64,000 nt of DNA from a virus. The position numbers and the translations under genes were made by a program. The stretch is taken from the IMG/VR virus record IMGVR_UViG_3300035698_029335, positions 1-64,000 of that record. One strand, 5' to 3'. Within the stretch, counting starts at the first letter, position 1. Every line of letters begins with the position of its first letter. The notes under the pieces are model-generated. The model saw only the letters and a program-made list of their open reading frames with translations. It was not told where the DNA came from and ran no database searches. This document shows, piece by piece, positions 1 to 64,000 of this stretch.

Positions 1-10
1 CTTATAGCTA

Positions 11-49
11 TTATACATCCTTTGTTATAATAGACCGTGTGTTGTACAT
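11..49 (-). other. Possible 12-codon leader ORF at window edge
   Basis: An ATG follows a good AAGGAG ribosome-binding site and opens 12 codons. A second ATG (18..16) overlaps its end and reads out of the window. One of the two is probably the start of the next gene to the left, which cannot be seen. I cannot decide between them. Confidence 0.2.
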
Positions 50-79
50 GTACACTCCTTAACAATAGCGTCTGTTGTT

Positions 80-538
80 TTATTGTTTGGGTGTTTTATT
101 ATTAACTCGTCTTCTGGTATTGATGCTGATACCTTTAATCTTTTTCTTATTATCTCGTCTTCTCTCTTTATCCATCTCTGATATCCGTATGCACAGTTCA
201 TGTCTATTTTCCTGAATATCCACTCTCTCTTTATCCATCTCTATACATTCTTTTATTCTTTGTCTTTTCGACTTTGTTGGTTTCTTGAGCTTATGCACCT
301 TGCTTAATATCATCATATCCATTATACATACTGTGTCTGTCAAGCTTGATGATGGTATTACCTTTACTGAGCTTAGTGATGGTATTCCAATTCCATCATC
401 CTTGCATATGTTTACTTCTGTTACTATGCCTGTTGGTAATCGTCTGCTTGGATCTAGTGTGTAGTATGGATTAAAGAGTGTTAAGTCTCCTACTTCCACA
501 TGTATACTTTTATTCTTTATTTGTTTCAGGTTAATCAA
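80..538 (-). CDS. GDLV-family small protein with basic C-terminal extension
   Basis: Member of the paralogous family found throughout this window: a short strand, then VEVGDLT, then a GIV strand (PTGIVTEV) and MILSKV at about residue 80. It differs from its relatives in a charged, lysine/arginine-rich tail of about 65 residues that looks like an added segment. The likely start is the TTG at 538, six bases after GGGGAG; an ATG at 568 would overlap the upstream gene by 38 bases. An SH3-like small barrel is my guess for the core; function is unknown. Confidence 0.6.
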   Translation of the reverse strand: MINLKQIKNKSIHVEVGDLTLFNPYYTLDPSRRLPTGIVTEVNICKDDGIGIPSLSSVKVIPSSSLTDTVCIMDMMILSKVHKLKKPTKSKRQRIKECIEMDKERVDIQENRHELCIRISEMDKERRRDNKKKIKGISINTRRRVNNKTPKQ

Positions 539-827
539 AGCAACTCCCCTCAATGATGTATATCCCATAATTTCTTTTGTTTCTTGGTCGAACGGGGTTG
601 CATACTTTGTTTATTATTTGTGTGTCTTCTTTTGGTATATAGCTATGCACTCTACCATCACTTGAAAACAACGATATGCCTCCTCTATGGGGGATGCCTT
701 CGACATAGCTATATATACCAATTACTATGCCGATGTGCGGTAACCAAGGTATCAATGCCAAGTCGCCAATGTCTATATCTTCTGGCTCTTCTGGCTCTTC
801 TGGTTTAGAATTCATTTGTATTACCAT
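531..827 (-). CDS. GDLV-family small protein
   Basis: Family protein of about 98 residues. An acidic PEEPEEPED stretch (a short in-frame repeat) precedes DIDIGDLALI; GIVIGIYSY and QIINKV follow. The C-terminal end (YGIYIIEG) matches the end of its upstream neighbour (IGSYIIEG), so the two look like tandem duplicates. AAGGAG lies 7 bases before the ATG at 827, which is preferred over the ATG at 842. Function unknown. Confidence 0.65.
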   Translation of the reverse strand: MVIQMNSKPEEPEEPEDIDIGDLALIPWLPHIGIVIGIYSYVEGIPHRGGISLFSSDGRVHSYIPKEDTQIINKVCNPVRPRNKRNYGIYIIEGSCFD

Positions 828-1122
828 CCCACACTCCTTCAATGATATAACTGCCTATGTGTCTGATGTTTCTTGATGTGCCTTCTCTCTTTACTTTACT
901 TACTATTCTCATGTCCCTCAACCAATGATGTATATCATTACCCACTAGTGCGGTCACATGGGTTCCTGTGCCGTACGTGGACCTGTATACACCAATTACT
1001 ATGCCTTGTTTATGCCTTACCCAAGTTTGCAAATATGGTGTTGCTATTAAGTCACCAATGTTTATGCCATTGAAGAAGTCATTGTGCTCGTTTTCATAGT
1101 GCTTATTAAAGTCATTATCCAT
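805..1122 (-). CDS. GDLV-family small protein
   Basis: Family protein of about 105 residues: an asparagine/histidine-rich lead, then GINIGDLIAT, QGIVIGVYRS, MRIVSKV and a C-terminal IGSYIIEGVWDG shared with its neighbours. The ATG at 1122 follows AAGGA and overlaps the decayed copy upstream by a few bases. Part of a head-to-tail array at the left of the window. Function unknown. Confidence 0.65.
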   Translation of the reverse strand: MDNDFNKHYENEHNDFFNGINIGDLIATPYLQTWVRHKQGIVIGVYRSTYGTGTHVTALVGNDIHHWLRDMRIVSKVKREGTSRNIRHIGSYIIEGVWDGNTNEF

Positions 1123-1290
1123 AACAATCCCATATTCCTTCAACAGAGTAGCTACCAAAGTTCCTTATATTCCTTACATCATTATCCTTTTTGCTTACTT
1201 TGCTTACTTTGCTTACTATTGTCCTCACAGTTCGCCAATAATACACTTTTTTGTCTACTAATACGGTTGCATAAGCTTTGCAATCATTGA
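1115..1290 (-). pseudogene. 3' remnant of a GDLV-family gene
   Basis: This stretch still encodes the back half of a family member: VYYWRTVRTIVSKV and then NFGSYSVEGIWD, clearly related to IHHWLRDMRIVSKV and HIGSYIIEGVWD in the next gene. There is no start codon or GDLV motif in frame; the front is lost. It contains three tandem 9-bp units (TTTGCTTAC on the plus strand, about 1189-1216) that expand the SKV motif. It ends in TAA at 1115-1117. Confidence 0.55.
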
Positions 1291-1317
1291 ATTTTCTGCT
1301 CGTTATTTTGTTTCATA

Positions 1318-1542
1318 TTAATCTACTACTCTTTGGACCGCAAAGCATTTATCTATTACTGACTCTCTAAAGCCAATAGAATCAGCTCTTGTGCTTACAA
1401 CGTACACAGCCTCTACTCCAGGTGCATAAGAATTACCTGCATCTCCACTAACAAGCGTTCGTTTTATTATTATACCTGTAAGTCCTCCCTTGAACACTAC
1501 CAAGTCCCCTATTCCGTACATGAATGAGTGTTCCTTCTTCAT
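1318..1542 (-). CDS. GDLV-family small protein
   Basis: Family protein of 74 residues: YGIGDLVVF, GLTGIIIKR, then VEAVYVVSTR, ending in FAVQRVVD instead of the usual ISKV. Its ATG overlaps the TGA of the upstream gene (ATGA), suggesting coupled translation. Function unknown. Confidence 0.65.
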   Translation of the reverse strand: MKKEHSFMYGIGDLVVFKGGLTGIIIKRTLVSGDAGNSYAPGVEAVYVVSTRADSIGFRESVIDKCFAVQRVVD

Positions 1543-1754
1543 GACTTCACCACGCTCTGAATTGTATAGAATTCTTTCAACATCCTTTCATCTTCTTTAT
1601 AAGAATAAGTCATATCTAATGCTGATGCTATGACGTACCCGTAATGTTCGGAAGTACTTTTTGCACCATCGAGTGCATCTCGCCATGTTGATTGAGATTC
1701 CCATGTTCCAGATATCACACCTACGATCTTGTCGTTCAGTATTACCAATGTCAC
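1539..1754 (-). CDS. Small protein, GDLV-family relative lacking the motif
   Basis: A 71-residue protein that begins at a GTG overlapping the upstream stop (GTGA). It keeps a GVISGTW strand and a FYTIQSVVKS ending like that of the next gene (FAVQRVVD) but has lost the GDLV segment. It is either a shortened paralog or an unrelated small gene in the same coupled array. Confidence 0.45.
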   Translation of the reverse strand: MTLVILNDKIVGVISGTWESQSTWRDALDGAKSTSEHYGYVIASALDMTYSYKEDERMLKEFYTIQSVVKS

Positions 1755-2035
1755 TTGACTGCCTTACTAATAATCTCGAAGTCACCTCCGCAGTGAGAGA
1801 GAACAAAGCGACCTCCGCAGTGAGAGAGAACAAAGCGATCTTGCCCAGCGCGCCCCAAAAAATCGAAGTATACAACCAATTCATGGAGCTGAAACGATGG
1901 CGAAGACCAACGTTGCACCAGCACAGGGCGTTCCATTGCGCAGCGATCTCTGTTTCTGTACCACGTTGGAGAGTTGAGCTTAACTACCACTAAGTCACCT
2001 ACCTCAAATGAGTGGTTCTTTGTTTCAAGTGTCAT
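1751..2035 (-). CDS. GDLV-family small protein with internal duplication
   Basis: Family protein of 94 residues: HSFEVGDLVVVKL at the front and FEIISKAVK at the end. A 27-bp direct duplication (1784-1837) repeats RFVLSHCGG twice just before the ending, so this copy has recently changed length in frame. Function unknown. Confidence 0.65.
   Translation of the reverse strand: MTLETKNHSFEVGDLVVVKLNSPTWYRNRDRCAMERPVLVQRWSSPSFQLHELVVYFDFLGRAGQDRFVLSHCGGRFVLSHCGGDFEIISKAVK
1784..1837. repeat. 27-bp perfect tandem duplication
   Basis: Two adjacent identical 27-bp units (1784-1810 and 1811-1837), beginning acctccgcag and ending caaagcg on the plus strand. They add nine codons in frame to the overlapping family gene. 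Confidence 0.85.
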
Positions 2036-2150
2036 ATTACCGCCTTACTAATCAGCTCAAAGCAACTATTATAGACCTCAACACTAAACATATGCAAGAA
2101 TCCTGTTTCTTTGCTCCTCGAGTTCTCCATAGTCATATTTATGTATGTTG

Positions 2151-2357
2151 CTATTCACTTTCACTGTCGCCCTTCTGTGCAGGAGATATCATCCAAAGGT
2201 CACTAGACCTCAAGTACTCAGCATTTCCTCGTGAAAAGCACACTTTATAACATGGCAATATATAGTGTTCCTTATAATCTTGCTCGATAACTATACCATA
2301 CTCTCCAGTGTCAAGCATTTCTACAAGATCACCAAATTCATAATCATAGTGCACCAT
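2151..2357 (-). CDS. GDLV-family small protein
   Basis: Family protein of about 68 residues: YDYEFGDLVEML, EYGIVIEQDY, YKVCFSRG, LWMISPAQ. The ATG at 2357 is preferred to one at 2384 because it leaves the usual short overlap with the gene upstream (stop at 2344). Function unknown. Confidence 0.6.
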   Translation of the reverse strand: MVHYDYEFGDLVEMLDTGEYGIVIEQDYKEHYILPCYKVCFSRGNAEYLRSSDLWMISPAQKGDSESE

Positions 2358-2571
2358 GTTGCCCATCCACATCATACAGGTCAAAAAGTGTAGTGTTCAA
2401 TATGCCTGTATGAGAATTTGACCATACAACCTCGTAAGAGTTATTGTCGATCATACGAAGGACAAGTCCGACCAAAGGCTTGTCCTTCGCATGCGCTTGT
2501 GCTCGCTCTCCACTCCACATAGCACCAGTAAAGACTACTAAGTCACCAGGAGTGAACCTCTTACCCTTCAT
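2344..2571 (-). CDS. GDLV-family small protein
   Basis: Family protein of 75 residues: FTPGDLVVFTGAMW, then LVGLVLRMIDNNSYEVVWSN, a clear example of the family pattern GDLV...G-(I/L)-V...Y-x-V-x-W. It overlaps the end of the upstream gene slightly. Function unknown. Confidence 0.65.
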   Translation of the reverse strand: MKGKRFTPGDLVVFTGAMWSGERAQAHAKDKPLVGLVLRMIDNNSYEVVWSNSHTGILNTTLFDLYDVDGQHGAL

Positions 2572-2851
2572 AGTAAGCTGTTAGATGCGCAGTGTCAGGT
2601 AGTGCTTCTTCATAGTCGTCATCGTTGTCGTCATAGGTTTCCGATTGCACAGCTTTTTCTAATTGTGTAAGCTCACACAAGTCGACCACCACTTTGATTC
2701 GGCTTTCGTCTTTCACTACCATTGCGCTTGTGCTGGTGCTGTCAACATTGATGATCGTGCCGTTAAAATGCTTTCGCGCATAGCAACCTCTACTTTCTTC
2801 AGTCAGTTCGTACCAAGCAACACGTCGATTAACCATATAGTGATGATACAT
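2561..2851 (-). CDS. Hypothetical protein, 96 aa, acidic C-terminus
   Basis: Starts at ATG 2851 behind GGGAGTAG and is the first gene after the promoter at 2888-2916. It contains a possible barrel-like core (VAWYELTEE, NGTIINVDS, SAMVVKD) and an aspartate/glutamate-rich tail. It may be a distant relative of the GDLV family but lacks the motif. No function can be given. Confidence 0.6.
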   Translation of the reverse strand: MYHHYMVNRRVAWYELTEESRGCYARKHFNGTIINVDSTSTSAMVVKDESRIKVVVDLCELTQLEKAVQSETYDDNDDDYEEALPDTAHLTAYYEG

Positions 2852-2887
2852 CTTCTACTCCCTTTGTTTGTTCTTCGTTCCTGTTTT

Positions 2888-2916
2888 ACGATACAGATCT
2901 TTTTTCAACCTGTCAA
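2888..2916 (-). promoter_or_regulatory. Sigma70-like promoter with GATCTG box
   Basis: On the minus strand: TTGACA, 17-base spacer, TATCGT, with AGATCTG at the end of the spacer. It lies about 36 bases upstream of the gene starting at 2851. One of eleven promoters here that share the GATCTG box. Confidence 0.65.
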
Positions 2917-2986
2917 ATCCTATCGGCACATATTTGAGATCTGCTCTGCCGTCTTGTTGCTATAGATACTACCCTCTCCTCTACAA

Positions 2987-3253
2987 CTACAATTCGATGC
3001 TCGCATCGTAGGATGCTTCTTCGTCGATCTGGCTCTCGAATACATCTTCGCCCACCTTGACCGGCTCATTGACGACGACGACCACTGACGGATAATAAGA
3101 TCCGCGTCTTTGCTCTCGAATAGGAGGCTGCATTGCCCGGTTTGCTCTACGCGCAGCCATCGCCGTAGCGTGGCGCGACAAAACCGTGCCCCATTCGTCG
3201 CCTAGGACGTGCATTCGGGAGAGGAGCACAAAAGGAAGCTTGATTTCTGTCAT
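2987..3253 (-). CDS. Hypothetical protein, 88 aa
   Basis: Start chosen at ATG 3253 behind AAAGGTGG. The middle is basic (MAARRANRAMQ) and is followed by a valine-rich strand and an acidic tail (FESQIDEEASYD). Not recognised. Its roughly 100-base leader carries three successive hairpins behind a promoter, so its expression may be controlled after transcription begins. Confidence 0.55.
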   Translation of the reverse strand: MTEIKLPFVLLSRMHVLGDEWGTVLSRHATAMAARRANRAMQPPIREQRRGSYYPSVVVVVNEPVKVGEDVFESQIDEEASYDASIEL

Positions 3254-3265
3254 AATTCCACCTTT

Positions 3266-3334
3266 AGCCGATGTCATCGGCTGATTTGACCACCTAGAGA
3301 AGCCTAGGCGTCTGATTCACTCGCTCACGCGAGT
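3266..3334 (-). promoter_or_regulatory. Structured 5' leader with three hairpins
   Basis: Between the promoter at 3353-3381 and the ATG at 3253 the transcript can form three stems: ACTCGC/GCGAGT (3319-3334), CCTAG/CTAGG (3293-3308), and AGCCGATG/CATCGGCT (3266-3282), an 8-bp near-perfect palindrome just before the ribosome-binding site. None is followed by a U-run, so they are not ordinary terminators. A regulatory role is inferred. Confidence 0.45.
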
Positions 3335-3352
3335 CGCTGTTTGGCTGTCCCT

Positions 3353-3381
3353 ACTCTAGCAGATCACATTGCGCTTGTCAA
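3353..3381 (-). promoter_or_regulatory. Sigma70-like promoter with GATCTG box
   Basis: TTGACA, 17-base spacer ending GTGATCTGC, then TAGAGT on the minus strand. It drives the structured leader and the gene at 2987-3253. Confidence 0.7.
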
Positions 3382-3438
3382 CAAACTAAGTGCAGCTGTT
3401 CCGATACGTTTGATGTTGATGGCTTTCGAGTTTTTCAT
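3364..3438 (-). CDS. Possible 24-aa peptide gene
   Basis: An ATG behind AAGGACC opens 24 codons (MKNSKAINIKRIGTAALSLL, then TSAM), a short basic start followed by a mildly hydrophobic stretch. It lies just after the promoter at 3459-3487 and its TGA stop is part of the next promoter's TGATC box. The promoter and ribosome-binding site support it; the tiny size does not. Confidence 0.35.
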   Translation of the reverse strand: MKNSKAINIKRIGTAALSLLTSAM

Positions 3439-3458
3439 TGAGGTCCTTTTCTTAAGTC

Positions 3459-3487
3459 ATCTTATCAGATCATTTTCTGCCTGTCAA
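3459..3487 (-). promoter_or_regulatory. Sigma70-like promoter with GATCTG box
   Basis: TTGACA, 17-base spacer ending AATGATCTGA, TAAGAT on the minus strand. The TGA stop of the upstream gene (3484-3486) lies inside TTGACA. The only feature between this promoter and the next is the 24-codon ORF. Confidence 0.7.
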
Positions 3488-3678
3488 CCTTTCGCCGAAA
3501 GGATCTCAAAGCCCTCCCAGAAATAAAGATGATCTGGTTCCCAAAATCCAAACGGCATCGAGCTCTTTACACCAACCAGCTTAACGATGCCCAACCCCTT
3601 CCTTGCTTCATGCACTAGAGCAAGGTATGAGCCATCTTTTTTATATACCAAATCTCCAACTTCTAGACACACACACAT
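3484..3678 (-). CDS. GDLV-family small protein
   Basis: Family protein of 64 residues: LEVGDLVYKKDGS, GLGIVKLVGV, and FEILSAKG at the end. Its start shares one base with the stop of the upstream gene and its stop lies within the -35 box of the following promoter. Function unknown. Confidence 0.65.
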   Translation of the reverse strand: MCVCLEVGDLVYKKDGSYLALVHEARKGLGIVKLVGVKSSMPFGFWEPDHLYFWEGFEILSAKG

Positions 3679-3893
3679 CAGATAGCCGCTCGGCGCTGCT
3701 TCTTCTCTCTCGATTTAGCTTTGGCGCGATCTCTTTTCTCACCTATAGAGGAGATGCTTAGGTCGTCGTGACTGTCTGGGCGATGTCGTCGCCGCAATGG
3801 CTTTTCGCCATCTGCTTTTGCAGCTGCTTCTTCTCGTCGTTCGACCGTTGTCTTTGGTCGCCGAATATAGTGCTTATATCTCGTTCTTTGCAT
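3678..3893 (-). CDS. Small, highly basic hypothetical protein
   Basis: About 71 residues, very rich in arginine and lysine over its whole length (for example RRPKTTVERREEAAAKAD and KRDRAKAKSREKKQRRAAI). Probably disordered and possibly nucleic-acid binding, though composition alone cannot show that. The ATG at 3893 follows GAGGGG; another ATG lies at 3914. Confidence 0.5.
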   Translation of the reverse strand: MQRTRYKHYIRRPKTTVERREEAAAKADGEKPLRRRHRPDSHDDLSISSIGEKRDRAKAKSREKKQRRAAI

Positions 3894-3943
3894 GCGTCGC
3901 CCCTCATAGAGCATTTGTATTAATTATGTCAACAAAAACCAAC

Positions 3944-4432
3944 TCACCTAGCCAACCTTAATTCAGTGTTACACAATGTGCACTTATAGCGTGCACCATT
4001 CACCATGCGCGTACGCCTATTCATGGTGATGTGGTGCACGCTACAATCACAGAAGGCTTCTTGGTGTTTGGTTATGGAATCTGATTTTTCAATCACACAC
4101 TCAGTCGATACTGGAATGCCGACCAATAACGCAAACTCTTGCCATTCTTTTCCGTGGTGCTCCTCTAGATGCCATGTGGTATCATTGGTGAATGCATGTG
4201 CAAGGTGCGCAACTTCATGAAGTATCACTTCTCGTTGCTTCTCTTTAGTAGCAATACTGAACAATTTCGCTGACAGTTTTATATACTTGCTTTGCATATC
4301 AGCTGACCCGGCGCGCCTTGTGAGTCTATTACTATAACTCCAGTCGATGAGCGGGTACAGCTGCATACAGTCCATTTCCTGACAGGCGCTGAACATGATC
4401 TCGTCTACTTCCCTTTCACATAATCTTGTCAC
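3944..4432 (-). CDS. SprT-like zinc metallopeptidase family protein
   Basis: The zinc-metallopeptidase signature HEVAHLAHAF (HExxH) is followed by EEHHGKEW, which gives the third histidine, as in SprT/Spartan-like proteins. A C-terminal zinc ribbon is suggested by CDC...H and CTLC. Length (162 aa) suits the SprT family, whose members in phages are usually of unknown target; eukaryotic Spartan cuts DNA-protein crosslinks. The start is a GTG behind GAGGCAGAA, overlapping the end of the lipoprotein gene's transcript. Family call is good; substrate unknown. Confidence 0.75.
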   Translation of the reverse strand: MTRLCEREVDEIMFSACQEMDCMQLYPLIDWSYSNRLTRRAGSADMQSKYIKLSAKLFSIATKEKQREVILHEVAHLAHAFTNDTTWHLEEHHGKEWQEFALLVGIPVSTECVIEKSDSITKHQEAFCDCSVHHITMNRRTRMVNGARYKCTLCNTELRLAR

Positions 4433-4446
4433 TTCTGCCTCACTCT

Positions 4447-4977
4447 TTAGTAGCGGAATCCTACGGTGAGCTTGAACATTTCGTCAAAGCGGCACTCAAG
4501 TTCTGCGACGCCCTCTTTGGTTACTTTTACCACAGTAGGAGACCACGGTCCGCTGTAATATCCGTGAGAATAACGATGGAAAGCAGTGTATGTTTCCCAA
4601 CCAGAGATATCAAGCTCAAATGGTACCTTCTCCATTTCATCGCAACCAAAGGAGTATGTTTCGAAGCGAAGAGTAGTCGAGCGCATTTCAGCAACTTTTT
4701 CAATCAACACTTCCACCTCGTTTTTTGTGTCGATCAAAGCTTGGCGTTCTGCATCGCGCCGCATCAACGCCAAGCAGTCACCTTCTGGCGCTTCACTTGC
4801 AGGCACCTGATCTGTGCTCACATCATACTCAGCACCAAGGCTGCCATACGACAAGACACCATCGAGACCACATTCTTCCGCAAGAGCGACCTCGGCTGCA
4901 GCTGGCGGTGCGCTGGGGCTTGGAGTGCAAGCCGAAAGGATGGTAGCAAAAAGGGCGAGGAGGTTGATTTTTTTCAT
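4447..4977 (-). CDS. Predicted lipoprotein, 176 aa
   Basis: The N-terminus is a lipoprotein signal: MKK, a hydrophobic run (LLALFATI), then LSAC as a lipobox with cysteine at about residue 17, followed by a proline/alanine linker. The mature part has a helical middle (NEVEVLIEKVAEMR) and four more cysteines. No recognised domain. A lipoprotein carried by a phage may alter the host surface, for example superinfection exclusion; this is inference. Preceded by its own GATCTG promoter. Confidence 0.65.
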   Translation of the reverse strand: MKKINLLALFATILSACTPSPSAPPAAAEVALAEECGLDGVLSYGSLGAEYDVSTDQVPASEAPEGDCLALMRRDAERQALIDTKNEVEVLIEKVAEMRSTTLRFETYSFGCDEMEKVPFELDISGWETYTAFHRYSHGYYSGPWSPTVVKVTKEGVAELECRFDEMFKLTVGFRY

Positions 4978-5015
4978 TTTCTTTTTCTTTCTTGCTGCTC
5001 TGCGCAGCTGATTTT

Positions 5016-5044
5016 ATCTTAACAGATCATTTATGAAATGTCAA
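5016..5044 (-). promoter_or_regulatory. Sigma70-like promoter with GATCTG box
   Basis: TTGACA, 17-base spacer ending AATGATCTGT, TAAGAT on the minus strand, 39 bases before the lipoprotein start. The TGA of a 19-codon ORF upstream lies in the ATGATC box. Confidence 0.75.
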
Positions 5045-5086
5045 CCTCCCTGAGTGAGTGTGGGAAACATTTTTTTTATTGCTCAT
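5027..5086 (-). CDS. Possible 19-aa peptide gene
   Basis: An ATG behind GAGGGATC opens 19 codons (MSNKKNVSHTHSGRLTFHK) ending in a TGA that belongs to the next promoter's GATC box. Supported only by the ribosome-binding site and position. Confidence 0.25.
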   Translation of the reverse strand: MSNKKNVSHTHSGRLTFHK

Positions 5087-5116
5087 GCCGATCCCTCACT
5101 TGGTTCTGCTACACTA

Positions 5117-5305
5117 CTAAGCAAGGTAAATAAAACCAAGAACAGTCGCGACGATAGTCATGAAGGAAAAAATCAAAAATACCGACTCAGCGTCTGTTGT
5201 TTTCTGGTGGTTCATGATCTCTTCTTGGTTTACTTGTTGTACGAAATTTCGCTTATTTAGGCGAATGATGTCCTCGATGTTTCTAAATTCCTTGCTGCCT
5301 CTCAT
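5117..5305 (-). CDS. Small C-terminally anchored membrane protein
   Basis: A 62-residue protein with a charged front part and one hydrophobic segment at the C-terminus (FLIFSFMTIVATVLGFIYLA). It has a good ribosome-binding site (GAGGTG) and its own promoter. With two peptidoglycan enzymes within 9 kb, a role in lysis (holin or antiholin type) is possible, but one TM segment alone does not prove it. Confidence 0.5.
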   Translation of the reverse strand: MRGSKEFRNIEDIIRLNKRNFVQQVNQEEIMNHQKTTDAESVFLIFSFMTIVATVLGFIYLA

Positions 5306-5326
5306 CTACACCTCTTTTGTAAGAAT

Positions 5327-5349
5327 AAAAAAATCCCTATTACAGGGAT
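5327..5349 (-). terminator. Intrinsic terminator overlapping a transcription start
   Basis: On the minus strand ATCCCT-GTAAT-AGGGAT is followed by TTTTTTT. It would end transcripts from the genes above 5381. The promoter at 5351-5379 sits so close that its own transcript should begin around 5344, after the 5' arm, and so would not form the hairpin. Confidence 0.7.
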
Positions 5350-5350
5350 C

Positions 5351-5379
5351 ATTTTAACAGATCATTTTGTTTCTGTCAA
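5351..5379 (-). promoter_or_regulatory. Sigma70-like promoter with GATCTG box
   Basis: TTGACA, 17-base spacer ending AATGATCTGT, TAAAAT on the minus strand, driving the small membrane protein at 5117-5305. The adjacent terminator is described separately. Confidence 0.75.
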
Positions 5380-5380
5380 T

Positions 5381-5467
5381 CTATCGCCTGGGGGAAAGAC
5401 CCTCTTTTATTAAAATATATAAAAATGGCAATGAACAACACCATAACAAGGTGCCAAGTAAGAGCAT
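5381..5467 (-). CDS. Possible 28-aa membrane peptide
   Basis: The ATG overlaps the TAA of the upstream gene (TAATG) and opens 28 codons, mostly hydrophobic (LLLGTLLWCCSLPFLYILI) and then basic (KEGLSPRR), the shape of a single-span membrane peptide. Translational coupling and composition support it. It could be part of a lysis module. Confidence 0.4.
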   Translation of the reverse strand: MLLLGTLLWCCSLPFLYILIKEGLSPRR

Positions 5468-6015
5468 TATGAGCGAACTGCGTCCAACACACCAGGCAAC
5501 TCTTGTTCAATCTCGTCACTAACCTCATCATCCAATTGTTCTAGAACTGCCTTCATTACAGCAGTGACAATAGGTAGCATCTGAGCAATAGGCAAACCTG
5601 TCTGGTTCTGTAGTCTTTTTGCTATCTTTGCTGACAACTGCTTCCCCTTGCTGAAGTTCATTATTTGAGTCAAGTTGTTGTTCCAAATAGTATGCATCTT
5701 TAGTGCGCCAGAACCAGCTGGAGTTATGTTTCCACCTTGCACATATTTAGATGACTTTGTTGCCCTAGAGTCACTTGAAACGTTGTCATCGTCTGACTTT
5801 ATTGGGCGTCGACCTTGGTCAATAATATTCGTTGCAACGTCATCTGAATTGGTCGGAGTTTTTGTGTCTTGGTCGTCGCCTGGTTTCGACCGCACTGTCT
5901 TTTCACCTTGTTCTTCAATAACATGAATATTATCCATGTCTTCGTGGTATCTCCTTACTCGATTTTCAATAAGCGCCTCTCTCAATACCTTCTTGATGTT
6001 ATCTAGCTCTGACAT
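5467..6015 (-). CDS. Hypothetical phage protein, 182 aa
   Basis: Starts at ATG 6015, eight bases after TTGGAGGTC. A helical front (DNIKKVLREALIENRVRRYHED), a long polar middle rich in aspartate and serine, and a predicted helical C-terminus ending in acidic EQELPGVLDAV. The shape resembles virion or scaffold-associated proteins with a disordered linker, but I do not recognise it. A CTATTTA motif shared with other presumed late genes lies about 30 bases upstream. Confidence 0.55.
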   Translation of the reverse strand: MSELDNIKKVLREALIENRVRRYHEDMDNIHVIEEQGEKTVRSKPGDDQDTKTPTNSDDVATNIIDQGRRPIKSDDDNVSSDSRATKSSKYVQGGNITPAGSGALKMHTIWNNNLTQIMNFSKGKQLSAKIAKRLQNQTGLPIAQMLPIVTAVMKAVLEQLDDEVSDEIEQELPGVLDAVRS

Positions 6016-6057
6016 AACTGGACCTCCAATATAATACAATAAATAGTTTTTAGATGC

Positions 6058-6657
6058 TCAAAACCCATTATAATCCCAGTGCCATGGCTCATGTTCGACT
6101 GTATTGTAGAAGCCGAAAGATGGTCCATTCTTCTTTAGCCACCAAAACAACCTTGTCGGGCATCGCACGCCAGAAACACCGTGATGCTTCGTATGTTTGC
6201 AATATTCTTTAGAATAGTGGTTCTTGTTGATGCTTTTATATGGGATAAATGCTGTAGTTCCGGCAATGTCTACAGCCGTACCAGTCTGGTGGTTGCTCCA
6301 CCCGACCTTGGCTGCTATTTCGCCGAGTCTGCGCCGGAGTCGTCGCTGCTCTCTTCGCGTGCGAAAGGCTGAGTTTATGCGAATAGAGAATCCAGCTTCT
6401 TCGGCTTTCTCTGCTAGCTCAACGAAGTTCTCTGCGGCATCTATTTGTAGCTTGAGCCAGTTGCCGTTGACGTCTCTAAAGGGGATGGTCGATGCTACAA
6501 TGAGGACCTTTTCTCCTTCTCTATAACCCTCTACTCGTTCATTATAGTTTATACTATAATCTATACTCTTCTCGATATAACATGAGTCTGCTATAGAGGA
6601 AGGCGTTGCTGTATATATACTAAACAGCGCTCCTACAACAATCACTGTGCTGAGCAT
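6058..6657 (-). CDS. M15 (VanY-like) D-Ala-D-Ala peptidase, probable lysis enzyme
   Basis: The zinc-site motifs of the M15B/C peptidase family are present: SNHQTGTAVDI (S-x-H...G-x-A-x-D) and EHEPWHWDY. The preceding region (INSAFRTRREQRRL) matches the family's substrate-side strand and helix. The first 20 or so residues are hydrophobic, so the enzyme may be exported by signal sequence or anchored. It should cleave peptide bonds in peptidoglycan stem peptides. With the amidase at 13633-14403 the phage has two wall enzymes. Confidence 0.8.
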   Translation of the reverse strand: MLSTVIVVGALFSIYTATPSSIADSCYIEKSIDYSINYNERVEGYREGEKVLIVASTIPFRDVNGNWLKLQIDAAENFVELAEKAEEAGFSIRINSAFRTRREQRRLRRRLGEIAAKVGWSNHQTGTAVDIAGTTAFIPYKSINKNHYSKEYCKHTKHHGVSGVRCPTRLFWWLKKNGPSFGFYNTVEHEPWHWDYNGF

Positions 6658-6667
6658 GTAAGCCTCT

Positions 6668-6946
6668 TTACTTTGCGCGCCTGTGAATTATGACATCCGA
6701 AGAATAGAACCACATTTTCTTAGAAGCCCACAAAATCAATAGTTGTGGCTTGCTTGGCAGTAAATCTTCACTGTCACTTGTACTAAGCGCTTTAATCAAA
6801 TTGATGGCGTCGTCGAGGTCAGTCAAATCTCTCTCGACGACGAGCACCACTCCCAGCCCTGCTTCTAGCAACTCGTCATTTGCGAGTCTCACTAAATCAC
6901 CTGGCTCAAATTCCAAACTCAGTATTTCCAGCAAATTGCTATTCAT
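6668..6946 (-). CDS. GDLV-family small protein
   Basis: Family protein of 92 residues: LEFEPGDLVRLAN, AGLGVVLVVERD, an acidic insertion (residues about 45-65), then LLILWASKKMWFY and VIIHRRAK. Length is at the upper end for the family because of the insertion. Function unknown. Confidence 0.6.
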   Translation of the reverse strand: MNSNLLEILSLEFEPGDLVRLANDELLEAGLGVVLVVERDLTDLDDAINLIKALSTSDSEDLLPSKPQLLILWASKKMWFYSSDVIIHRRAK

Positions 6947-7000
6947 AACAGAGCTAATTAGTCAGCCTAAACTAGATGTACTAATCTGGCTTACACTTTT

Positions 7001-8887
7001 TCAAAAACATATATTAGTGAATACTTTTCGTAACTTAGAGACATATTCTTCTGGGTCTGGCGGCATCAATGAGATTAGCCGCTTTGATTCATAGAAAGTC
7101 GGTCTATTCCACATCGGAAAATAAGATGGATGGGTAAAGACATATGTTTCATACCTATCACCTGACACGCATTCTCCCACTCTACAATTTGAAGTATTGG
7201 CTGCTACATTATCTTGATTATATCCCGACCAAGTCTGACCTATTTCATCCGTCATTAAAATGATGTATGGATACGCATCATCTCTCCAACTAATAGCCAA
7301 TGGATTCATCAGCGAAGCCAAGTCATGCATAACATCATAGCTTGGCTCTAATGCTGGATAATCGCATACAATAGAGCTGAGAACAGCTATGAATTGTGTC
7401 ACGCTGACCAAATCAGTAATGACTGCATAAGGCTGATCAGGCGTGACAATATTAACTTCAGCTGGAAATATAACCAAACCAAAGTTGTGTTCGAGTGCCT
7501 GAAACTCTGCCACATATGTGCCCAACCCAATTGCTATTGCGGCAATGTATTCACACATTGATTCTGACCCGTCTATTGCGAAGATTATATCTACCTTGTC
7601 GTGTATGTCCAAATCTTCATCAATTTCACCATCACAATCATTGTCTTTTCCGTCGCAAACTTCTTCTTCTGGTCCAATCGCCCCTATACATTGACTCCAC
7701 TCTCCTGCTATACACGTATTTGCCCCCATTCTGCACTCACCTATGATTGCATATGCAGAGCCTGTGTCTCCGCACGAGCCACTAAAGTTGTCAACCTCCC
7801 CGTCACAATCATCATCATAGTTGTTGCATTCTTCTGTACTATTACTCAGATAATAACAAATGCCCCATTCACCATTGATATCGCATTCTTTCGTACCAAC
7901 ACCGCAACCCAAATACTCTCCAGTAAGTCTATCGACGGTATCGCTAGCACAAAGCGTAAATGTGCCTGGTACACACAGACAATCTTCGTCTATATCTCCA
8001 TCACAATCATTATCGAGCCCGTCACATACTTCTATGGATGGTTGTGGTGCGCTGCAGCTGCCCCATGCTCCTCTTGAGCACGTCTCAACACCGTTTCCGC
8101 ATATTGTCGAACAAGCACGTGCTAAATCATCATCTATTCGCCCGTTGCAATCATTGTCCCTATCATCACATAGCTCTGGTGTTGCAATAACCTGCTCAAA
8201 GCAATATAATTCTCCATTAAAACAATGATACACACCTTGTCGGCACATACCGATCTCTCGGCTGTCACCACAAGCCATACCCTCTATGTCAACGTCATCG
8301 TCTACTTCACCATTGCAATTATTATCCCTTCCGTCACACAATTCGGCTGACCATGGTGCTTGAAGAGGGTCGTTGTCATCACAATCATTGCATGCTGGAT
8401 AACCATCATTGTCAGCGTCTGTAGTTTCATCCAACGGCACAATGCCATCACAATTATTATCAATACCATCACACTCTTCAGGTGCACCTGGGTTTATGTT
8501 CGGATCATTGTCGTCACAATCATTCTGGCATACCGTAAAGCCATCTCTATCGTTGTCATAACCTTCATCTATATAAGAATCGCAATTGTTGTCTCTGCCA
8601 TCACATAGCTCTTCACTTGGCAGTACGTAGCCGAAACAATATACTTCAAAATCTTCCGTACAGCGCGTTGTACCGGTCCTGCACTCGCCGGTAGTATCCA
8701 CTACCCTCAGTTTATCTCCAGTTATAACTAAATTATCGACAACGTAACAAGCTTCGGTTTGTGGACACGTTCTATGTAATTTTTGGTCACACTCACAGCC
8801 ACTTAAAATATATAACAGCAAGAGTGGTAAACACAGGCTTGCTTTAATCTGTTTTGTTTTCAACGTAACCCCCATAAAAAATGCCAT
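7001..8887 (-). CDS. Lipoprotein with MopE-type repeats and a C-terminal VWA domain
   Basis: The N-terminus has a hydrophobic signal and lipobox ILSG-C (cysteine at about residue 31). Seven copies of the C-D-G-x-D-N-(N/D)-C-D-G-x-(I/V)-D-E motif follow, plus two calcium-type DNDxDG...DCDDNDP units. These are the repeats known as putative metal-binding motif of MopE-like proteins. From about residue 435 a von Willebrand A domain begins, with a complete MIDAS start (DGSES) and later TDE. The protein should be secreted and metal-bound. Such architectures are typical of secreted proteins of myxobacteria and relatives, so it was probably taken from the host. It may act in host-surface modification or as a virion adhesin. 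It has its own promoter at 8917-8945. Confidence 0.8.
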   Translation of the reverse strand: MAFFMGVTLKTKQIKASLCLPLLLLYILSGCECDQKLHRTCPQTEACYVVDNLVITGDKLRVVDTTGECRTGTTRCTEDFEVYCFGYVLPSEELCDGRDNNCDSYIDEGYDNDRDGFTVCQNDCDDNDPNINPGAPEECDGIDNNCDGIVPLDETTDADNDGYPACNDCDDNDPLQAPWSAELCDGRDNNCNGEVDDDVDIEGMACGDSREIGMCRQGVYHCFNGELYCFEQVIATPELCDDRDNDCNGRIDDDLARACSTICGNGVETCSRGAWGSCSAPQPSIEVCDGLDNDCDGDIDEDCLCVPGTFTLCASDTVDRLTGEYLGCGVGTKECDINGEWGICYYLSNSTEECNNYDDDCDGEVDNFSGSCGDTGSAYAIIGECRMGANTCIAGEWSQCIGAIGPEEEVCDGKDNDCDGEIDEDLDIHDKVDIIFAIDGSESMCEYIAAIAIGLGTYVAEFQALEHNFGLVIFPAEVNIVTPDQPYAVITDLVSVTQFIAVLSSIVCDYPALEPSYDVMHDLASLMNPLAISWRDDAYPYIILMTDEIGQTWSGYNQDNVAANTSNCRVGECVSGDRYETYVFTHPSYFPMWNRPTFYESKRLISLMPPDPEEYVSKLRKVFTNICF

Positions 8888-8916
8888 AATTCCTATAAAG
8901 CCATGGCTCTATATTC

Positions 8917-8945
8917 ATTATAGCACAGTGTTCTAATTTTGTCAA
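8917..8945 (-). promoter_or_regulatory. Sigma70-like promoter
   Basis: TTGACA, 17-base spacer, perfect TATAAT on the minus strand, 30 bases before the MopE/VWA lipoprotein. It lacks the GATCTG box seen elsewhere. Confidence 0.75.
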
Positions 8946-8948
8946 CAA

Positions 8949-9293
8949 CTAAATTGCAACTGGTGACGATAAATATTCAAATCTAATAACACCAGGTATC
9001 CGTATCACTTCCTTTTTGATCCTCAAAAAGTTACCTGACACTGATTTTTGCCTAAGAGGAGAAGTGTCAATTTTCAACGTTATCTTAGAGTAATTGTTGC
9101 CTCCAGAATCACGATGCTCTCCCATGTCCACAATCGTAACGCCTTCGATCGCTCTAATATCAGAAAGTATACTTCCTTTCGTTCTTTTTACTGACATACC
9201 TATGACTAAAGCACAATCGATACTGAAGATGTCGGACTTACCATCTTTAGCTTCTGTCAGGAATTTGCGAAATGATTCGTATTGTTTTTTCAT
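8949..9293 (-). CDS. Hypothetical protein, 114 aa
   Basis: A compact alternation of strands and helices (GVTIVDMGEHRD, YSKITLKIDTSPL, RIKKEVIRIPGVIRFEY) suggests a ferredoxin-like alpha/beta fold, with no catalytic motif. The start at ATG 9293 has no competing codon nearby. Small proteins of this sort occur in T4-like phages with no known role. Confidence 0.6.
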   Translation of the reverse strand: MKKQYESFRKFLTEAKDGKSDIFSIDCALVIGMSVKRTKGSILSDIRAIEGVTIVDMGEHRDSGGNNYSKITLKIDTSPLRQKSVSGNFLRIKKEVIRIPGVIRFEYLSSPVAI

Positions 9294-9339
9294 AGCTATT
9301 ACCTCTTATACTAAGTAGCAAAAGTGCACCTAAACACAC

Positions 9340-9819
9340 CTACAAGATCGAATCATCGCTTCCTTTCTTTTTCTTCCTGCTCACATCCAGACTTGTAATG
9401 CCCTCAGACCAGAAATGTTTGTTTCTTCGCTCATCAATGATGAACTCAACAGCTAGTCTATTTGTAAATCCAGGCAATACTTTTACAGCATACAGACTTG
9501 CGTCTTTTTTGCTTCTCCAGCGTGCTACTACTGGCTCCAAATTACCATACAATGACCGGGGCTTTTTCTTTTGATATTTTTTTCTTACTGGAGGCTTCGA
9601 TAAGAAAGACGCACAGTGCTCAATCAATTCACCTTCACTCATACCTTCATCATAATACTTTTTGTAGTCCACTTCTAAGTAAGCCATGACTACCCAAGCG
9701 CTAATGCCATAACCAGGAATATTATAGCTACACTGAGAATACCTGCCTGACTTTTCCTCAACACTGTCTGTATATTTAGACTTCTTAAGAGACACGAATT
9801 TACATTGAATTTCTTGCAT
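9340..9819 (-). CDS. Hypothetical protein, 159 aa
   Basis: A lysine/tyrosine-rich protein with an alpha/beta pattern: YLEVDYKKYYDEGMS, a basic middle (RKKYQKKKPRS), then SLYAVKVLPGFTNRLAVEFII. Ends in a basic run. It shares its start base region with the glutaredoxin stop (overlap at 9819). Not recognised. Confidence 0.6.
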   Translation of the reverse strand: MQEIQCKFVSLKKSKYTDSVEEKSGRYSQCSYNIPGYGISAWVVMAYLEVDYKKYYDEGMSEGELIEHCASFLSKPPVRKKYQKKKPRSLYGNLEPVVARWRSKKDASLYAVKVLPGFTNRLAVEFIIDERRNKHFWSEGITSLDVSRKKKKGSDDSIL

Positions 9820-10124
9820 TACTCTCCCTTGTTCTTTTCGTATTTTTCTTTTGCCTTTCTTGCTTTATTCTCTTTATCAAAGAATTCTTCAAGCTCTTGG
9901 AATCCGCCAATAAAAGTGTCTTCCTTTGTCATGTCAGAGAAGTCTTCTTTCAATAAGATAATAGGCACTGTGTTTTGCCCCACTCTCGTTGCGATATTAT
10001 CTAACACTTCCGGCGCGAAGTCCATCACAGTTACAACAAACCTCTCCTCTTCTTTGCGCAATAAAGAGATTGCGTGTTTGCAGTACTGACAATCTGTTTT
10101 GGTATACATTTGAAATACTCTCAT
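9819..10124 (-). CDS. Glutaredoxin
   Basis: Thioredoxin-fold protein of 101 residues with the active-site motif CQYC at residues 12-15 (YTKTDCQYCKHA), the cis-proline region NTVPIILL, and the GG motif in FIGGFQELEEF. Phage glutaredoxins commonly supply electrons to ribonucleotide reductase; a class II reductase is encoded at 43814-45739, so that partner is plausible but unproven. A charged lysine-rich tail follows the domain. Confidence 0.85.
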   Translation of the reverse strand: MRVFQMYTKTDCQYCKHAISLLRKEEERFVVTVMDFAPEVLDNIATRVGQNTVPIILLKEDFSDMTKEDTFIGGFQELEEFFDKENKARKAKEKYEKNKGE

Positions 10125-10130
10125 GGTTTC

Positions 10131-10385
10131 CTACCCCTTTAATAGATGCCGACCGGCTTCACTAATTATTGTTTTTGATAACTCGGCTGGTAAACCTTCA
10201 ACAATGAATTTCTCACCAGCTGTTGTTGTTATTTCTGTATAGTTTTTAGCTCCACCTTCTTCTGACAAGATTTCTCCAAAACTATACACCTGCATGCTAC
10301 CGATGATCTCTGGATTAACATGCTTGACTTTTGTGGTTACGTTGCCATCTGCAAGTACCACCACTTCTTTAACTTCTATTAACAT
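10131..10385 (-). CDS. Hypothetical protein, 84 aa
   Basis: Mostly predicted strand: EVKEVVVLADGNV, TEITTTAGEKFIVEGLPAELSKTII. Overlaps the upstream gene's end by 17 bases. It lies in a tight run from GroEL to glutaredoxin. No recognised family. Confidence 0.55.
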   Translation of the reverse strand: MLIEVKEVVVLADGNVTTKVKHVNPEIIGSMQVYSFGEILSEEGGAKNYTEITTTAGEKFIVEGLPAELSKTIISEAGRHLLKG

Positions 10386-10620
10386 CCTGTCCTCCTTTTA
10401 ACAACCTTATGTTCCTACTATCCACCCAATGTATTCCGCTCTCCGTCCACACACACAATAATTGCAGCGTACCTTCTGGCACAGATGAAATTAAAATGCC
10501 ACGCTCCATTCTCTTAGTCGCAATGGCGATGTGAAAATCGCCATCCTTGTTCTTTTGGTGGAGATATGCATTCTGCAGTATTTCTATTGGCTCACCTGGC
10601 ACTAGACTGGTAAAGATCAT
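10369..10620 (-). CDS. Small protein, possible divergent GDLV-family member
   Basis: An 83-residue protein whose layout resembles the family: SLVPGEPIEIL in place of xxVGDLVxxL, then GILISSVPEGTLQLLCVW and NIRLLK. The GD motif is replaced by GE. Its ATG overlaps the upstream TGA (ATGA). Relationship is inferred from pattern only. Confidence 0.5.
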   Translation of the reverse strand: MIFTSLVPGEPIEILQNAYLHQKNKDGDFHIAIATKRMERGILISSVPEGTLQLLCVWTESGIHWVDSRNIRLLKGGQDVNRS

Positions 10621-10883
10621 TCTGTTGTGTCGCTAGGAGCTTTCCCTGAAGCTTCAAGCATTGCAGCTGCTTCAGACATCTGTTTATCAATCAGAATCAG
10701 CATCTCTCTGAAGTTTTCTATTATTCCTGGTAGCTCCACTTTACTGCATCTTGATATTTCTTCTCTTGCCACCTTTAGGCAATGCGCCTGCGCACGATGC
10801 ACTGCTTGTACTGCAGCTACATAGACATCATCCTCGTGCAGAGTGAGGCTGCTACGAAAAACCCTCATCTCTTCTATGCTCAT
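10617..10883 (-). CDS. Hypothetical helical protein, 88 aa
   Basis: Almost wholly helical by composition (VAAVQAVHRAQAHCLKVAREEI, ENFREMLILIDKQMSEAAAML). Start overlaps the groEL stop (ATGA), so it is translationally coupled to the chaperonin. No GroES-like sequence is visible in it. Confidence 0.55.
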   Translation of the reverse strand: MSIEEMRVFRSSLTLHEDDVYVAAVQAVHRAQAHCLKVAREEISRCSKVELPGIIENFREMLILIDKQMSEAAAMLEASGKAPSDTTE

Positions 10884-12451
10884 TTTACCTCCAGAACAGC
10901 ATGACTGGTAGTAATCAAAGTGCCAGCTACCGATACTGCGTTTTGCAGAGCAACTCTAGTAACCTTTACTGGGTCAATTATGCCAGCCTGGATCATGTCT
11001 ACAAGCTTACCAGTGGCTACATTATATCCTTTACCATCTCTACTCTTCAATACATCAACAATTGCCAACTCTGCATTACCGCAAGCATTAACAATCATTT
11101 GTCGCAATGGAGCCTCGCAAGCTTTACTGACTATCGATACGCCTAGAGACTGAACATCGTTATCTACTTTCAGCTTCTTCAATACGGAACTAGCACGCAA
11201 TAGAGCGGTGCCACCTCCCGCAACAATTCCTTCTTCTTGCGCCGATCTGACGGCAGAAAGTGCATCTTCAATTCGATGCTTCGTTTCAATCATTTCGACC
11301 TCTGTTGAGCCACCAACATGAATAACTGCTACACCACTAGCTAGCCTAGTTATCCGCTCTTGCAGCTTTTCGCATGTATGAAGGTCGTCGGTATGCGCGA
11401 TTTCGTTTTGCAGACTTTCAATGCGTTGAGATAGCTCCTCATCATCAAATTCACCACCGATAATAGTAGTAGTAAATAGGTTCGCTTCTAGCGTCTCACA
11501 AGTGCCAAAGTCACCAAGTTTTACACCCTTAAGATCGTTGCCTGTCACCTTTGTCATAAAGGTAGCACCAACTGCGCATGCTAAGTCTTCAAGGATGCTT
11601 TGTCTTTCGCTACCGAATGCAGGCGGTTTAATTGCAATGACCTTCAGTGTGCCCTTCACCGAGTTCGTGATAATAGAGGCGAGAGCAGCCTCAGCCACCT
11701 CATCTGCGATGATAACCAGCGGTCTCTTCTCCCTGGCTGCCAACTCAAGAGCAGGCATCATAGAGTCAACCTTAGTGATTTTTTCATCAGTAATAAGAAT
11801 TAACGGCTCACTGTATTTGACACTGCCAGTTCGCTCATTTGTTGCAAGTATCTTTGCTGCTAACCCACTTCTAATAGTGAACCCTTCAAGGAAAGACAAT
11901 TCGGTCTGTAAAGACTTTCCTTCTTTCACCGTAATACTACCATCTTTACCGACTGTATCGATTGCTTCTGCAATCACACTTCCAACAACATTATCATTGT
12001 TTGCTGATATTGTTGCAACATGCCTTAGGTCTTGTAGGGTTCGCACCGGGACTGCTTTTTCTTTTAGAGCCTCAACTAGTGCTGCTAGAGCCTTGTCCAT
12101 ACCACGTTTGAGTTCGATTGGCGGTGCACCTGCTGCTAGGTGTGGTTGAGCGGCAACCAATAACGCTCTTGCGAGAACTGTACTAGTAGTGGTTCCGTCG
12201 CCAACTGTATTGTTCGTTTCTTCTGCTGCCTGCTTGATTATTTGCGCACCTGCATCTTCAAAAGGATCCTCTAGGTCCACAAACCTACTAACAGTAACGC
12301 CATCTTTTGTCACTATAGGTCTCTTTCCTTCTTGCTGCAAAATGACATTTCGTCCGCGAGGACCCATTGTCGCTGCTACATTGTCAGCCAATTTGTTGAC
12401 ACCTGCGAGCGTCTTAGCCGTCAGGAGTTCGTTATCTAAAAATTCTTTCAT
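10880..12451 (-). CDS. groL: Phage-encoded GroEL-type chaperonin
   Basis: Full-length group I chaperonin of 523 residues: start VNKLADNVAATMGPRGRNVIL, the ATP-site motif VGDGTTTSTVLA, apical-domain features, and VAGGGTALLRA near the C-terminus. It ends in HAVLEVK without the usual Gly-Gly-Met tail. It would fold phage or host proteins; some jumbo and marine phages encode such chaperonins, apparently for virion proteins. No groES lies in this window, so it may use a host co-chaperonin or work alone. It has a promoter at 12487-12515. Confidence 0.93.
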   Translation of the reverse strand: MKEFLDNELLTAKTLAGVNKLADNVAATMGPRGRNVILQQEGKRPIVTKDGVTVSRFVDLEDPFEDAGAQIIKQAAEETNNTVGDGTTTSTVLARALLVAAQPHLAAGAPPIELKRGMDKALAALVEALKEKAVPVRTLQDLRHVATISANNDNVVGSVIAEAIDTVGKDGSITVKEGKSLQTELSFLEGFTIRSGLAAKILATNERTGSVKYSEPLILITDEKITKVDSMMPALELAAREKRPLVIIADEVAEAALASIITNSVKGTLKVIAIKPPAFGSERQSILEDLACAVGATFMTKVTGNDLKGVKLGDFGTCETLEANLFTTTIIGGEFDDEELSQRIESLQNEIAHTDDLHTCEKLQERITRLASGVAVIHVGGSTEVEMIETKHRIEDALSAVRSAQEEGIVAGGGTALLRASSVLKKLKVDNDVQSLGVSIVSKACEAPLRQMIVNACGNAELAIVDVLKSRDGKGYNVATGKLVDMIQAGIIDPVKVTRVALQNAVSVAGTLITTSHAVLEVK

Positions 12452-12486
12452 CCTTTCCTCGTAATATTTGTTAAAAACACCCTTCC

Positions 12487-12515
12487 ATAGTACAACACTT
12501 TCTGCCTTTTGTAAA
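12487..12515 (-). promoter_or_regulatory. Sigma70-like promoter of groEL
   Basis: TTTACA, 17-base spacer, TACTAT on the minus strand, 36 bases before the groEL start. No GATC box. Confidence 0.55.
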
Positions 12516-12524
12516 GCTCTAAAT

Positions 12525-13499
12525 CTATGTTCCGGTAAATTCTTTCATGATAGAGTCTAAATCCTCATCACTGTCCAGATCCTTGGTCGAACTACGAACA
12601 CTGAGCTTGATTGCGGCGGTAAAGCTATGTCGACCATTGTGTGACATATGCGGCTTCACTCGGAACCTTACATTCGCCTTCTCTCCGCTACCTTTGAATA
12701 GTGGGGCTCCAAACGTTCTTTCTTCATCGAAAGAATATAGACCTTTACCTCTTATTTGTATAAAATTGTCACCTTTACTTGAATAATAAGTAGCTATATT
12801 TGCAAAATCTATTCCTGCTTTGAAGTCACTTTTTTCACCAAACCACTCTCTATTCAATTTGTCTCTGAATTCGCCAGTTCTCATCGATGGTTTTAGACCG
12901 ACTATAATATTGCCTTTTATATGCAAGCATTCATCTGAAATATCTCTAAAGAGAGCACGCTTGTCTAGGTATTCGGATAAATAATCTTGATATAAGCTTG
13001 AGAATATCGCTTCATTCTTGCGGAAACCCTTTGTTTTAATCGGGCACCATTTGCCTGTCTGTATATTGAAGCCGAGGGTAAACTGCCCATAATCAGCCCC
13101 ACATGACGTTTTTAACTCTATATTTAAAGTATTCTCTTTACTTATTATTTGCAAATCTGAACCGTGACTAAATCCGGCTGTCTGAACATTTACACCTAAA
13201 CTGTTGTATTTTCCTTGAATATAATCCGCCTTTTGCTTTTCATAATCGGCTCCTGTGTTAGCCGCACAACCTTTACTACTATCCGGCTTAACTAATATAG
13301 TGACCGAACCCGTGTTGTCCTTCTTTTTTAACTGACCCAGTGAACTGCCTCTTATAGGATCGTACAAAAACCCTCTATCTATGAACACTTCTCTCATCTC
13401 TGTCATTACACTTTGTCGCGCTGCTCTTGGCACCAAAACCTTTATTGTATTTCTACCAACTATCTTGGTTTCATATTTTAACTCTTGTATAGCTTGCAA
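12525..13499 (-). CDS. Hypothetical protein, about 324 aa, possible PD-(D/E)xK nuclease-like motif
   Basis: The middle of the protein has GSDLQII...NIELKTS, which fits the spacing and shape of a PD-(D/E)xK nuclease core (acidic residue, strand, E-x-K). The following QFTLGF could be the next strand. No second family marker is seen, and an unrelated virion protein remains possible. The first usable codon is TTG at 13499, but the frame stays open upstream for about 20 codons without an ATG (including KIVPDSNANLVSAL), so the true start is uncertain. Confidence 0.6.
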   Translation of the reverse strand: MQAIQELKYETKIVGRNTIKVLVPRAARQSVMTEMREVFIDRGFLYDPIRGSSLGQLKKKDNTGSVTILVKPDSSKGCAANTGADYEKQKADYIQGKYNSLGVNVQTAGFSHGSDLQIISKENTLNIELKTSCGADYGQFTLGFNIQTGKWCPIKTKGFRKNEAIFSSLYQDYLSEYLDKRALFRDISDECLHIKGNIIVGLKPSMRTGEFRDKLNREWFGEKSDFKAGIDFANIATYYSSKGDNFIQIRGKGLYSFDEERTFGAPLFKGSGEKANVRFRVKPHMSHNGRHSFTAAIKLSVRSSTKDLDSDEDLDSIMKEFTGT

Positions 13500-13632
13500 C
13501 GCACTAACAAGATTAGCGTTACTGTCGGGAACTATTTTACACCTCTTTCTCGAAATCCCTTTCTGGTTTAATTAACGTTCGAACTCTTTCGCGAACCTTT
13601 CGTACTCTTCATTGTCGAACCCTGGTGTGCCT

Positions 13633-14403
13633 TCAAGAACACTTGATTTCTTGTAGGATCTTATCTAAAGGTAAGTTGCCAGGATCTGTCTTTTCACTGG
13701 TCAAGTGATAGTGACCCAAGACACCCTTAAATGTACCATTGACCACTCTTTTTTCGACACCACGAACTAGGCTACCATCTTTATTCAACGGAGCTTCTAA
13801 GTGTATGTTATGTGCCGTACAAACAGCTTTCGTCAGGGCTTTCAGAGCCTCTACTTGTATTGGATAAAAACCTAAGTACGGCTTCAATTTCCTGCCATGA
13901 ATTTCATCATCATTGATGACCGGTCTTAATGGCTGCTGTTTTTCTTTGTAGCGTTTATTGAATTTCGCCTTGACTGGATTTGCTATCTCCACCCCGACGG
14001 AATGAGTATTGATACCTCGGGCATGCCAGGCAATGTCTTTTGTGTCTAGCAGTTGATATATGGTACCGTCATTATCGATACCGAAGTGCACAGACAAGCC
14101 ACGTTCTTTAGTCACATCGATCATCTGTTGTGTGTTGATACATGCATCCCAATGTACAGCAAACATCCTTGGGTGGCGCTTGCTTCTTTTCTTATAGTTT
14201 GCTGATTCGTAGCCGGGTCCACCTTTGTCAAACCTTACCACTTGATCCCACTCAATGAGTACTTCTTTACCGTTGCAGAGTATATAATTCTTTTGGCTAA
14301 GAAGTTGCTTGACTCGTTTGGTACGGAACACATTATCGTTCTGTTCTAATGTATCTTCTTTTGCCACACTTTTCTTACCAAGCAACTTCTTTAACCAATT
14401 CAT
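13633..14403 (-). CDS. N-acetylmuramoyl-L-alanine amidase (Amidase_2)
   Basis: Zinc amidase of the T7 lysozyme/PGRP fold. The motifs are FAVHWDA (first zinc histidine), LSVHFGIDNDGTIYQL, AWHARGINTHSVGVEI, and GHYHLTSEKTDPG with the second histidine and the zinc-binding aspartate. Total length is 256 residues, with a polar lead of about 75 residues before the domain and no signal peptide. It should cut the bond between N-acetylmuramic acid and L-alanine, as an endolysin. Most likely it acts at lysis; a virion role is also possible. Confidence 0.88.
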   Translation of the reverse strand: MNWLKKLLGKKSVAKEDTLEQNDNVFRTKRVKQLLSQKNYILCNGKEVLIEWDQVVRFDKGGPGYESANYKKRSKRHPRMFAVHWDACINTQQMIDVTKERGLSVHFGIDNDGTIYQLLDTKDIAWHARGINTHSVGVEIANPVKAKFNKRYKEKQQPLRPVINDDEIHGRKLKPYLGFYPIQVEALKALTKAVCTAHNIHLEAPLNKDGSLVRGVEKRVVNGTFKGVLGHYHLTSEKTDPGNLPLDKILQEIKCS

Positions 14404-14420
14404 TTTATTCCCCTCGTTAT

Positions 14421-15137
14421 CTATACAATAATGTCAGCAATCCCAAACTTGACTGCTTCTTCTGCAGATAAATAGACGTTCATCTTGCGAGCCATCATTT
14501 TGTCCAGCTGTTTTTCTGTCATTTTGGTCTCTTTAACAAGAGCTGCCAAGTATTGTTGTTGTGTATACATGATTTCGGTGACCTCATTCTCGATGTCATG
14601 ACTTGCGCCATGGGTTCCAGATTGAACTGAGTGGATCATAACACGACAATTTTTACCGATTTTGCGATTACCTTTCGTTCCGGCTGCTAACAAAAGCACA
14701 CCTGCAGACATAACAGAGCCTAAGCCAAAGGTATTGATATCACAGTCTTCTTGCACCATCTTCATCACATCATAGAGGGCAAACATACCAAGAGCGCTGC
14801 CACCTGGTGTGTTAATAATAAAATCAATAGGCTGCAAAATATCAACCAAATCCACAAAGAATTCAGCCTCCGGGTCTGATTCGAACATCTTTCGCTCTTG
14901 CTTAGTAAGGTCCCTGGGAACCTGCTTTATGCGCGCCTCATGCAGTGTTAGGAGCTTATATAAGACTTCCTCGGTCTTATCATCGTTCACGGGACCACAG
15001 AGCCCGACCATTCGAAAGTCTTTATTTTTTTGCAAAAATTCCTTCGCATTATCCGTAAGCTTAGGTTTGGACTTAGACTTCATTACTCTTTTAGTCTTTG
15101 TCTTTGCTTTAGAATTATTTTCTTTACCGCTCATCAT
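14421..15137 (-). CDS. clpP: ClpP-like serine protease
   Basis: Caseinolytic-protease fold: INTPGGSALGMFALYDVM, then GSVMSAGVLLLAAGTKGNR containing the nucleophilic serine (GSVMSAG), and IHSVQSG with the catalytic histidine. The N-terminal 30 residues are lysine-rich and not part of the fold. The start is ATG 15137, overlapping the upstream stop (TAATG). Phage ClpP proteins often act as prohead maturation proteases; head genes are not in view, so host-type Clp function is the alternative. Confidence 0.85.
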   Translation of the reverse strand: MMSGKENNSKAKTKTKRVMKSKSKPKLTDNAKEFLQKNKDFRMVGLCGPVNDDKTEEVLYKLLTLHEARIKQVPRDLTKQERKMFESDPEAEFFVDLVDILQPIDFIINTPGGSALGMFALYDVMKMVQEDCDINTFGLGSVMSAGVLLLAAGTKGNRKIGKNCRVMIHSVQSGTHGASHDIENEVTEIMYTQQQYLAALVKETKMTEKQLDKMMARKMNVYLSAEEAVKFGIADIIV

Positions 15138-15433
15138 TATGCACCCTTGTTTAATATTTTTATGTTTGCTTCTTCTATCCACTCGCTGCTGCCTCCGCCT
15201 TGGAACAACACTTCCACTATCAGATAGATATCGTAGTTATCTGTTGGTCTTGACGACCACCTTGGAATCGACATCCTCTCTTTATATGTCGCTGTATCAA
15301 CCTTTTCAACACCCATGAGTATGCCAATGGGATTACCAGCTCTCACAACATGCTTAACTAACACCCCTCCAACGGTATACTTTTTGTAAGCTCCATACAG
15401 GGTATGAACTCGACGGTGATGCGCAATACTCAT
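15137..15433 (-). CDS. Divergent GDLV-family-like small protein
   Basis: A 98-residue protein with YTVGGVLVKHVV in the place of the VGDLV motif, then PIGILMGVEKV and ANIKILNKGA. The layout (motif, GI-V strand, terminal I-L/S-K) matches the family but the GD dipeptide is GG. Coupled to clpP by TAATG. Confidence 0.5.
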   Translation of the reverse strand: MSIAHHRRVHTLYGAYKKYTVGGVLVKHVVRAGNPIGILMGVEKVDTATYKERMSIPRWSSRPTDNYDIYLIVEVLFQGGGSSEWIEEANIKILNKGA

Positions 15434-15434
15434 G

Positions 15435-15584
15435 TTATCTCTGAATTGTTTTTTCTTCTTGGTCCTGTGCTAGTCTTTTTACCTGCAGGGCTTTCATATT
15501 CACCCGAAAGGCTTCTTCTTTTTCCGCGAAGGTCTGCTCAGGCTTGTGTTTTTTGTAGATTTCTTTTGGCGATAACTTCTTCAT
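15435..15584 (-). CDS. Small hypothetical protein, 49 aa
   Basis: Starts with ATGA overlap with the upstream gene and ends two bases before the next ATG. Sequence is charged and helical (MKKLSPKEIYKKHKPEQTF, then EKEEAFRVNMKALQVKRLAQ). Tight coupling on both sides supports it. Not recognised. Confidence 0.55.
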   Translation of the reverse strand: MKKLSPKEIYKKHKPEQTFAEKEEAFRVNMKALQVKRLAQDQEEKTIQR

Positions 15585-15832
15585 TGAACGTCATAAAGTC
15601 CTCTGGGTGTCGGTACTAGCGAACAAATTCCATGATCTGTTAACAAATCTCTTGAAAGAACGAAAGGGATAAATGGCAAACCAATCGCATTAGTGCACGT
15701 ATACGGAGCATATGTATAGTAAACACTATCTGGCGGAATGCTCTCGAAATCTTTAACTGAAGTGGAAGTGCCTTCTTTCGCCATTTTCAAGATCTCCGAA
15801 ATTGCTTCTTTTCCTAGTTCACTTTTGAACAT
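15581..15832 (-). CDS. Hypothetical protein, 83 aa
   Basis: Helical lead (ELGKEAISEILKMAKEG) followed by a strand-rich part (SVYYTYAPYTCTNAIGLPFIPFVL). Coupled to the 49-residue gene downstream. No recognised domain. Confidence 0.55.
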   Translation of the reverse strand: MFKSELGKEAISEILKMAKEGTSTSVKDFESIPPDSVYYTYAPYTCTNAIGLPFIPFVLSRDLLTDHGICSLVPTPRGLYDVQ

Positions 15833-15865
15833 AACAGCTCTTTCTTTCTGTGTTTGTGTTTAACT

Positions 15866-16390
15866 TCATTTGATACAAGTTTTACTATTGTGTCCCGTTT
15901 CGCCGCACTTGCCGCATTTTCGTGGACCTCTTTCGACACGCTTCTTTCGGACCTTTCCGGTCTTTGTTTTTTTGTCTCTCACTACAGGTGCTACTCCGCA
16001 CGAACGTACATTGTGCCCATATTCTCCGCACTTACTGCATTGGCGAGTAGACGTTTGTTTACCGTCTTTGCCACTCTTCTGCCTTAGTCCTATTTTGACA
16101 TATTTTTTAATGTCGCCATATTGATCAAGTTCGTCCAACTTGAAGGCTTCGAATTCTTTTGCCCACTTTAGCCACTCTTCAGTGGTGCCGAAATCACGTG
16201 CGAAGAACAAAATACTCTCGCCTGTCTTCGGATTCCAGCCGTTGCCAGCTTTATTCCAACCCATCAGGTACATAGCGATTCTTCGCTCTAAGCGCGCTTC
16301 GATACCTTGCTGGATATTGACCTGCATTCGGTATACGCAGTTGCTCAAACCTTCCTGATTCATCTTCCATGCTTTTGCGCTAATGTCCAA
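15866..16390 (-). CDS. Protein with two CCHC zinc knuckles
   Basis: Two C-x2-C-x4-H-x4-C knuckles close the protein: CSKCGEYGHNVRSC at about residues 129-142 and CGKCGETGHNSKTC at about 158-171. Such knuckles bind single-stranded RNA or DNA. The first 110 residues are helical and tryptophan-containing (YLMGWNKAGNGWNPKTG) with no known domain. Zinc knuckles are common in eukaryotic and retroviral proteins and unusual in phages. The gene has its own promoter. Confidence 0.75.
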   Translation of the reverse strand: MDISAKAWKMNQEGLSNCVYRMQVNIQQGIEARLERRIAMYLMGWNKAGNGWNPKTGESILFFARDFGTTEEWLKWAKEFEAFKLDELDQYGDIKKYVKIGLRQKSGKDGKQTSTRQCSKCGEYGHNVRSCGVAPVVRDKKTKTGKVRKKRVERGPRKCGKCGETGHNSKTCIK

Positions 16391-16410
16391 AACTTCCTCC
16401 TCTTTTGATC

Positions 16411-16439
16411 ATCTTATCACAGGTACGCTCAAAATGCAA
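16411..16439 (-). promoter_or_regulatory. Weak sigma70-like promoter
   Basis: TTGCAT, 17-base spacer, TAAGAT on the minus strand, about 20 bases upstream of the zinc-knuckle gene. The -35 is imperfect and no GATCTG box is present within the spacer. Confidence 0.4.
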
Positions 16440-16509
16440 GCACTCTTTTCGAGTGTGCTGTTGATTTAACGCACAAGCTCTGCAAGCGCTTCATGAACAG
16501 CGATGGGTA

Positions 16510-16680
16510 AAAAATCACCAGCTTAATTTTACTTTTTGTCTGTGCATAAAATTATGCAACAAATGTCGCTGTATATAGCCATGATGAATGATAGCGCGTT
16601 TCGTGTCGCAAGACGTCTCGTATCCAGACGCGAATACCTGTCTGACGATGCCATCATGATACAGTTTTATGTCGGTAACC
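16510..16680 (-). pseudogene. Out-of-frame 3' part of a broken GDLV-family gene
   Basis: Directly after the 34-codon fragment at 16667-16771, another frame stays open (VTDIKLYHDGIVRQVF and onward). A single frameshift near 16680 would join it to the GDLI motif. It has no start of its own. The rest of 16440-16510 holds nothing I can support. Confidence 0.35.
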
Positions 16681-16771
16681 AGAAGGACAAATTGCCTTTA
16701 TGACCGATCAGATCATAATCCTTACTATAGATTAGATCTCCTATTTCAAGTATTTGGTAATCGGTATACAT
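16667..16771 (-). pseudogene. Truncated GDLV-family gene
   Basis: ATG opens 34 codons with the family motif (ILEIGDLIYSKDYD) and then stops at TAA before the GI-V strand. Likely a frameshifted copy whose rest lies in the next frame. Confidence 0.5.
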
Positions 16772-16778
16772 ATGCTAC

Positions 16779-16922
16779 TTATGCAGGTGTAAGGCGACCA
16801 TGAAAGAAAATACTTCTAGTCGGGTGACATTCTTCCAATAAGCCAGTACACAAGTTAACAAAGGTGTTGTTAACTCCGATTGTGGGACTGGTGCACAAAT
16901 ATTTATCTTTTTCTTTGTACAT
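16779..16922 (-). CDS. Small hypothetical protein, 47 aa
   Basis: ATG behind AAGGA, directly after the GATCTG promoter at 16962-16990. It has three cysteines (YLCTSPTI, VNLCTGLLEECHP). Not recognised; promoter and ribosome-binding site support it. Confidence 0.5.
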   Translation of the reverse strand: MYKEKDKYLCTSPTIGVNNTFVNLCTGLLEECHPTRSIFFHGRLTPA

Positions 16923-16961
16923 AAAATATCCTTTTTTCGTGTTGAGCCGCAGTGAGTTTTC

Positions 16962-16990
16962 AGTTTATCAGATCATTTTCTTTCTGTCAA
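16962..16990 (-). promoter_or_regulatory. Sigma70-like promoter with GATCTG box
   Basis: TTGACA, 17-base spacer ending AATGATCTGA, TAAACT on the minus strand. The upstream gene's stop (16987-16989) is formed within TTGACA. Confidence 0.75.
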
Positions 16991-17187
16991 GAGGCAAGAG
17001 CGGCTTTTGAAATTAAAGTCAACTCGCTTCTTAGGAAAAGCTGCGTCTTGGTATTGGTAGCCCATAATACTTCATACTGCGCAAAGAATCTCCTTACTCT
17101 TATTACCAATCCGGGGGTATTCTCGTACCCATACTCACCTGTCTTCACCAGGTCGCCAACTTGTAAGTTTAAGCTTTCTACTGTCAT
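16987..17187 (-). CDS. GDLV-family small protein
   Basis: Family protein of about 66 residues: LNLQVGDLVKTGEYG, PGLVIRVRRFFAQYEVLWATN, LTLISKAALAS, close to the consensus throughout. The ATG at 17187 is used because earlier ones fall inside the endonuclease gene that ends at 17195. Confidence 0.7.
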   Translation of the reverse strand: MTVESLNLQVGDLVKTGEYGYENTPGLVIRVRRFFAQYEVLWATNTKTQLFLRSELTLISKAALAS

Positions 17188-17194
17188 GATGGAG

Positions 17195-18370
17195 TTACCA
17201 CTTTCGATACAATTGTTGCTGAATAGTCCGATGGGTAAGATTATCAAATTCACTTTCCCACATTTCAATTACCGTGTAGCCTTTCTCTTGCAGGGTCTGC
17301 CTTCTCTTTAGCCATTCATTGTATAGTGTTTTGTATTTCTTTTTGGAGATTGGATTTATACCTTCAGGAGGATATTTGCCTGGGTTGCCGTGCCAAAAGT
17401 CACCAAGGAACTCATATACTGTGTTTGTTAATGGATTAAATCCATCAACCCTATATCTACCTATCTTATGCTGCCTTAAGAGTATTGTGTCTTCAGTCAA
17501 TACACCTTTCGTTTCTGTTGTTGCAGCTTCTATTTGATCTAACCAAGCTGCTTCTTTTTTGGAGATTGAATTGCCGCACTTACGACAACCGCTGCCTGCA
17601 AGATGATTGCTAGGTGTCTGCTCAAACGTATTGTGGTTCCTACATGTTATTTTTACTTTTTCTTTATTATTCTTGTATTCGGTCAAACTGTATTCATATT
17701 TATCTCCATGTACCACCTGGGCTCTTTCTATGAACTCCTTAGTTGAGAGTCGTCTAGTATCAGCAACAGTAATAATGCTGCACTTAGGGCAACCATGTCT
17801 TCTCTTGCTAGTATGGTCGCCTGGTGTTTGTAAGAAAGAGCCATGCTGCTTACATACTATTATTATCTTTTCTTTATTACTTCTATACTCAGTCAAACTA
17901 TAATCATATAAGTTACCATGCAACAGTTTTGCTTTTTCTATGAACTCCTTGGTTGAAAGTCGCATACCACATTTAAAGCAGCCGTTGCCGCCATTAGTGT
18001 GGTTGCTTGGTGCTTGCAAGAAAGAGCCGTGCTTTTTACATACTATTTCTACTTTTGTATGAGTGCCTTTGTATTCAGTCGAGCTGTAATCATACTTGTC
18101 ACCATGTGTCGCTCTTGCCTTTTCGATAAACTGCTCGGTTGAAAGTTGCCTGAGGTTGTTAGCTACAACAGCTCCACATTGGGGGCAGCCACTTTTTTTC
18201 GACTTATTGGTGTGATTGCTTGGCGTTTGAAAGAAAGAGCCGTGCTCTCTGCAGACTATCTCGACTCTTGTACGTGTGTTTTTAAATTCAACCAAATTAT
18301 AACTGTATCTTTCTCCATGCACTGCTTGAGCTTTTTCTACGAACTCAATTGTTGTTAATTTTCTTCTCAC
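17195..18370 (-). CDS. Four-repeat DUF723-type protein with Vsr-like endonuclease tail
   Basis: Four tandem repeats of about 65 residues each follow the pattern F-(I/V)-E-(K/R)-A...H-G-x-x-Y-x-Y...V-x-C...H-G-(S/T)-F...S-N-H...G-C-x-x-C-G. Each carries a probable zinc site. The C-terminal 110 residues (RYRVDGFNPLTNTVYEFLGDFWHGNP, and later TVIEMWESEFD) resemble a Vsr/PD-(D/E)xK endonuclease with E-F-x-G-D-x-W-H. The whole looks like a mobile, homing-type endonuclease with DNA-binding repeats. The start is GTG 18370 after GAGGTAAGT; codons further upstream overlap the promoter. A decayed copy lies at 33026-33396. Confidence 0.7.
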   Translation of the reverse strand: MRRKLTTIEFVEKAQAVHGERYSYNLVEFKNTRTRVEIVCREHGSFFQTPSNHTNKSKKSGCPQCGAVVANNLRQLSTEQFIEKARATHGDKYDYSSTEYKGTHTKVEIVCKKHGSFLQAPSNHTNGGNGCFKCGMRLSTKEFIEKAKLLHGNLYDYSLTEYRSNKEKIIIVCKQHGSFLQTPGDHTSKRRHGCPKCSIITVADTRRLSTKEFIERAQVVHGDKYEYSLTEYKNNKEKVKITCRNHNTFEQTPSNHLAGSGCRKCGNSISKKEAAWLDQIEAATTETKGVLTEDTILLRQHKIGRYRVDGFNPLTNTVYEFLGDFWHGNPGKYPPEGINPISKKKYKTLYNEWLKRRQTLQEKGYTVIEMWESEFDNLTHRTIQQQLYRKW

Positions 18371-18386
18371 ACTTACCTCTACAAGC

Positions 18387-18415
18387 ACCATAGGGCACAT
18401 ATTGAATTTTGTCAA
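18387..18415 (-). promoter_or_regulatory. Sigma70-like promoter of the repeat endonuclease gene
   Basis: TTGACA, 17-base spacer, TATGGT on the minus strand, 16 bases before the GTG start. No GATC box. Confidence 0.55.
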
Positions 18416-18423
18416 CCAAAAAG

Positions 18424-18447
18424 AAAAAACGCCGGGTGACCAGCGTT
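18424..18447 (-). terminator. Intrinsic terminator
   Basis: On the minus strand AACGCTGG-TCAC-CCGGCGTT forms an 8-bp stem (one T-G pair) followed by TTTTTT. It ends the transcript of the acidic protein at 18479-19294. Confidence 0.8.
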
Positions 18448-18478
18448 ATTCTCAAGATTTCTCTACCTAAATCGGATA

Positions 18479-19294
18479 TTACTTTCTTTTTTGCGTGAGT
18501 TTCTTTGCAACTCGTTCTGTGATTTTCGAAATCGCCTCTTGCAAAGCAGCTTCTTCTTCAACCGGTCCTTCTTCTTCGAGCGCAATTGCTCCTCGCTTCT
18601 CTAACTCAGAAACTAATGCTTCGGTCGCAATGCCACTAAACTCATCTTCTTCTTCATCGCCCATTGCTGGAGCTGCATCAAGCTCTGGTGCAGGTGCGTC
18701 GTCCATTGGAGGCTCGTCCATGCCACTTTCTTCACCATCAATACTAACTGCAACGCCAAGGGCTGCAGCAACCGCATTTACAACCTTCTTCAGAAGGTCT
18801 TCTTCACCACTGCCAGCGCCCATTTCTGGTTCCATTTCCGGTTCCATTTCTGGTTCCATTTCTGGTGCCGCGTCCATTGGGGGCACTTCCTCTTCACCAC
18901 CCATTTCCGACTCTTCGTCGCCTTCTAGCTCTTCTTCTTCAAAGTTTTCTGCCAAAGGAGTTCCACCTTCGATACTTTTCTTTGTCACACTAGTATTGGA
19001 TAGCTTATGATCTTTCTCATAAGATGTGCCAGGAATTTGCAACTTACCATCAGGTGAATCAGGTACACCTTTACCTTGATCCGTAGCTACTCCTGATTCA
19101 CCATTAGGGTTACTTTTTCCAGCACCTTCACGATGTGGTCCAGGTCCAGTTTTGTCGAAATTATCTTCCGCAAGTTGCTCTTCTTCATCTTCTTCGTCAT
19201 AATTTTCACTCACAAACCCTTCTGTTAATGCCTTTGTCCCGGCTAACTTCATGAACTTGCGAATGTCGCTCTCTTTGATTATTTTTTTTCCCAT
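18479..19294 (-). CDS. Acidic scaffold-like protein, 271 aa
   Basis: Very acidic and low in complexity, with a basic start (MGKKIIKESDIRKFMKLAG) and a basic C-terminal helix (ITERVAKKLTQKRK). The middle has four tandem E-M-E-P-type units encoded by 12-bp repeats (about 18815-18865). The pattern of long acidic helical region with a basic end suits a prohead scaffold or other virion-assembly protein, but no specific family is recognised. A CTATTTA motif and good ribosome-binding site precede it. Confidence 0.55.
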   Translation of the reverse strand: MGKKIIKESDIRKFMKLAGTKALTEGFVSENYDEEDEEEQLAEDNFDKTGPGPHREGAGKSNPNGESGVATDQGKGVPDSPDGKLQIPGTSYEKDHKLSNTSVTKKSIEGGTPLAENFEEEELEGDEESEMGGEEEVPPMDAAPEMEPEMEPEMEPEMGAGSGEEDLLKKVVNAVAAALGVAVSIDGEESGMDEPPMDDAPAPELDAAPAMGDEEEDEFSGIATEALVSELEKRGAIALEEEGPVEEEAALQEAISKITERVAKKLTQKRK

Positions 19295-19359
19295 TGGGTA
19301 CTCCTCAGTATAGAAATCTAAGTTAAATAGTTTTTTAAAACCTAAAAAGGCTTCTTCTA

Positions 19360-19803
19360 CTAGCCGTTGCCAGTATTTTTATCTCGTATCGTTCCGACCA
19401 TGCTCGTTAATGTATGTTGTTCGTTTCGGAAGACTCTTTGTTCTGCCTCTATCTCTTCTAATAGACGTGTTTGTAGCTCTGAATTCTTTGCTATTATCGT
19501 CATCGCTTTTGCAGTATCTCGCATAGTGTCCTCAAGTGACTTACGAACATACCAAATCTTCACACCATCTTGATCACTTTTATCATGCCAGGCGTGCAAT
19601 ACTTCCAGCTTACTTTTGATAGGTTCCAAGAAATCACTCTTCAGTTCCATCAAGCTACCCTTGAGTTTCAAAACACTTTCCTCCACAGCCTTCAGTCTAG
19701 TCTCCGAGTTTTGCAAATTCTTTTGACGGAACCATCCGAACACCTCTTTTACTGCCGCCATCACAATTATAACAACAAGTCCTATTACTGTGATATTTTC
19801 CAT
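19360..19803 (-). CDS. Membrane-anchored coiled-coil protein, 147 aa
   Basis: An N-terminal membrane segment (ITVIGLVVIIVMAAV) is followed by a long predicted coiled coil (SETRLKAVEESVLKLKGSLMELKS and EEIEAEQRVFRNEQ). Such architecture occurs in spanin-like and holin-associated proteins and in membrane anchors. Nothing more specific can be said. Confidence 0.55.
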   Translation of the reverse strand: MENITVIGLVVIIVMAAVKEVFGWFRQKNLQNSETRLKAVEESVLKLKGSLMELKSDFLEPIKSKLEVLHAWHDKSDQDGVKIWYVRKSLEDTMRDTAKAMTIIAKNSELQTRLLEEIEAEQRVFRNEQHTLTSMVGTIRDKNTGNG

Positions 19804-19842
19804 CTTTAATTCCCCTTACGAAATACAGTCGTAAATAGAAAA

Positions 19843-20100
19843 TCAATCAGGTAAAATACATAATAATTTTTCTTTATTATATCGCTTTGAAAGCTTCTTT
19901 AGGGCAGCATTTTGAATCTGTAAAACACGCACATGACTTACACCGATCCTCTTACTTATTTCTTCTAAGAACATCGGACCATGTTCATCAATAGCTATCA
20001 ATGCACAATTATGGTCTTCCCCATGATCGATCCAATATTTACACTCCAGCACTGGACACCCAACTCCTTTCTCTCTGCACTTCTCTGAGCATTCTTTCAT
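19843..20100 (-). CDS. Sigma-70 region 4-like DNA-binding protein
   Basis: The C-terminal half (FLEEISKRIGVSHVRVLQIQ, then AALKKL) matches the helix-turn-helix of sigma-70 region 4, as in LxEIGxRLGVSRERVRQIExxALxKL. The front has four cysteines (C4, C8, C15, C20) followed by KYWIDHGEDHNC, a likely zinc site. Similar small proteins occur in delta-proteobacterial lineages. It may bind promoter -35 regions and redirect host polymerase. Its stop-start overlap with the next gene upstream indicates coupling. Confidence 0.7.
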   Translation of the reverse strand: MKECSEKCREKGVGCPVLECKYWIDHGEDHNCALIAIDEHGPMFLEEISKRIGVSHVRVLQIQNAALKKLSKRYNKEKLLCILPD

Positions 20101-20480
20101 ATGTCACTTTCTTCTTCTAGGATATCATAGATATCTTCGATGTCTTCAGGGTCCAAGATAAACTTGTCGGATATCTCCTTCGCCATTACTTTTTCTTTCG
20201 CCATTATTGTCTCCAATCGCTTGCTACTGTTCTTTTTTGTCTTGCGATATTCTATAAAAAATTCTTCTATTAGTGGGTCTTCATCTATATAAGCTCTCAT
20301 AATAGATCTAAAAAACTCAGCTTTTGTAAGCCTTTCGTTTCTCAACTTTATTGTTAACCTTGTGATCTCACCATCTGTTGTTTTCACTACCACCATCCCA
20401 TCATTCGCCTGGAAGCATGTGTTACCTACTATTCTACCATAGCGACTTGTTCTGCCTTCACCTTCTCTATCTTCACTCAT
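20097..20480 (-). CDS. Hypothetical protein with possible ribbon-helix-helix segment
   Basis: Residues about 30-70 (ITRLTIKLRNERLTKAEFFR, then SIMRAYI) read like a ribbon-helix-helix motif: one strand and two helices. The rest is helical and acidic at the C-terminus. It is coupled to IMPDH-like and sigma-like genes on either side, so a regulatory role is possible. Inference from pattern only. Confidence 0.55.
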   Translation of the reverse strand: MSEDREGEGRTSRYGRIVGNTCFQANDGMVVVKTTDGEITRLTIKLRNERLTKAEFFRSIMRAYIDEDPLIEEFFIEYRKTKKNSSKRLETIMAKEKVMAKEISDKFILDPEDIEDIYDILEEESDI

Positions 20481-21544
20481 TTCAATATATGTGTTGTGGA
20501 TTCTTCTATTGAGGCGGACGTTTGCAATAACGCAGAGGCATTTTCCCGAAGCTCCTCAATATTTCGAGCACCTGAATATGAAAAGCCACTCTTTATATTG
20601 CCGATTAGTTCACTCATCACTGCGTGTATTGAGCCTTTAGCTGGTACCGTTGTTGATACGCCTTCAGGGGCAGTTGCGAAGCCTCTCCACCCTTGTTGTG
20701 CCTCTTCACTCGCCATTCCTCTATATGATTTAAATTTATTTCCATTCACTTCAATTATATCATTTGGCGTCTCATCCGTACCGGCTAGCAACGATCCGCA
20801 CATAACAAAGTCAGCACCAAAAGCAATAGCTTTAACCACATCACCAGCTTTTCGAATGCCGCCGTCAGCGATGATAGTTGGACTCGTTAATCCATAACCC
20901 TGACGATAAAGCTTTTGCTCATAGCATGCAGAAATAGCGCTAACATTTGGCACACCATGCCCAGTTTTTAATCTGGTCGAACAAGTTGCTCCTGCACCGA
21001 TGCCAACCCTCAGACTATCTACACCCCATTCAGCTAAATCGGTGTACGCATCACTGGTAGCTATATTGCCAGCCATAATATGCACTTCATTGCCATATAT
21101 CCCACGTAGCTGCTCTACCGCCTCCTTCACCAATTGATGATGTCCATGTGCCACATCAATACAGATAATGTTGGAATCTTCATCAATCTCCATTAACGCT
21201 GCAGCCCTCTCAAGATAGTCTCCCTTGACGCCGATGGCGGCACCCCAATGAAAGCGATTGCCTATACACACCTTTTTACATATCGCTACTTGTTCATCAA
21301 TAGTGTTATATCTGTGAACAATACCCAGCGCACCAAAATCAGCCAAAGCGTTACACATTGATGATTCTGTCACTGTATCCATAGGAGCAGAAATAATCGG
21401 AGTACGATATAAGTACTGACCGCCCTTGATGTTTTTAAGCTTTGTTGCTAAAGAGACCTCTGCCCGAGATTTTATATCGCTGTATTGTGGCTTCAGTGTT
21501 ACATCATCATAAGTCAATGCTTTTTGTAATTCTCTTAACTTCAT
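20477..21544 (-). CDS. IMP dehydrogenase / GMP reductase family protein
   Basis: A 355-residue TIM barrel: TYDDVTLKPQYSDI, TPIISAPMDTVTE, the catalytic cysteine loop GIGAGATCSTRLKTG, DGGIRKAGDVVKAIAFGADFVM, and YRGMASEEAQ...PEGVSTTVPAKGS. The CBS domains of most bacterial IMPDHs are absent, as in GMP reductases and some short IMPDHs. The flap with APEG...VPAKGS is closer to IMPDH, while RLKTG in the loop is closer to GMP reductase, so I leave the choice open. It would feed guanine nucleotide synthesis. No intein is present. Confidence 0.85.
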   Translation of the reverse strand: MKLRELQKALTYDDVTLKPQYSDIKSRAEVSLATKLKNIKGGQYLYRTPIISAPMDTVTESSMCNALADFGALGIVHRYNTIDEQVAICKKVCIGNRFHWGAAIGVKGDYLERAAALMEIDEDSNIICIDVAHGHHQLVKEAVEQLRGIYGNEVHIMAGNIATSDAYTDLAEWGVDSLRVGIGAGATCSTRLKTGHGVPNVSAISACYEQKLYRQGYGLTSPTIIADGGIRKAGDVVKAIAFGADFVMCGSLLAGTDETPNDIIEVNGNKFKSYRGMASEEAQQGWRGFATAPEGVSTTVPAKGSIHAVMSELIGNIKSGFSYSGARNIEELRENASALLQTSASIEESTTHILK

Positions 21545-21804
21545 ACTTCACGCTCCTTCACTCTTTCTGCAAAACCTTTTACTGCTTCTTCTGCTGCGTT
21601 CCAGCAAGTCGGGCAATAAGTCGCGACATTTTCACCACTTATGACAACCCTCCAAGTACTCACTTCCTTAATGTCAGTCTTGTCGAAATCCTTGCCGCAA
21701 GTAAGACATTCATCGCCCAACTCGTCAAACAGTGCCATTTTCTGCTTCATATCCTTCTCAGCCATTTTTCTATTTTTCAACATACCACCACGAATCTTCT
21801 TCAT
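21541..21804 (-). CDS. Small zinc-ribbon protein, 87 aa
   Basis: Two CxxC pairs (CLTCGKDF and CPTCWNAAEE) 32 residues apart form a probable zinc ribbon; a basic lead (MLKNRKMAEKDMKQKM) precedes. Related small proteins occur in T4-like phages without known function. Overlaps both neighbours by four bases (ATGA). Confidence 0.6.
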   Translation of the reverse strand: MKKIRGGMLKNRKMAEKDMKQKMALFDELGDECLTCGKDFDKTDIKEVSTWRVVISGENVATYCPTCWNAAEEAVKGFAERVKEREV

Positions 21805-22274
21805 CGTCTCTCCAGTGTCTCACATACTAGTGGACCTTCTCTAGTGCCATCAAACTCCACAACCATTGATGGAAAAGGTGCGCAATTTTTTTGATTACCG
21901 AACTTAAGACGACCTCTCACGAAGTAGATCTTTGTAGCTAGCATCACAAAGTCATTAAAGTATTTTGTGTCAGTACGTGAAGGTATAAGCATGACCGTCA
22001 TCGTATCATCTTCTTTCGACTCCTCATAACACTTCTTTGCCCACCCCTTTACGTCAGAATAAGGAGGGTTAACAAATACAGTATGCCCTTTCCATGATCT
22101 ACTCAGTCCATCCATATCTTCAGTAAAGAAAACAGGGCACTTGGCGCTAGTAGCAGAAGCGCAAGGATCTAGTGTAAAATTGTACTTCTCATCTAGCATA
22201 TCATAGAAGTCTTGCGGGGTGTCCCACTCATCACTCTTATTCGAAAACATTACTTTTGTTGAACTTTTATCCAT
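21801..22274 (-). CDS. Dam-type DNA N6-adenine methyltransferase
   Basis: Matches the phage DNA N-6-adenine methyltransferase family: DEWDTPQDFYDMLDEKYNF, LDPCASATSAKCPVFF, and the catalytic motif VFVNPPYSDVKGW (N-P-P-Y). Length (157 aa) suits this short family, which includes the phage T1 Dam enzyme. The likely target is GATC, so phage DNA may be protected from restriction and promoters containing GATC may change activity. The start overlaps dUTPase upstream. Confidence 0.85.
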   Translation of the reverse strand: MDKSSTKVMFSNKSDEWDTPQDFYDMLDEKYNFTLDPCASATSAKCPVFFTEDMDGLSRSWKGHTVFVNPPYSDVKGWAKKCYEESKEDDTMTVMLIPSRTDTKYFNDFVMLATKIYFVRGRLKFGNQKNCAPFPSMVVEFDGTREGPLVCETLERR

Positions 22275-22785
22275 TACCCTTTCCGCCCTTGTAGTTAGAA
22301 CCTGACGATCCGAAGCCGTCAGTACCTCTATTACTAATTGTTATTTCTCTATTATACAATTCTCCTTCGTCACATATAGCTGCGTCAAAGTGTACAACTG
22401 GAATCAGTACTAATTGAGCTATTTTGTCTCCCGGTTCAATGAGTTGAGGGGAGTTAGATACATTGTGCAAGATTACAGAAACTTCACCAGCGTACCCTGC
22501 ATCGAGAACCCCACCGCCAACTATCAAATCTTTCTTACTGGACATACTAGAGCGATTTTTGACTTCAAGCATATAACCGTGTGGTATCTCAAACTTAAGT
22601 CCTGTCCTGAGTTTACTGTTTTTACCAGGGTGTACTACAATAGAACCACTAAGCATGTTCTTTTTCGGATCCATCTTATTCGGCTCAACGTCAGGGCAGA
22701 AAAATACATCGATACCAGCATCACTAGGGTTTTTTCTACTAGGAGAAATCACGTATGTGTGTGCCTTAGCATACCTTAAGATCAT
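22267..22785 (-). CDS. dut: dUTP diphosphatase
   Basis: Trimeric dUTPase motifs appear in order: PSDAGIDVFF (motif 1), KNRSSMSSK (motif 2), GGVLDAGYAGEVSVIL (motif 3), EPGDKIAQLVLIPV (motif 4) and NRGTDGFGSSG (motif 5). It hydrolyses dUTP to dUMP and pyrophosphate, keeping uracil out of DNA and supplying dUMP for the ThyX encoded at 41848-42477. An insertion near residue 40 makes it slightly longer than average. Confidence 0.93.
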   Translation of the reverse strand: MILRYAKAHTYVISPSRKNPSDAGIDVFFCPDVEPNKMDPKKNMLSGSIVVHPGKNSKLRTGLKFEIPHGYMLEVKNRSSMSSKKDLIVGGGVLDAGYAGEVSVILHNVSNSPQLIEPGDKIAQLVLIPVVHFDAAICDEGELYNREITISNRGTDGFGSSGSNYKGGKGNG

Positions 22786-22934
22786 TTGTCACCCCTTGCG
22801 GTTATAACCATCTCTTCCTCTCCATCTAAAAATAGAGCGAACTTCTTTTCCTCTACGTATTCTTCATATTCACCAATAACGAGTTTTGTAAGCTCGGTAC
22901 CATCTTCCATTATCTCTAGAGTCATTTCAATCAT
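22782..22934 (-). CDS. Small hypothetical protein, 50 aa
   Basis: ATG behind a strong AGGAGGAAAA site; stop overlaps the dUTPase start (ATGA). Acidic and strand-rich (MIEMTLEIMEDGTELTKLVI, then EEYVEEKKFALFLDGEEEMV). Not recognised. Confidence 0.6.
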   Translation of the reverse strand: MIEMTLEIMEDGTELTKLVIGEYEEYVEEKKFALFLDGEEEMVITARGDK

Positions 22935-23056
22935 TTTTCCTCCTTTATTATACAATGCATACCATTACCACACTTGCTGCACTCTGGTGGCTTTCTAGGT
23001 TCTTTAGTCACTACTTTTTGTTTGTTCCCACAAACACTACACTCATATGTCCTCAT
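22931..23056 (-). CDS. 41-aa zinc-ribbon protein
   Basis: ATG opens 41 codons with a rubredoxin-like pattern: YECSVCGNKQK ... PECSKCGNGMHC. Two CxxC pairs make a small zinc ribbon. It overlaps the next gene by four bases and lies directly after the DnaE C-terminal part. Confidence 0.6.
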   Translation of the reverse strand: MRTYECSVCGNKQKVVTKEPRKPPECSKCGNGMHCIIKEEK

Positions 23057-23059
23057 TAC

Positions 23060-24055
23060 TTATCCCAATAATTTAAGGTTGTGTCTTATGGAGCGCGTAC
23101 TAAAGCCCCACTGTTCATCATAATCTAGCTTTGCCATGTATGGTCTATTCATGTGCACAACATCCTTCTTCTTATCATAGCCCCAACACTTGATCCTCGT
23201 GACTGTGTTTGTTTCATCGATAGTTTCCAAGATGGCGTAATCTTTTCCTTTTGCCGTTTTCTTTAGAACAATAGCCTTAGGGATAAACCAAGTTAATTCC
23301 ATTACTGGATCATATTCAGCTATCGGAGGTACCTTATATGCTTCCAGACGTTCCCTCACTGCATCACTCAGTACCATAGCTATAGGATATATACCAGTTA
23401 ACTGAATAAGGTTCAGTATCCTCTCTTCTCTCGAAAAGTCGCCTTCAGGAGCGTACAATTTAATGTTGGCTTCCAGCTGGTCTTTGTTTCTTGGTCGATC
23501 GACTGCGACACACGACCAAAAATGCTTAGCCCCAGTGAACCTTTCATCAACTAGCTGCGCTAGCGCACCTGAACGGCACAATACATCTAAGTTGCCTTTG
23601 TTTAGTTTTCCGTATGAAACTCTTTCGTGGAAAAGCAACTCCTCAACGCTATTAAATGGTCGGTAATTAACTATCTCTTTAATCGCCGCATCACCAACAC
23701 CCTTTATAGAGCTGAGTGGTTGAATTAGTGTTTTGCTATCTTCTTCAGCAATTTCCCACTTTGAACCAGAGGCATTAATATCAAGACCTCTAATTTTATA
23801 ACCAAGACTCTTAATGATGTTGTTCGCTTCTTCTTTCTTTGCTTCGCCTTGAGCATCCAAATAAGCAGCCAGCCACTCTGATGGGTGATAAGTCATCAAC
23901 CAAGCACACTGATAAGAAACCATTGAATATGAAACGGCATGGCTATTCGAGGTCAATGTACCGTCAGTCAAATAAAATTGATGATCTTCGTGCTCTACCT
24001 CTAAGTCATAAGTGTCTATCTCGCCCATTTCTTCACAAGAAATTATCATCGCCAT
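23060..24055 (-). CDS. dnaE: DnaE C-terminal part preceded by split intein C-half
   Basis: The first 37 residues are an intein C-terminal half: EIDTYDLEVEHEDHQFYLTD, then GTLTSN, with splicing expected before Ser38. The C-extein (about 294 residues) begins SHAVSYSMVSYQCAWLMTYH and continues as the tau-binding and helix-hairpin-helix part of bacterial DNA polymerase III alpha (LSSIKGVGDAAIKEIV). It joins the N-terminal part at 36157-39036: GYGFNA plus SHAVSY restores the conserved DnaE sequence. Total extein is about 1,155 residues, the usual size. About 12 kb and twenty-odd genes separate the halves. Trans-splicing is inferred from intact motifs. Confidence 0.92.
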   Translation of the reverse strand: MAMIISCEEMGEIDTYDLEVEHEDHQFYLTDGTLTSNSHAVSYSMVSYQCAWLMTYHPSEWLAAYLDAQGEAKKEEANNIIKSLGYKIRGLDINASGSKWEIAEEDSKTLIQPLSSIKGVGDAAIKEIVNYRPFNSVEELLFHERVSYGKLNKGNLDVLCRSGALAQLVDERFTGAKHFWSCVAVDRPRNKDQLEANIKLYAPEGDFSREERILNLIQLTGIYPIAMVLSDAVRERLEAYKVPPIAEYDPVMELTWFIPKAIVLKKTAKGKDYAILETIDETNTVTRIKCWGYDKKKDVVHMNRPYMAKLDYDEQWGFSTRSIRHNLKLLG

Positions 24056-24087
24056 ATTCTTCTCCTAATTTGTAGACGCCTTTATTG

Positions 24088-24327
24088 TTACGTCGTATTA
24101 ATTCTTCTATTACTTCCAAGTGTTTTCGTTCGAATTCTTCTCTTCTGTAGTTGTATAAACTCACCCCTACGGATCAGTTTATATTGTATCACATATGTTT
24201 GCCCTTCATAGGAGAAACATGGAAGCTCCTGCAATATTTCAACGACAAGAACGAACTTGCCGCGAATATCATTAAAGCCAGACCAATTCGCACCTGTTAG
24301 CACTAAGTCGCCTACTTCGAACTTCAT
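24088..24327 (-). CDS. GDLV-family small protein
   Basis: Family protein of 79 residues: MKFEVGDLVLTGANWSGF, GKFVLVVEILQELP, YVIQYKLIRRG, with a basic tail (KRRIRTKTLG) instead of ISKV. Lies directly upstream of the DnaE C-terminal gene. Function unknown. Confidence 0.6.
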   Translation of the reverse strand: MKFEVGDLVLTGANWSGFNDIRGKFVLVVEILQELPCFSYEGQTYVIQYKLIRRGEFIQLQKRRIRTKTLGSNRRINTT

Positions 24328-24501
24328 TCAATTGCCTTTATCTTCGTGGTTACATAGCCAATAGCCTGCCACTATCCATCATCACTAGTGTACCTTTGGC
24401 GACAAGAATTTTTGTCGTTTTCCTTCTTTTTGTCACCATGGCAACCAGCACCAGAAATATTCCATGCCTTTAATGCATTGAGATTCCTAGTTGCTGCAAT
24501 T

Positions 24502-24666
24502 TTATTCCTGCGTCTTTTCTTTTTTCTCTTTCCCACATGTCCCACCGGTCGCCATATCTTCGACGACCTTACAGTCATCACCTGAAAACTCTTCAGACCA
24601 ATGATCATTCCAGCTTTCACCAGTCAATTGTATGAGATCGCCGACCTGAAACATGTTTTTTGTCAT
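24502..24666 (-). CDS. GDLV-family member, probably frameshifted
   Basis: ATG at 24666 (or 24654) opens 54 codons with FQVGDLIQLTGESWNDHW and then runs into an A-rich stretch (GGGAAAGAGAAAAAAGAAAAG) and stops. The next frame stays open to 24372 with a basic, cysteine-containing sequence. The A-run is a likely site of a frameshift, mutational or programmed. Confidence 0.5.
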   Translation of the reverse strand: MTKNMFQVGDLIQLTGESWNDHWSEEFSGDDCKVVEDMATGGTCGKEKKEKTQE

Positions 24667-24998
24667 TATTTTGCCAAGGAGAAGGTGCCATAAACATTAT
24701 CACCGGTCTCATACTTCAACTCAAAGTCAACTGTTACCTCCTGATCGAACTCTAGTACCTCCATGATGATCGTCTTTGCTTTGCGATCATATTCCCAACC
24801 AGCTGCAGCGGAACCAGAACAACCAAGCCCTACGACTTCACCATCAGTATGCTCGAATGTGTGAGTTCCAGTGCTCAAGTTCTGTGCATTGAGACCGCTT
24901 TCGAGGAACATAAATTTAGCCATGTACATTTTCTCGCCGTTTGTCGTGACGAGACTAAACTCCTCGAAGCCATGTGAGTCTGTACACACCTTCTTCAC
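24666..24998 (-). CDS. Hypothetical protein, 110 aa
   Basis: Strand-rich throughout (EEFSLVTTNGEKMYMAKFMF, GDNVYGTFSLAK), like a small beta-sandwich, with three cysteines. Coupled to family genes on both sides. Not recognised. Confidence 0.55.
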   Translation of the reverse strand: MKKVCTDSHGFEEFSLVTTNGEKMYMAKFMFLESGLNAQNLSTGTHTFEHTDGEVVGLGCSGSAAAGWEYDRKAKTIIMEVLEFDQEVTVDFELKYETGDNVYGTFSLAK

Positions 24999-25201
24999 GC
25001 AACTACTTTTGAAATCAACTTGATGGTCTCACGTTTGTACAAATTGTTGTCGGTCGCGTGCACGTCTGGCGTACACCATTCAATTCTGTAAAATCGCATA
25101 GCATAAATAATTACTCCAATCACAATGCCATAACCTAGCCTGGCGAACCTTTCGCCTGAAGCATGTCTCACTAGGTCTCCAATATGAACTTTTCGCATCA
25201 C
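24995..25201 (-). CDS. GDLV-family small protein
   Basis: A clean example at 68 residues: VHIGDLVRHASGERF, GYGIVIGVIIYAMRFYRIEW, ETIKLISKVVA. Overlaps both neighbours by four bases. Function unknown. Confidence 0.7.
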   Translation of the reverse strand: MMRKVHIGDLVRHASGERFARLGYGIVIGVIIYAMRFYRIEWCTPDVHATDNNLYKRETIKLISKVVA

Positions 25202-25443
25202 AAAACCTTTGTCTTAGCTATCAGAGAAAGGGAAGTTGCGCTTCTGGTGATAATGAGTTCTCCATACTCTAAGCGATACACAAGCTTGTTGTCCCAATAG
25301 TGTGACCTATATTTTTCTACAATTAGAAAAGGTCGAACTGTAGTTATGGGAACCCCGTCGTTCAGCCGCTCTTCATCAACCAAACAAACTAAATCACCAA
25401 TTTGAAAACTATAATCATCACAGTCATCATCACAGTCATGCAT
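25198..25443 (-). CDS. GDLV-family small protein
   Basis: 81 residues: a histidine/aspartate-rich lead, YSFQIGDLVCLVDE, TVRPFLIVEKYRSH, YRLEYGELI, LSLIAKTKVL. Coupled to the next copy. Function unknown. Confidence 0.65.
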   Translation of the reverse strand: MHDCDDDCDDYSFQIGDLVCLVDEERLNDGVPITTVRPFLIVEKYRSHYWDNKLVYRLEYGELIITRSATSLSLIAKTKVL

Positions 25444-25451
25444 TGGGGTCC

Positions 25452-25658
25452 TTAAGTTGTAGAAACAAGTGAATCACAGGGCATTTCAATTCTCACAGCA
25501 CACTGATTAATGCGTTTTTCCATTATATGATTTCGCCGGGTATGTGCACCAGAACTGCATGCCTTCAAGTAGTTCACTTCTGTTCTTCCTGAAGCTCTCA
25601 ATAAATAAAGTCTTGCCTCACCTTTACCTAGCTGATAAGATACCATCACATTCATCAT
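25452..25658 (-). CDS. Hypothetical protein, 68 aa
   Basis: Strand then helix pattern (MVSYQLGKGEARLYLLRASG) with three cysteines. Start overlaps the upstream family gene by four bases. Not a GDLV member by sequence and not recognised. Confidence 0.45.
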   Translation of the reverse strand: MMNVMVSYQLGKGEARLYLLRASGRTEVNYLKACSSGAHTRRNHIMEKRINQCAVRIEMPCDSLVSTT

Positions 25659-25888
25659 AACTTTTCTGCTTTCTGTATTAGGAGGAGCGGCTTGTTTGAG
25701 CCTTGTTGGTTGCCAAAGAGCGAATGTTTCTCGCCAAAGGCAACAACGTAAGTGAGATTTGTATCTGCATAGTTTTGATAGACAGAATCATACACACTAA
25801 TAACTACACCTATACCATGCTCATTGATCAATTTATTAGAGTATATACTTGAAAGAGATACTAAGTCGCCGACCTCTATTTCTTCCAT
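25655..25888 (-). CDS. GDLV-family small protein
   Basis: 77 residues: EEIEVGDLVSLSSIYS, GIGVVISVYDSVY, LTYVVAFGEK, LLLIQKAEKL. Follows the pattern well; function unknown. Confidence 0.65.
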   Translation of the reverse strand: MEEIEVGDLVSLSSIYSNKLINEHGIGVVISVYDSVYQNYADTNLTYVVAFGEKHSLFGNQQGSNKPLLLIQKAEKL

Positions 25889-25892
25889 TTTA

Positions 25893-26117
25893 TCACCCTT
25901 TCGATATTTTATATTTCTTCCAGTTTCTGAGAGCGCCTCCGTATTCTTCTCGTTCGACTACTTCGCAGGTGCCATCAAAAGGACAACTCGTGCCTGAAAG
26001 TAAAACATATGAATCATTTATTCCATCTGTAGCAACTACTAGAAATCGACAAGTACCCGTGTCTTCATTAATATCAATGTCGCTGCTGTATATAAGGTCT
26101 CCAACTTTTAGATACAT
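25893..26117 (-). CDS. GDLV-family small protein
   Basis: 74 residues: MYLKVGDLIYSSDID, CRFLVVATDGINDSYVLLSG, then a CEVVEREEYG segment and a basic end. The terminal ISK motif is missing. Slight overlap with the gene upstream. Confidence 0.65.
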   Translation of the reverse strand: MYLKVGDLIYSSDIDINEDTGTCRFLVVATDGINDSYVLLSGTSCPFDGTCEVVEREEYGGALRNWKKYKISKG

Positions 26118-26317
26118 TCTTCTAGCTCCTTTACTCTCGCGACAAGTTTCAAACTAGAGCCTTTGTGGGTCCTATTTGAATAGGTTGAATGAGGTTTATT
26201 ATCTTGCCAGAGAATGATATATCTCTCGCCCTTAAAAGCAAAAGTAATTATGCCCAATGCATTGTTCAAAATGGGACTCTTCTTGCATACTAAATCGCCT
26301 ACTTTAAACATCAACAT
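26108..26317 (-). CDS. GDLV-family small protein
   Basis: 69 residues: MLMFKVGDLVCKKSPIL, ALGIITFAFKGERYIILWQDN, SLKLVARVKEL. First of a run of six family genes reading towards 24088. Function unknown. Confidence 0.7.
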   Translation of the reverse strand: MLMFKVGDLVCKKSPILNNALGIITFAFKGERYIILWQDNKPHSTYSNRTHKGSSLKLVARVKELEECI

Positions 26318-26415
26318 AATTATTCGTCCGACAAATTAATTGCCCGTACAACTCTTGCGACTGGGTTTGTAGCAGCAGCAATCAACTGAAGGTTTGTGGT
26401 TTTGATTGCGAAGCT

Positions 26416-26643
26416 TTAAGAAATGCCATACACAAACTCAAGCATAGGCAACTCTTCTTTGATCTGATGCTTATAGAGGCTATCTTTGGCTCGTGGGTGG
26501 TGGTCTGCTTTTAACTCAAAGCCATGCAAACCACACTTTCCAGACCACACTTTCCTAATGGCTTGCTCATCTGCAGAAGCAAAATAAATGTCGCCCATTG
26601 AAGACGTTCCAGTGCTATCGCACCGCCTAATCAAAACATACAT
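26416..26643 (-). CDS. Hypothetical protein, 75 aa
   Basis: Begins MYVLIRRCDSTG and has an alpha/beta composition (DIYFASADEQAIRKVWSG). ATG 26643 is preferred over 26652. The 26318-26415 gap holds nothing I can support. Confidence 0.5.
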   Translation of the reverse strand: MYVLIRRCDSTGTSSMGDIYFASADEQAIRKVWSGKCGLHGFELKADHHPRAKDSLYKHQIKEELPMLEFVYGIS

Positions 26644-26667
26644 ACCCAGCACCCTTTCGTCTGCAAA

Positions 26668-26994
26668 TTATCTTAAAATAGTACCGCGAAAGCATCTTGT
26701 TATTGTGTGCCACTCACCGTCCCACGATGAATCACCCAACATCAATTGCCCTTTTTTGGTGTATACACCAACTCCATCAGTAACACCAAATTCATTCAGC
26801 AGACCGTTGAGTCGCTCTCTAGTGGTGGTCGTGTTCCATCCGGCAGTAGTAATGTGCAGCCCGAGATTAGAGAACTTTGCAATCTTGTTGCCGCGCAAAA
26901 ACATCTCACCATCACGCACACATGTGTTTGCTTTGCCGAAGTTTTCTCCATCGAAAAAGGCTGCAGCTGCTTCTTTAGTGATCTTTCGTGACAT
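26668..26994 (-). CDS. Conserved-looking phage protein, 108 aa
   Basis: Starts MSRKITKEAAAAFFDGENFG, a type of opening I associate with small accessory proteins of T4-like marine phages. It continues with GNKIAKFSNLGLHITTAGWN. No domain or function. It follows a GATCTG promoter. Confidence 0.6.
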   Translation of the reverse strand: MSRKITKEAAAAFFDGENFGKANTCVRDGEMFLRGNKIAKFSNLGLHITTAGWNTTTTRERLNGLLNEFGVTDGVGVYTKKGQLMLGDSSWDGEWHTITRCFRGTILR

Positions 26995-27021
26995 GCGTAG
27001 CTCCTGGTTTTTGTTAAATTA

Positions 27022-27050
27022 AGTTTAGCAGATCATTTTGCATTTGTCAA
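27022..27050 (-). promoter_or_regulatory. Sigma70-like promoter with GATCTG box
   Basis: TTGACA, 17-base spacer ending AATGATCTGC, TAAACT on the minus strand, 28 bases before the gene at 26668-26994. The stretch 27051-27136 upstream has a good GAGGAG site and a 14-codon ORF but nothing convincing. Confidence 0.75.
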
Positions 27051-27136
27051 ATATGTTACGGCTCATATTCAACCACGCACTGTACCAGCATTAGTTCGTT
27101 CTGGTTCCGGTGCGCGAAAAGTGTTTTCGAGTCATC

Positions 27137-27358
27137 TCAACTCCTCAGTTGTTTTCGCCCATGAGACAATTCAGCAAGAGCAAAGCCTCGAATGAAGGCT
27201 TTGAAGAGTGGAATATTACAACCCACTTCACCGCCTTTCTTGACTAGCGTCATTAATTCATCATGCAACAATGGCACACATGTACCACCATCCTTGAAGT
27301 GCATTTTTCCCATTCGCTGAGCTTCTAAGAGTACTTCGCGAGCGTAAATCACAGCCAT
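27137..27358 (-). CDS. Hypothetical protein, 73 aa
   Basis: Helical protein (MAVIYAREVLLEAQRMGK, LFKAFIRGFALAEL) with two cysteines. It follows the 65-residue gene in one transcript. Not recognised. Confidence 0.5.
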   Translation of the reverse strand: MAVIYAREVLLEAQRMGKMHFKDGGTCVPLLHDELMTLVKKGGEVGCNIPLFKAFIRGFALAELSHGRKQLRS

Positions 27359-27373
27359 TTTTGTTTCCTTCTT

Positions 27374-27571
27374 TTAAAAGATGCTCTTTTTAGCCGAAAG
27401 AGCGCACTGTTCCATCGATTCATCAACTGTGAGAGGTCGCAAGCCCATGATTTTATAGATTTTTCCGGTAACTGCACGAATCTTCTTTTCACAGGCGACT
27501 GCCTCTGCCAACGTATCAGTGCATGCACAGACTTGCTTTGTTTCGTTCAAGATCACATACATATTGAACAC
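27374..27571 (-). CDS. Hypothetical protein, 65 aa
   Basis: MYVILNETKQVCACTDTLAE, then a helix and YKIMGLRPL; a small alpha/beta protein with three cysteines. First gene after the promoter at 27592-27620. Confidence 0.5.
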   Translation of the reverse strand: MFNMYVILNETKQVCACTDTLAEAVACEKKIRAVTGKIYKIMGLRPLTVDESMEQCALSAKKSIF

Positions 27572-27591
27572 CTCATCTTTCTTATTTTCTT

Positions 27592-27620
27592 ACTCTACCA
27601 GATCATTTTGGTAAAATCAA
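27592..27620 (-). promoter_or_regulatory. Sigma70-like promoter with GATCTG box
   Basis: TTGATT, 17-base spacer ending AATGATCTGG, TAGAGT on the minus strand. The -35 departs from TTGACA, but the box and -10 fit the group. Confidence 0.65.
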
Positions 27621-27624
27621 CCTT

Positions 27625-28119
27625 CTATTCGCATTTCGTTGAGGCAGGTGGCAATTCGTTTTGAGTTGCAGTCTTTATTAAGCCGACTCTCTCTGTATCT
27701 TCTTCTGTCCAATAAGTATCTTCGCTGTGAGTGGAACCATCATACAACCAGCCGGTCCTATCTCTAATATCCGTATGGGTTAGTTCGTGCGGCAATGCTA
27801 GTGGTATAGTGTATATGTCACTATTGGAAGTATTGTATCCAGTAACACAAATATCATCTTCTACCATATACGCGTCTTTGTATTGTTGTGTCACATCTAA
27901 TGCAGCACTAAAGAACTCGATAGTGACTCCTTCATAGTTCCTACCAAGAAGAGCTAATACTCTTTCAGCATACACTCTCTCATCAACGCTCATGCCAATC
28001 AAGCATGCTCCAGAAGGCGCACTTTTGTGACCACCCCTTGCGAACTCGTTCTTACATGGTCCTTCTGGAATACAAGAGTTCATTAAGCAGACGGCAAGTA
28101 TCATGATAGCATATTTCAT
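27625..28119 (-). CDS. Lipoprotein with HELTH metallopeptidase-like motif
   Basis: The signal (MKYAIMILAVCLMNSC) ends in a lipobox-like MNSC at residue 16. The sequence LPHELTHTDIRDRTGW contains HExxH, the zinc-binding helix of many metallopeptidases; no clear third ligand can be assigned. The protein (164 aa) should be exported and lipid-anchored. Its target is unknown; a role at the host surface or periplasm is inferred. Start overlaps nothing upstream except a short coupling with the 187-residue gene. Confidence 0.65.
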   Translation of the reverse strand: MKYAIMILAVCLMNSCIPEGPCKNEFARGGHKSAPSGACLIGMSVDERVYAERVLALLGRNYEGVTIEFFSAALDVTQQYKDAYMVEDDICVTGYNTSNSDIYTIPLALPHELTHTDIRDRTGWLYDGSTHSEDTYWTEEDTERVGLIKTATQNELPPASTKCE

Positions 28120-28679
28120 TCGACTACGCTCTTGATTGCCTTCTTGTCTAAGCCAATAATAGCTCTATTAAGTGAACGCATGATGTGTTCCACTTTATTA
28201 GTTTCATCTCTGGTTACAGTGTCGGCATTTAGATGAGCTTCAAAGATGCATAGCTGCGCCACCAACTTTCTCGTTGCAATAATTGCAGTTGCGGTGCACT
28301 TATCATGACGACCCTTTACTCGTGCGGCTCGCTGCTGAGCTTCTTTCTTAGTCACGCCAAAGGCTTTTCTGGCTTCTATACGCTTTTTGTTCCACAATTC
28401 AATGATTGGCAACGAGAGATCATCGTCCTTCATGAAGAAGAGGCATGTTCGCTTATTTGAATTCAAAAAATGTATGAACTCATTCCACAAACCTGCCTCT
28501 TCTTGTGAAAGGTCGACATGTCTTGTAGCAGCTGCTTTTGTCATAGCATACGTCTGGGCTCCTAACGATCTCCTGCTGCTGTCCCAACGATTTGTTATCG
28601 ACCACATTCGCTCTGTAAATTGCTCCAGGCGCTTCATTATTTCGCTCGCCAACGCTGACGGCTCCTTATACTCTTTCAT
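28116..28679 (-). CDS. Hypothetical helical protein, 187 aa
   Basis: Long helices without a recognisable motif (SALASEIMKRLEQFTERMW, KKEAQQRAARVKGRHDK). Coupled to the lipoprotein by ATGA overlap. No function proposed. Confidence 0.6.
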   Translation of the reverse strand: MKEYKEPSALASEIMKRLEQFTERMWSITNRWDSSRRSLGAQTYAMTKAAATRHVDLSQEEAGLWNEFIHFLNSNKRTCLFFMKDDDLSLPIIELWNKKRIEARKAFGVTKKEAQQRAARVKGRHDKCTATAIIATRKLVAQLCIFEAHLNADTVTRDETNKVEHIMRSLNRAIIGLDKKAIKSVVE

Positions 28680-28688
28680 CCTTTCCTC

Positions 28689-28853
28689 TTATTTGTATAC
28701 TTTCGTTAATACACTGCTTGCATGCAAGAGTGTGGCACCTTTGTAGGTGCCAACTACCCACTCGACGCGTACAAATTGGTAGCCTATAGTTTGCACTATT
28801 TTTCCTAAGCTACCAGCTTCCAAGCGTACTTCTTCACCTATCTTAAAATACAT
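28689..28853 (-). CDS. GDLV-family small protein (GEEV variant)
   Basis: 54 residues: MYFKIGEEVRLEAGSLGKIV, QFVRVEWVVG, SSVLTKVYK. The GD of the motif is GE here but strand order, W and the terminal T/S-K-V match. The stretch 28854-28943 upstream has no gene I can support. Confidence 0.55.
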   Translation of the reverse strand: MYFKIGEEVRLEAGSLGKIVQTIGYQFVRVEWVVGTYKGATLLHASSVLTKVYK

Positions 28854-28943
28854 CTCATACTCTTATTAAGGGGTGGGTGAAGTACAATGTCCAGCGGCGA
28901 ACACAACTCTTATAGCGCTGATGTTTTACCGCTTTAATTATAA

Positions 28944-29264
28944 TCACGCCGATCCGTATTTCGTCAGGGCTCGTTCTAGGAAGCCACCATCGAAAAGAGA
29001 CTCGAACACTTCTTGTGGGATGCCCACCTTTGCGTGACTGAAGCGTGTCTTATTTTGAGCCATATTGAGGCGCTGTACTGCGATGTGCACCCCGAGCTTA
29101 CGATTAGGGTTGTCGGCTGGATTCACAACACTGTACGCTGCGTCGAACGTACCATTGTCGTTTACAGTGTACACTAGGGTGCCCATCAAACGACCTCGCT
29201 CCGAGCTGTAATCGTTCTTGTTTTGGTGGAAATGTTTTACTTTAACTTTTTTAACTTCTTGCAT
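28944..29264 (-). CDS. Hypothetical protein, 106 aa
   Basis: Strand-rich (RLMGTLVYTVNDNGTFDAAY) with a helical C-terminus (EVFESLFDGGFLERALTKYG). Not recognised; phage accessory region. Confidence 0.55.
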   Translation of the reverse strand: MQEVKKVKVKHFHQNKNDYSSERGRLMGTLVYTVNDNGTFDAAYSVVNPADNPNRKLGVHIAVQRLNMAQNKTRFSHAKVGIPQEVFESLFDGGFLERALTKYGSA

Positions 29265-29303
29265 GTGTTCTTCCCTCAGCCTTGAATGGCTATTTGTTTA
29301 CTG

Positions 29304-29567
29304 TTACTTCTCTTCGTCTTCGTCTATACTTACTGCTCTGCCTTTAATTAATGACAAAGGCACCCGGCAGCTGCGACCTAAATTCTGTAAGTACACCTCA
29401 TATATACAGGTTAAATGTCCACCCACAACAGACGTATAAGGTCCTGAAAGAATGTACCCAACCCCAGCCACAAACTTTCCTTCTTCTTGCTTGTAAAGGC
29501 GACGTCGCATCGCGTGATCGCTCATGCTTATTTCGACCAAGTCACCTTCGTGATATACTTCTTTCAT
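29304..29567 (-). CDS. GDLV-family small protein
   Basis: 87 residues: VYHEGDLVEISMSDH, GVGYILSGPYTSVV, CIYEVYLQNLG, then an acidic end. The motif is E-G-D-L-V. Its ATG overlaps the TGA of the peptide gene at 29564-29626. Confidence 0.6.
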   Translation of the reverse strand: MKEVYHEGDLVEISMSDHAMRRRLYKQEEGKFVAGVGYILSGPYTSVVGGHLTCIYEVYLQNLGRSCRVPLSLIKGRAVSIDEDEEK

Positions 29568-29626
29568 GCTAGTTCACCTTCGGAGAATACACAGCTCGCT
29601 AGTTTGATTCTAAGCTCACGAGTCAT
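29564..29626 (-). pseudogene. C-terminal fragment of a broken GDLV-family gene
   Basis: ATG behind GAGGGACC opens 20 codons (MTRELRIKLASCVFSEGELA). The middle resembles the end of the gene at 29774 (YVKLAKAVYIPEGD), so this is probably the back part of the copy whose front lies at 29659-29772. It might still be translated. Confidence 0.4.
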
Positions 29627-29658
29627 ACAGGTCCCTCTTTTATTCCACAATACTTTAG

Positions 29659-29772
29659 CTAAGTGCAGTTGCTCTGCATAAGATACATGTTACCGATGAC
29701 AATACCTATGTCGCCCTTAGATCCCTCTTCCTCTTGTAGGAGCTGCACTAAGTCGCCGATGTTATATTGCAC
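29659..29772 (-). pseudogene. Truncated GDLV-family gene
   Basis: GTG start behind GAAGGAG, then 37 codons: VQYNIGDLVQLLQEEEG and IGIVIGNMYL, ending at TAG before the second half of the domain. The remainder appears out of frame in 29564-29626. Confidence 0.5.
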
Positions 29773-29773
29773 T

Positions 29774-29989
29774 TCAATCTCCTTCGGGTATATATACAGC
29801 TTTCGCTAGTTTGACGTATGAGGCGTTATCAATACAGTGAACAGTCTGCCCTTCTAGCTCTCCCCACGACACCCTAATATAACGATCGTGCATTATATCG
29901 ATGACAATACCTATATCACACACATGTTTTCCTTGCATGAAATACACTAAATCACCAACGCTATAGTGCACCTTTCTTTTCTTCATCAC
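29774..29989 (-). CDS. GDLV-family small protein
   Basis: 71 residues: VHYSVGDLVYFMQGK, DIGIVIDIMHDRYIRVSWGE, YVKLAKAVYIPEGD. One of the clearest examples of the family pattern. Function unknown. Confidence 0.7.
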   Translation of the reverse strand: MMKKRKVHYSVGDLVYFMQGKHVCDIGIVIDIMHDRYIRVSWGELEGQTVHCIDNASYVKLAKAVYIPEGD

Positions 29990-30007
29990 TCACCTTGTTG
30001 CAGTGAA

Positions 30008-30055
30008 GTGAAGGTGTGACAACAGTGTTATTCAAAGTAGTTGTCACACCTTCAC
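30008..30055. terminator. Long perfect hairpin after the VWA gene
   Basis: Sixteen-base arms GTGAAGGTGTGACAAC (30008-30023) and GTTGTCACACCTTCAC (30040-30055) pair perfectly around a 16-base loop. It lies seven bases past the VWA stop. The T-run (TTTTTC) follows it on the plus strand only, so for minus transcripts it is a strong 3' hairpin rather than a classic terminator. Confidence 0.6.
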
Positions 30056-30061
30056 TTTTTC

Positions 30062-31264
30062 TTAGTAGTCGATAGCCACTACTTTTTCGTGAGTAGTGAA
30101 GTATGGATCTTTGGCTCCTCGAGAGTCAGTCATCCACAGTCTAGTACACTTTGAATTGATGGGCTTTTCAGCATACATATCTGTCAATACAATGCAGCCA
30201 TCAAAGCTTCGCTCGTTGATATATCGCGCAGGTGCATTGAAATCAGTACCACCACACATCACTCGTTCGTGCGCCTTTCGTTCGTTCTTCTTCCAAATAT
30301 ACACCAAGTTGTCATCAACAACTGTGTCGAAAGGTACAACAGTGAATTCTGCCACTTCTGCAAGCTTATTCAATTCACTATAGAACGCTGACAACATCAT
30401 GTCGCTGACTGAGCCAGACTGATCGATTGCGATTGCGATCTTTGCAGTTCTGAGGGTTTTTCGTCCGCTGTGAATGTATGGGTATCTACGGTTAATCTTC
30501 TTGACTGAAGATTGGTGGCTTGATCGTTGTGAGGTCTTCACAAAGTAACGAAGTACCGACTTCCAATCAACCTTTGGAGTGATTCGGTCAATGATTTCTT
30601 GGCGCATGCTCGATGACACCGTGCCCCAACCACCCTTCATGCTTTGTTGCGCAGCTGAGGATATCGCCCCTTTCAATCGCTGCCTTGCAAGTTCCTTGAT
30701 AGCCTCTGGGATCTTTCCGTCTTTCGACCAGCCATTGTGGGAATCAAACCCCTCACCATTGCCGTCGCTGTCACCCTCACCGCCTTCGCCGTCGCTTGGC
30801 TGACCTCCTGGAATCCTTATTCCCTTCACTCCGAGACCAGATTTGAAATACCACTCTGCAGATTTCCCGCGCGGCATTTTCAACTTTTCTGGCAAGATTG
30901 CCTTAGCGTAAAGTTTCTTGATGTCGTCTCTGGGTTGGGCGGGGAAAATTTCGCTATTGATCGCTGCATCGGTCGCATAGTTCCATCGCTTTGTCATGCC
31001 TTCGGCAGGCATGCGTTCAGTGACATGTCCCAGGACGAGGTGCAGGAATTCATGAATCAAAACAAGCCTGATCTCTGCATCAGTGAGCTTGGAGAAGAAG
31101 TCGGCATTATATAGCATATCAAAACGCCCACTATGTGGGTTGACCCGAACTCCTGCAGTCGGAATCATCGTCGTAGGCGATTTAGTGACATGGCGGGAGA
31201 GTGCAGCATAGAATGGCTCTTCAGCCAAGAGTCGAGCAACGTGCATGTTCAGATCGAAAGTCAT
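30062..31264 (-). CDS. VWA-like metallopeptidase family protein (DUF2201 type)
   Basis: Two parts. The front has a zinc-type helix LVLIHEFLHLVLGHVTERM (HExxH...H) at about residue 70. The back (residues about 290-400) is a VWA-like fold with IAIDQSGSVSDMML (D-x-S-G-S) and GGTDFNAP, then VLTDMYAE. This matches the VWA-like putative metallopeptidase family, usually encoded beside MoxR AAA+ ATPases, as here (31672-32814). Such pairs are thought to act as chaperone or metal-insertion systems; the phage role is unknown. The ATG at 31264 is used since an upstream ATG overlaps the promoter. Confidence 0.8.
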   Translation of the reverse strand: MTFDLNMHVARLLAEEPFYAALSRHVTKSPTTMIPTAGVRVNPHSGRFDMLYNADFFSKLTDAEIRLVLIHEFLHLVLGHVTERMPAEGMTKRWNYATDAAINSEIFPAQPRDDIKKLYAKAILPEKLKMPRGKSAEWYFKSGLGVKGIRIPGGQPSDGEGGEGDSDGNGEGFDSHNGWSKDGKIPEAIKELARQRLKGAISSAAQQSMKGGWGTVSSSMRQEIIDRITPKVDWKSVLRYFVKTSQRSSHQSSVKKINRRYPYIHSGRKTLRTAKIAIAIDQSGSVSDMMLSAFYSELNKLAEVAEFTVVPFDTVVDDNLVYIWKKNERKAHERVMCGGTDFNAPARYINERSFDGCIVLTDMYAEKPINSKCTRLWMTDSRGAKDPYFTTHEKVVAIDY

Positions 31265-31301
31265 CTTTTTTCCTTTTGGTTCTGGTGATCTGCCTGGAAA
31301 C

Positions 31302-31330
31302 ATTATAGCAGATCATTGTGGTTATGTCAA
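31302..31330 (-). promoter_or_regulatory. Sigma70-like promoter with GATCTG box
   Basis: TTGACA, 17-base spacer ending AATGATCTGC and a perfect TATAAT on the minus strand. It drives the VWA gene from ATG 31264 and is the best match of the group. Confidence 0.8.
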
Positions 31331-31352
31331 ATACGTTTCCCAAGTATCTTTT

Positions 31353-31406
31353 TCAGTTTACATCTGCGATGATCTCGGAAACTTTTCTAATATCTTCAGA
31401 TTTCAT
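31353..31406 (-). CDS. Possible 17-aa peptide gene
   Basis: MKSEDIRKVSEIIADVN, with GGCAGGGATC before the ATG and a promoter at 31428-31456. It is the only ORF between that promoter and the VWA promoter. Confidence 0.25.
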   Translation of the reverse strand: MKSEDIRKVSEIIADVN

Positions 31407-31427
31407 AATGATCCCTGCCTTTCAAAG

Positions 31428-31456
31428 ATCGTAACAAATCATTCTCCTGTTGTCAA
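31428..31456 (-). promoter_or_regulatory. Sigma70-like promoter, GATTTG variant
   Basis: TTGACA, 17-base spacer ending AATGATTTGT, TACGAT on the minus strand. The GATC of the box is GATT here. The stop codon of the 42-residue gene is part of the box. Confidence 0.5.
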
Positions 31457-31567
31457 CGCTTTGCTTATCATGGTGGCGGAATAGTCACAATGCCCACTAT
31501 TGAAAGTAATCTCTTCCATTGTACCGTCACTCATTGCGAAGAACGGGTCACCAATCTCAAACTGCAT
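31439..31567 (-). CDS. Short GDLV-family protein, 42 aa
   Basis: MQFEIGDPFFAMSDG, then YSATMISKALTTGE: motif and terminal ISK are kept but the middle is very short. It follows the promoter at 31583-31611. Function unknown. Confidence 0.5.
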   Translation of the reverse strand: MQFEIGDPFFAMSDGTMEEITFNSGHCDYSATMISKALTTGE

Positions 31568-31582
31568 AAATACCTCCTTGCT

Positions 31583-31611
31583 AGGATATCAGATCATCTC
31601 ACTTCTGTCAA
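31583..31611 (-). promoter_or_regulatory. Sigma70-like promoter with GATCTG box
   Basis: TTGACA, 17-base spacer ending GATGATCTGA, TATCCT on the minus strand, directly after the MoxR gene's terminator and before the 42-residue gene. Confidence 0.65.
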
Positions 31612-31626
31612 CAACTACTCGTAAAG

Positions 31627-31651
31627 AAAAAGAGGGGCTTGCGCCCCCCTC
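31627..31651 (-). terminator. Intrinsic terminator of the MoxR gene
   Basis: On the minus strand GAGGGG-loop-CCCCTC followed by TTTTTC, 20 bases after the MoxR stop. Confidence 0.8.
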
Positions 31652-31671
31652 AATCACCATTCAACTACTTC

Positions 31672-32814
31672 CTAGCTCTTAGCAGCTGCTTCTTCAGCCT
31701 CTTTCTTGGCTTGCATCCCAGTCAACAACTCACGAAGGTAAATAGAGACAGCTGTTTTCTTGCCATTAATAGTCACAGGTTGTGCATGCAAAGCAACAGT
31801 GTTTTCCGTCGGACCAACATTGAGTCCTCCCCAGATCTTCATGGCTGCTTCCGATGGCAAGGTGATGAAGTATTCACCAAGATTCTTGATCTGCTTCTTG
31901 GTCAACTTCTTAGCGAGCGACTCCATTGTTGCCATCTTCTCGATCAAGGTCAAGTGCTCAATAAGACCGTAGTCTTTAGTCAGCTCGAGCTTACCCTTGT
32001 CGATGATGTCAGCTGGCGACACTTGACGGTCATAAGATCCGAAGAAGTCTGAGAACGCACAGGCTGCTTCAAACCCTACATAGCCAAGAGACAGAAGACG
32101 AATCTTATCGCTCCACTCTTCGAGCAGCCCTGATTCTCGCATGGTGTCATTCAGACGCTTCCAGGAGCGTCGCGAAGGGTACTTCTTATTTGCCACGAAG
32201 TCATCCTTCGCGTTCTCAAGGTGAGGAATGTTCTGATTCACGAAATCAAGAACAACCTTGTCGAGGTTATTATGCCCCAGCTCTCTGCCATCGGCATCAC
32301 GAGCAGGAGCTTTGCCCCATTGCATCCAATCTTCAACAGAAGGAGAAATGTCGTATACAGTCCAGCGATCGAGTTCTGCCGGATCCATCTCACCAACTTG
32401 ATATTGTGCCCCCTCGTCACCCCCATTAACTGCCGCGACTACCAAAGTGTCCTTGTGTAGGGCAAAGCCGTTGAGCTTTCGCGAGTCAGTAAGCTCGAAG
32501 ATGCCTTGACGTACTTCGATTACGGCACGGTCAACTTCATCGAGGAACAACATTACTGGGCTGCAGCATGCATCTTTAAACCAGTCTGGCGGGTTCCAAG
32601 CCGTTGCTGCATCTTCAATAGTCGGCAACCCAACCAGGTCACCTTCAGTCATTTGTGAGGCACGTCGTTCGACGACGCGAAGACCAAGATCTGCAGCTGC
32701 TTGGTAGACGACCTCAGATTTACCAATTCCATGTCGACCACGGATCATTAGCGGGTGCTTTGCTTCAAATACGAATGGAGCGATTTCACGGAACGTAGCA
32801 AAGTCAATCTTCAT
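31672..32814 (-). CDS. MoxR-family AAA+ ATPase
   Basis: AAA+ motifs: Walker A IRGRHGIGKSEVV (G-x-G-K-S), Walker B VMLFLDEVDRA, and the arginine-finger region ELDRW. The fold and order match MoxR ATPases, which act with VWA-domain partners. The partner gene lies just downstream (30062-31264), each with its own promoter. The length (380 aa) is normal, with a C-terminal helical extension. Expected to be a chaperone-like ATPase; the phage target is unknown. Confidence 0.85.
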   Translation of the reverse strand: MKIDFATFREIAPFVFEAKHPLMIRGRHGIGKSEVVYQAAADLGLRVVERRASQMTEGDLVGLPTIEDAATAWNPPDWFKDACCSPVMLFLDEVDRAVIEVRQGIFELTDSRKLNGFALHKDTLVVAAVNGGDEGAQYQVGEMDPAELDRWTVYDISPSVEDWMQWGKAPARDADGRELGHNNLDKVVLDFVNQNIPHLENAKDDFVANKKYPSRRSWKRLNDTMRESGLLEEWSDKIRLLSLGYVGFEAACAFSDFFGSYDRQVSPADIIDKGKLELTKDYGLIEHLTLIEKMATMESLAKKLTKKQIKNLGEYFITLPSEAAMKIWGGLNVGPTENTVALHAQPVTINGKKTAVSIYLRELLTGMQAKKEAEEAAAKS

Positions 32815-32860
32815 TTCTCATCCTTTAGCAGAGAGTGGTTTGTTTGTCTCTCTTGGAACC

Positions 32861-32889
32861 AGTCTATCAGATCATTTCTAATGTGTCAA
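32861..32889 (-). promoter_or_regulatory. Sigma70-like promoter of the MoxR gene
   Basis: TTGACA, 17-base spacer ending AATGATCTGA, TAGACT on the minus strand, 47 bases before the MoxR start. The stretch 32890-33011 has no gene I can support. Confidence 0.75.
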
Positions 32890-33011
32890 CGTTCCTGGTG
32901 GTGTTTTTTATTCTTCTTTATAAACAGATAGTTATGCGGCTGTAGCTCTTATTTCTGTTCCTCCACAGTTCCTCTTTAAGGCTGCGCAGGGGAATGATCA
33001 CTTTTGAGATC

Positions 33012-33035
33012 AAAAAAGCCAGACATCAGCCTGGC
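33012..33035 (-). terminator. Intrinsic terminator
   Basis: On the minus strand GCCAG-loop-CTGGC followed by TTTTTT. It overlaps the end of the decayed endonuclease gene and closes the array of family genes above it. Confidence 0.75.
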
Positions 33036-33396
33036 AGTCTTCCGTCATATTTATCGAAGTCGCTTTCCCACATCTCCGCCACCGTATATCCTTGTTCTTG
33101 CAGAGCCTTTTTTCTTTTCAGCCACTCGTTGTGTAATGCACCATATTTTTTTTGACAACCGGGTTTGTTCCCTCAGCTAGGTATTTGTCTGGCGAGTGTG
33201 CCGAGCGCACATTGGGCAACCTGCTGCACTACTTATGTGATTGCTAGGTGATTGCATAAAGACTCCGTGTTCTAAGCACACTATCTTTACTTTTGTGCGC
33301 GCCCTTGTAGTCAGTCAAATTATAGTTATAAGTGCCTTTGTGCACTAACCTAGCTCGTTTGATAAACTCATCTGTAGTCATTGTTCTCCTACTCAT
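33026..33396 (-). pseudogene. Decayed DUF723/Vsr-like endonuclease gene
   Basis: Starts in good order (TTDEFIKRARLVHKGTYNYN, one repeat unit) and then shifts frame: HGVFMQSPSNH and GCPMC appear in a second frame, and AEGTNPVVKKKYGALHNEWL, GYTVAEMWESDFD in a third. These match the gene at 17195-18370 (EGINPISKKKYKTLYNEWL, GYTVIEMWESEFD). Three repeats and most of the nuclease core are gone. A relic of the same mobile element. Confidence 0.75.
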
Positions 33397-33623
33397 TCTT
33401 GATCCCACTTCCTGAACATCGAGACCTGATACCAGTCATCATCCTGGGTGGTGTACTTCTGACATGTGACATACTCTCCATTCCATTGGAAGGCTGGAGC
33501 GCCGTCGCCCCATTGTACAGCCATCGCAACGATAAGTTTAAATTCTCCTTTGAGACCAAAGTTCGCCCAACTTTCCCCTGTCAATTGTACAAGATCACCT
33601 ATTTCAATTTCTTGTTCACTCAT
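33393..33623 (-). CDS. GDLV-family small protein
   Basis: 76 residues: EIEIGDLVQLTGESWANFGL, GEFKLIVAMAVQWG, EYVTCQKY. The usual ISKV ending is replaced by WYQVSMFRKWDQE, so the back half has been exchanged or has drifted. Coupled by ATGA to the next gene. Confidence 0.65.
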   Translation of the reverse strand: MSEQEIEIGDLVQLTGESWANFGLKGEFKLIVAMAVQWGDGAPAFQWNGEYVTCQKYTTQDDDWYQVSMFRKWDQE

Positions 33624-33859
33624 GGGATGTATACATTACTTACAATGGTGGCTGAGTAGTCTTCGTAGCCACTTACGTAAGTTTCTTTACAATAAATGCT
33701 CAGGTAGTCGTAGATGTTGCCACTATCATAAGCAATTCTCGGGTGCTTCCCCACACCAATGATAAGTGTCATTGTGTTGTACAACTCTGGAAAGTCACTC
33801 CGCCATGTAAGCCCAGTCAACTGCACAAGATCACCTATTTCGAATTCTTGCTCTTTCAT
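33620..33859 (-). CDS. GDLV-family small protein
   Basis: 79 residues: FEIGDLVQLTGLTWRSDF, MTLIIGVGKHP, YSATIVSNVYIP. Very close to its neighbours at both ends; the junction sequence ATIVSxVYxP stop ATG repeats through the array. Confidence 0.7.
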   Translation of the reverse strand: MKEQEFEIGDLVQLTGLTWRSDFPELYNTMTLIIGVGKHPRIAYDSGNIYDYLSIYCKETYVSGYEDYSATIVSNVYIP

Positions 33860-34050
33860 GGTTTATATACTTTGCTTACAATAGTGGCTGCCCACCTTTC
33901 ATTGACGTAATACAATTCGCCATTGTTAATAAACGCTGGTCCAAACATGTCTGATGTTGTTAATAATACAACGCTATCTTTAAGTTCTCCCCACCAATCT
34001 GCACCAGTTAATCTTACCAAGTCTCCTATTTCAAACTCTTGTTTTTTCAT
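33856..34050 (-). CDS. GDLV-family small protein
   Basis: 64 residues: FEIGDLVRLTGADWWGEL, VVLLTTSDMFGP, WAATIVSKVYKP. Tandem copy coupled at both ends. Function unknown. Confidence 0.7.
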   Translation of the reverse strand: MKKQEFEIGDLVRLTGADWWGELKDSVVLLTTSDMFGPAFINNGELYYVNERWAATIVSKVYKP

Positions 34051-34242
34051 GGTCTACATACCTTACTTACAATAGTGGCTGAGAAGTCGGTTTCGTATTC
34101 ATCATAATAATAAATACTCCAGGTTTGCCGACAGGTCGAGAATGAGCCAACTGGAAATACCGGATCACCTTCAGCGTCATAACCAGTAATTCTGACCAGT
34201 CAGAATTACCAGGTCACCTATTTCAATTTTTTGTTCACTCAT
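34047..34242 (-). pseudogene. Frameshifted GDLV-family gene with inserted palindrome
   Basis: ATG leads into KIEIGDLVILTGQNYWL and stops. The other half continues in a second frame (GYDAEGDPVFPVGSF ... FSATIVSKVCRP) to TGA at 34047. The break coincides with an 11-bp inverted repeat, GTAATTCTGAC-CA-GTCAGAATTAC at 34186-34209, which looks like a local palindromic duplication. Confidence 0.7.
34186..34209. repeat. Perfect 11-bp inverted repeat
   Basis: GTAATTCTGAC and GTCAGAATTAC separated by two bases. It lies exactly where the overlapping family gene loses its frame, so it probably arose by a template-switch event that duplicated the codons in inverted orientation. Confidence 0.8.
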
Positions 34243-34442
34243 GGATTGTATACCTTACTTACAACTGTAACTTCCCATTCCTCGCCAACATAATATTTTT
34301 CACAATCAATAGGATCACAAAAACATGGCTGATAGGAGTTATTGAGTGACGTTATCAATACAGTTTTGTTTTTAACTTCTTCCCACCAAGCATCACCAGT
34401 CAATTGTACAAGATCACCTATTTCAATTTCTTGCTCTTTCAT
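34239..34442 (-). CDS. GDLV-family small protein
   Basis: 67 residues: EIEIGDLVQLTGDAWWEEV, TVLITSLNNS, WEVTVVSKVYNP. First gene of the tandem array that reads down to 33393. Function unknown. Confidence 0.7.
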   Translation of the reverse strand: MKEQEIEIGDLVQLTGDAWWEEVKNKTVLITSLNNSYQPCFCDPIDCEKYYVGEEWEVTVVSKVYNP

Positions 34443-34475
34443 GGTTTATATACTTTGCTTACAATAGTGGCTATA
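34440..34475 (-). pseudogene. 3' scar of a lost GDLV-family gene
   Basis: Between the stop of the 204-residue gene and the next ATG, one frame encodes IATIVSKVYKP and stops at the usual junction. It is the last eleven codons of a family gene whose rest has been deleted. Confidence 0.5.
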
Positions 34476-35085
34476 GTTTATACTTTTTAATGTCGCGCTC
34501 CTCTACCGTTACAGCACAAGTTCCACCAACAGGCATCAAGAGGTATTTTTTCGCCCCCATTGCATGAGATGTTGGGACCTGGTGGTTAGAAGCAACGACG
34601 AGAGCGGCTTTCCACTCTGCAATATCTTTGAGGTGCTTCTTCAGAGTAACAAGCGCACCATCAGCGAACTTTGGCTTTTCAGTGTATGCTATATAATAGC
34701 CTTCTGCGTACTTGCTGTGCACAAATTGCTTGTAAGTTCTCCTTGGCACAACATAGTCTTCTTCTTCAAAAATCCTGCTTATTAGTGCGCCCCAATAGCC
34801 AGTCTGATTGAGTTTGTTTGTCTCAAAGTAGAACTTAGCCATGATCATTGCACGTGGTCGCAATTCTGTTAAGTAATCACGCTTGTGCTTTTCTTCAAGC
34901 GCTAAGTAAGCCGGAGCGGTAGTTTCTTCGATTTTCTCAAAAGTTTTCATTTGCGCGTAGCTGAGATCACCATATTTTCGAAGAGTTTGCTCAATAGACT
35001 CAAGAAATTTCTTGTTCCACTCCGAAGTGTTGTCGGAGAGGGCTTCTGCTGTGTTTTGAATTCTCTCAAGGATCTGGTCAGGCAT
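34471..35085 (-). CDS. Hypothetical protein, 204 aa
   Basis: ATG 35085 is used because the earlier one overlaps the promoter. Mostly helical (ILERIQNTAEALSDN, YAQMKTFEKIEETTA) with a strand-rich end (KKYLLMPVGGTCAVTVEERD). Not recognised. Confidence 0.55.
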   Translation of the reverse strand: MPDQILERIQNTAEALSDNTSEWNKKFLESIEQTLRKYGDLSYAQMKTFEKIEETTAPAYLALEEKHKRDYLTELRPRAMIMAKFYFETNKLNQTGYWGALISRIFEEEDYVVPRRTYKQFVHSKYAEGYYIAYTEKPKFADGALVTLKKHLKDIAEWKAALVVASNHQVPTSHAMGAKKYLLMPVGGTCAVTVEERDIKKYKL

Positions 35086-35111
35086 TCTAAACTCCTCTGT
35101 ATGTATACTCC

Positions 35112-35140
35112 ATCTTATCACGGATCACTTTGAGAGTCAA
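35112..35140 (-). promoter_or_regulatory. Sigma70-like promoter, variant
   Basis: TTGACT, 17-base spacer with GATC shifted two bases (GTGATCCGTGA), TAAGAT on the minus strand. The TGA of the upstream family gene is inside it. Confidence 0.55.
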
Positions 35141-35360
35141 CCTCCATTTCCTCGCACGCCACCAACAAGCGCAGGCAGCGCAGCGCTATGTATTGTGGTC
35201 TCCTGGCTTTTCGAAACTTAACTACAAACCATGCCGATGGTAATACTGGCTTCTCAGTGACTACGCCGACGTCGCTCTGCAAATACCCAAAGAGACTGGT
35301 CGAATATTTGTCATCAGCTATGCATACCAAGTCGCCAACACTAATATCTTCTCGGTTCAT
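35118..35360 (-). CDS. GDLV-family small protein
   Basis: 80 residues: DISVGDLVCIADDK, SDVGVVTEKP, WFVVKFRKAR, LRLLVACEE, with an acidic tail. Its ATG overlaps the TGA of the endonuclease gene. Confidence 0.65.
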   Translation of the reverse strand: MNREDISVGDLVCIADDKYSTSLFGYLQSDVGVVTEKPVLPSAWFVVKFRKARRPQYIALRCLRLLVACEEMEVDSQSDP

Positions 35361-36244
35361 AGTTCACGCTCACGCACTTTACTTGCAAGAGTGGCTGTAT
35401 AATCGATCGCGTATTTGTGGACCCTAATCAATAGAATGTCTTTGGTAGCTACATACTTTTCGAGCATCAGATCTTTCTTTTGTACAACTTCAAGCTGCCC
35501 ATGTATTTCTCTAAAATGATGTGGACCATCAACTTCTATTATCACCTTCATCCTTTTCGCATATATATCTATTTGCTTTCTCGACGTCAAGTTCATATCG
35601 AATAATACACTTTTTATCTGCCTGTTACTCTTAAAATCATATGTCGGAAATCTTTCCTTAATGTACATATACATCCACTTCTCTGGTTTAGACTTATACT
35701 TGTGCATTTGCTTTATACATTTGTTGTAGAAATCTTCTGGATTTTCTTTCCTCCATCGAGCAAGTACTTCAGCTCTCTTGTCTTGCACATCTTGTCTGGC
35801 TGAAGTTTTCATTGCTGTCTTTGAAGCACGTTCTCTAAAATCCTCTCTTTTGTTCAGATTCCCAAGGAGTCTTGAGCGGCGAAGCCTCTCGGCAGGATTA
35901 GCCATTATCGATTTTGTTACAACTTGACCCATCCTAAGTTTTGCCTTCTCGGTCATGGTTTCATACCCCATCTCTTTACATCTGCTATTACTGCAGTTGT
36001 GCTCCTCCTTATAGTGTGGCGACAAATCGGCAGATACAAAGCTGCACAACTCACACGCTATAAGGTCTCCCAATTCTACACCCCTTTCCTTACAAAGCTC
36101 ACAAACGTATCTGTGATTGAAGAAAGCCTTTATACTGTATAGTTCATAATCGCAAGCTACAGCAGTTCCAAACCTCTCTTCGCAATCTCTCTTATTGGCA
36201 GCTTTTCTCCGCATTTTGTCCTGAATTTGTGATCTTTCGTGCAT
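35357..36244 (-). CDS. Vsr-like (EDxHD) homing-type endonuclease
   Basis: C-terminal nuclease: RKQIDIYAKRMKVIIEVDGP, then HHFREIHG and ILLIRVHKY, the E-V-D-G-x-H-H pattern of Vsr-like PD-(D/E)xK enzymes. The front has two CxxC pairs (CELCKERG, CELCSF) and further Cys/His, giving zinc-finger DNA binding. It lies at the 3' end of the DnaE N-terminal gene and overlaps it by 88 bases in another frame. This is the arrangement described for fractured genes with split inteins, where a free-standing endonuclease sits at the break. Confidence 0.75.
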   Translation of the reverse strand: MHERSQIQDKMRRKAANKRDCEERFGTAVACDYELYSIKAFFNHRYVCELCKERGVELGDLIACELCSFVSADLSPHYKEEHNCSNSRCKEMGYETMTEKAKLRMGQVVTKSIMANPAERLRRSRLLGNLNKREDFRERASKTAMKTSARQDVQDKRAEVLARWRKENPEDFYNKCIKQMHKYKSKPEKWMYMYIKERFPTYDFKSNRQIKSVLFDMNLTSRKQIDIYAKRMKVIIEVDGPHHFREIHGQLEVVQKKDLMLEKYVATKDILLIRVHKYAIDYTATLASKVREREL

Positions 36245-39036
36245 CTTATTACTCTCCCGTCACTTAAAGTATACTTATACACTTTTTTGACGCCGTTTTT
36301 ATGTCTCTTTTTGACAGGGAGAAAAATATCCTTTTTCGTCTTTTCAGAGCGCGAACGCACAATATCACCTGGCAGTACGTCAATAATCCTCTTATCACAC
36401 AAAACATCACCACCGTCACTATAAATAGTAACCAGTTCATCAAAGTGCAAGCAAGCGTTGAAACCATAGCCAGCCCATAGCTCGCAGGAATGATACAACT
36501 TTTCTGCATCCATCTTACTAATTCCTTTTTCAATGCAGCCATCAATAAACTTCGGCTTAATCTCAGCCAACACCTTGTCTGCTTTGCCAGTACCCTTCTT
36601 AGTTAATACCTTTCTGAAGATGTTTCCGTCGTTCAGCGAAATACCTTTGCCAAGCTTGTGTGCCAATAATGCGATTTGTTCTTGAAACACAAGGAACCCA
36701 TAAGTATCTTCGGTAACTTCTTTATGTAGTGGATGCAAATACTCAATTGAAGATGGGTCTTTTCTTGCTTCAATATACAACTTATCCACCTTCATACCCA
36801 ATGCAGCTGGTCGAAAGATAGAAGTGACTGCTGAAATATCAGTGATATTGGTAGGCTTTACTTTTGTGCAAAACTTCTGTGCTCCTTCACCTGTAAATTG
36901 AAAGATGCCAGCCCACTTGCCTTGATGGAACACTTCTTCATATACTCTTTGATCGTCCACGTCCAAAACATCTGGGTGTAGATTTTCATCATAATACTTC
37001 CTAACATCCTCAAAAGAAGGTCTCTTGATGCCGCGTGTGCGCTGCAGAATTCTCCTTGTCGCACCATCGATCATCTCTAAAGTAGACAAACCTAAGATGT
37101 CGAACTTAATAAAGCCCATAGGTTCCAAGTGCCTAACATTTTGACCTTCACTCCACGGCGTTTGACGTACACCCTTGCCGCTGATTAGTGGCATGTATTT
37201 GTTTAAGTCTTCTCCAATAACGCAGCCACCAGCATGCTTTGACTGACTACGAATGGAGCCGTAAAGTGCATCAATATACACTTCCACTTGTGGGTGTTTA
37301 ACTAGAAACTTGTTAAGCGTATCACTGTATTTTTTGATTTCCTCAAAAGTAGGCACATATATACCAGTCTTTATGCCATTAGCTTTTTTAGCAGCTGGTG
37401 TTGCCTCTGAAATCATCTTACCGGTCACAACATTGACCTCAGCAAAAGGTATATCATAAAGCTTCGAGATGTCTTTGACTAACGATTTCAGTTGCAAAGT
37501 ATTCCAGTTGGTAATAGGTACCACTCGGTTCTCGCCCCAATCTTCGATAAGCAAATCTTTCAATTCTGATGGATTTGAAACATCATAATCGATATCAGGC
37601 ATATCAACTGCATCCGCACGCAAGAAGCGTTCGAATTGTAGGTTGTATTTTATAGGATCAATCTGCGTAATACCAAGCGCATATGCCACGATGCTACCAG
37701 CTGCAGAGCCTCGCCCAGGAGCAGTTAATTGTACTTTTACAGCCTTATCTGCAATAGCATTCATTGTCAAGAAGTATTTTGCAAAATTAAGCTTAGAGAT
37801 TACCCCTAGTTCGTACTCAATTCTGTTCGTGTATGCGTTAGATATACGATATATCCTTTTCTTGCTTTTGTTCTTAATACTGAAGACCTTTTTCAGTCCT
37901 ATCCCAACCAGCTCTTTTAGTTCTTCATCAGCCGTTTTACCTTCAGGCACAACAAAGTCAGGCAAACGAATTGTTGTGTCTGGCGCAAAATCTTCGATTA
38001 CGTCATGAGCAATACTGTGTGTTAACTCGATGGATTTTAGCACCAAGTCATCATCATATTTAATGTCCAAATCTTTCGTATATTTCTTGTACGCTTCCCA
38101 CATCTGATTGCCGTTTTTAGGATACAATTCATACCCAACTTCTTCAACAGTCGAAGGGATATCTTCGATGGACGCGCCCTTGCCTCCCATCCAGCCCAAC
38201 TTCTTGTATACTAGTCGTGACTGCCATGCTTCGGGGCTAGGGTAGTGGCTGTCAGCTGTAGAGATTAGTTGTACTCCAAACTCCTTAGCCACCTTAATTA
38301 CTAATTGATTAATTTCGTGTTGTTCAGGAATTGCATTCCACTGCAGCTCTGCATACCATCTATCACCAAAAATACCTTGCATCCTTCGTGTAGTTTCGCG
38401 CATTGCCTCTAGGACTGTTTCCTCCCCTTCCTCTCTATGCAACCAATAATCTTGAGCATAAATTCCACCCATACAAGCCGATGTTGCAATAACGCCTTCG
38501 CTGTGCTTCTCCAACAGAGCATAGTCAATGCGAGGGAAGCGATAAAAGTTCTTCTCAGTGTAGGATTGTGAAATAATCTGAAAGAGGTTGTTTAACCCTG
38601 TTTGGTTTTGCGCCAACAGGATCATATGCGCTCTTCTGTTTACTATGTTTTTATTACTTTTTTTAGTTTCTTCTTCATCTTCGATAGTAGCGCCAATAGA
38701 TGAACCTTCATCTTTCTTTTTTCTACCTTTCTTAGTTTTATTTTCTTCCGCAATCCGCTCTTTGTCGAGCTTCCATTGTGTTAGGTCTGGGTGGAAGTAA
38801 GCCTCTACACCATAGATTGCCTTAAACTCTTTACCAGCTTCTTTCATCTTCTTGGTATGCAATACTTGCTCTACTAGACCGTTCATATGCCCATGGTTTG
38901 TGATAGCCATAGCATCTCCTCCGTTTTGATAACAAAAATCAAGATGTTGATCAGTAGGACCAAACCCGTCAAAAATTGAATATCCGTCATGAGCATGCAA
39001 ATTGACATATGGGATTTTAGAAACTGTTCTTTTCAT
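36157..39036 (-). CDS. dnaE: DnaE N-terminal part ending in split intein N-half
   Basis: PolIII alpha from the PHP domain (YVNLHAHDGYSIFDGFG, AITNHGHMNG) through the catalytic palm (MPDIDYDVSN; IKFDILGLSTLEMID). The N-extein ends GYGFNA at about residue 861, just before the conserved SHxxSY. The remaining 98 residues are an intein N-half: CLHFDELVTIYSDGG, CTKDHKFRTKCGEKLPIREI and a short end, closely resembling cyanobacterial split DnaE inteins in the TKDHKF block. Splicing with the C-half at 23060-24055 would give a full polymerase of about 1,155 residues. No proofreading exonuclease insertion in the PHP domain is evident. Confidence 0.92.
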   Translation of the reverse strand: MKRTVSKIPYVNLHAHDGYSIFDGFGPTDQHLDFCYQNGGDAMAITNHGHMNGLVEQVLHTKKMKEAGKEFKAIYGVEAYFHPDLTQWKLDKERIAEENKTKKGRKKKDEGSSIGATIEDEEETKKSNKNIVNRRAHMILLAQNQTGLNNLFQIISQSYTEKNFYRFPRIDYALLEKHSEGVIATSACMGGIYAQDYWLHREEGEETVLEAMRETTRRMQGIFGDRWYAELQWNAIPEQHEINQLVIKVAKEFGVQLISTADSHYPSPEAWQSRLVYKKLGWMGGKGASIEDIPSTVEEVGYELYPKNGNQMWEAYKKYTKDLDIKYDDDLVLKSIELTHSIAHDVIEDFAPDTTIRLPDFVVPEGKTADEELKELVGIGLKKVFSIKNKSKKRIYRISNAYTNRIEYELGVISKLNFAKYFLTMNAIADKAVKVQLTAPGRGSAAGSIVAYALGITQIDPIKYNLQFERFLRADAVDMPDIDYDVSNPSELKDLLIEDWGENRVVPITNWNTLQLKSLVKDISKLYDIPFAEVNVVTGKMISEATPAAKKANGIKTGIYVPTFEEIKKYSDTLNKFLVKHPQVEVYIDALYGSIRSQSKHAGGCVIGEDLNKYMPLISGKGVRQTPWSEGQNVRHLEPMGFIKFDILGLSTLEMIDGATRRILQRTRGIKRPSFEDVRKYYDENLHPDVLDVDDQRVYEEVFHQGKWAGIFQFTGEGAQKFCTKVKPTNITDISAVTSIFRPAALGMKVDKLYIEARKDPSSIEYLHPLHKEVTEDTYGFLVFQEQIALLAHKLGKGISLNDGNIFRKVLTKKGTGKADKVLAEIKPKFIDGCIEKGISKMDAEKLYHSCELWAGYGFNACLHFDELVTIYSDGGDVLCDKRIIDVLPGDIVRSRSEKTKKDIFLPVKKRHKNGVKKVYKYTLSDGRVIRCTKDHKFRTKCGEKLPIREIAKRGLELL

Positions 39037-39788
39037 TCTTCTCTCCAGTGATGATTTAAGATTACCCTATTACAATAGGTTCTACTTAAGTTATATTGTT
39101 TAGCTAGTGCTGTTATTGTAATGTCGCCTTGTGCATGGCGCTGTCGCATCTCTTTAACGATTTCCCATGTTAACTTGTGCCCTCCTTTTGCACACAACCG
39201 TGCTTTTCTAAGGATCGACATTTTTTCTTTAATTTCAACTGAATGGAGTTCCCCGTGCATAGGGTTACCTTTGCCTTGCATTCTCTTACTTTGTTCTGGT
39301 CGTTTCTTGCCTTTGCACCATGACTCCTTACCTTTTAGCGCTTTTGATAACTTTTCTCTTGTCTCGGGCGATTGAGTCTTGCCATACATAGGACTCAGAT
39401 CTCCCCTCATTCCATACATCGGGTTGTTTTCACCGGATACATCAGCATGATTTTCAGACATCCTCTTTCGTGCCTCTTCGGAGTGCTTTCTACCTAATGT
39501 ATTTCCTGCTTTTGGGCAAATATTGATCAGCTGGCAAAATTCATAACTATCAATAACCGCCTACTCGCTCTCTATAAGTAATGCGGTTGTTGCAACTTGT
39601 TGAACTATTTCGAAACATATATCCTCCTCACCAAACTTATTATACACTCTTTGTAAATGTATGTTGCCATGCTTATTGCCCCTTAGCATGCTTAAGTGAT
39701 GAGCTTTACGTTTTGCAAAATTTATAGCGGAGCCTATATAAAACTTATCATAATTTGCAAAACAAATCTTGTATATAACATTGTTCAT
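39033..39788 (-). pseudogene. GIY-YIG/NUMOD3 homing endonuclease gene with an in-frame amber codon
   Basis: The first 75 codons carry a GIY-YIG domain (VIYKICFANYDKFYIGSAIN, KRKAHHL). A TAG at 39561-39563 follows LLIESE. Beyond it the same frame continues unbroken for 176 codons through NICPKAGNTLGRKHS and three NUMOD3-like GxxNPMYG/GKxxSPE units to a C-terminal helix-turn-helix (ITALAKQYNLSRTYCNRVI). A single base change would restore a complete enzyme. An ATG at 39461 might still start the DNA-binding part. It ends in a four-base overlap with the dnaE start. Confidence 0.8.
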
Positions 39789-39806
39789 TAATACTATTCT
39801 CCATCC

Positions 39807-40130
39807 TTATACGTGGTTCTTTTCTGCCCAATCAAATACAATTGAACGTACACCACCTTCCTTCTTGATAATCATAAAGTGCGCGCCATGTTTTTCTCTA
39901 AATCTTTGCGGAAACTTGTCAAACACTTTCTTTCTCATGTCTGCCATACAATCATATTCGACACGTTGTTTGCCTAATGCAGCTGCATCTTTAATATACA
40001 AGCTTGCCATTTCGACGCTCATTCTCAGAAATTCCTCTTCCTCTTCCGTGAGGTCTTTGTCGTCGTCAGCGTCCCTACCTTCCAGGATACTTTTAGACAT
40101 TTCTCGCACTTCATCATAAAAATTCTTCAT
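39807..40130 (-). CDS. Hypothetical protein, 107 aa
   Basis: Helical and acidic in the middle (DADDDKDLTEEEEEFLRMSV), ending in a strand with basic residues (GAHFMIIKKEGGVRSIVFD). Not recognised; lies between the nucleotidyltransferase-like gene and the homing gene. Confidence 0.55.
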   Translation of the reverse strand: MKNFYDEVREMSKSILEGRDADDDKDLTEEEEEFLRMSVEMASLYIKDAAALGKQRVEYDCMADMRKKVFDKFPQRFREKHGAHFMIIKKEGGVRSIVFDWAEKNHV

Positions 40131-40132
40131 CT

Positions 40133-41053
40133 CTACTCCTCTTCTTTATCTTCGCCTACCTTAGAAAACTCGTGATACTTAAATCTAAATGGGCGTTTTG
40201 TTACTTTTTGAAGATCGGAACCGATATATTTACAATAGCTATCCCAATTTGAGATATCGTGATAACCTTCGATCTCACAAACATTTCCGTCTTCTAATAT
40301 AGCACCTCCGAAGACATTTGTCAAGCCAAAATGCCGTGCTGAAAATCTTCTTTCAACAGGTATCTTTTCGCCCTTCAACGTCCTCTCTTCTTCGCTCCAA
40401 TATGCATTCTCCCATGCGCCCGTGCCTTTTCTTATCTCTCTTCTAAACTGTACAAAAGTTGATGCGTCAAGTGTGAAGCCAAGAAACTTACCATCAGCTA
40501 CAGTTTGACCTTCATGCGATAAATAAAACAACTCAGCTGAAGAGATCGCCAACCTGTTTTGCCACACTAGGTCAGTTGGGTATATGCCATACGGAAAGGA
40601 AACATAATATTTGCCTGGTGCAACCCATTTACTAATCAGCATTGAAATGTGATACGAACGCTGAATTCCATACAGAATACTCCACGATAGACAATCCCTT
40701 CTCTTCCTGTCCTTGGGGTGAATCGGGATATAATATATCGGTATTTCCTTCTGTTCACTCTTAGCATACTTTATATACTTGTGGCGATAATGGCTCGTAG
40801 GATCGAGAATCCAATCCCCTAATCGATGTCTTATTAGCGGTTGCATTTCTTTGTGACACACTATCCAAATAGTTTCACATCCAGCCACTGCACATTCGTA
40901 GACTGCAGCTTCTACTGCTAAAAAATCCTGAGCTACTGGCATAAGAGAATCGTGCCATGGCATATTAAAGTCTAATTTAGCGCCTGCTACAGGAACAATA
41001 CCTGCCAGATGAAACCCGTTGTTTCCCGTAAAACCTGCCTCTATTTCTCCCAT
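40133..41053 (-). CDS. Possible nucleotidyltransferase-fold protein, 306 aa
   Basis: The opening resembles a GT-A/nucleotidyltransferase fold: AGIVPVAGAKLDFNMPWHDS (a VPxAG loop), a helix, then CETIWIVCHKEMQPLIR (strand and helix), and YYIPIHP. Later FPYGIYPTDLVWQN could be the D-containing strand. The usual G-x-G-x-R nucleotide loop is not exact. Substrate is unknown; DNA or glycan modification would be a guess. Its stop precedes the 107-residue gene by two bases. Confidence 0.5.
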   Translation of the reverse strand: MGEIEAGFTGNNGFHLAGIVPVAGAKLDFNMPWHDSLMPVAQDFLAVEAAVYECAVAGCETIWIVCHKEMQPLIRHRLGDWILDPTSHYRHKYIKYAKSEQKEIPIYYIPIHPKDRKRRDCLSWSILYGIQRSYHISMLISKWVAPGKYYVSFPYGIYPTDLVWQNRLAISSAELFYLSHEGQTVADGKFLGFTLDASTFVQFRREIRKGTGAWENAYWSEEERTLKGEKIPVERRFSARHFGLTNVFGGAILEDGNVCEIEGYHDISNWDSYCKYIGSDLQKVTKRPFRFKYHEFSKVGEDKEEE

Positions 41054-41844
41054 ATGCCACTCCCATCAAGAGGATCGCCCAGATTATTTGCCATTTGTTC
41101 GATCCCCCTAACTAAACCACAACACTTTTCTCGTTCTTCTTTCAGTACAGTATCTTCATCAACTACGAGCAAGGGTCTGATATCTCGACGTACGTGCTCT
41201 ATTTTTACAAGCAAATAAACCTGCTGACCCTTTCTACCCTTACCGTTTTTCACTCCTCTAATTCCATTAGCCTTCATTATGTCTGTAGTCTGAAACTTTG
41301 TCATAAGTTCAGAATTATTACCTTCTTCTTTTTCTTCTTCCGTCATTATCGAAGTTGTAACACATTCCTTTTCACCCCACTGCACACCAACTTCATAAAA
41401 CGTTAATTTCTTTAAATTGCCTTCAGCAGCTACTTCTATCTCATCATGTTCATGCATACTACCGCTCTTACTTGTAAACCAATCAAACACTTCACACAAC
41501 GTACGCCCATCTTTTGTCAACACCTTGTCATATTGTACTATCTCTATTTCATTAGCTTTTATCAGGCAGCTATCGTTGCCTTTTGTGATGATAGTTATTT
41601 GTTCAGGGTTGTCTTCATCAAAGCGTATGTTTTGCACCTTGTCACCGAAAGGCATCAATCCAGCCATCGAAAGGCAGAGTGCGTACCTGCGCCACAACTC
41701 TTCTTTCTCTAGTTCTCCCACCTTGTCGAAGAAGTGGTATTCTGGGCGTCCTTTTACTATTATAGTGGTGCCGGTATAGTAAGCCCTTGCAAGAGCTTGC
41801 AAGGTATTACCTATTATGACTTTCTCATAACTAAAGCCCTTCAT
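41041..41844 (-). CDS. Hypothetical protein, 267 aa
   Basis: N-terminal YEKVIIGNTLQALARAYYTG reads like a degenerate dinucleotide-binding strand-helix. The rest mixes strands and helices without a motif I know. It overlaps the next gene by 13 bases and follows thyX closely, so it belongs to the same operon. No function proposed. Confidence 0.55.
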   Translation of the reverse strand: MKGFSYEKVIIGNTLQALARAYYTGTTIIVKGRPEYHFFDKVGELEKEELWRRYALCLSMAGLMPFGDKVQNIRFDEDNPEQITIITKGNDSCLIKANEIEIVQYDKVLTKDGRTLCEVFDWFTSKSGSMHEHDEIEVAAEGNLKKLTFYEVGVQWGEKECVTTSIMTEEEKEEGNNSELMTKFQTTDIMKANGIRGVKNGKGRKGQQVYLLVKIEHVRRDIRPLLVVDEDTVLKEEREKCCGLVRGIEQMANNLGDPLDGSGIWEK

Positions 41845-41847
41845 TGT

Positions 41848-42477
41848 CTAAAGGAACCCGGCTTCACGCATAGAAGAAATAGTGAGAGGGAATGTATCTA
41901 GTTGTTCCACCAGCTCCAACATTGCACGCGCCACATCGCGCACTTCTTTCTGTGCGTGTTCGTCATTACGCAGCTTCTGAAAGTGTGCAAATGAACGCCA
42001 ATTGAATGAGATGTCTGCTGTAATTTGAGTACCATATGGTAAATAAAAGCGCGCACTCTCTTTGGCTCTTGCACGTGTATATCCATCAGCTACTAATCTA
42101 TCCAGACATTCGTGATATTTCTTAAAAGAACCTTCAATATGTTCCTTTAGTAAATCTGCCTCTCCAGCCTTCCAATCAACTGGTAAATAATACTTATCCT
42201 TCAATTCTCGATAGCGTGCCGACTCGCCATTGATCGACACACCGACTCTATGCTTCAAGAGGTGAATATGTGTTGCAATATCCGTGGTTACCAAGAAATG
42301 TAACATAGATTTTTCAAACGGAGTATGGTGAGAATCCTTCGCCAACATTTTCAACAAATTTCCGACCCTAGCTTTCTTAGCCTCAGTTAAGTCTCTACTA
42401 GTCGATGTCCAAGCCGACAATCCGTGTATCAGATCGCTTCCATATGTCCCAATTAACTCTACTTTATTTACTGTCAT
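41848..42477 (-). CDS. thyX: Flavin-dependent thymidylate synthase ThyX
   Basis: The ThyX signature is present as KHRVGVSINGESARY (R-H-R-x7-S with K for the first R), with HTPFEKSMLHFLV before it and RAKESARFYLPYGTQ after it. At 209 residues it is a normal length. It makes dTMP from dUMP with methylene-tetrahydrofolate and FAD/NADPH, using dUMP from the dUTPase at 22267-22785. Start ATG 42477 overlaps the TAA upstream (TAATG). Confidence 0.92.
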   Translation of the reverse strand: MTVNKVELIGTYGSDLIHGLSAWTSTSRDLTEAKKARVGNLLKMLAKDSHHTPFEKSMLHFLVTTDIATHIHLLKHRVGVSINGESARYRELKDKYYLPVDWKAGEADLLKEHIEGSFKKYHECLDRLVADGYTRARAKESARFYLPYGTQITADISFNWRSFAHFQKLRNDEHAQKEVRDVARAMLELVEQLDTFPLTISSMREAGFL

Positions 42478-42884
42478 TATTCTCCCATTTGTTTTCCCAT
42501 TTCTAGGAAACATGCTTTTATCGATTCGTACTGAAACAAATTAAATTCTAAGAACTTATGCTTATACTTACTGATTTTATCATACACGTATAGAGTGCAA
42601 GTTGAGAATTCTTTACCAAAACGATCATCGCTATTTTCTTTTTCTTCGTATAGCAGCCGTTTTGGCTCTGCATCTTCATAATGTAAAGGCAAGCCGCCTT
42701 CCCCTCCTCCTGTCTTAAACCATAGTAAAACTGTCCTAAAGTGAGGGGCTGATAGGTAGACGCTGCCTTCTGTTACTCTCCTGAATTTGTAGTGTGTCTC
42801 TGTGTTTGACTTTTCAATATAAGTGCTACCAGCGCCAGCACTCACTCTGGTCACCTTAGCCACTGTGATTTTTTCAGCAACCAT
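42477..42884 (-). CDS. Hypothetical protein, 135 aa
   Basis: Strand-rich front (KVTRVSAGAGSTYIEKSNTE) and helical end (SIKACFLEMGKQMGE). Coupled to thyX. Not recognised. Confidence 0.55.
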   Translation of the reverse strand: MVAEKITVAKVTRVSAGAGSTYIEKSNTETHYKFRRVTEGSVYLSAPHFRTVLLWFKTGGGEGGLPLHYEDAEPKRLLYEEKENSDDRFGKEFSTCTLYVYDKISKYKHKFLEFNLFQYESIKACFLEMGKQMGE

Positions 42885-43074
42885 CTTGAGGTTCCTTCTG
42901 ACGTTGTTTAAGAAGCACTATTTCCATTCTTGCTTTCGAAAGAGCAAACAAAGCGTCATCATTTGCGGATTGCCAAAACAATATTTCGTCGTGCTCTTCT
43001 TCACTAGCCAAGCATGCTAGAAAGTACTTCAGTACTTTAACTAAAATGTGCCTCATTCTTGTTCCAGAATACAC
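42874..43074 (-). CDS. Small hypothetical protein, 66 aa
   Basis: Overlaps its neighbours by 11 and 22 bases. A short hydrophobic stretch (ILVKVLKYFLACLASEEEH) is followed by a helix. Uncertain start; kept because it fills the only gap between two coupled genes. Confidence 0.4.
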   Translation of the reverse strand: MYSGTRMRHILVKVLKYFLACLASEEEHDEILFWQSANDDALFALSKARMEIVLLKQRQKEPQDGC

Positions 43075-43337
43075 TCGACATAGTTTTCAAGGACAAGGTA
43101 CACTCGCTCATTGCCAAGTACGAAACTCTCTACCATATTAGGAGTAACCTTTATCAGCTGCCCTTTGGTGATATCTACCGTTGAATCTGGCGCGCATTCT
43201 ACAACATAATATAACCCATCATCAGTTACTGCTTCAGCAGCTTGTTGTATGAATGTCTCTAATGGATTAACCTCTTCCGAAGCCGCTGGGTCGTCTCGTC
43301 TAAGTCTGATGCGACGATTTCTTGGTCGTACTATCAT
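43053..43337 (-). CDS. Hypothetical protein, 94 aa
   Basis: Basic lead (MIVRPRNRRIRLRRDD) then a strand-rich part (GLYYVVECAPDSTVDITKGQ, ERVYLVLENYV). ATG 43337 follows AGGAGAA. Not recognised. Confidence 0.55.
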   Translation of the reverse strand: MIVRPRNRRIRLRRDDPAASEEVNPLETFIQQAAEAVTDDGLYYVVECAPDSTVDITKGQLIKVTPNMVESFVLGNERVYLVLENYVECILEQE

Positions 43338-43464
43338 TATTTTCTCCTTCTTCTGATTCAGAATCAAATGGTGATTGAACTATTTTCTTCGCAAAGTCCA
43401 ATGTAAGACCTGCGAAGAAAATAGCCACGCATATGATTATGAAAAAATACATAAGCGTGTTCAT
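43300..43464 (-). CDS. Small membrane protein, 54 aa
   Basis: One N-terminal membrane span (LMYFFIIICVAIFFAGLTL) followed by a polar, serine-rich tail. The end overlaps the next gene in another frame by 38 bases. Function unknown. Confidence 0.5.
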   Translation of the reverse strand: MNTLMYFFIIICVAIFFAGLTLDFAKKIVQSPFDSESEEGENNDSTTKKSSHQT

Positions 43465-43469
43465 TAAAC

Positions 43470-43745
43470 TTACCGCCTTTGGCTTCGCTTAATGACCTCA
43501 AATACTTCTGCAATATCCTCAATAGTTTCGTCGTTCTTCAACATGCGCATGGCTTTCGTTGTCAAAGTCATCTCTTCTTTAGTCAGCCACCCTTCGGTCT
43601 TGTAAAGCTCCTTGAGGGAAGCTTTGTGCTCTTTAAACGGTTGAATCGATTCGTCAATGACGGTCATTGCCTTCGCAAAATCCACCATTCGTTCTTCTTT
43701 CGTTTTGTCTTCGTCTTCTACCTGTCCAGTCTGTTCGTTGCTCAT
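43470..43745 (-). CDS. Hypothetical protein, 91 aa
   Basis: Helical, charged (EHKASLKELYKTEGWLTKEE, then MTLTTKAMRML). First gene after the promoter at 43782-43810. A small DNA-binding protein is conceivable but not shown. Confidence 0.55.
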   Translation of the reverse strand: MSNEQTGQVEDEDKTKEERMVDFAKAMTVIDESIQPFKEHKASLKELYKTEGWLTKEEMTLTTKAMRMLKNDETIEDIAEVFEVIKRSQRR

Positions 43746-43757
43746 TTTTCACTCCTA

Positions 43758-43777
43758 AAAGACGGGGCTCCCGCCCC
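43758..43777 (-). terminator. Intrinsic terminator overlapping a transcription start
   Basis: On the minus strand GGGGC-GGGA-GCCCC is followed by GTCTTTT. It lies 37 bases past the reductase stop. The promoter at 43782-43810 should start RNA at about 43775, inside the 5' arm, so only upstream transcripts can form the hairpin. Confidence 0.65.
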
Positions 43778-43781
43778 ATCT

Positions 43782-43810
43782 ATGATATCACATTTATCCC
43801 AATCCGTCAA
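43782..43810 (-). promoter_or_regulatory. Sigma70-like promoter
   Basis: TTGACG, 17-base spacer, TATCAT on the minus strand, between the reductase stop and the gene at 43470-43745. No GATC box. Confidence 0.55.
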
Positions 43811-43813
43811 GAA

Positions 43814-45739
43814 CTATTTTATGGGGCAAGCTCCTGACGCGCAACCAAGTTGGTCTTCTGTAATATCCTTTTCGGATATATGCAGATTAGTAATCGGTTG
43901 CACTTTTGCACGCATCTCTTCATATTCTTCTTTAGTGATCTCTTCGTATGGTGCCTGCACAAATCCATGATCTGAATGTAAGCAAAATGATAGAGATTTT
44001 ATATTAACGTTGTAGTTTTCTGTTAGCCAATTTTTTATAGCAGGCAGTTCTTCTTTCTTGTAATAAACTGTAACCGAAACTGCATTATCCGACCACTCAG
44101 TTTGTAAGCGCTTTACGATATCCAGTTGTTCAGTTGCATTAATATCTTTCGAAAATATTGCGTGACTTGGCAGTTTGCATGGAAATTCAATGACATTTGT
44201 GCCATAGTTTTCAGAGCCATCGAGTTCTTTAGCAAATTCCACCTTATAGCCTTTTTCACGACAAACATTGACCAATTCACTATCTGATGCGATTCTCATT
44301 CTCCGAATATGGTACTCAGAAAACCCTGGATGCCCGCCTGGTGTGACCCCAGCCAAAAGACTCAATGTACCACTAGGCTTGACTGTTGTCAATTTAATAC
44401 TTTCAGGGAAACCATGTTTGTCACTATATTGTTTGTCGTATTCTCTTAGTTTTACGTAAGCTCCTGCTAGCCAACTCTTCTGCTCTTCTGTTGCCATACA
44501 GTAGCCTGTAATACCGATACCCATGCGCATATTAGCGTTCACAATAGCTTCCGTCTCCTTTTGGTGACATGGCAGTGCCAAACTATGCTTGTTTATTCTA
44601 TAGAGGTACTTCAGCACTTTCATCAACTCTTCTTCACTCTCTATATTAGGGAGGAACGTCTCTGCCAAACAGCACGTTTCCTTATCAGCTAAACCTTGTT
44701 CGGCACATGGGTTAACCCCCTCAACTTTTGGATCTGGATATTGTAACTCTCCGGCTCGACCCATCTTTCTGAAGTTTTCTATATTAATCAGTCCATATGG
44801 TTCTCCGTTGCCATTATATCCTTCCCAAAACTGCTCAGGCAACTTAGAAAAGTCGTCGCACACTACTGAGTTGTTGGAATTCTTTCGCCAATTAGGAATA
44901 TTTCCCAAATCCCACCTTTTCGCATTTAGAAATTCAAAATCATCCATATCGCCGATGGCTATTTGCGCTGATCTTCTTATATTTCCAGCTACAACTATCT
45001 CTCCAATGATATTCATAATGTCCAAGCAATCAATTGGTCGAGCGCGCTTTCCTCGTCGAGCATCTAGCACTTTACAGATGTTGTCGATACCCTCAACAAG
45101 AATCTCAGGACCAGAAGCAGTACCTCCGAACCCCTTAATCTGGGTACCAGCTCCACGTACACACATTGTAGAATAGCTAAAGCCTTCACCGGACAAAAAG
45201 TAAGCTTTAAGTACTTTACCCAAGAGTTTAACCCAACCTTGCCTCGTATCAGGTACAATAAAGTCTACCCCTGCGCCCTCTTCTCTGTTAATTGCAATTT
45301 TCTTCTTCTTTACTTTAGGAAGTTGATATACATTTTCTCTCTGAATATTAAAGCCGACGCCCGACCCTAACATTAGAGCATCCATTGCCCAAATAAAAGG
45401 ATTGATAGGGTGATCTATAACCGTGAAAGAACAGTTCTGCAGGCTGAACAGTCCAAGCTTGTCGACTGTTTTCGTGCCGAGTTGCCAGAGAAATCGACCG
45501 GCGACGCTTCCTTTGAGATTCAAGAAGATATCTCGTAATTCCTCCTCTTCCTTGACACTGAATCCTACACCTAGTTGCTTGTCGCAACCCTTCAGGATCC
45601 GCTCTATTGTGTCTTTAAACTCTTCTGTCTTTTCAGAATTCTCTTTCAGCCTACGCGCATAGGTTCTCTTATAAACAATATAGCCAATCTCTCCCCATGG
45701 CGTTTCTACTTCTCTACTAAACAAGCTATCAATATTCAT
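43814..45739 (-). CDS. nrdJ: Class II (B12-dependent) ribonucleotide reductase
   Basis: A monomeric RTPR-type enzyme of about 641 residues. Seen: ETPWGEIGYIVYKRTYAR, ALMLGSGVGFN, VNPCAEQGLADKETC (active-site cysteine), KPSGTLSLLAGVTPGGHPGF, and a C-terminal redox pair GCASGACPIK. It lacks the ATP-cone and the class I tyrosine pattern. It makes deoxyribonucleotides using adenosylcobalamin, which the host would have to supply. The ATG at 45739 (MNIDSLFSREVE) is right because the upstream gene ends at 45744. No intein is present. Confidence 0.9.
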   Translation of the reverse strand: MNIDSLFSREVETPWGEIGYIVYKRTYARRLKENSEKTEEFKDTIERILKGCDKQLGVGFSVKEEEELRDIFLNLKGSVAGRFLWQLGTKTVDKLGLFSLQNCSFTVIDHPINPFIWAMDALMLGSGVGFNIQRENVYQLPKVKKKKIAINREEGAGVDFIVPDTRQGWVKLLGKVLKAYFLSGEGFSYSTMCVRGAGTQIKGFGGTASGPEILVEGIDNICKVLDARRGKRARPIDCLDIMNIIGEIVVAGNIRRSAQIAIGDMDDFEFLNAKRWDLGNIPNWRKNSNNSVVCDDFSKLPEQFWEGYNGNGEPYGLINIENFRKMGRAGELQYPDPKVEGVNPCAEQGLADKETCCLAETFLPNIESEEELMKVLKYLYRINKHSLALPCHQKETEAIVNANMRMGIGITGYCMATEEQKSWLAGAYVKLREYDKQYSDKHGFPESIKLTTVKPSGTLSLLAGVTPGGHPGFSEYHIRRMRIASDSELVNVCREKGYKVEFAKELDGSENYGTNVIEFPCKLPSHAIFSKDINATEQLDIVKRLQTEWSDNAVSVTVYYKKEELPAIKNWLTENYNVNIKSLSFCLHSDHGFVQAPYEEITKEEYEEMRAKVQPITNLHISEKDITEDQLGCASGACPIK

Positions 45740-45743
45740 TATT

Positions 45744-46226
45744 CTATTCCTCTTCCTTATTGTTTTTGTTTTTACTTTTCGTCTTAAAAGCTTCGTACTT
45801 TTCTTTAAGTCGCTCTTTTTGCACTTTCGCGCCATTCCTTTGAATGTCTTCTATTGAGTCGTCTGTTGGCTCAAATACCTTTATGGCAACATTGGAGGTG
45901 TCCATGAAAACTGGACATACAATCCCATCATCTCCGTTCCGGTTCTTAGCTATAAAAATCCTACCGCCATTAACCTGCTTATCAGCAATTGTTCGTGAAA
46001 GAGAGAAGATAAAGTCTGCCACAAAGCACTTATTGAATGCCTCGCTGATCGCCTCCATAGTTACCACTTCTGCATTAAGACCTGAATTATGCGTGTACAC
46101 TCCATTTTCTAGAAAAAACATATGAGTATCATCAACAGTAATGTCTATTGTTTCTTCATCTCCGTACTCTTCTATCGAAGCTATTTCATCTATATTAAAA
46201 TCTGCTATATTAAGTTCATGTTTCAT
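45744..46226 (-). CDS. gp41-type helicase C-terminal part preceded by split intein C-half
   Basis: The first 47 residues are an intein C-half: IADFNIDEIASIEEYGDEET, IDITVDDTHMFFLENGVYTH and N, with Ser48 as the splice acceptor. The C-extein (about 113 residues, SGLNAEVVTMEAISEAFNKC, GRIFIAKNRNGDDG) is the end of a DnaB-family hexameric helicase. It joins the N-part at 47303-48652 through TNR-SG, the site used by known gp41 split inteins. The ATG at 46226 overlaps the stop of the endonuclease gene upstream. Confidence 0.9.
   Translation of the reverse strand: MKHELNIADFNIDEIASIEEYGDEETIDITVDDTHMFFLENGVYTHNSGLNAEVVTMEAISEAFNKCFVADFIFSLSRTIADKQVNGGRIFIAKNRNGDDGIVCPVFMDTSNVAIKVFEPTDDSIEDIQRNGAKVQKERLKEKYEAFKTKSKNKNNKEEE
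46209..46225 (-). repeat. 17-bp direct repeat, 3' copy
   Basis: AAAAAATGAAACATGAA at the junction of the endonuclease stop and the helicase C-half start (approximate limits). The other copy lies at the N-half end. In both places it encodes MKHE. Confidence 0.55.
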
Positions 46227-47299
46227 TTTTTCTCCATGAGATAATGTACGCACTTATCTACTGCTTTTAGTGGGTTTTCATCATATTCTTCTTCAGTGAT
46301 CCTGAGAATTTGATAGCCTTTTTTTCTTAAGATTTTTTCCTTAATCGAGTCTTTCTCTTCTATTCTCGCAAGTGAGTGCCAATAAGTTCCATCAAACTCT
46401 ATCACTTTGTCTTTATATAAAAAATCAACAGAAAACCAAAAACCACCTCCCATATCTTGATATTCTTTAAATTTAAATTTCTTCTCATTTCCAGCTTCTG
46501 CAAACAACACTTCAGACTCTAACAAAGAAGACTCTTTTAGGATACTCCAAAAAAGATTTTGAGATTTTTTGGAATAAGTATTACCTCGGCTACTACGCCT
46601 TGGGCTATCCATACCTTTGATAGATAACTCTGACATATGTTGGCAATATTTTTCCCATTCTACTTCTGATTCTTCGCCATATTTCTCTTCAAACCACTCT
46701 TTTGAAAACCTTTTTCTCTGGTTCTTTCTTCTAGCATCCCACTTCCTGAGCCCCTCTTCTTTGCCATCGCGCTCAACAAACGATTCGAGCGATAATCCAT
46801 TACCCCATCCGCCTTTACTTTTGACACTTTTTGTCCACTTTTCCAAATATTCTTCCCTCTTTTGCTTACCGACCTCATCACCATAACGTCTAATAAAAGA
46901 AGCCTCATCTATACTTGCTTTTGATGCACATAAATCTTCCCAAGCCAGTGTGCCATGGGTTTCGCTATAAACTTCCTTACTGAGTTTTTCTTTAGATGCT
47001 GCTATTTTTTCTTCGCGGAGTCTTTTTCCTTTCACGCCATATCTATTCTCATATGATTCTAAAGAACTGCTATCGTTTTTGAATTTCATTTTTGAGTTTT
47101 CAACTCGTTCACACCAATTTGGCTCAACGTTATGCTCTATCATTCTCAATAACATCGGTGTACAATTGTGAAAAGACCACCCTCGCTCTGTGCACATTTC
47201 ATACACAGCTGCTAACTCTAGTGCTGCAGAGTCTGAAATGTTCACAACTCCTTTGTAACTCTTGAACGACAATATTCTATTTATTATTTCATGTTTCAT
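46223..47299 (-). CDS. Vsr-like homing-type endonuclease in the fractured helicase
   Basis: C-terminal nuclease: FWFSVDFLYKDKVIEFDGTY, then WHSLARIEEKD and GYQILRITEEEYDENP, the same E-F-D-G-x-x-W-H family as at 35357-36244. The front has three motifs with RYG or RDG and K-W, spaced about 50 residues apart, probably DNA-binding. It starts at MKHEIINRI immediately after the helicase N-half stop and ends on the helicase C-half start, so it sits exactly inside a broken intein. The place and type match the fractured-gene systems known from marine metagenomes. Confidence 0.8.
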   Translation of the reverse strand: MKHEIINRILSFKSYKGVVNISDSAALELAAVYEMCTERGWSFHNCTPMLLRMIEHNVEPNWCERVENSKMKFKNDSSSLESYENRYGVKGKRLREEKIAASKEKLSKEVYSETHGTLAWEDLCASKASIDEASFIRRYGDEVGKQKREEYLEKWTKSVKSKGGWGNGLSLESFVERDGKEEGLRKWDARRKNQRKRFSKEWFEEKYGEESEVEWEKYCQHMSELSIKGMDSPRRSSRGNTYSKKSQNLFWSILKESSLLESEVLFAEAGNEKKFKFKEYQDMGGGFWFSVDFLYKDKVIEFDGTYWHSLARIEEKDSIKEKILRKKGYQILRITEEEYDENPLKAVDKCVHYLMEKK

Positions 47300-47326
47300 G
47301 TTTCATGTTTCATGTTTCATTTTTTT
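47292..47326 (-). repeat. Tandem 7-bp repeat at the helicase intein break
   Basis: On the minus strand ATGAAAC occurs three times in a row followed by ATGAAAT, each unit with a potential ATG. The first unit plus the preceding A-run forms the 5' copy of the 17-bp direct repeat. The N-half stops in it (TGA) and the endonuclease starts in it (ATG 47299). Confidence 0.85.
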
Positions 47327-48652
47327 TGTTAATATCCCATCAGACACTTCTAAGCCTTCGTTTATTGACTTTAGTGTGCCATCTGCTGTTGGAAATTGAT
47401 GTCTTGCAGAACAAATCATCGTTTTTCCACTTTTTAATGTAATTTTATAGGTTTTTTGTACTTCTTTAGGAAATACCTTAGTAACATCTTTGAAACCTTT
47501 ATGTGTTTCAACCTGGTCGCCAACTCTTATGTCTCCTATTTTGATACTCCTTGATGCACTACCATCTCTAATAAGTAGTTTAGTAGAGGTTGAAAAGCAT
47601 CTATTTGTTTGGCTCGCAGTCCACAATGGACAAGCAAACTCGCCCGCAAGACCTCTTAATTCCTCATAGATTGACTCCAGCTCATTTCTCTTCTCACGTT
47701 CCATCCTAGTTGGCTTGAGTAGATCGCCATAGTCAACTATAATAAGATTTACTTCGAAGCCTCGCTGAATTACTCTTGTCAAGTGGCTTCTAATCGTCGC
47801 AACACTCGCCGACTTAGTTGGATATTCTTTGATAATCAATTTACCGTTAAGGCTTTTGATTTCTTCAAAGACTTCATCCTTCAGTCCATTGAGGGAGTTT
47901 AAGGGAAATTCAGTAATACACGAATCATATCTTCTGCCAACAACGGTATCTTGCAACTCTAGTGTATAGTGCACCACATTTAAGCCTGCTTTGAGAGCTG
48001 CAGCGCCAATATGCACCAATGCCATACTCTTACCCGCACCTGTTGGAGCGATACACACTCCTAACTCTCCCTTACCGTGTCCACCTTGAATTAGACCATC
48101 AATAACATCCCAACCAGTTGATACTGGGTTTCGAGATTTCACGAGATAGCGTGACTCAAAATGCTTCAGGAAATCGTAACCCTGCTCATTGTCAGAACCT
48201 AATTTCAAGGCTTTGTTGATTATTTCTTGCACTGCGTCAAAAGAACTACTCTCCATCAACTGAACGCTTTCTAACATTGCCGCTTTGAGGGTCTGCTTTT
48301 TGCAAAAATCAATTGACTTTTCCTTAACATACTCTTCATTAACTTCTTTCAGTGCACCAGAGACGATCTTAGCAAAATAATCCCTCACCTGCTTCTGCAC
48401 AGTAGCATTCATGTGCTCTATTTCAGACCTAAGGAGAGATTCTACTGTATTTCTACTAGGATAAGCGCCATACTTATCTCGATAAGAATAGATAAGCTTG
48501 GTGAACTCTTGCAGATACTTTAATTCAAGAAAACTGGTCTTTAATACTTCGCCTACTTGATCTGCAAACATCGTATCGTCCATTATCAGCTGTGCCAGTT
48601 TTTCTTGAAACGGCTTTCCGAACTTCGATAATGAGGCTTCTTCTTCTATCAT
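47303..48652 (-). CDS. gp41/DnaB-type replicative helicase N-part with split intein N-half
   Basis: RecA-fold helicase: Walker A IAPTGAGKSMALVHIG, LNVVHYTLELQDTVVGRRYD, LIIVDYGDLLKPTRM (Walker B) and CPLWTASQTNR. The N-extein (351 residues) is followed by a 98-residue intein N-half: CFSTSTKLLIRDGSASRSIK, VGDQVETHKGFKDVTKVFP, SARHQFPTADGTLKS. With the C-part at 45744-46226 the extein totals about 464 residues, the size of T4 gp41. It unwinds DNA at the fork. Trans-splicing is inferred from intact Cys1, the HxxF block and C-half HN-Ser. Confidence 0.92.
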   Translation of the reverse strand: MIEEEASLSKFGKPFQEKLAQLIMDDTMFADQVGEVLKTSFLELKYLQEFTKLIYSYRDKYGAYPSRNTVESLLRSEIEHMNATVQKQVRDYFAKIVSGALKEVNEEYVKEKSIDFCKKQTLKAAMLESVQLMESSSFDAVQEIINKALKLGSDNEQGYDFLKHFESRYLVKSRNPVSTGWDVIDGLIQGGHGKGELGVCIAPTGAGKSMALVHIGAAALKAGLNVVHYTLELQDTVVGRRYDSCITEFPLNSLNGLKDEVFEEIKSLNGKLIIKEYPTKSASVATIRSHLTRVIQRGFEVNLIIVDYGDLLKPTRMEREKRNELESIYEELRGLAGEFACPLWTASQTNRCFSTSTKLLIRDGSASRSIKIGDIRVGDQVETHKGFKDVTKVFPKEVQKTYKITLKSGKTMICSARHQFPTADGTLKSINEGLEVSDGILTKKMKHET

Positions 48653-49623
48653 TTGCTCCCCTTGATCATTCTATAAAAATTGATGAACATATTGTTAAAG
48701 TTCACTTCTCCAAATCCCTCCCTTATAATGTCTAACGAAAAGTTAGTTTGATTAAAGGCAGGCACAAAGTTGGCTAAAATGTCCTCCAGCACCTCTGTTC
48801 CTGCGTCACCAACCAGCGGCTTTGTTAGTTGCATCATCTTATAGTTCAATTCCACTACTGCTCTACCCTCTTTGAGGCTTTCGTGTGCCTTGGAAGGCTT
48901 CTCAAGGGTGCCAATATATTCCACCAGATCATCAAAACTGTATCGTTGTTCTCCTACAAGGAATGGAAACCTTTTTGCTACAGTAGGCAACCCCAAACCT
49001 CTCACGCCGGGCAAGTTATCCGAAGAATCTCCTGTAATGGCTCTTGCGAGTGCAAAGTTATTTGGATGAATCTGAAACTTTTCAATTATACTATTTCGAT
49101 TCAAGACCTCCTTTTGGATAGGTCTCATCATAACTGTGTTGCCATCTAACAATTGATAAAAATCTTTGTCGCTCGAAACTATTACTTTTTCACAATCTTT
49201 GTATTTTTCATGCTGTACAACGTAAGCGATTAAATCATCTGCTTCAACGCCTTCTACTAGCAGCTGCATCACTGGTGTCTTATTTAACATTTCAAACAAT
49301 TTCAATAACTGCCAGTCTTTGTTTTCCGCTTCCTGTTTCTCGGTCAGTTGTCGTATGTTACGATTCAATCGTAAAGGGCTGCGTCCGTCCTTGTAGTCGC
49401 TCACTAGAGCCTTTCTACCTAATGAACCACCTGGTGCATCCCAAGCTACAATAACCTCATCAGGGCTCGTCTCACGAATGATTTTTTGCAATGTTCTTAA
49501 AAAAGATATAGTGCCACCGCAAGGCTCTCCATTGGATGAGATGGCGGGAGAGACAATATAGCCACGTATAAACTGATTAAGTCCGTCCAGCACCAAAACT
49601 CTTCTTTTCTTTTTACTGTCCAT
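48649..49623 (-). CDS. 5'-3' exonuclease / flap endonuclease
   Basis: The FEN/T4 RNase H and Pol I small-domain family: RVLVLDGLNQFIRGY, VIVAWDAPGGSLGRKALVSD with the basic helix, VEGVEADDLIAYVV (acidic metal cluster), VIVSSDKDFYQLLD, and the H3TH region GDSSDNLPGVRGLGLPTVAK. It removes RNA primers and flaps. The ATG at 49623 begins MDSKKKRR. Confidence 0.88.
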   Translation of the reverse strand: MDSKKKRRVLVLDGLNQFIRGYIVSPAISSNGEPCGGTISFLRTLQKIIRETSPDEVIVAWDAPGGSLGRKALVSDYKDGRSPLRLNRNIRQLTEKQEAENKDWQLLKLFEMLNKTPVMQLLVEGVEADDLIAYVVQHEKYKDCEKVIVSSDKDFYQLLDGNTVMMRPIQKEVLNRNSIIEKFQIHPNNFALARAITGDSSDNLPGVRGLGLPTVAKRFPFLVGEQRYSFDDLVEYIGTLEKPSKAHESLKEGRAVVELNYKMMQLTKPLVGDAGTEVLEDILANFVPAFNQTNFSLDIIREGFGEVNFNNMFINFYRMIKGSK

Positions 49624-49765
49624 AAAGTGCCTCATCAAAAAGCTCTAATTGCTCCTTTTCTGTTTGCACTTTATCAGCTAAATTGTCTAACTTCTTTGAA
49701 GCTAACCCAGAATCAAGACACTTTTGTCTCTCTTTGTCCAGTTGTTCAATTAATTCTTCTAACAT
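49613..49765 (-). CDS. Small hypothetical protein, 50 aa
   Basis: Acidic coiled-coil-like peptide (MLEELIEQLDKERQKCLDSG, then KKLDNLADKVQTEKEQLELF). Overlaps the exonuclease start by 11 bases. Good position and helix pattern; function unknown. Confidence 0.5.
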   Translation of the reverse strand: MLEELIEQLDKERQKCLDSGLASKKLDNLADKVQTEKEQLELFDEALYGQ

Positions 49766-49783
49766 TACCACCTCTCTGTTGAA

Positions 49784-49810
49784 AAGAAGCTGCTCCTGCC
49801 AAGGAGCAGC
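49784..49810 (-). terminator. Intrinsic terminator after uvsX
   Basis: On the minus strand GCTGCTCCT-TGGC-AGGAGCAGC forms a perfect 9-bp stem followed by TTCTTTTC. Confidence 0.8.
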
Positions 49811-49830
49811 CTATATCTATCATTATTTTA

Positions 49831-50994
49831 TTATTCTACCTGTAGAGCTTCACCAACACCGTCATTAAAATAGTCCTCGGCTTTACCAAGGCGCTGATCG
49901 AATTTTAGTATTATTTCTTCTTCTACAATCTCATTTACGCGTGCAACGAAAGAGGGGTCTGTCTTCATAAGTTCCACAAATTTCTTGTCACCTTGCCACT
50001 TCCTGAATTCAGTACCATCCTTATTAAGAAGCGTACCCCAGGTGCCACCAATGTAATACTCTGAACCTTTAATCGCCAGCAAAATGGACTCTTCGTCCAT
50101 TATGCCAACATGATCGCCCCAAAGAATCTTGAACTCCGCAAACCTATCCTGTGTTCCAAATCTAGACTTGACTAAACTTGCCTTAACATAAGAGCCGACT
50201 CTATAATCGTTATCATCGAACACGTTCTGCTTGTTGGAGGTCGAACTAGTAAGCCAGATCCTTAGAGACGTTGCGTATACTGGTGTTTTTCCGCCAGGAG
50301 TAGTATACTTCTGCGTCATTTTAGCATACTTAGCGCCGCCTTGCACTGAAGCCATCCCATCAATATTTGCCTTCAATTGATTCAATAATAGAACCGTACC
50401 ATCATTATCACTTAATGGATTGATGATCTTGGAGAAAGCCTTGCTCAAGACACGTGCTTTCACGCCCACACTTGAGTTTGGATTCATATCTCCTTCCACA
50501 TCTGACTTGGTCGGTGCCATCGCAACTGAGTCGAGAATGAAGAGAAACTTCATTTCTTTTATTTGCAGAAACTGTTCTATTACTTCCAAAAATGTTTCAA
50601 GATTTTCTGGAACCATCAATTGTATTTTAGATATATCTATTCCAGCAGCTTCCAGAAATTCAGTATTTATGGCGCGTTCGAAGTCGGCATATATTGGCGT
50701 AATTCCCATCTCTATTGCATTTTTGGCTATTTGTACTGCCATATAACTCTTACCAGTGGACGATAGACCGGCTAACTCTGTTACTCGTCCAACCGGAATA
50801 CCTGCTTTTTTACCCCTACAAATAGCAGAATCTAGCCATGTCGAACCAGTGGGAATCCACTCTTTCACATCTGCTAGATTTTCCCCCTCTAAAAGGTCTG
50901 CGGATATCTTCGAGCCCGCTATTTTGTCAGCCATCTTGCGTAGCTGTGACATATCTATCTTTCCTGGCGCTACTTTTTCTTTCTTTTTTCTCAT
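49831..50994 (-). CDS. uvsX: UvsX/RecA-type recombinase
   Basis: RecA-fold recombinase of 387 residues: the Walker A motif AGLSSTGKSYMAVQIA, LFILDSVAMAPT (Walker B), LLLNQLKANIDGM (L1/L2 region), then SLRIWLTSS. The layout matches T4-type UvsX. It pairs ssDNA with homologous duplex during recombination-dependent replication and repair, with the SSB encoded just upstream. Confidence 0.92.
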   Translation of the reverse strand: MRKKKEKVAPGKIDMSQLRKMADKIAGSKISADLLEGENLADVKEWIPTGSTWLDSAICRGKKAGIPVGRVTELAGLSSTGKSYMAVQIAKNAIEMGITPIYADFERAINTEFLEAAGIDISKIQLMVPENLETFLEVIEQFLQIKEMKFLFILDSVAMAPTKSDVEGDMNPNSSVGVKARVLSKAFSKIINPLSDNDGTVLLLNQLKANIDGMASVQGGAKYAKMTQKYTTPGGKTPVYATSLRIWLTSSTSNKQNVFDDNDYRVGSYVKASLVKSRFGTQDRFAEFKILWGDHVGIMDEESILLAIKGSEYYIGGTWGTLLNKDGTEFRKWQGDKKFVELMKTDPSFVARVNEIVEEEIILKFDQRLGKAEDYFNDGVGEALQVE

Positions 50995-51024
50995 TCCTTA
51001 CCTCGTAATAGGTTAGGTAGTAGT

Positions 51025-51053
51025 GAAAGAAAGGGGAACGTAAGCCCCCCTTT
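51025..51053 (-). terminator. Intrinsic terminator after the SSB gene
   Basis: On the minus strand AAAGGGG-loop-CCCCTTT followed by CTTTC. It separates the gp32-like gene from uvsX. Confidence 0.65.
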
Positions 51054-51077
51054 CCTCACCATTACTTTTGCTTAGCG

Positions 51078-51845
51078 CTAGCTAAGTTGCTCAAAGGCAC
51101 TGTCTACACTGCTAGCACCACCACCTTCATCAGAAGCAGTAGAACTGCCGTACTTCTCGGTACCATCATCACCTTCATCAGTTACTTCACCTTCATCACC
51201 AGCCAAATGCTTGTCAAGAGCAACTCTAGCATCAGCTGACGAGACCCGGTCATACAACTCATCAAAATCAGGCACTGAATCTAGCAGTTCCTTGACTTCT
51301 TCTGCGGACTTGCCAGGCAAAAGTTCGCTACTCTTTCGGCGGGGTGTTACGCCAGTAGAAGGAAATTGAGCGCCCGATTCCTTGCCGTATTGCAGGGTCA
51401 AATCGACACCGTTATCGACATCAGTAATGTCGCCAAAGTCAGGATTTAGCACCAGACCGAGGAACTCCTCGTAGACTGTTTTGGAGTACCCATACACCTT
51501 GATTCCCGCATCTTCATCACCACGTACAATAACGGGAGAAAAGAAGCGTTGCTTTGCTGATATTTCTTTTGCCATCTTGATCGACTCTTCATCACCATCT
51601 TTATAGAGTTGATGTGCAAAGTCACACACTGCGCAATCTTCGTTGAAATTACGCTTTGGACACAAAAACCCCTGCTCTCCTACATTGTAGTGAAAGAAGT
51701 AATTCTTGAAAGGGTCTCCGTCGGCAGTCGGGACGATACGAATATCTTGCTTACCGTCTTTTGGCTTCCAAAACATTCCGCCTTTGCCGCGTTGCTTTGA
51801 TTGAGCGAGTTTTGCCTTCATTTTTTTAATATCTAATTTAGCCAT
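51078..51845 (-). CDS. gp32-type single-stranded DNA-binding protein
   Basis: A basic lead (KKMKAKLAQSKQRGKGGMFW) is followed by the OB-fold region KDGKQDIRIVPTADGDPFKN. A zinc-type cluster appears as FLCPKRNFNEDCAVCDFAHQ. The C-terminal 50 residues are acidic and glycine-rich, as in gp32, where they bind partner proteins. At 255 residues it is shorter than T4 gp32 (301). Confidence 0.88.
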   Translation of the reverse strand: MAKLDIKKMKAKLAQSKQRGKGGMFWKPKDGKQDIRIVPTADGDPFKNYFFHYNVGEQGFLCPKRNFNEDCAVCDFAHQLYKDGDEESIKMAKEISAKQRFFSPVIVRGDEDAGIKVYGYSKTVYEEFLGLVLNPDFGDITDVDNGVDLTLQYGKESGAQFPSTGVTPRRKSSELLPGKSAEEVKELLDSVPDFDELYDRVSSADARVALDKHLAGDEGEVTDEGDDGTEKYGSSTASDEGGGASSVDSAFEQLS

Positions 51846-51886
51846 TTTTCCTTTCCTCTTGTTGTTTTTTTACACCACTCTACGTT

Positions 51887-52159
51887 TTAGAGCGGCACTG
51901 TTTTGCCGAGTATATCATTTGCTACCTCGGTAATTGTTAATTCACCCTCAAGTGTTGAATAATTGAAAACTCTGAAAGCAGACTTTTCAACATCCCACAC
52001 ACTCTCAAGTCCGTCGGGTAAAACCGGACTCTTTCCACCCTTACTAATCGCGTTTGCGAACTCTTGTGGAAAATCTTCTTTTTTGACAAAGCGCATTGTT
52101 CGCTTTGTTCCATCTTTCTTCGTATAAGTCCCTTCGAATAATCTCAAGCTTACCTCCAT
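51887..52159 (-). CDS. DUF2693-like small phage protein
   Basis: 90 residues: FEGTYTKKDGTKRTMRFVKK and VWDVEKSAFRVFNYSTL match the pattern I recall for DUF2693-like phage proteins (KDGTxRTM; VWDxEK...FR). Role unknown. It has its own promoter and precedes the SSB gene by 42 bases. Confidence 0.6.
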   Translation of the reverse strand: MEVSLRLFEGTYTKKDGTKRTMRFVKKEDFPQEFANAISKGGKSPVLPDGLESVWDVEKSAFRVFNYSTLEGELTITEVANDILGKTVPL

Positions 52160-52169
52160 TGTGATGTGT

Positions 52170-52198
52170 ATTCTACATCAATTCGATCACTTTGTCAA
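52170..52198 (-). promoter_or_regulatory. Sigma70-like promoter
   Basis: TTGACA, 17-base spacer, TAGAAT on the minus strand, with the upstream gene's TGA inside TTGACA. It contains a GATC in the spacer but not at the usual distance. It drives the small DUF2693-like gene and perhaps the SSB gene. Confidence 0.65.
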
Positions 52199-53040
52199 GA
52201 ACTTTTTTCGCCCTGGACGTGTTTTGTGTTCGCTAGGCAAAATACAAAATTATCCGCATAAGACGTAGTGAAGATACCGTACATGACTTCGGCGTTCTCT
52301 TCTGCTCTTTCTTTTACTTGTATTTTTATCTTGCCCAACAGCTGCTTGTCTTCTTCTAGAAGAGCAGAGCTGACTGCATATAAATAGTATTTCTCATAGG
52401 TTTTATCCAGCGAAAAAAGCCATTTATCTTCTTTTTCTCCAATCTCAGTAACTCCTAAGGTACTGATTCTATTGGGGTCTTGGGGAGGGACTAACCTTCC
52501 CATGATAGGTTGAGTGTGCATAAACACTTGTGTCATATGGTATGTGGAAGCTATCAAATCAGCTTGCTTTTCCTCATATTCCAAGATTGACACATCGCCA
52601 ATTATGGTGTCTACAAGAGGCATATCGATGAGGAAAATTCTCTCAAAGACGCCAGATCTTGCATAGTTTTGCAAGACACTATATGTTACATGTTCCTGTG
52701 CTTTCTCTAGCTGCGTCATAAGTTCTGCGTCAGACTTCAAAAACATACACACTATCTTCTTTTGCTGAAGCTGTGACATTACTGCCAACGCAGAGCCACA
52801 AATAGCCTCAGAGCCAGTACAGATAAACAATACCTCTTCTTCGACATCAGCAAAGAACTCACTGCAGTCCGGCGTGGCTTCTTCATAAGCTTCTACGCTC
52901 ACTTGTTTCTGGAATCTTTTGGTATCCAAAGAGTCCTCAATATCAGTGTCAATTTTATACACCTTGTATTGCGGATACTTTTTAAACTTTTCAGATACTT
53001 TTCCAGCTAATTCACCTAAAGCCACTATACTTTGCATCAA
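52195..53040 (-). CDS. Hypothetical protein, 281 aa, possible FtsZ/tubulin-fold relative
   Basis: An alpha/beta protein. KYPQYKVYKIDTD, EEVLFICTGSEAICGSALAV, KKIVCMFLKSD and RIFLIDMPLVDTIIGDVSIL fall in the order of the FtsZ/tubulin nucleotide fold: strand ending in TD, a glycine/serine loop where FtsZ has GGGTGTG, strand, then helix with ID-P. The signature loop is degenerate, so GTP binding is doubtful. The similarity is a pattern I noticed, not a confirmed match. Coupled to PolA by ATGA. Confidence 0.5.
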   Translation of the reverse strand: MMQSIVALGELAGKVSEKFKKYPQYKVYKIDTDIEDSLDTKRFQKQVSVEAYEEATPDCSEFFADVEEEVLFICTGSEAICGSALAVMSQLQQKKIVCMFLKSDAELMTQLEKAQEHVTYSVLQNYARSGVFERIFLIDMPLVDTIIGDVSILEYEEKQADLIASTYHMTQVFMHTQPIMGRLVPPQDPNRISTLGVTEIGEKEDKWLFSLDKTYEKYYLYAVSSALLEEDKQLLGKIKIQVKERAEENAEVMYGIFTTSYADNFVFCLANTKHVQGEKSS

Positions 53041-54218
53041 TTCACCTCAATCATTTTGTTAAGATCTTTGCCCACTTTCAATGATGTCCTGAATACGCCC
53101 AAGTCAGTTTTTGAAAATACTCTTGCCATTTCCATGATTTTGTCTTTTTCCAAAATATCCAAGTCTACAATAATAGAATCGTGGATGATGAAGGCAATGT
53201 GAGAAGTAAGATCCTGTAGGAGCGCGTGCACCTTTACAGCTTGTCGCAAAACAAGGTCACTTGTCGTACTTTGAATGATGTAATTTAGTGAATGATATTC
53301 ATTAGAGGGAATCATACGCCCGAAATGGTTCTTTACGTCAAATCCGTTCCAGTACTTCTCCTTCACTGCGTCTGCATCATACAGTTTCGCAAAGGATGTT
53401 CCATCAACTTGTGTCGAGCCATAAAGCCAGGCAAAAATATCAGCTTTCGCCTTTTCTCTAGTTATGCCCAATTTCTCTGCATTCCAAGCATGTATATCTT
53501 CATCTGGTTGTGGAATCCCACTTAATGCTAGTAGCGTACGCAGATCTGCTGCATTGTAATCCAGTTCAACAAACCAGCCGTTTTTAGGTTTAATCACAGA
53601 GCGGAAGCTTTTATCCATTGATAATATGGGAAAAGTACCTTTTAGGCTAGTGAGGCGACCAGTCTTGGAACCAAATTGATCGAAATCAACAGTGTGTCTT
53701 GTCGCTTTCAGTTTTTTGATAAAATTCCTAACACGAACCTCTGATAGTCTATCCTTTAGCACTTGAGTGTCCACACCTACGCCTCTACTGCGTATATCTG
53801 AGAGCAATATTTCCAAGTTCAGGCGATGTTCATAATCGACGGGCTTTTTATAATGCAGAAACACACTGTCGATTATTCTACATTTGGCATCAAAATATTC
53901 TTTCAAAAATTGAACTGGCACCAAGTCATAAAAACAGACTTCATTTAAGTTTATCTTTGCCTCGAAAAAGGAAGTAATGAAAGCGCGAAGCTTTTTTGTC
54001 AAACGTTGCCACTCTGGCTTCATCTCTTCTGGGCAAACCTCGTCAAAAGTTTTTCCGCCACAATACAGATGGGCGTACTCTATACTTGAATCATGAAGAA
54101 ACGGCATATAACGCCAAGTTCTGTCTAGGTTGTCCGGTATGTCGCCATGAAGCTTCAACTCCCCCTTTGTATAGATCCCTACGCATTCCTGTTTGTCGTC
54201 GAGAGCGATAAAGGTCAT
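53037..54218 (-). CDS. Compact family A DNA polymerase
   Basis: Motif A: GWFVELDYNAADLRTLLALS. Motif B: REKAKADIFAWLYGSTQ. Motif C: FIIHDSIIVD, with HDS where Pol I has HDE. At 393 residues only a polymerase domain is present, with no exonuclease, and the region between motifs B and C is about 70 residues shorter than in E. coli Pol I. ATG 54218 (MTFIALDDKQ) is used since longer readings overlap the upstream gene. It is the second polymerase of this phage beside split DnaE, perhaps for primer replacement or repair. Promoter at 54225-54253. Confidence 0.82.
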   Translation of the reverse strand: MTFIALDDKQECVGIYTKGELKLHGDIPDNLDRTWRYMPFLHDSSIEYAHLYCGGKTFDEVCPEEMKPEWQRLTKKLRAFITSFFEAKINLNEVCFYDLVPVQFLKEYFDAKCRIIDSVFLHYKKPVDYEHRLNLEILLSDIRSRGVGVDTQVLKDRLSEVRVRNFIKKLKATRHTVDFDQFGSKTGRLTSLKGTFPILSMDKSFRSVIKPKNGWFVELDYNAADLRTLLALSGIPQPDEDIHAWNAEKLGITREKAKADIFAWLYGSTQVDGTSFAKLYDADAVKEKYWNGFDVKNHFGRMIPSNEYHSLNYIIQSTTSDLVLRQAVKVHALLQDLTSHIAFIIHDSIIVDLDILEKDKIMEMARVFSKTDLGVFRTSLKVGKDLNKMIEVN

Positions 54219-54224
54219 TGATGC

Positions 54225-54253
54225 ATCATAACACGATCTCTTTCTTTTGTCAA
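54225..54253 (-). promoter_or_regulatory. Sigma70-like promoter of the family A polymerase
   Basis: TTGACA, 17-base spacer, TATGAT on the minus strand. A GATC lies in the spacer but one base off the common box. The start codon follows in seven bases after the -10, so the transcript would be nearly leaderless. Confidence 0.6.
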
Positions 54254-54255
54254 GC

Positions 54256-55491
54256 TCAGGAGGAGCGTTTTTTTGCAGAAAAATAAAAGTTACGTTCTTT
54301 CTTGCTTGAGCCAGAAGAGTTTTTGACCTTACGATCAATGTAATCGGCTGCAGTGTTGGGGTCTTTGCCAATGGCATAGAAATTTGCATTTTTTGCAAAT
54401 ATTTCAAACTTTGCCTGATCCCAGCTTAAATTCTCTTCGCGAGCACGGACAAAAGTATAAAAGCGAAGCCAATATTCACTACCATATTCCTCGTCGAGGC
54501 TCACCTTTTCTTGCGGAGCCCGCACAAGCTCTTTCGTGCATACTTTCACTTTGCCGTTTTTGACCTTAAAGTCTGGTCTAACAATTATAGGCTTAGATGT
54601 TACATAAGAATTGTAAAACTCTATAACATATGTCTTCAAGGTATCGATATCGTAAAGGTGAGATTTGTAAAAACACTTATCTATTACAGTTGTAGCGGTC
54701 AAGCCATACTTAGCTAAGTATGGTGCCATAGCTGGAGAACCAATATCCGCAACAATCCTCCATGGGGCGTGTTTATCTACCTTGAACCCAAAGCGTTGAG
54801 CCGCTTCATTAAAGATTGGAAAATTAGCGTCCTCTAGGAAGTTTGCCACCTTTGGTAAGTCTTCTGAAAAGAGAGCATCTGATAACTCAAGTGCGAGACC
54901 TGATATTAGCGGAGAGGTCTTTTCAGACAGAATTAACTTTGTTCTAGTCATCGGAACTAATGGAGTAACTGAGTCTACAAATTCAGCAAAAACAATCATA
55001 AAGCTGTTAAAGTCCTTTATCGCTGCTTCCTTTTTATAAGCGAGCAAATAAGACTTGAATTTTGTATAAATAACTTCCATCAGTTGGTGATAAGAAGTAT
55101 TAATTGATTGCCACCCTCTTACCGGCTGGAAGTTCGCATATGGTCCTGATTCGTTAATCGCACCTCTGCCTCTAAGGAATGCAAAATACTGCGTCAAGTC
55201 GCTAAAAGCGTCTGCAACAAAGTTTACAGCGAAGACAGCATCGCCAGTTATTGGCAGCTGCACTAAATGTCTTTCTGACAAATGGATCGCCCTTGCTTGA
55301 ATATCCGATCTGCCATAATAAGGCTTTTCGTTCCAAAAGTCAATAGGTTTTCTTGGAGAAATCAATGATGATGAGAAAGCTAACTTATCATACAATTTTC
55401 TCTGGAAAAACAAGCTCCTAGAGTTGAGTGAATTACTTGCCTCAGGCATTGTATTCAATAGGAGCGGTTCGTCTCTTTCTTTTTTAGCCAT
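54256..55491 (-). CDS. Probable virion protein, 411 aa
   Basis: No motif recognised. The protein is even in composition with many aromatic residues (YDKLAFSSSLISPRKPIDFW, AVNFVADAFSDLTQYFAFLR) and ends in a basic run. Coupled by a short overlap to the 896-residue gene upstream and in line with tail genes, so a tail or baseplate part is likely. Confidence 0.6.
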   Translation of the reverse strand: MAKKERDEPLLLNTMPEASNSLNSRSLFFQRKLYDKLAFSSSLISPRKPIDFWNEKPYYGRSDIQARAIHLSERHLVQLPITGDAVFAVNFVADAFSDLTQYFAFLRGRGAINESGPYANFQPVRGWQSINTSYHQLMEVIYTKFKSYLLAYKKEAAIKDFNSFMIVFAEFVDSVTPLVPMTRTKLILSEKTSPLISGLALELSDALFSEDLPKVANFLEDANFPIFNEAAQRFGFKVDKHAPWRIVADIGSPAMAPYLAKYGLTATTVIDKCFYKSHLYDIDTLKTYVIEFYNSYVTSKPIIVRPDFKVKNGKVKVCTKELVRAPQEKVSLDEEYGSEYWLRFYTFVRAREENLSWDQAKFEIFAKNANFYAIGKDPNTAADYIDRKVKNSSGSSKKERNFYFSAKKRSS

Positions 55492-58174
55492 TTATGATTC
55501 TCACTTTATTGGTGATAGATGCCTTGTGGCGAACATCACTTGTCTTGACGAGGGCTACTTCCTCATCTCCAATATTAAAAGTGCCATCACCCCTTGAGGT
55601 CCACTTAGTTTCTAATTCAGTGTCATATGTTCCTGGCGAAATACTACCCTTGACTGATATTATGTCAAAATAGCCTCCAATACCAAGGTCCCTTAAGACT
55701 TTTGCACGAGAATTAAGGCTAGCACCTCCACCGGCAATACTAGGAAAAACCGTCGGTGTAATGTGAACTTTACCACCCACATCAAACAAATTGTTTCCGA
55801 CCATAGCTACTGTGGCATTATACTTATCTCTTAGTATTTTGGCAGGTCCTTGCTTATCAACCAAGTTGTTTTGAATGTTCGCCTCTGGCATGAATGGCAT
55901 ATCTTCACGTGTGAAATTAATATTCTTCGTTAATCCATTTTCATTGCCAAAGAATATATGGTATATACCTTTACTTCTGTCGATATCGCCGTCTCCTTTT
56001 AGGTCAAAGGGGTTTTCGACAGTACCATATATAATAAGATAATTCTGTAATTGCTTATCTTGAGCGGCTTTGCTTTTCTTCATAACAAATGGATGGTTCT
56101 TAAGTGCGTCTGCTTGCATTCTGATACCGCCCAATCCTTGCTCTTCAGCAAACAACTTCTCCCTAGCCTCACTTTCTGGCACAGATATGGCTTTATATGT
56201 AATTCTAGCTTGCTGTTTCGGTGCAAACTCACTACATTCGGTACTCAGAGCCCGTATAACAAGATCGTTGATAACTGAATCTATGAACTTTTTAAAGCTC
56301 ATGTTCTCTTTTCCAGGATCCGCTATGTTTTCATGGAACCAGTTGGCAAAAACTTTGAAAGACACAGGGATATCTGCAATATTAACACTAACCCTTTTTC
56401 CTTGATACACTTTATCATAAGTATATTTTTCATTCTTCAGACCCTTGACTTTTGCTACCATGCCTGTATCAGACATCTGCCCATAATCATAGAAAGTCAA
56501 TGGACCAGTCAAGACGCGCAAGTCTTTTTCCATAAAGCCAGCATTTTCGCCAGAACCTTTGTGATTAAACATGCCTTCTAGAACTATATTAATCAAGTCT
56601 CCCAAATAGAAAAACGTAACCATATAGGAATCTTCATCATATGCTTGACCTTCAGAAGTAAAATCCGATAGATTCTTGATAAGTTTGTTGGAGTACGCCA
56701 GCCTATCCTCAGGAGACAGATTAGCATTTTCTTCATTAGCATTCAAATAATCGACATATCCACTTGATGCACCTACTGCTTTTGCGCCAGTAAGGAGATT
56801 TTGAGCCCCATCAGGGTTCTTTTCTGCATTTCTCAACTTAGTGCCTTCTGATTCTTTGTTTACCGCCTCTATGTCGCTTGTGTTGAGCTTATTTTGCGAC
56901 GATAAAGTCTTTATCCTTATCTTCTTGTCGAAGAAGTTCTTGGGTGCACGTAAGTACCTAAGCTGCTTCTTTTCATATAAGCCTGTCATTATTCTTCGAT
57001 AGCTAGCTTCCTTCGACGAACTACCTAGTTCTTCATATCGCTCTCGGGCTTCCTTCAACTGTGCATCACTAATAGTCAATACATCATCTTTCCCAAGATC
57101 ACTAATCTTCACTCCCGCCTTTTCCAATCTTGAGCGCTCCTTTGCGTTAAACGACTCATGACGAGCGACTAGTGCAGCAAGGCGTTTTTGCTCCGCCACT
57201 GTTCTGGCATCCTGAAAAAGTATGTTTGCGTCTCTTGGGTCCGACATCGCCGACTCAGTGTATGATATATATTTAATTGTAAGCTCTACAGTTCCATCTT
57301 CTCGGAAGTCAATTTCATGTTTCTTTAAACCAAGATACATTACGATGTTATTTTTCTCCAATTCCTCGGTTATCGCCTGAGGAATCAAAGCTCTGTAGGT
57401 GTTCACTGGCAGTGTAGGTGCGTGCCACCCAACAACTGCTTTGATACGAAAATAATCTTTATTATACGTAAAACTTCCTTCGTTCTCGCCTTCTCTGAAC
57501 TTTCTTTGAGGCAACAACAGGTCCGAATAAGCGATGTCCACCGATTCTTGTTTTGCTCCGAAATTAATCAATTTGGTATCCCTGACTTCGAACAAATCTT
57601 CTATGTTCTGAAAATGTAAAACAAGATCGGCTCCAAATGTATATTTATTAGCTGGATTGGTGCCAAGTGTCTTCCACTCAAAGCTCTTCAAGCCGACACC
57701 TGAGCCTCTACCGACGCCAGTCTTCATCATATCTGCTATCTTATCTTCTCTAGCAATATCATCAAAAGGCAGCTCTACTGATGCAGTTTTGCCAGTAGCC
57801 GGATCCTTATATTCTTTATAGAGGCGTACTTTTGGTACTAATGCGCTAATTTGAGCTGCCGACATTGTCATTAATAAGTCAGCTTTGTCTGACTTATTAA
57901 ACAACAAGTTTATAAGCTCAAAAGGTCGTTGGTGCTCGATTATCCCAAACTGCTTATAGCGCTTTGGTCCATTAAAGAGACCGCGATTAGAGGAGACCAG
58001 CACTTCCCAATTAAGCATCAAATAACATTGCTCTTGGAAACGAAGAGCTGCTTGGCGCTCATCACCCTTTAGTTCCTTATATTGATCTTTATCTAGTCTT
58101 TCTTTTTTGCCTTGCTCAACTTCGGCGGAGGTTGCTCCGCCAATAAGTCCATAAAGCGTGTCTTTTAATGTCAT
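55484..58174 (-). CDS. Large probable baseplate or tail protein, 896 aa
   Basis: Largest tail-region gene besides dnaE. Strand-rich ends and a long charged middle (about residues 310-460, with ARERYEELGSSSKEASYRRI and similar). The position between the LysM-type baseplate gene and other structural genes supports a virion role. No enzymatic motif seen. Confidence 0.65.
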   Translation of the reverse strand: MTLKDTLYGLIGGATSAEVEQGKKERLDKDQYKELKGDERQAALRFQEQCYLMLNWEVLVSSNRGLFNGPKRYKQFGIIEHQRPFELINLLFNKSDKADLLMTMSAAQISALVPKVRLYKEYKDPATGKTASVELPFDDIAREDKIADMMKTGVGRGSGVGLKSFEWKTLGTNPANKYTFGADLVLHFQNIEDLFEVRDTKLINFGAKQESVDIAYSDLLLPQRKFREGENEGSFTYNKDYFRIKAVVGWHAPTLPVNTYRALIPQAITEELEKNNIVMYLGLKKHEIDFREDGTVELTIKYISYTESAMSDPRDANILFQDARTVAEQKRLAALVARHESFNAKERSRLEKAGVKISDLGKDDVLTISDAQLKEARERYEELGSSSKEASYRRIMTGLYEKKQLRYLRAPKNFFDKKIRIKTLSSQNKLNTSDIEAVNKESEGTKLRNAEKNPDGAQNLLTGAKAVGASSGYVDYLNANEENANLSPEDRLAYSNKLIKNLSDFTSEGQAYDEDSYMVTFFYLGDLINIVLEGMFNHKGSGENAGFMEKDLRVLTGPLTFYDYGQMSDTGMVAKVKGLKNEKYTYDKVYQGKRVSVNIADIPVSFKVFANWFHENIADPGKENMSFKKFIDSVINDLVIRALSTECSEFAPKQQARITYKAISVPESEAREKLFAEEQGLGGIRMQADALKNHPFVMKKSKAAQDKQLQNYLIIYGTVENPFDLKGDGDIDRSKGIYHIFFGNENGLTKNINFTREDMPFMPEANIQNNLVDKQGPAKILRDKYNATVAMVGNNLFDVGGKVHITPTVFPSIAGGGASLNSRAKVLRDLGIGGYFDIISVKGSISPGTYDTELETKWTSRGDGTFNIGDEEVALVKTSDVRHKASITNKVRIING

Positions 58175-58516
58175 TTATACACCAAACAAAGATAGTACTT
58201 TTTCTAAAGGTTGTGGGATGAGAATTGTGTCGTTTAGCGCAACATCTGCTTCAGTTGGTTTTTTATTATACCATGCAATTACCCACCACAACTGTGCATT
58301 TCCATAAAACTGTTCTGCGAGCTTCCAATATCTATCGCCGCGCTTCCACAAAACAACCTCTACATCCAATGCAGCCATCTCTGAAGTGGAGGGCTGACCT
58401 AATGTTGGCGTCGTATGGTGCTTTATCTTCTTAACTCCACGCTCTTGGAGGTGTTTACTATAAAGCTTGTCTTTATTATCTTTCGTTGAGCGCTCTTCAT
58501 ACCTAGAATAAGCCAT
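58175..58516 (-). CDS. LysM-type baseplate protein (gp53-like)
   Basis: 113 residues with a LysM-like segment at the C-terminus: RGDRYWKLAEQFYGNAQLWW, VIAWYNKKPTEADVALNDTI, LIPQPLEKVL. In T4 and other contractile tails gp53-like proteins carry this fold, and the pattern of a small basic lead plus LysM is common. It should be a wedge or spike-hub component. Confidence 0.75.
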   Translation of the reverse strand: MAYSRYEERSTKDNKDKLYSKHLQERGVKKIKHHTTPTLGQPSTSEMAALDVEVVLWKRGDRYWKLAEQFYGNAQLWWVIAWYNKKPTEADVALNDTILIPQPLEKVLSLFGV

Positions 58517-59451
58517 TATTTTCTCCTACTCTTCGTAACATCGCCACTGTGGTATGGGAAACCCCTACTTCGTTTCCTGTCACTTAACCGAAGCTTCCTA
58601 TTCCACCCTAATGGGCTGGTATGTAAGACAGTAAACTCACATGAGAATTTTATAGTCTGTGGAATTAACACTCCCTCAGCGACACCATCAATGCCAGAGT
58701 GTCCGAAAAACCCTTGCTCAATATCAGGTTCATAAGTCAACCCAGAGAGCTTACCTGTTAGCCCCGATGACGCTGCTCCGCCTCTAATACTTGCTCCATC
58801 GCGATTGTCCATGATTAGGTTTGCAAATTTCAACTTAAACAATGGTGCTGCAACCATAACGCCTACCTTTCTCTTAATACCACCCCGCTTTCCGGCTAAT
58901 ATTTCTTGTTGAACTCTTTTTTCTGCAGCGAGTGCATTATTCTCCGCTGTTCCTGTTGCTGTATCGCCTGCTTCCAAGGTGTCCAAATAAGCCTGGTTAG
59001 CTCTATCAATACCAGCATCTTCGGTAGAAGAAGAAGCTGTATTAAGTTCCTCATATGTCGGATACAACATTGATATAAAACGTTCGGCTTCCCGTAAATT
59101 GAACCTTGCTTCTTCTACCGAAGCTGCTGGTACATCCCAAGACAGAGTAATGACTCGTCCTGTACGCTTAAAGGTGGAAATAGGGTCCATTCTACCAAAT
59201 GTCTCTTGGTCGTTCCAAGTCGACTCATAACGGTCCTTAAAGTCAGTCAAAAAAGCCTTGAAATGCACTGTCGCACCGGTAGCTACTGAATGCCAATGGA
59301 TAACATGACCCTTAGCGGTCGCTGTAGGTCGCTGAGTTCCTATATTATCAGACATATCAGAAAAGTGGTGACCATACCGGTCTTTGCCACGATTCACTCG
59401 CTCTTTATCGTTCAGCGAGTCATCTAATTGTCCTTTTCCATCACTCGACAT
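58516..59451 (-). CDS. Probable virion protein, 311 aa
   Basis: Strand-rich front (VIHWHSVATGATVHFKAFLTD), a linker rich in alanine and glutamate, then KVGVMVAAPLFKLKFANLIM and FSCEFTVLHTSPLGWN. The one-base overlap with the LysM gene and the tape measure gene upstream place it among tail/baseplate proteins. Not recognised further. Confidence 0.65.
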   Translation of the reverse strand: MSSDGKGQLDDSLNDKERVNRGKDRYGHHFSDMSDNIGTQRPTATAKGHVIHWHSVATGATVHFKAFLTDFKDRYESTWNDQETFGRMDPISTFKRTGRVITLSWDVPAASVEEARFNLREAERFISMLYPTYEELNTASSSTEDAGIDRANQAYLDTLEAGDTATGTAENNALAAEKRVQQEILAGKRGGIKRKVGVMVAAPLFKLKFANLIMDNRDGASIRGGAASSGLTGKLSGLTYEPDIEQGFFGHSGIDGVAEGVLIPQTIKFSCEFTVLHTSPLGWNRKLRLSDRKRSRGFPYHSGDVTKSRRK

Positions 59452-59492
59452 TCCTATTACCCCTCTTTATCATACTTAGTCCGCCAAATATA

Positions 59493-61883
59493 TTATTCTA
59501 ATGGAGTACGAGTTGTTCTACCACCAAGTACACTCTCATTAGCCTTTATTCTCGCCTTAATTTCAGAATCCAAAACACGACCAATTTCTTTCTTATCAAT
59601 AACGAGCTTAATGTTAGGTTTAATGATGACTTGTGGTGCAGGTCCATTTACTTGAGGTTGATTACGATTCGAGGTGTTTTGAGCGTATTTAGCGCTGGCA
59701 CTATTCATCTTGTTTACACTCTGTGTCGCAGTGGCTATCTGTGATGACGAGGCTGCCGCTCCAGAGGCTACAGCAGCACCAGCTAACACTGGCGCACCAA
59801 TCATATAAGAGAAGGTCATAGCCTTTGTGAGAGGCATTCTTTCGATACTATTAACAATATTATTAATTTCTTGAGCTATCCTACTGTACCCTGCAATAGC
59901 TCCGGTGAAATCCACTCCCTTAAGTGTCGAATTGAACGCGCTCATAGCAAGGAGTACCCCAACAACTAGTGGAGCCACGAGAGCTATTGCGCCCATTGCT
60001 AATACTGATGTTGTGAAGGAACCTAATGCAGCTGCTGAAGCCAGCAACTGAGTTGGAGACAACTTGGCAATTTCTGTCACTAATGCAGTTATGCCTTTCA
60101 CAGCAACCCAAATTCCTACGCCAACCAAGGCAATACCACCGCCAATAAGAAGCATGGTGCCTCCCAATGCCAATAAGCCAGGAGCAGTAGCGGTTGCAGC
60201 TGCGCCCAATGCAGCGATACCTCCAGCTGCAGCTGTTGCACCTGCGCCTGCTGCGGCACCACCAGCACCAATTGGACCCAATGATAAGCCGAAAAGTGCC
60301 GTTAACTTTGTGCCTATTACGAGCGCAGCAAAGAGACCAACCAGCGCAGCAAAGAAACCAACCAAGATTGGCATCAAGACTCCGCCCATCATATCACTTA
60401 TAGCCAAAAGACCATCCAAAACAAATTTAAATGTATTTACAAGCGGTCTAAGGCTCACGGCAAATCTCATCATCACTGCCTGTAGCTGTGCAAAGATCGA
60501 TTGTACATGCTTTGCATTTGCAGCCAGTTCAGCTTGTGATTTTGCAGCTTTCTTTTGTGCTTCTGTCATCCCGATCATTTGAGGGTTAAAAATTGCAGCC
60601 GCCTCGGTCATATCAGTGATACCTGCAGCATTCGCAACAGCCATCTTTAGAAACTTGCTCATTTCATGCCATTGTTGACCAGACAATTTTATAGAATCCT
60701 GCATCATCTTCAATCTTTCGTCTTCGGAAGCCAATAGCAAATCAACACTGTTAAGCAAATCACCACCCAATATAGCATTAAGTTTGCCAGCTGAATCAGC
60801 TGCACCTTCAAATGTATTCATCTGGGAAGTAATAGCTAGCAAACTCTCAATAGCTACACCAGTTCGTTTAGCACCTTCTGCCAAGTTCTTGAACACATCC
60901 ACCATATTGGCGCCATGTTGAGCCAGTTGCGGAGCAGCATTTGCAAAGCCTTCTGCTATTGCTGCAGGAGGCATAGCCAGAGCCTCTGCTGTAGCTATAA
61001 GCTCACGCTGCAGAACTTCTGCTTGCGTAACGGTCATACCCAGGGATCTAGTTGCAATATTTAAGTTTGATGCAGTTGTCGACGCATCAACACCCATCTT
61101 TTCTAGGATGGCAGTAGTCTTAGCTAGAGCTTGTTGTGACTGCGCACTTAAGGCGGTAAATTCCGCCATACCAACGTAAAGAGTTTGGATTGCATGCGCT
61201 GAATCGCTAGATGTGATGCCGAATTGACCAGTAGAACGTTCTATATCGACGATCATATCGTTATATTTGCCCGCTGCGCCAGTGACCTTATTAAAAGAAG
61301 CTAGTGCTTCCTCTTGTGCAGCCAACAACAACAAGCTTGCCTGAACCATCGTGTCAATGCCAGCTGTAGCTACATTTATTGGAGAAACCTGCTTCTTGAG
61401 GGTCACTAATGCAGCTGCCATCGATATACTGAACTTTTCGCCAGAGTGCAACATATGACCAGCCATTGTTTCTGCCTCACCAGTAATGCCGGTAAATCTA
61501 GAAATAGCGCTGCTTAGCTTGTTAACATATCCATCTAATGCATTGCTCTGTTGAGCGACCAATTCAAGAATCTCTTCGTTCTCTTGTCGAGTCTTGACGT
61601 ACTCTTCTGCAGTTATCTTACCCATTTCGAATTGAGTTTTAGCCTCTCTAACAAGAAGCTTTGCTATCTCAAGTTCTTTCTGCTGTATCTCTTTATGAAC
61701 ATTTAATTGACTGCCAATATCAGACTCAAACTTAAGGCGTTTCTCGATAAGGACGAGCTCCGCTGCAAGCTCGCCCTTACTTGCTTCGATAATAGCTAGC
61801 CTTTTTTCAGCTGACTTATTCAACTCTTCGGAAAGACGTAAAGCCTCCGCAAGTATTTTTGGGTCTATTATTTCATCTGCCAT
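59493..61883 (-). CDS. Tail tape measure protein
   Basis: 796 residues. N-terminal coiled coil (ALRLSEELNKSAEKRLAIIE), long alanine-rich helices, and a strongly hydrophobic part (about residues 495-680: GVLMPILVGFFAALVGLFAA, GGTMLLIGGGIALVGVGIWV) as in tape measures that pass through the membrane. At roughly 0.15 nm per residue it would set a tail of about 120 nm. It lies downstream of tail tube and small tail genes, in the usual order. Confidence 0.82.
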   Translation of the reverse strand: MADEIIDPKILAEALRLSEELNKSAEKRLAIIEASKGELAAELVLIEKRLKFESDIGSQLNVHKEIQQKELEIAKLLVREAKTQFEMGKITAEEYVKTRQENEEILELVAQQSNALDGYVNKLSSAISRFTGITGEAETMAGHMLHSGEKFSISMAAALVTLKKQVSPINVATAGIDTMVQASLLLLAAQEEALASFNKVTGAAGKYNDMIVDIERSTGQFGITSSDSAHAIQTLYVGMAEFTALSAQSQQALAKTTAILEKMGVDASTTASNLNIATRSLGMTVTQAEVLQRELIATAEALAMPPAAIAEGFANAAPQLAQHGANMVDVFKNLAEGAKRTGVAIESLLAITSQMNTFEGAADSAGKLNAILGGDLLNSVDLLLASEDERLKMMQDSIKLSGQQWHEMSKFLKMAVANAAGITDMTEAAAIFNPQMIGMTEAQKKAAKSQAELAANAKHVQSIFAQLQAVMMRFAVSLRPLVNTFKFVLDGLLAISDMMGGVLMPILVGFFAALVGLFAALVIGTKLTALFGLSLGPIGAGGAAAGAGATAAAGGIAALGAAATATAPGLLALGGTMLLIGGGIALVGVGIWVAVKGITALVTEIAKLSPTQLLASAAALGSFTTSVLAMGAIALVAPLVVGVLLAMSAFNSTLKGVDFTGAIAGYSRIAQEINNIVNSIERMPLTKAMTFSYMIGAPVLAGAAVASGAAASSSQIATATQSVNKMNSASAKYAQNTSNRNQPQVNGPAPQVIIKPNIKLVIDKKEIGRVLDSEIKARIKANESVLGGRTTRTPLE

Positions 61884-61900
61884 TAAGTGGTGCCTCTATT

Positions 61901-62281
61901 TTAGTCTGAAAATGCCCAAGGTATTCCGGTGGCTCTTGTGAACTTTGCCGTTGCAGCATCTAACTCTGCTTTACTTCTATATGTTCTGGGGTTATCTAGT
62001 CCATATTCGGAAAAAGCCTCTAAATACCTTTTCTCTCTAGAGAGCGCTTTTGCGAAACTATCTATCTGAGATGGGCTACCTTTTATTTTAATAGGTAGTG
62101 AACTTCCTCGAAACATAGCACTCATTATATCTTTGATCCAAGCACCCATCATGCCCAACAAGCCTTCATCGAGATTACCTGCTCTATATGACCCTAAATC
62201 AAGCACCATTGGTGGAATTTCACCGTCGTCTGCTATTACAGCGCCAGCTTGATGTGATTCTTCAATATCTTCTTGCTTCAT
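61901..62281 (-). CDS. Small tail-region protein, 126 aa
   Basis: Lies between the gp51-like gene and the tape measure. Sequence has PPMVLDLGSYRAGNLDEGLL and a C-terminal helix (KALSREKRYLEAFSEYGLD). A CTATTTA motif lies 18 bases upstream of the start. Position suggests tail assembly; not recognised. Confidence 0.6.
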   Translation of the reverse strand: MKQEDIEESHQAGAVIADDGEIPPMVLDLGSYRAGNLDEGLLGMMGAWIKDIMSAMFRGSSLPIKIKGSPSQIDSFAKALSREKRYLEAFSEYGLDNPRTYRSKAELDAATAKFTRATGIPWAFSD

Positions 62282-62311
62282 TTTATATACCTCGCCCTAT
62301 AAATAGTGTCA

Positions 62312-62338
62312 CAAAAAAGAAGGAGGCATGTGCCTCCC
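62312..62338 (-). terminator. Intrinsic terminator
   Basis: On the minus strand GGAGGC-ACAT-GCCTCC followed by TTCTTTTTT, five bases after the stop of the gp51-like gene. A new late transcript probably begins just after it. Confidence 0.8.
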
Positions 62339-62342
62339 CTTA

Positions 62343-62567
62343 TTATCGTTCTGTAGCTTCTGCTTCCAACTCTTTCTGTTTTACCAGTTTAGTAAACATC
62401 CACTTTCTTAACTTCACGTGCATGTTGTATGATTCTTGAAAGCCAAAGTTTCCATGGTAATTCAAGTAAAAAAGTTGTTCATAAACCTTTTCGATGTAAT
62501 TATCGCTTAGACCAAAAGAAGTCCGTATTAAACGGCACCTCCATTTCTGTTTCGAAATCACAATCAC
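62343..62567 (-). CDS. gp51-like baseplate assembly protein
   Basis: 74 residues; the core IEKVYEQLFYLNYHGNFGFQ and VKLRKWMFTKLVKQKE has the F-x-L-x-Y-x-G...E...(L/V)R-x-W pattern of small T4-type proteins encoded next to gp26 (gp51). The ATG at 62567 lies inside the upstream gene; the true start may be a non-ATG codon closer to 62500. Function as hub assembly catalyst is inferred from position. Confidence 0.55.
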   Translation of the reverse strand: MIVISKQKWRCRLIRTSFGLSDNYIEKVYEQLFYLNYHGNFGFQESYNMHVKLRKWMFTKLVKQKELEAEATER

Positions 62568-63363
62568 TACACTTAAATGGTTGTCGCAATTCTATACTAG
62601 GCGCTAACCCAGCATATACCTTTCTAAGATGTCTGGCATCTACTGCAATCATGGATTCAATAGCATTTTCCAATTTAATACTATTCTTCTCATCGTTGAT
62701 TGAAACAATAAACAACTTCATCTGCTCTGTGACAGTGTTTTCCGGCTGTTTATTCTTCTTTCGTTTAGCTAGTGTATCAGTCAGACTTCTCTCATCTCTA
62801 CCAGAAAGAAGTCTGACTTCTACGTTCCATTTCGATCTAGGTAAAAGAATTTTCCACGTCCCATTTTCGGTAACAGTGGCTAAACTTGCATCACCCCCTT
62901 TAACGGTTTGCTGTTGTTCTAGATCAAACTTGAAATCTGTTTTTGCTTCACATGCCTGACATACAACGCTCGTCTCGTAATCTGAGCCGTAGCCTGTAAT
63001 CCTGGCAGCTATAAGTATAGCATTCTTGTCGGCTATTAGCATGTCGTCCGTTGACACTTTAGGTTCGATAAGAACACTTTCAACTAGGCGATTCAAAGCG
63101 ACACCCTTTTTAAGCAAACTTCTGTTTACAAGGATATCTTCTTCCTTCGCCGTCATATACCTGATTTCTACTGTAGATCGACCTGCAAATGGGTGACCAT
63201 CTGGATAATAGAGCCCCCGAGATGGCAAGTCGACTTGTTCTGTTGGCATCGGAAAGGATAACCCTTCTGGAGCCGATGTTGTTTCTTTTTGTGCTTCTAC
63301 AAGCAAAGAAGCACGTTCAGGCTCATCAACCCCGATACGTGCTTCATTATCTCTCTCTGTCAT
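62500..63363 (-). CDS. gp26-like baseplate hub protein (T4_baseplate family)
   Basis: The motif QVDLPSRGLYYPDGHPF and STVEIRYMTAKEEDILVNRS are hallmarks of T4 gp26-like proteins. Two CxxC pairs (CQACEAK and CSDCDFET) suggest a zinc site. At 287 residues it is longer than T4 gp26 (208). It belongs to the central hub or its assembly. Confidence 0.8.
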   Translation of the reverse strand: MTERDNEARIGVDEPERASLLVEAQKETTSAPEGLSFPMPTEQVDLPSRGLYYPDGHPFAGRSTVEIRYMTAKEEDILVNRSLLKKGVALNRLVESVLIEPKVSTDDMLIADKNAILIAARITGYGSDYETSVVCQACEAKTDFKFDLEQQQTVKGGDASLATVTENGTWKILLPRSKWNVEVRLLSGRDERSLTDTLAKRKKNKQPENTVTEQMKLFIVSINDEKNSIKLENAIESMIAVDARHLRKVYAGLAPSIELRQPFKCSDCDFETEMEVPFNTDFFWSKR

Positions 63364-63386
63364 TCTAACCTCGTGAAACTAAAGTT

Positions 63387-64000
63387 TTAGTTTAGCTTCC
63401 ATCTAGTATTTGCTTCGAGCCCAAGTGCTCCAATGATTTCATCTGCTTCGCTATGTCCAGAATTAGCTCCTGGTGCTGATTCAAGCTCTGCCCAGTCATA
63501 CGTAATTTGGATTTTAATCTCTGACAAGTCGTCTGAATCATAGTCCAAGTCGCCAAAGTCGACATCAGAAATCCAAGCATTTTTCAAACGCCATGTTTCC
63601 AACTTTCCGTCTGCTGTTTCTGGCAGACCTTCCGAACCGAAGTTAGCTGGGTGATTGTCGCCCCATTGTTCGATAGTGATTGAGCCAAGCATGGAGACCG
63701 CTGAAGCTTTCGACATTGTCGTAACATCATTAGGAGTCTTTGGGATGATATACCCTGAAGCCTCAAGAATAGATGTCAATCCTTTTGCAGCATCTGGATT
63801 GGTTGGATCAACAATAGTAATCTCTACGTCATTCCACTCTACACGACCAGGATATTTAAAAGTATGATTAACATACTTGTGTTCAGCCTTCGTAACTGAC
63901 ATTTTTGGCTTAGTGGCTTTCTTTGCGACAAACGTTAGTCCGCCATCAAAAGCACCAAAGCGCACAAGAAAGCGATACTTTCTTTTTGGTTCTAAAGTTT
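63387..64000 (-). CDS. Tail tube protein (gp19-like), partial at window edge
   Basis: The frame runs off the window: upstream of a GTG at 63965 it reads LEPKRKYRFLVRFGAFDGG without a stop, as in T4-type tail tube proteins. Then FVAKKATKPKMSVTKAEHKY, HTFKYPGRVEWNDVEITIVD and WRLKNAWISDVDFGDLDYDS follow. It forms the inner tube of the contractile tail. The true start is beyond 64000. Confidence 0.85.
   Translation of the reverse strand, partial: TLEPKRKYRFLVRFGAFDGGLTFVAKKATKPKMSVTKAEHKYVNHTFKYPGRVEWNDVEITIVDPTNPDAAKGLTSILEASGYIIPKTPNDVTTMSKASAVSMLGSITIEQWGDNHPANFGSEGLPETADGKLETWRLKNAWISDVDFGDLDYDSDDLSEIKIQITYDWAELESAPGANSGHSEADEIIGALGLEANTRWKLN

What the first reader, a model, noticed from the sequence alone, without database searches (positions are those of the whole stretch)
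45744..48652. Second fractured gene: gp41-type helicase with split intein and endonuclease at the break
N-part ends in CFSTSTK...; C-part starts with a 47-residue C-half ending HN before Ser; extein junction TNR/SG is the known gp41 site. The intein sequence is close to what I recall for gp41-8 (EIASIE, ETIDI, LFFxNGxxTHN). Two essential replication genes in one phage therefore both depend on protein trans-splicing.
Basis: partly seen in the sequence, partly recalled or inferred. Interest (0 to 1): 0.8.

Follow-up and report, generated by a model that had tools for sequence, protein, structure and literature searches.

The report
Helicase gene broken by mobile split intein
A virus of bacteria encodes its DNA-unwinding helicase as two separate proteins that are very probably stitched together by a self-removing "split intein", with a DNA-cutting selfish gene sitting in the break; this is a known kind of arrangement, but its relatives show the break at several stages (empty, broken with the selfish gene, broken without it, fused again).

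Summary
Confirmed. On the minus strand the helicase N-part plus intein N-half (48652-47303), an intact endonuclease ORF (47299-46223) and intein C-half plus helicase C-part (46226-45744) lie in a row. All splicing residues checked are present (Cys1, block-B His, HN/Ser). The closest relative (L002, about 80%) has the same gene order with an uninterrupted helicase (SQTNR/SGLNAE). On the extein tree the window is the only occupied helicase among 76 in its clade, while its nearest complete intein relatives (61-62%) sit in helicases only 36-42% identical: a mobile cassette, not an assembly error. The endonuclease is of the I-Bth0305I (EDxHD/Vsr-like) type. Of 60 distinct loci with this intein, 58 are split at the same point (38 with endonuclease ORF, 9 broken, 11 without) and 2 are fused, 98% identical to a split intein. 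The layout is that of the 'fractured genes' of Dassa et al. 2009: new member of a known kind. Peculiar to the window are a perfect 17-bp direct repeat around the endonuclease, in the frame of both intein halves, and a heptamer array at the break; their meaning is unproven. dnaE is also split here, halves about 12 kb apart, and intact in L002.

The parts
47600..48652 (-). Helicase N-extein, 351 aa, ends SQTNR
   Evidence: DnaB_C Pfam and PHROG 19; 80% to uninterrupted L002 helicase
47303..47599 (-). Intein N-half, 98 aa, with stop
   Evidence: gp41-1 intein 6QAZ E 3e-14; Cys1 and CSARH
47286..47320 (-). Heptamer array (ATGAAAC)x4 ATGAAAT across intein stop and endonuclease start
   Evidence: three exact units in only one other viral contig
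47309..47325 (-). Copy 1 of the perfect 17-bp direct repeat AAAAAATGAAACATGAA
46223..47299 (-). Free-standing endonuclease, 358 aa, EDxHD/Vsr-like
   Evidence: DUF559 and MTES_1575; 3R3P I-Bth0305I by profile 3e-7 and by fold, probability 1.00, E 0.13; motif invariant
46232..46235 (-). GGAG, possible ribosome-binding site of the C-part
   Evidence: sequence; 5 nt before ATG 46226
46215..46231 (-). Copy 2 of the 17-bp direct repeat, at the start of the intein C-half
46086..46226 (-). Intein C-half, 47 aa, ends YTHN
   Evidence: gp41-1 weak match; 60 relatives
45744..46085 (-). Helicase C-extein, 113 aa, starts SGLNAE, with stop
   Evidence: PHROG 19 from profile position 508; contiguous with the N-extein in L002
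36157..39036 (-). Second split gene: DnaE N-part with intein N-half after GYGFNA
   Evidence: uninterrupted in L002 and L003
23060..24055 (-). DnaE C-part with intein C-half ending TSN before SHAVSYS
35357..36244 (-). Endonuclease-like ORF overlapping the end of the DnaE N-part
   Evidence: weak DUF559 and PHROG 559

Best explanation
A mobile split-intein cassette occupies the replicative helicase gene. The helicase is translated as two chains; the basic N-half and acidic C-half of the intein pair, splice themselves out by the class 1 pathway (Cys1, Asn, +1 Ser) and leave a whole helicase joined as SQTNR-SGLNAE. The endonuclease in the break cuts helicase genes that lack the cassette, so that repair copies the whole 1.5-kb unit into them. 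Shown here: anatomy, intact splicing residues, intein-free allele in the closest relative, incongruence of intein and extein, endonuclease motif and fold, loss and fusion series in relatives. Inferred: splicing, cleavage and homing.
For: Anatomy; gp41-1 homology; HN/S in 60 of 60 loci; opposite net charges +7 and -12; intein-free allele L002; window sole occupied tip among 76 helicases, sister to L002 at 0.999; nearest complete inteins 61-62% in helicases 36-42% identical; endonuclease is I-Bth0305I-like; loss and fusion series.
Against: No activity data. Occupied loci were collected by intein similarity, which biases the comparison of intein and extein identity. L003, the closest intein relative by its C-half, is truncated and absent from the trees. 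Endonuclease target not tested.
Confidence: 0.88

Rival explanations
1. The endonuclease is an independent free-standing homing gene that merely settled in an already split intein and moves alone; the intein halves are passengers inherited or moved by general recombination.
For: It is a separate ORF; in relatives it has its own ATATTTAT box upstream (19 of 25 against 21 of 203 other genes) and is lost while the split intein stays (11 loci).
Against: The whole cassette is absent from 75 related helicases and appears in a foreign clade, so intein and endonuclease seem to travel together.
Confidence: 0.2
2. Decayed element: the halves no longer splice, and the helicase is dead or works as two unspliced chains.
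For: The N-half has an extra MKHET tail not seen in most relatives; endonucleases decay in 9 relatives.
Against: All reading frames and splicing residues are intact and both exteins are well conserved.
Confidence: 0.06
3. Assembly chimera of two strains.
For: Single metagenomic contig; the heptamer array is a place where assemblers can err.
Against: Same layout, split at the same point, in dozens of other contigs.
Confidence: 0.02

Closest known systems
Fractured genes with split inteins and Vsr-like endonucleases (Dassa et al. 2009, NAR 37:2560, gkp095; not held, known from memory and from citations in PMC12350094 and PMC6892783)
   Same: Gene in two ORFs, each with an intein half, and a free-standing EDxHD/Vsr-like endonuclease in the break; gp41-type helicase among the hosts (memory)
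   Different: 17-bp in-frame direct repeat and heptamer array at the break; no leader before the endonuclease; a second, dispersed split gene (dnaE) in the same phage
gp41-1 split intein (PDB 6QAZ)
   Same: Homologous fold by sequence, N-half E 3e-14
   Different: Insertion site about 3 residues away (memory); C-half only weakly similar
gp41-8 split intein (Carvajal-Vallejos et al. 2012, cited in PMC11766414)
   Same: Cys1 and +1 Ser, halves of 94 and 50 aa (PMC11766414); same insertion site (memory)
   Different: Sequence could not be compared
I-Bth0305I homing endonuclease (PDB 3R3P)
   Same: Catalytic domain by profile and fold
   Different: Window protein is in a split intein, with helical YG..G...W repeats in front; I-Bth0305I comes from an intron (3R3P is named 'mobile intron protein')
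Shigella phage ESh36 gene 41 region (ON528746.1)
   Same: Helicase in two CDS with intein-like halves and an endonuclease-like ORF between
   Different: Insertion site further downstream (MSDIAE/SAGLP); long extension before the C-half; record marked UNVERIFIED

Membership tests
Class 1 split intein | Cys/Ser at position 1, block-B His, terminal HN, nucleophile at +1 | tested here: met
   C1, CSARH, THN, Ser+1
Class 1 split intein | Halves on separate chains that complement each other | tested here: met
   Separate ORFs; opposite net charges. Sequence only
Class 1 split intein | Splicing activity in trans | not testable with these tools
   Needs expression
Fractured gene | Host gene interrupted by split intein, uninterrupted in relatives | tested here: met
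   L002 and about 75 other helicases
Fractured gene | Free-standing endonuclease ORF between the intein halves | tested here: met
   46223-47299
EDxHD/Vsr-like homing endonuclease | Catalytic domain related to I-Bth0305I with conserved acidic and His residues | tested here: met
EDxHD/Vsr-like homing endonuclease | Cuts the unoccupied allele | not testable with these tools
   Needs enzyme assay
gp41-8 intein | Close sequence identity and same insertion site | not tested
   gp41-8 sequence not at hand; site agreement from memory only; no held paper gave its exteins

The most novel reading that the evidence does not exclude
The fracture is switchable: the perfect 17-bp direct repeat around the endonuclease lies in the reading frame of both intein halves, so one natural recombination between the copies would drop the endonuclease and leave a contiguous in-frame intein (...LTKK-MKHE-LNIADF...). 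The frame-rotating heptamer array, which stops every frame and offers start codons, would affect how the endonuclease is translated. Phage populations would then hold split and fused forms together.
Probability: 0.12. Interest if true: 0.65.

Novelty: new member of a known kind. Interest (0 to 1): 0.45.

Why it matters
How inteins become split, and whether they can go back, is mostly argued from distant comparisons. The relatives found here give near-isogenic pairs: L216 (split, endonuclease intact) against L242/L243 (fused by one 1.3-kb deletion), and L228 against L222/L225 (endonuclease lost, still split). With L002 as the intein-free allele, the gain, homing and re-fusion of split inteins become testable. 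The window also adds a natural pair of co-resident split inteins (helicase and DnaE) that must not cross-react.

Tried and rejected
Heptamer array as a recurrent feature of fractured genes: rejected, three exact units occur in only one other viral contig, and other split loci mostly share only 8-11-nt words across the gap (one A+T-only 16-mer in L209). Target-site duplication as origin of the 17-bp repeat: weakened, because other N-halves mostly end ...KK with no MKHE; the MKHET tail may follow from heptamer growth or one added A (inference). Intron instead of intein: no Rfam match in the window. Same intein in bacterial genomes: none found. C-half in annotated phages: none. Dassa 2009 could not be read. 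The second structure job was not used, because a fused intein would be a changed sequence.

Full report
Anatomy. On the minus strand the window carries helicase N-extein (48652-47600), intein N-half (47599-47303), endonuclease (47299-46223), intein C-half (46226-46086) and helicase C-extein (46085-45744), followed by a class II ribonucleotide reductase gene. The C-part starts at ATG 46226, which overlaps the endonuclease stop as ATGA and has GGAG 5 nt upstream; the GTG of the listed ORF is not needed. The endonuclease ATG has no Shine-Dalgarno and lies 3 nt after the N-part stop, so it is probably translated by reinitiation (inference).

Intein. The N-half matches solved gp41-1 (6QAZ, E 3e-14), the C-half weakly (0.003). 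Cys1, block-B CSARH, THN and Ser+1 are present; all 60 distinct loci keep HN/S. Net charge is +7 for the N-half and -12 for the C-half, and opposite signs hold in 78 of 79 loci, as expected for halves that find each other.

Intein-free alleles and mobility. L002 has the same neighbours and an uninterrupted helicase reading CSQTNRSGLNAE. In an extein tree the window is the sole occupied tip among 76, sister to L002 with support 0.999. Its nearest complete intein relatives (61-62%) sit in helicases 36-42% identical, whereas its helicase relatives at 67-82% have none. The cassette therefore probably entered this lineage from elsewhere. Caveats: occupied loci were collected by intein similarity; L003 (C-half 74%, endonuclease 53-55%, helicase C-part 59%) is truncated and not in the tree.

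Endonuclease. 27 of 28 family members hit DUF559 and 26 MTES_1575. The family profile finds 3R3P, the I-Bth0305I catalytic domain, at 3e-7; the AlphaFold model (mean pLDDT 86.5, pTM 0.40) finds it first in the PDB at probability 1.00 but E 0.13. VDF, IEFDG, WH and a following D are invariant or nearly so. Upstream of the nuclease lie YG..G...W repeats, presumably DNA-binding.

States of the cassette. Of 60 distinct loci, 38 are split with an endonuclease ORF of at least 290 aa (window included), 9 split with a broken one, 11 split with less than 110 nt left, and 2 contiguous. L242 and L243 are fused; L242's intein is 94-98% identical to split L212-L216, and L242 aligns with L216 at 93-95% on both sides of a 1.3-kb deletion that removes the endonuclease. 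As they nest among split members, the fusion is probably derived. L228 against L222/L225 shows endonuclease loss with the split kept. These counts are not population frequencies.

What is peculiar to the window. A perfect 17-bp direct repeat flanks the endonuclease; none of 2000 dinucleotide shuffles of the two junctions reaches 17, the largest being 15. It lies in the frame of both intein halves, so loss of the stretch between the copies would read LTKKMKHELNIADF. Copy 1 is part of a heptamer array (ATGAAAC)x4 ATGAAAT. In relatives this place holds a 24-73-nt leader, with an ATATTTAT box upstream of 19 of 25 endonuclease genes against 21 of 203 other genes; the window lacks it. Start-codon context (ATGAAA) and A-runs explain part of the repeat, so its significance is less than the shuffles suggest.

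Second split gene. The DnaE N-part (36157-39036) ends after GYGFNA with an intein N-half; its C-part (23060-24055) begins with a C-half ending TSN before SHAVSYS, about 12 kb away. In L002 and L003 dnaE is one open frame of 1181 and 1159 aa. The penultimate Ser in place of His is unusual. That both genes are essential is not shown; a compact PolA-type polymerase is also present.

Verdict. The new value lies in the relatives (near-isogenic pairs; a similar layout in the deposited phage ESh36) and in the untested repeat at the break.

Noticed in passing
L248 3986-6966 (Shigella phage ESh36, ON528746.1): Gene 41 helicase of a deposited T4-like phage is annotated as two CDS with a hypothetical, endonuclease-like protein between; intein-like halves at a different site. 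The record is marked UNVERIFIED.
   Followed up: partly
L172 2060-6435 and about 20 other loci: Helicases interrupted at two sites: the P-loop and the window's site. In L172 both interruptions are split inteins, so the helicase comes as three chains.
   Followed up: partly
L242 5987-5998 against L216 4732-6031: Natural near-isogenic pair: fused mini-intein and split intein with endonuclease, differing by one 1.3-kb deletion.
   Followed up: yes
leaders between intein N-half stop and endonuclease ATG in L164-L241: Conserved ATATTTAT box, possibly a promoter of the endonuclease gene; enriched over other genes.
   Followed up: partly
window 36157-39036 and 23060-24055: dnaE split by another intein, halves about 12 kb apart; C-half has TSN instead of the usual HN end.
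   Followed up: partly
window 33389-34472: Five diverged tandem copies of a short gene (EFEIGDLVQLTG...) with a shared upstream stretch.
   Followed up: no
window 10880-12451: Phage-encoded GroEL chaperonin (PHROG 5725).
   Followed up: no
window 17195-18415 and 39033-39461: Further endonuclease-like genes: DUF723/DUF4379/CapR-type protein, and a NUMOD3 protein next to the DnaE N-part.
   Followed up: no
window 7001-8887: Protein with six MopE-type putative metal-binding repeats (PF11617).
   Followed up: no
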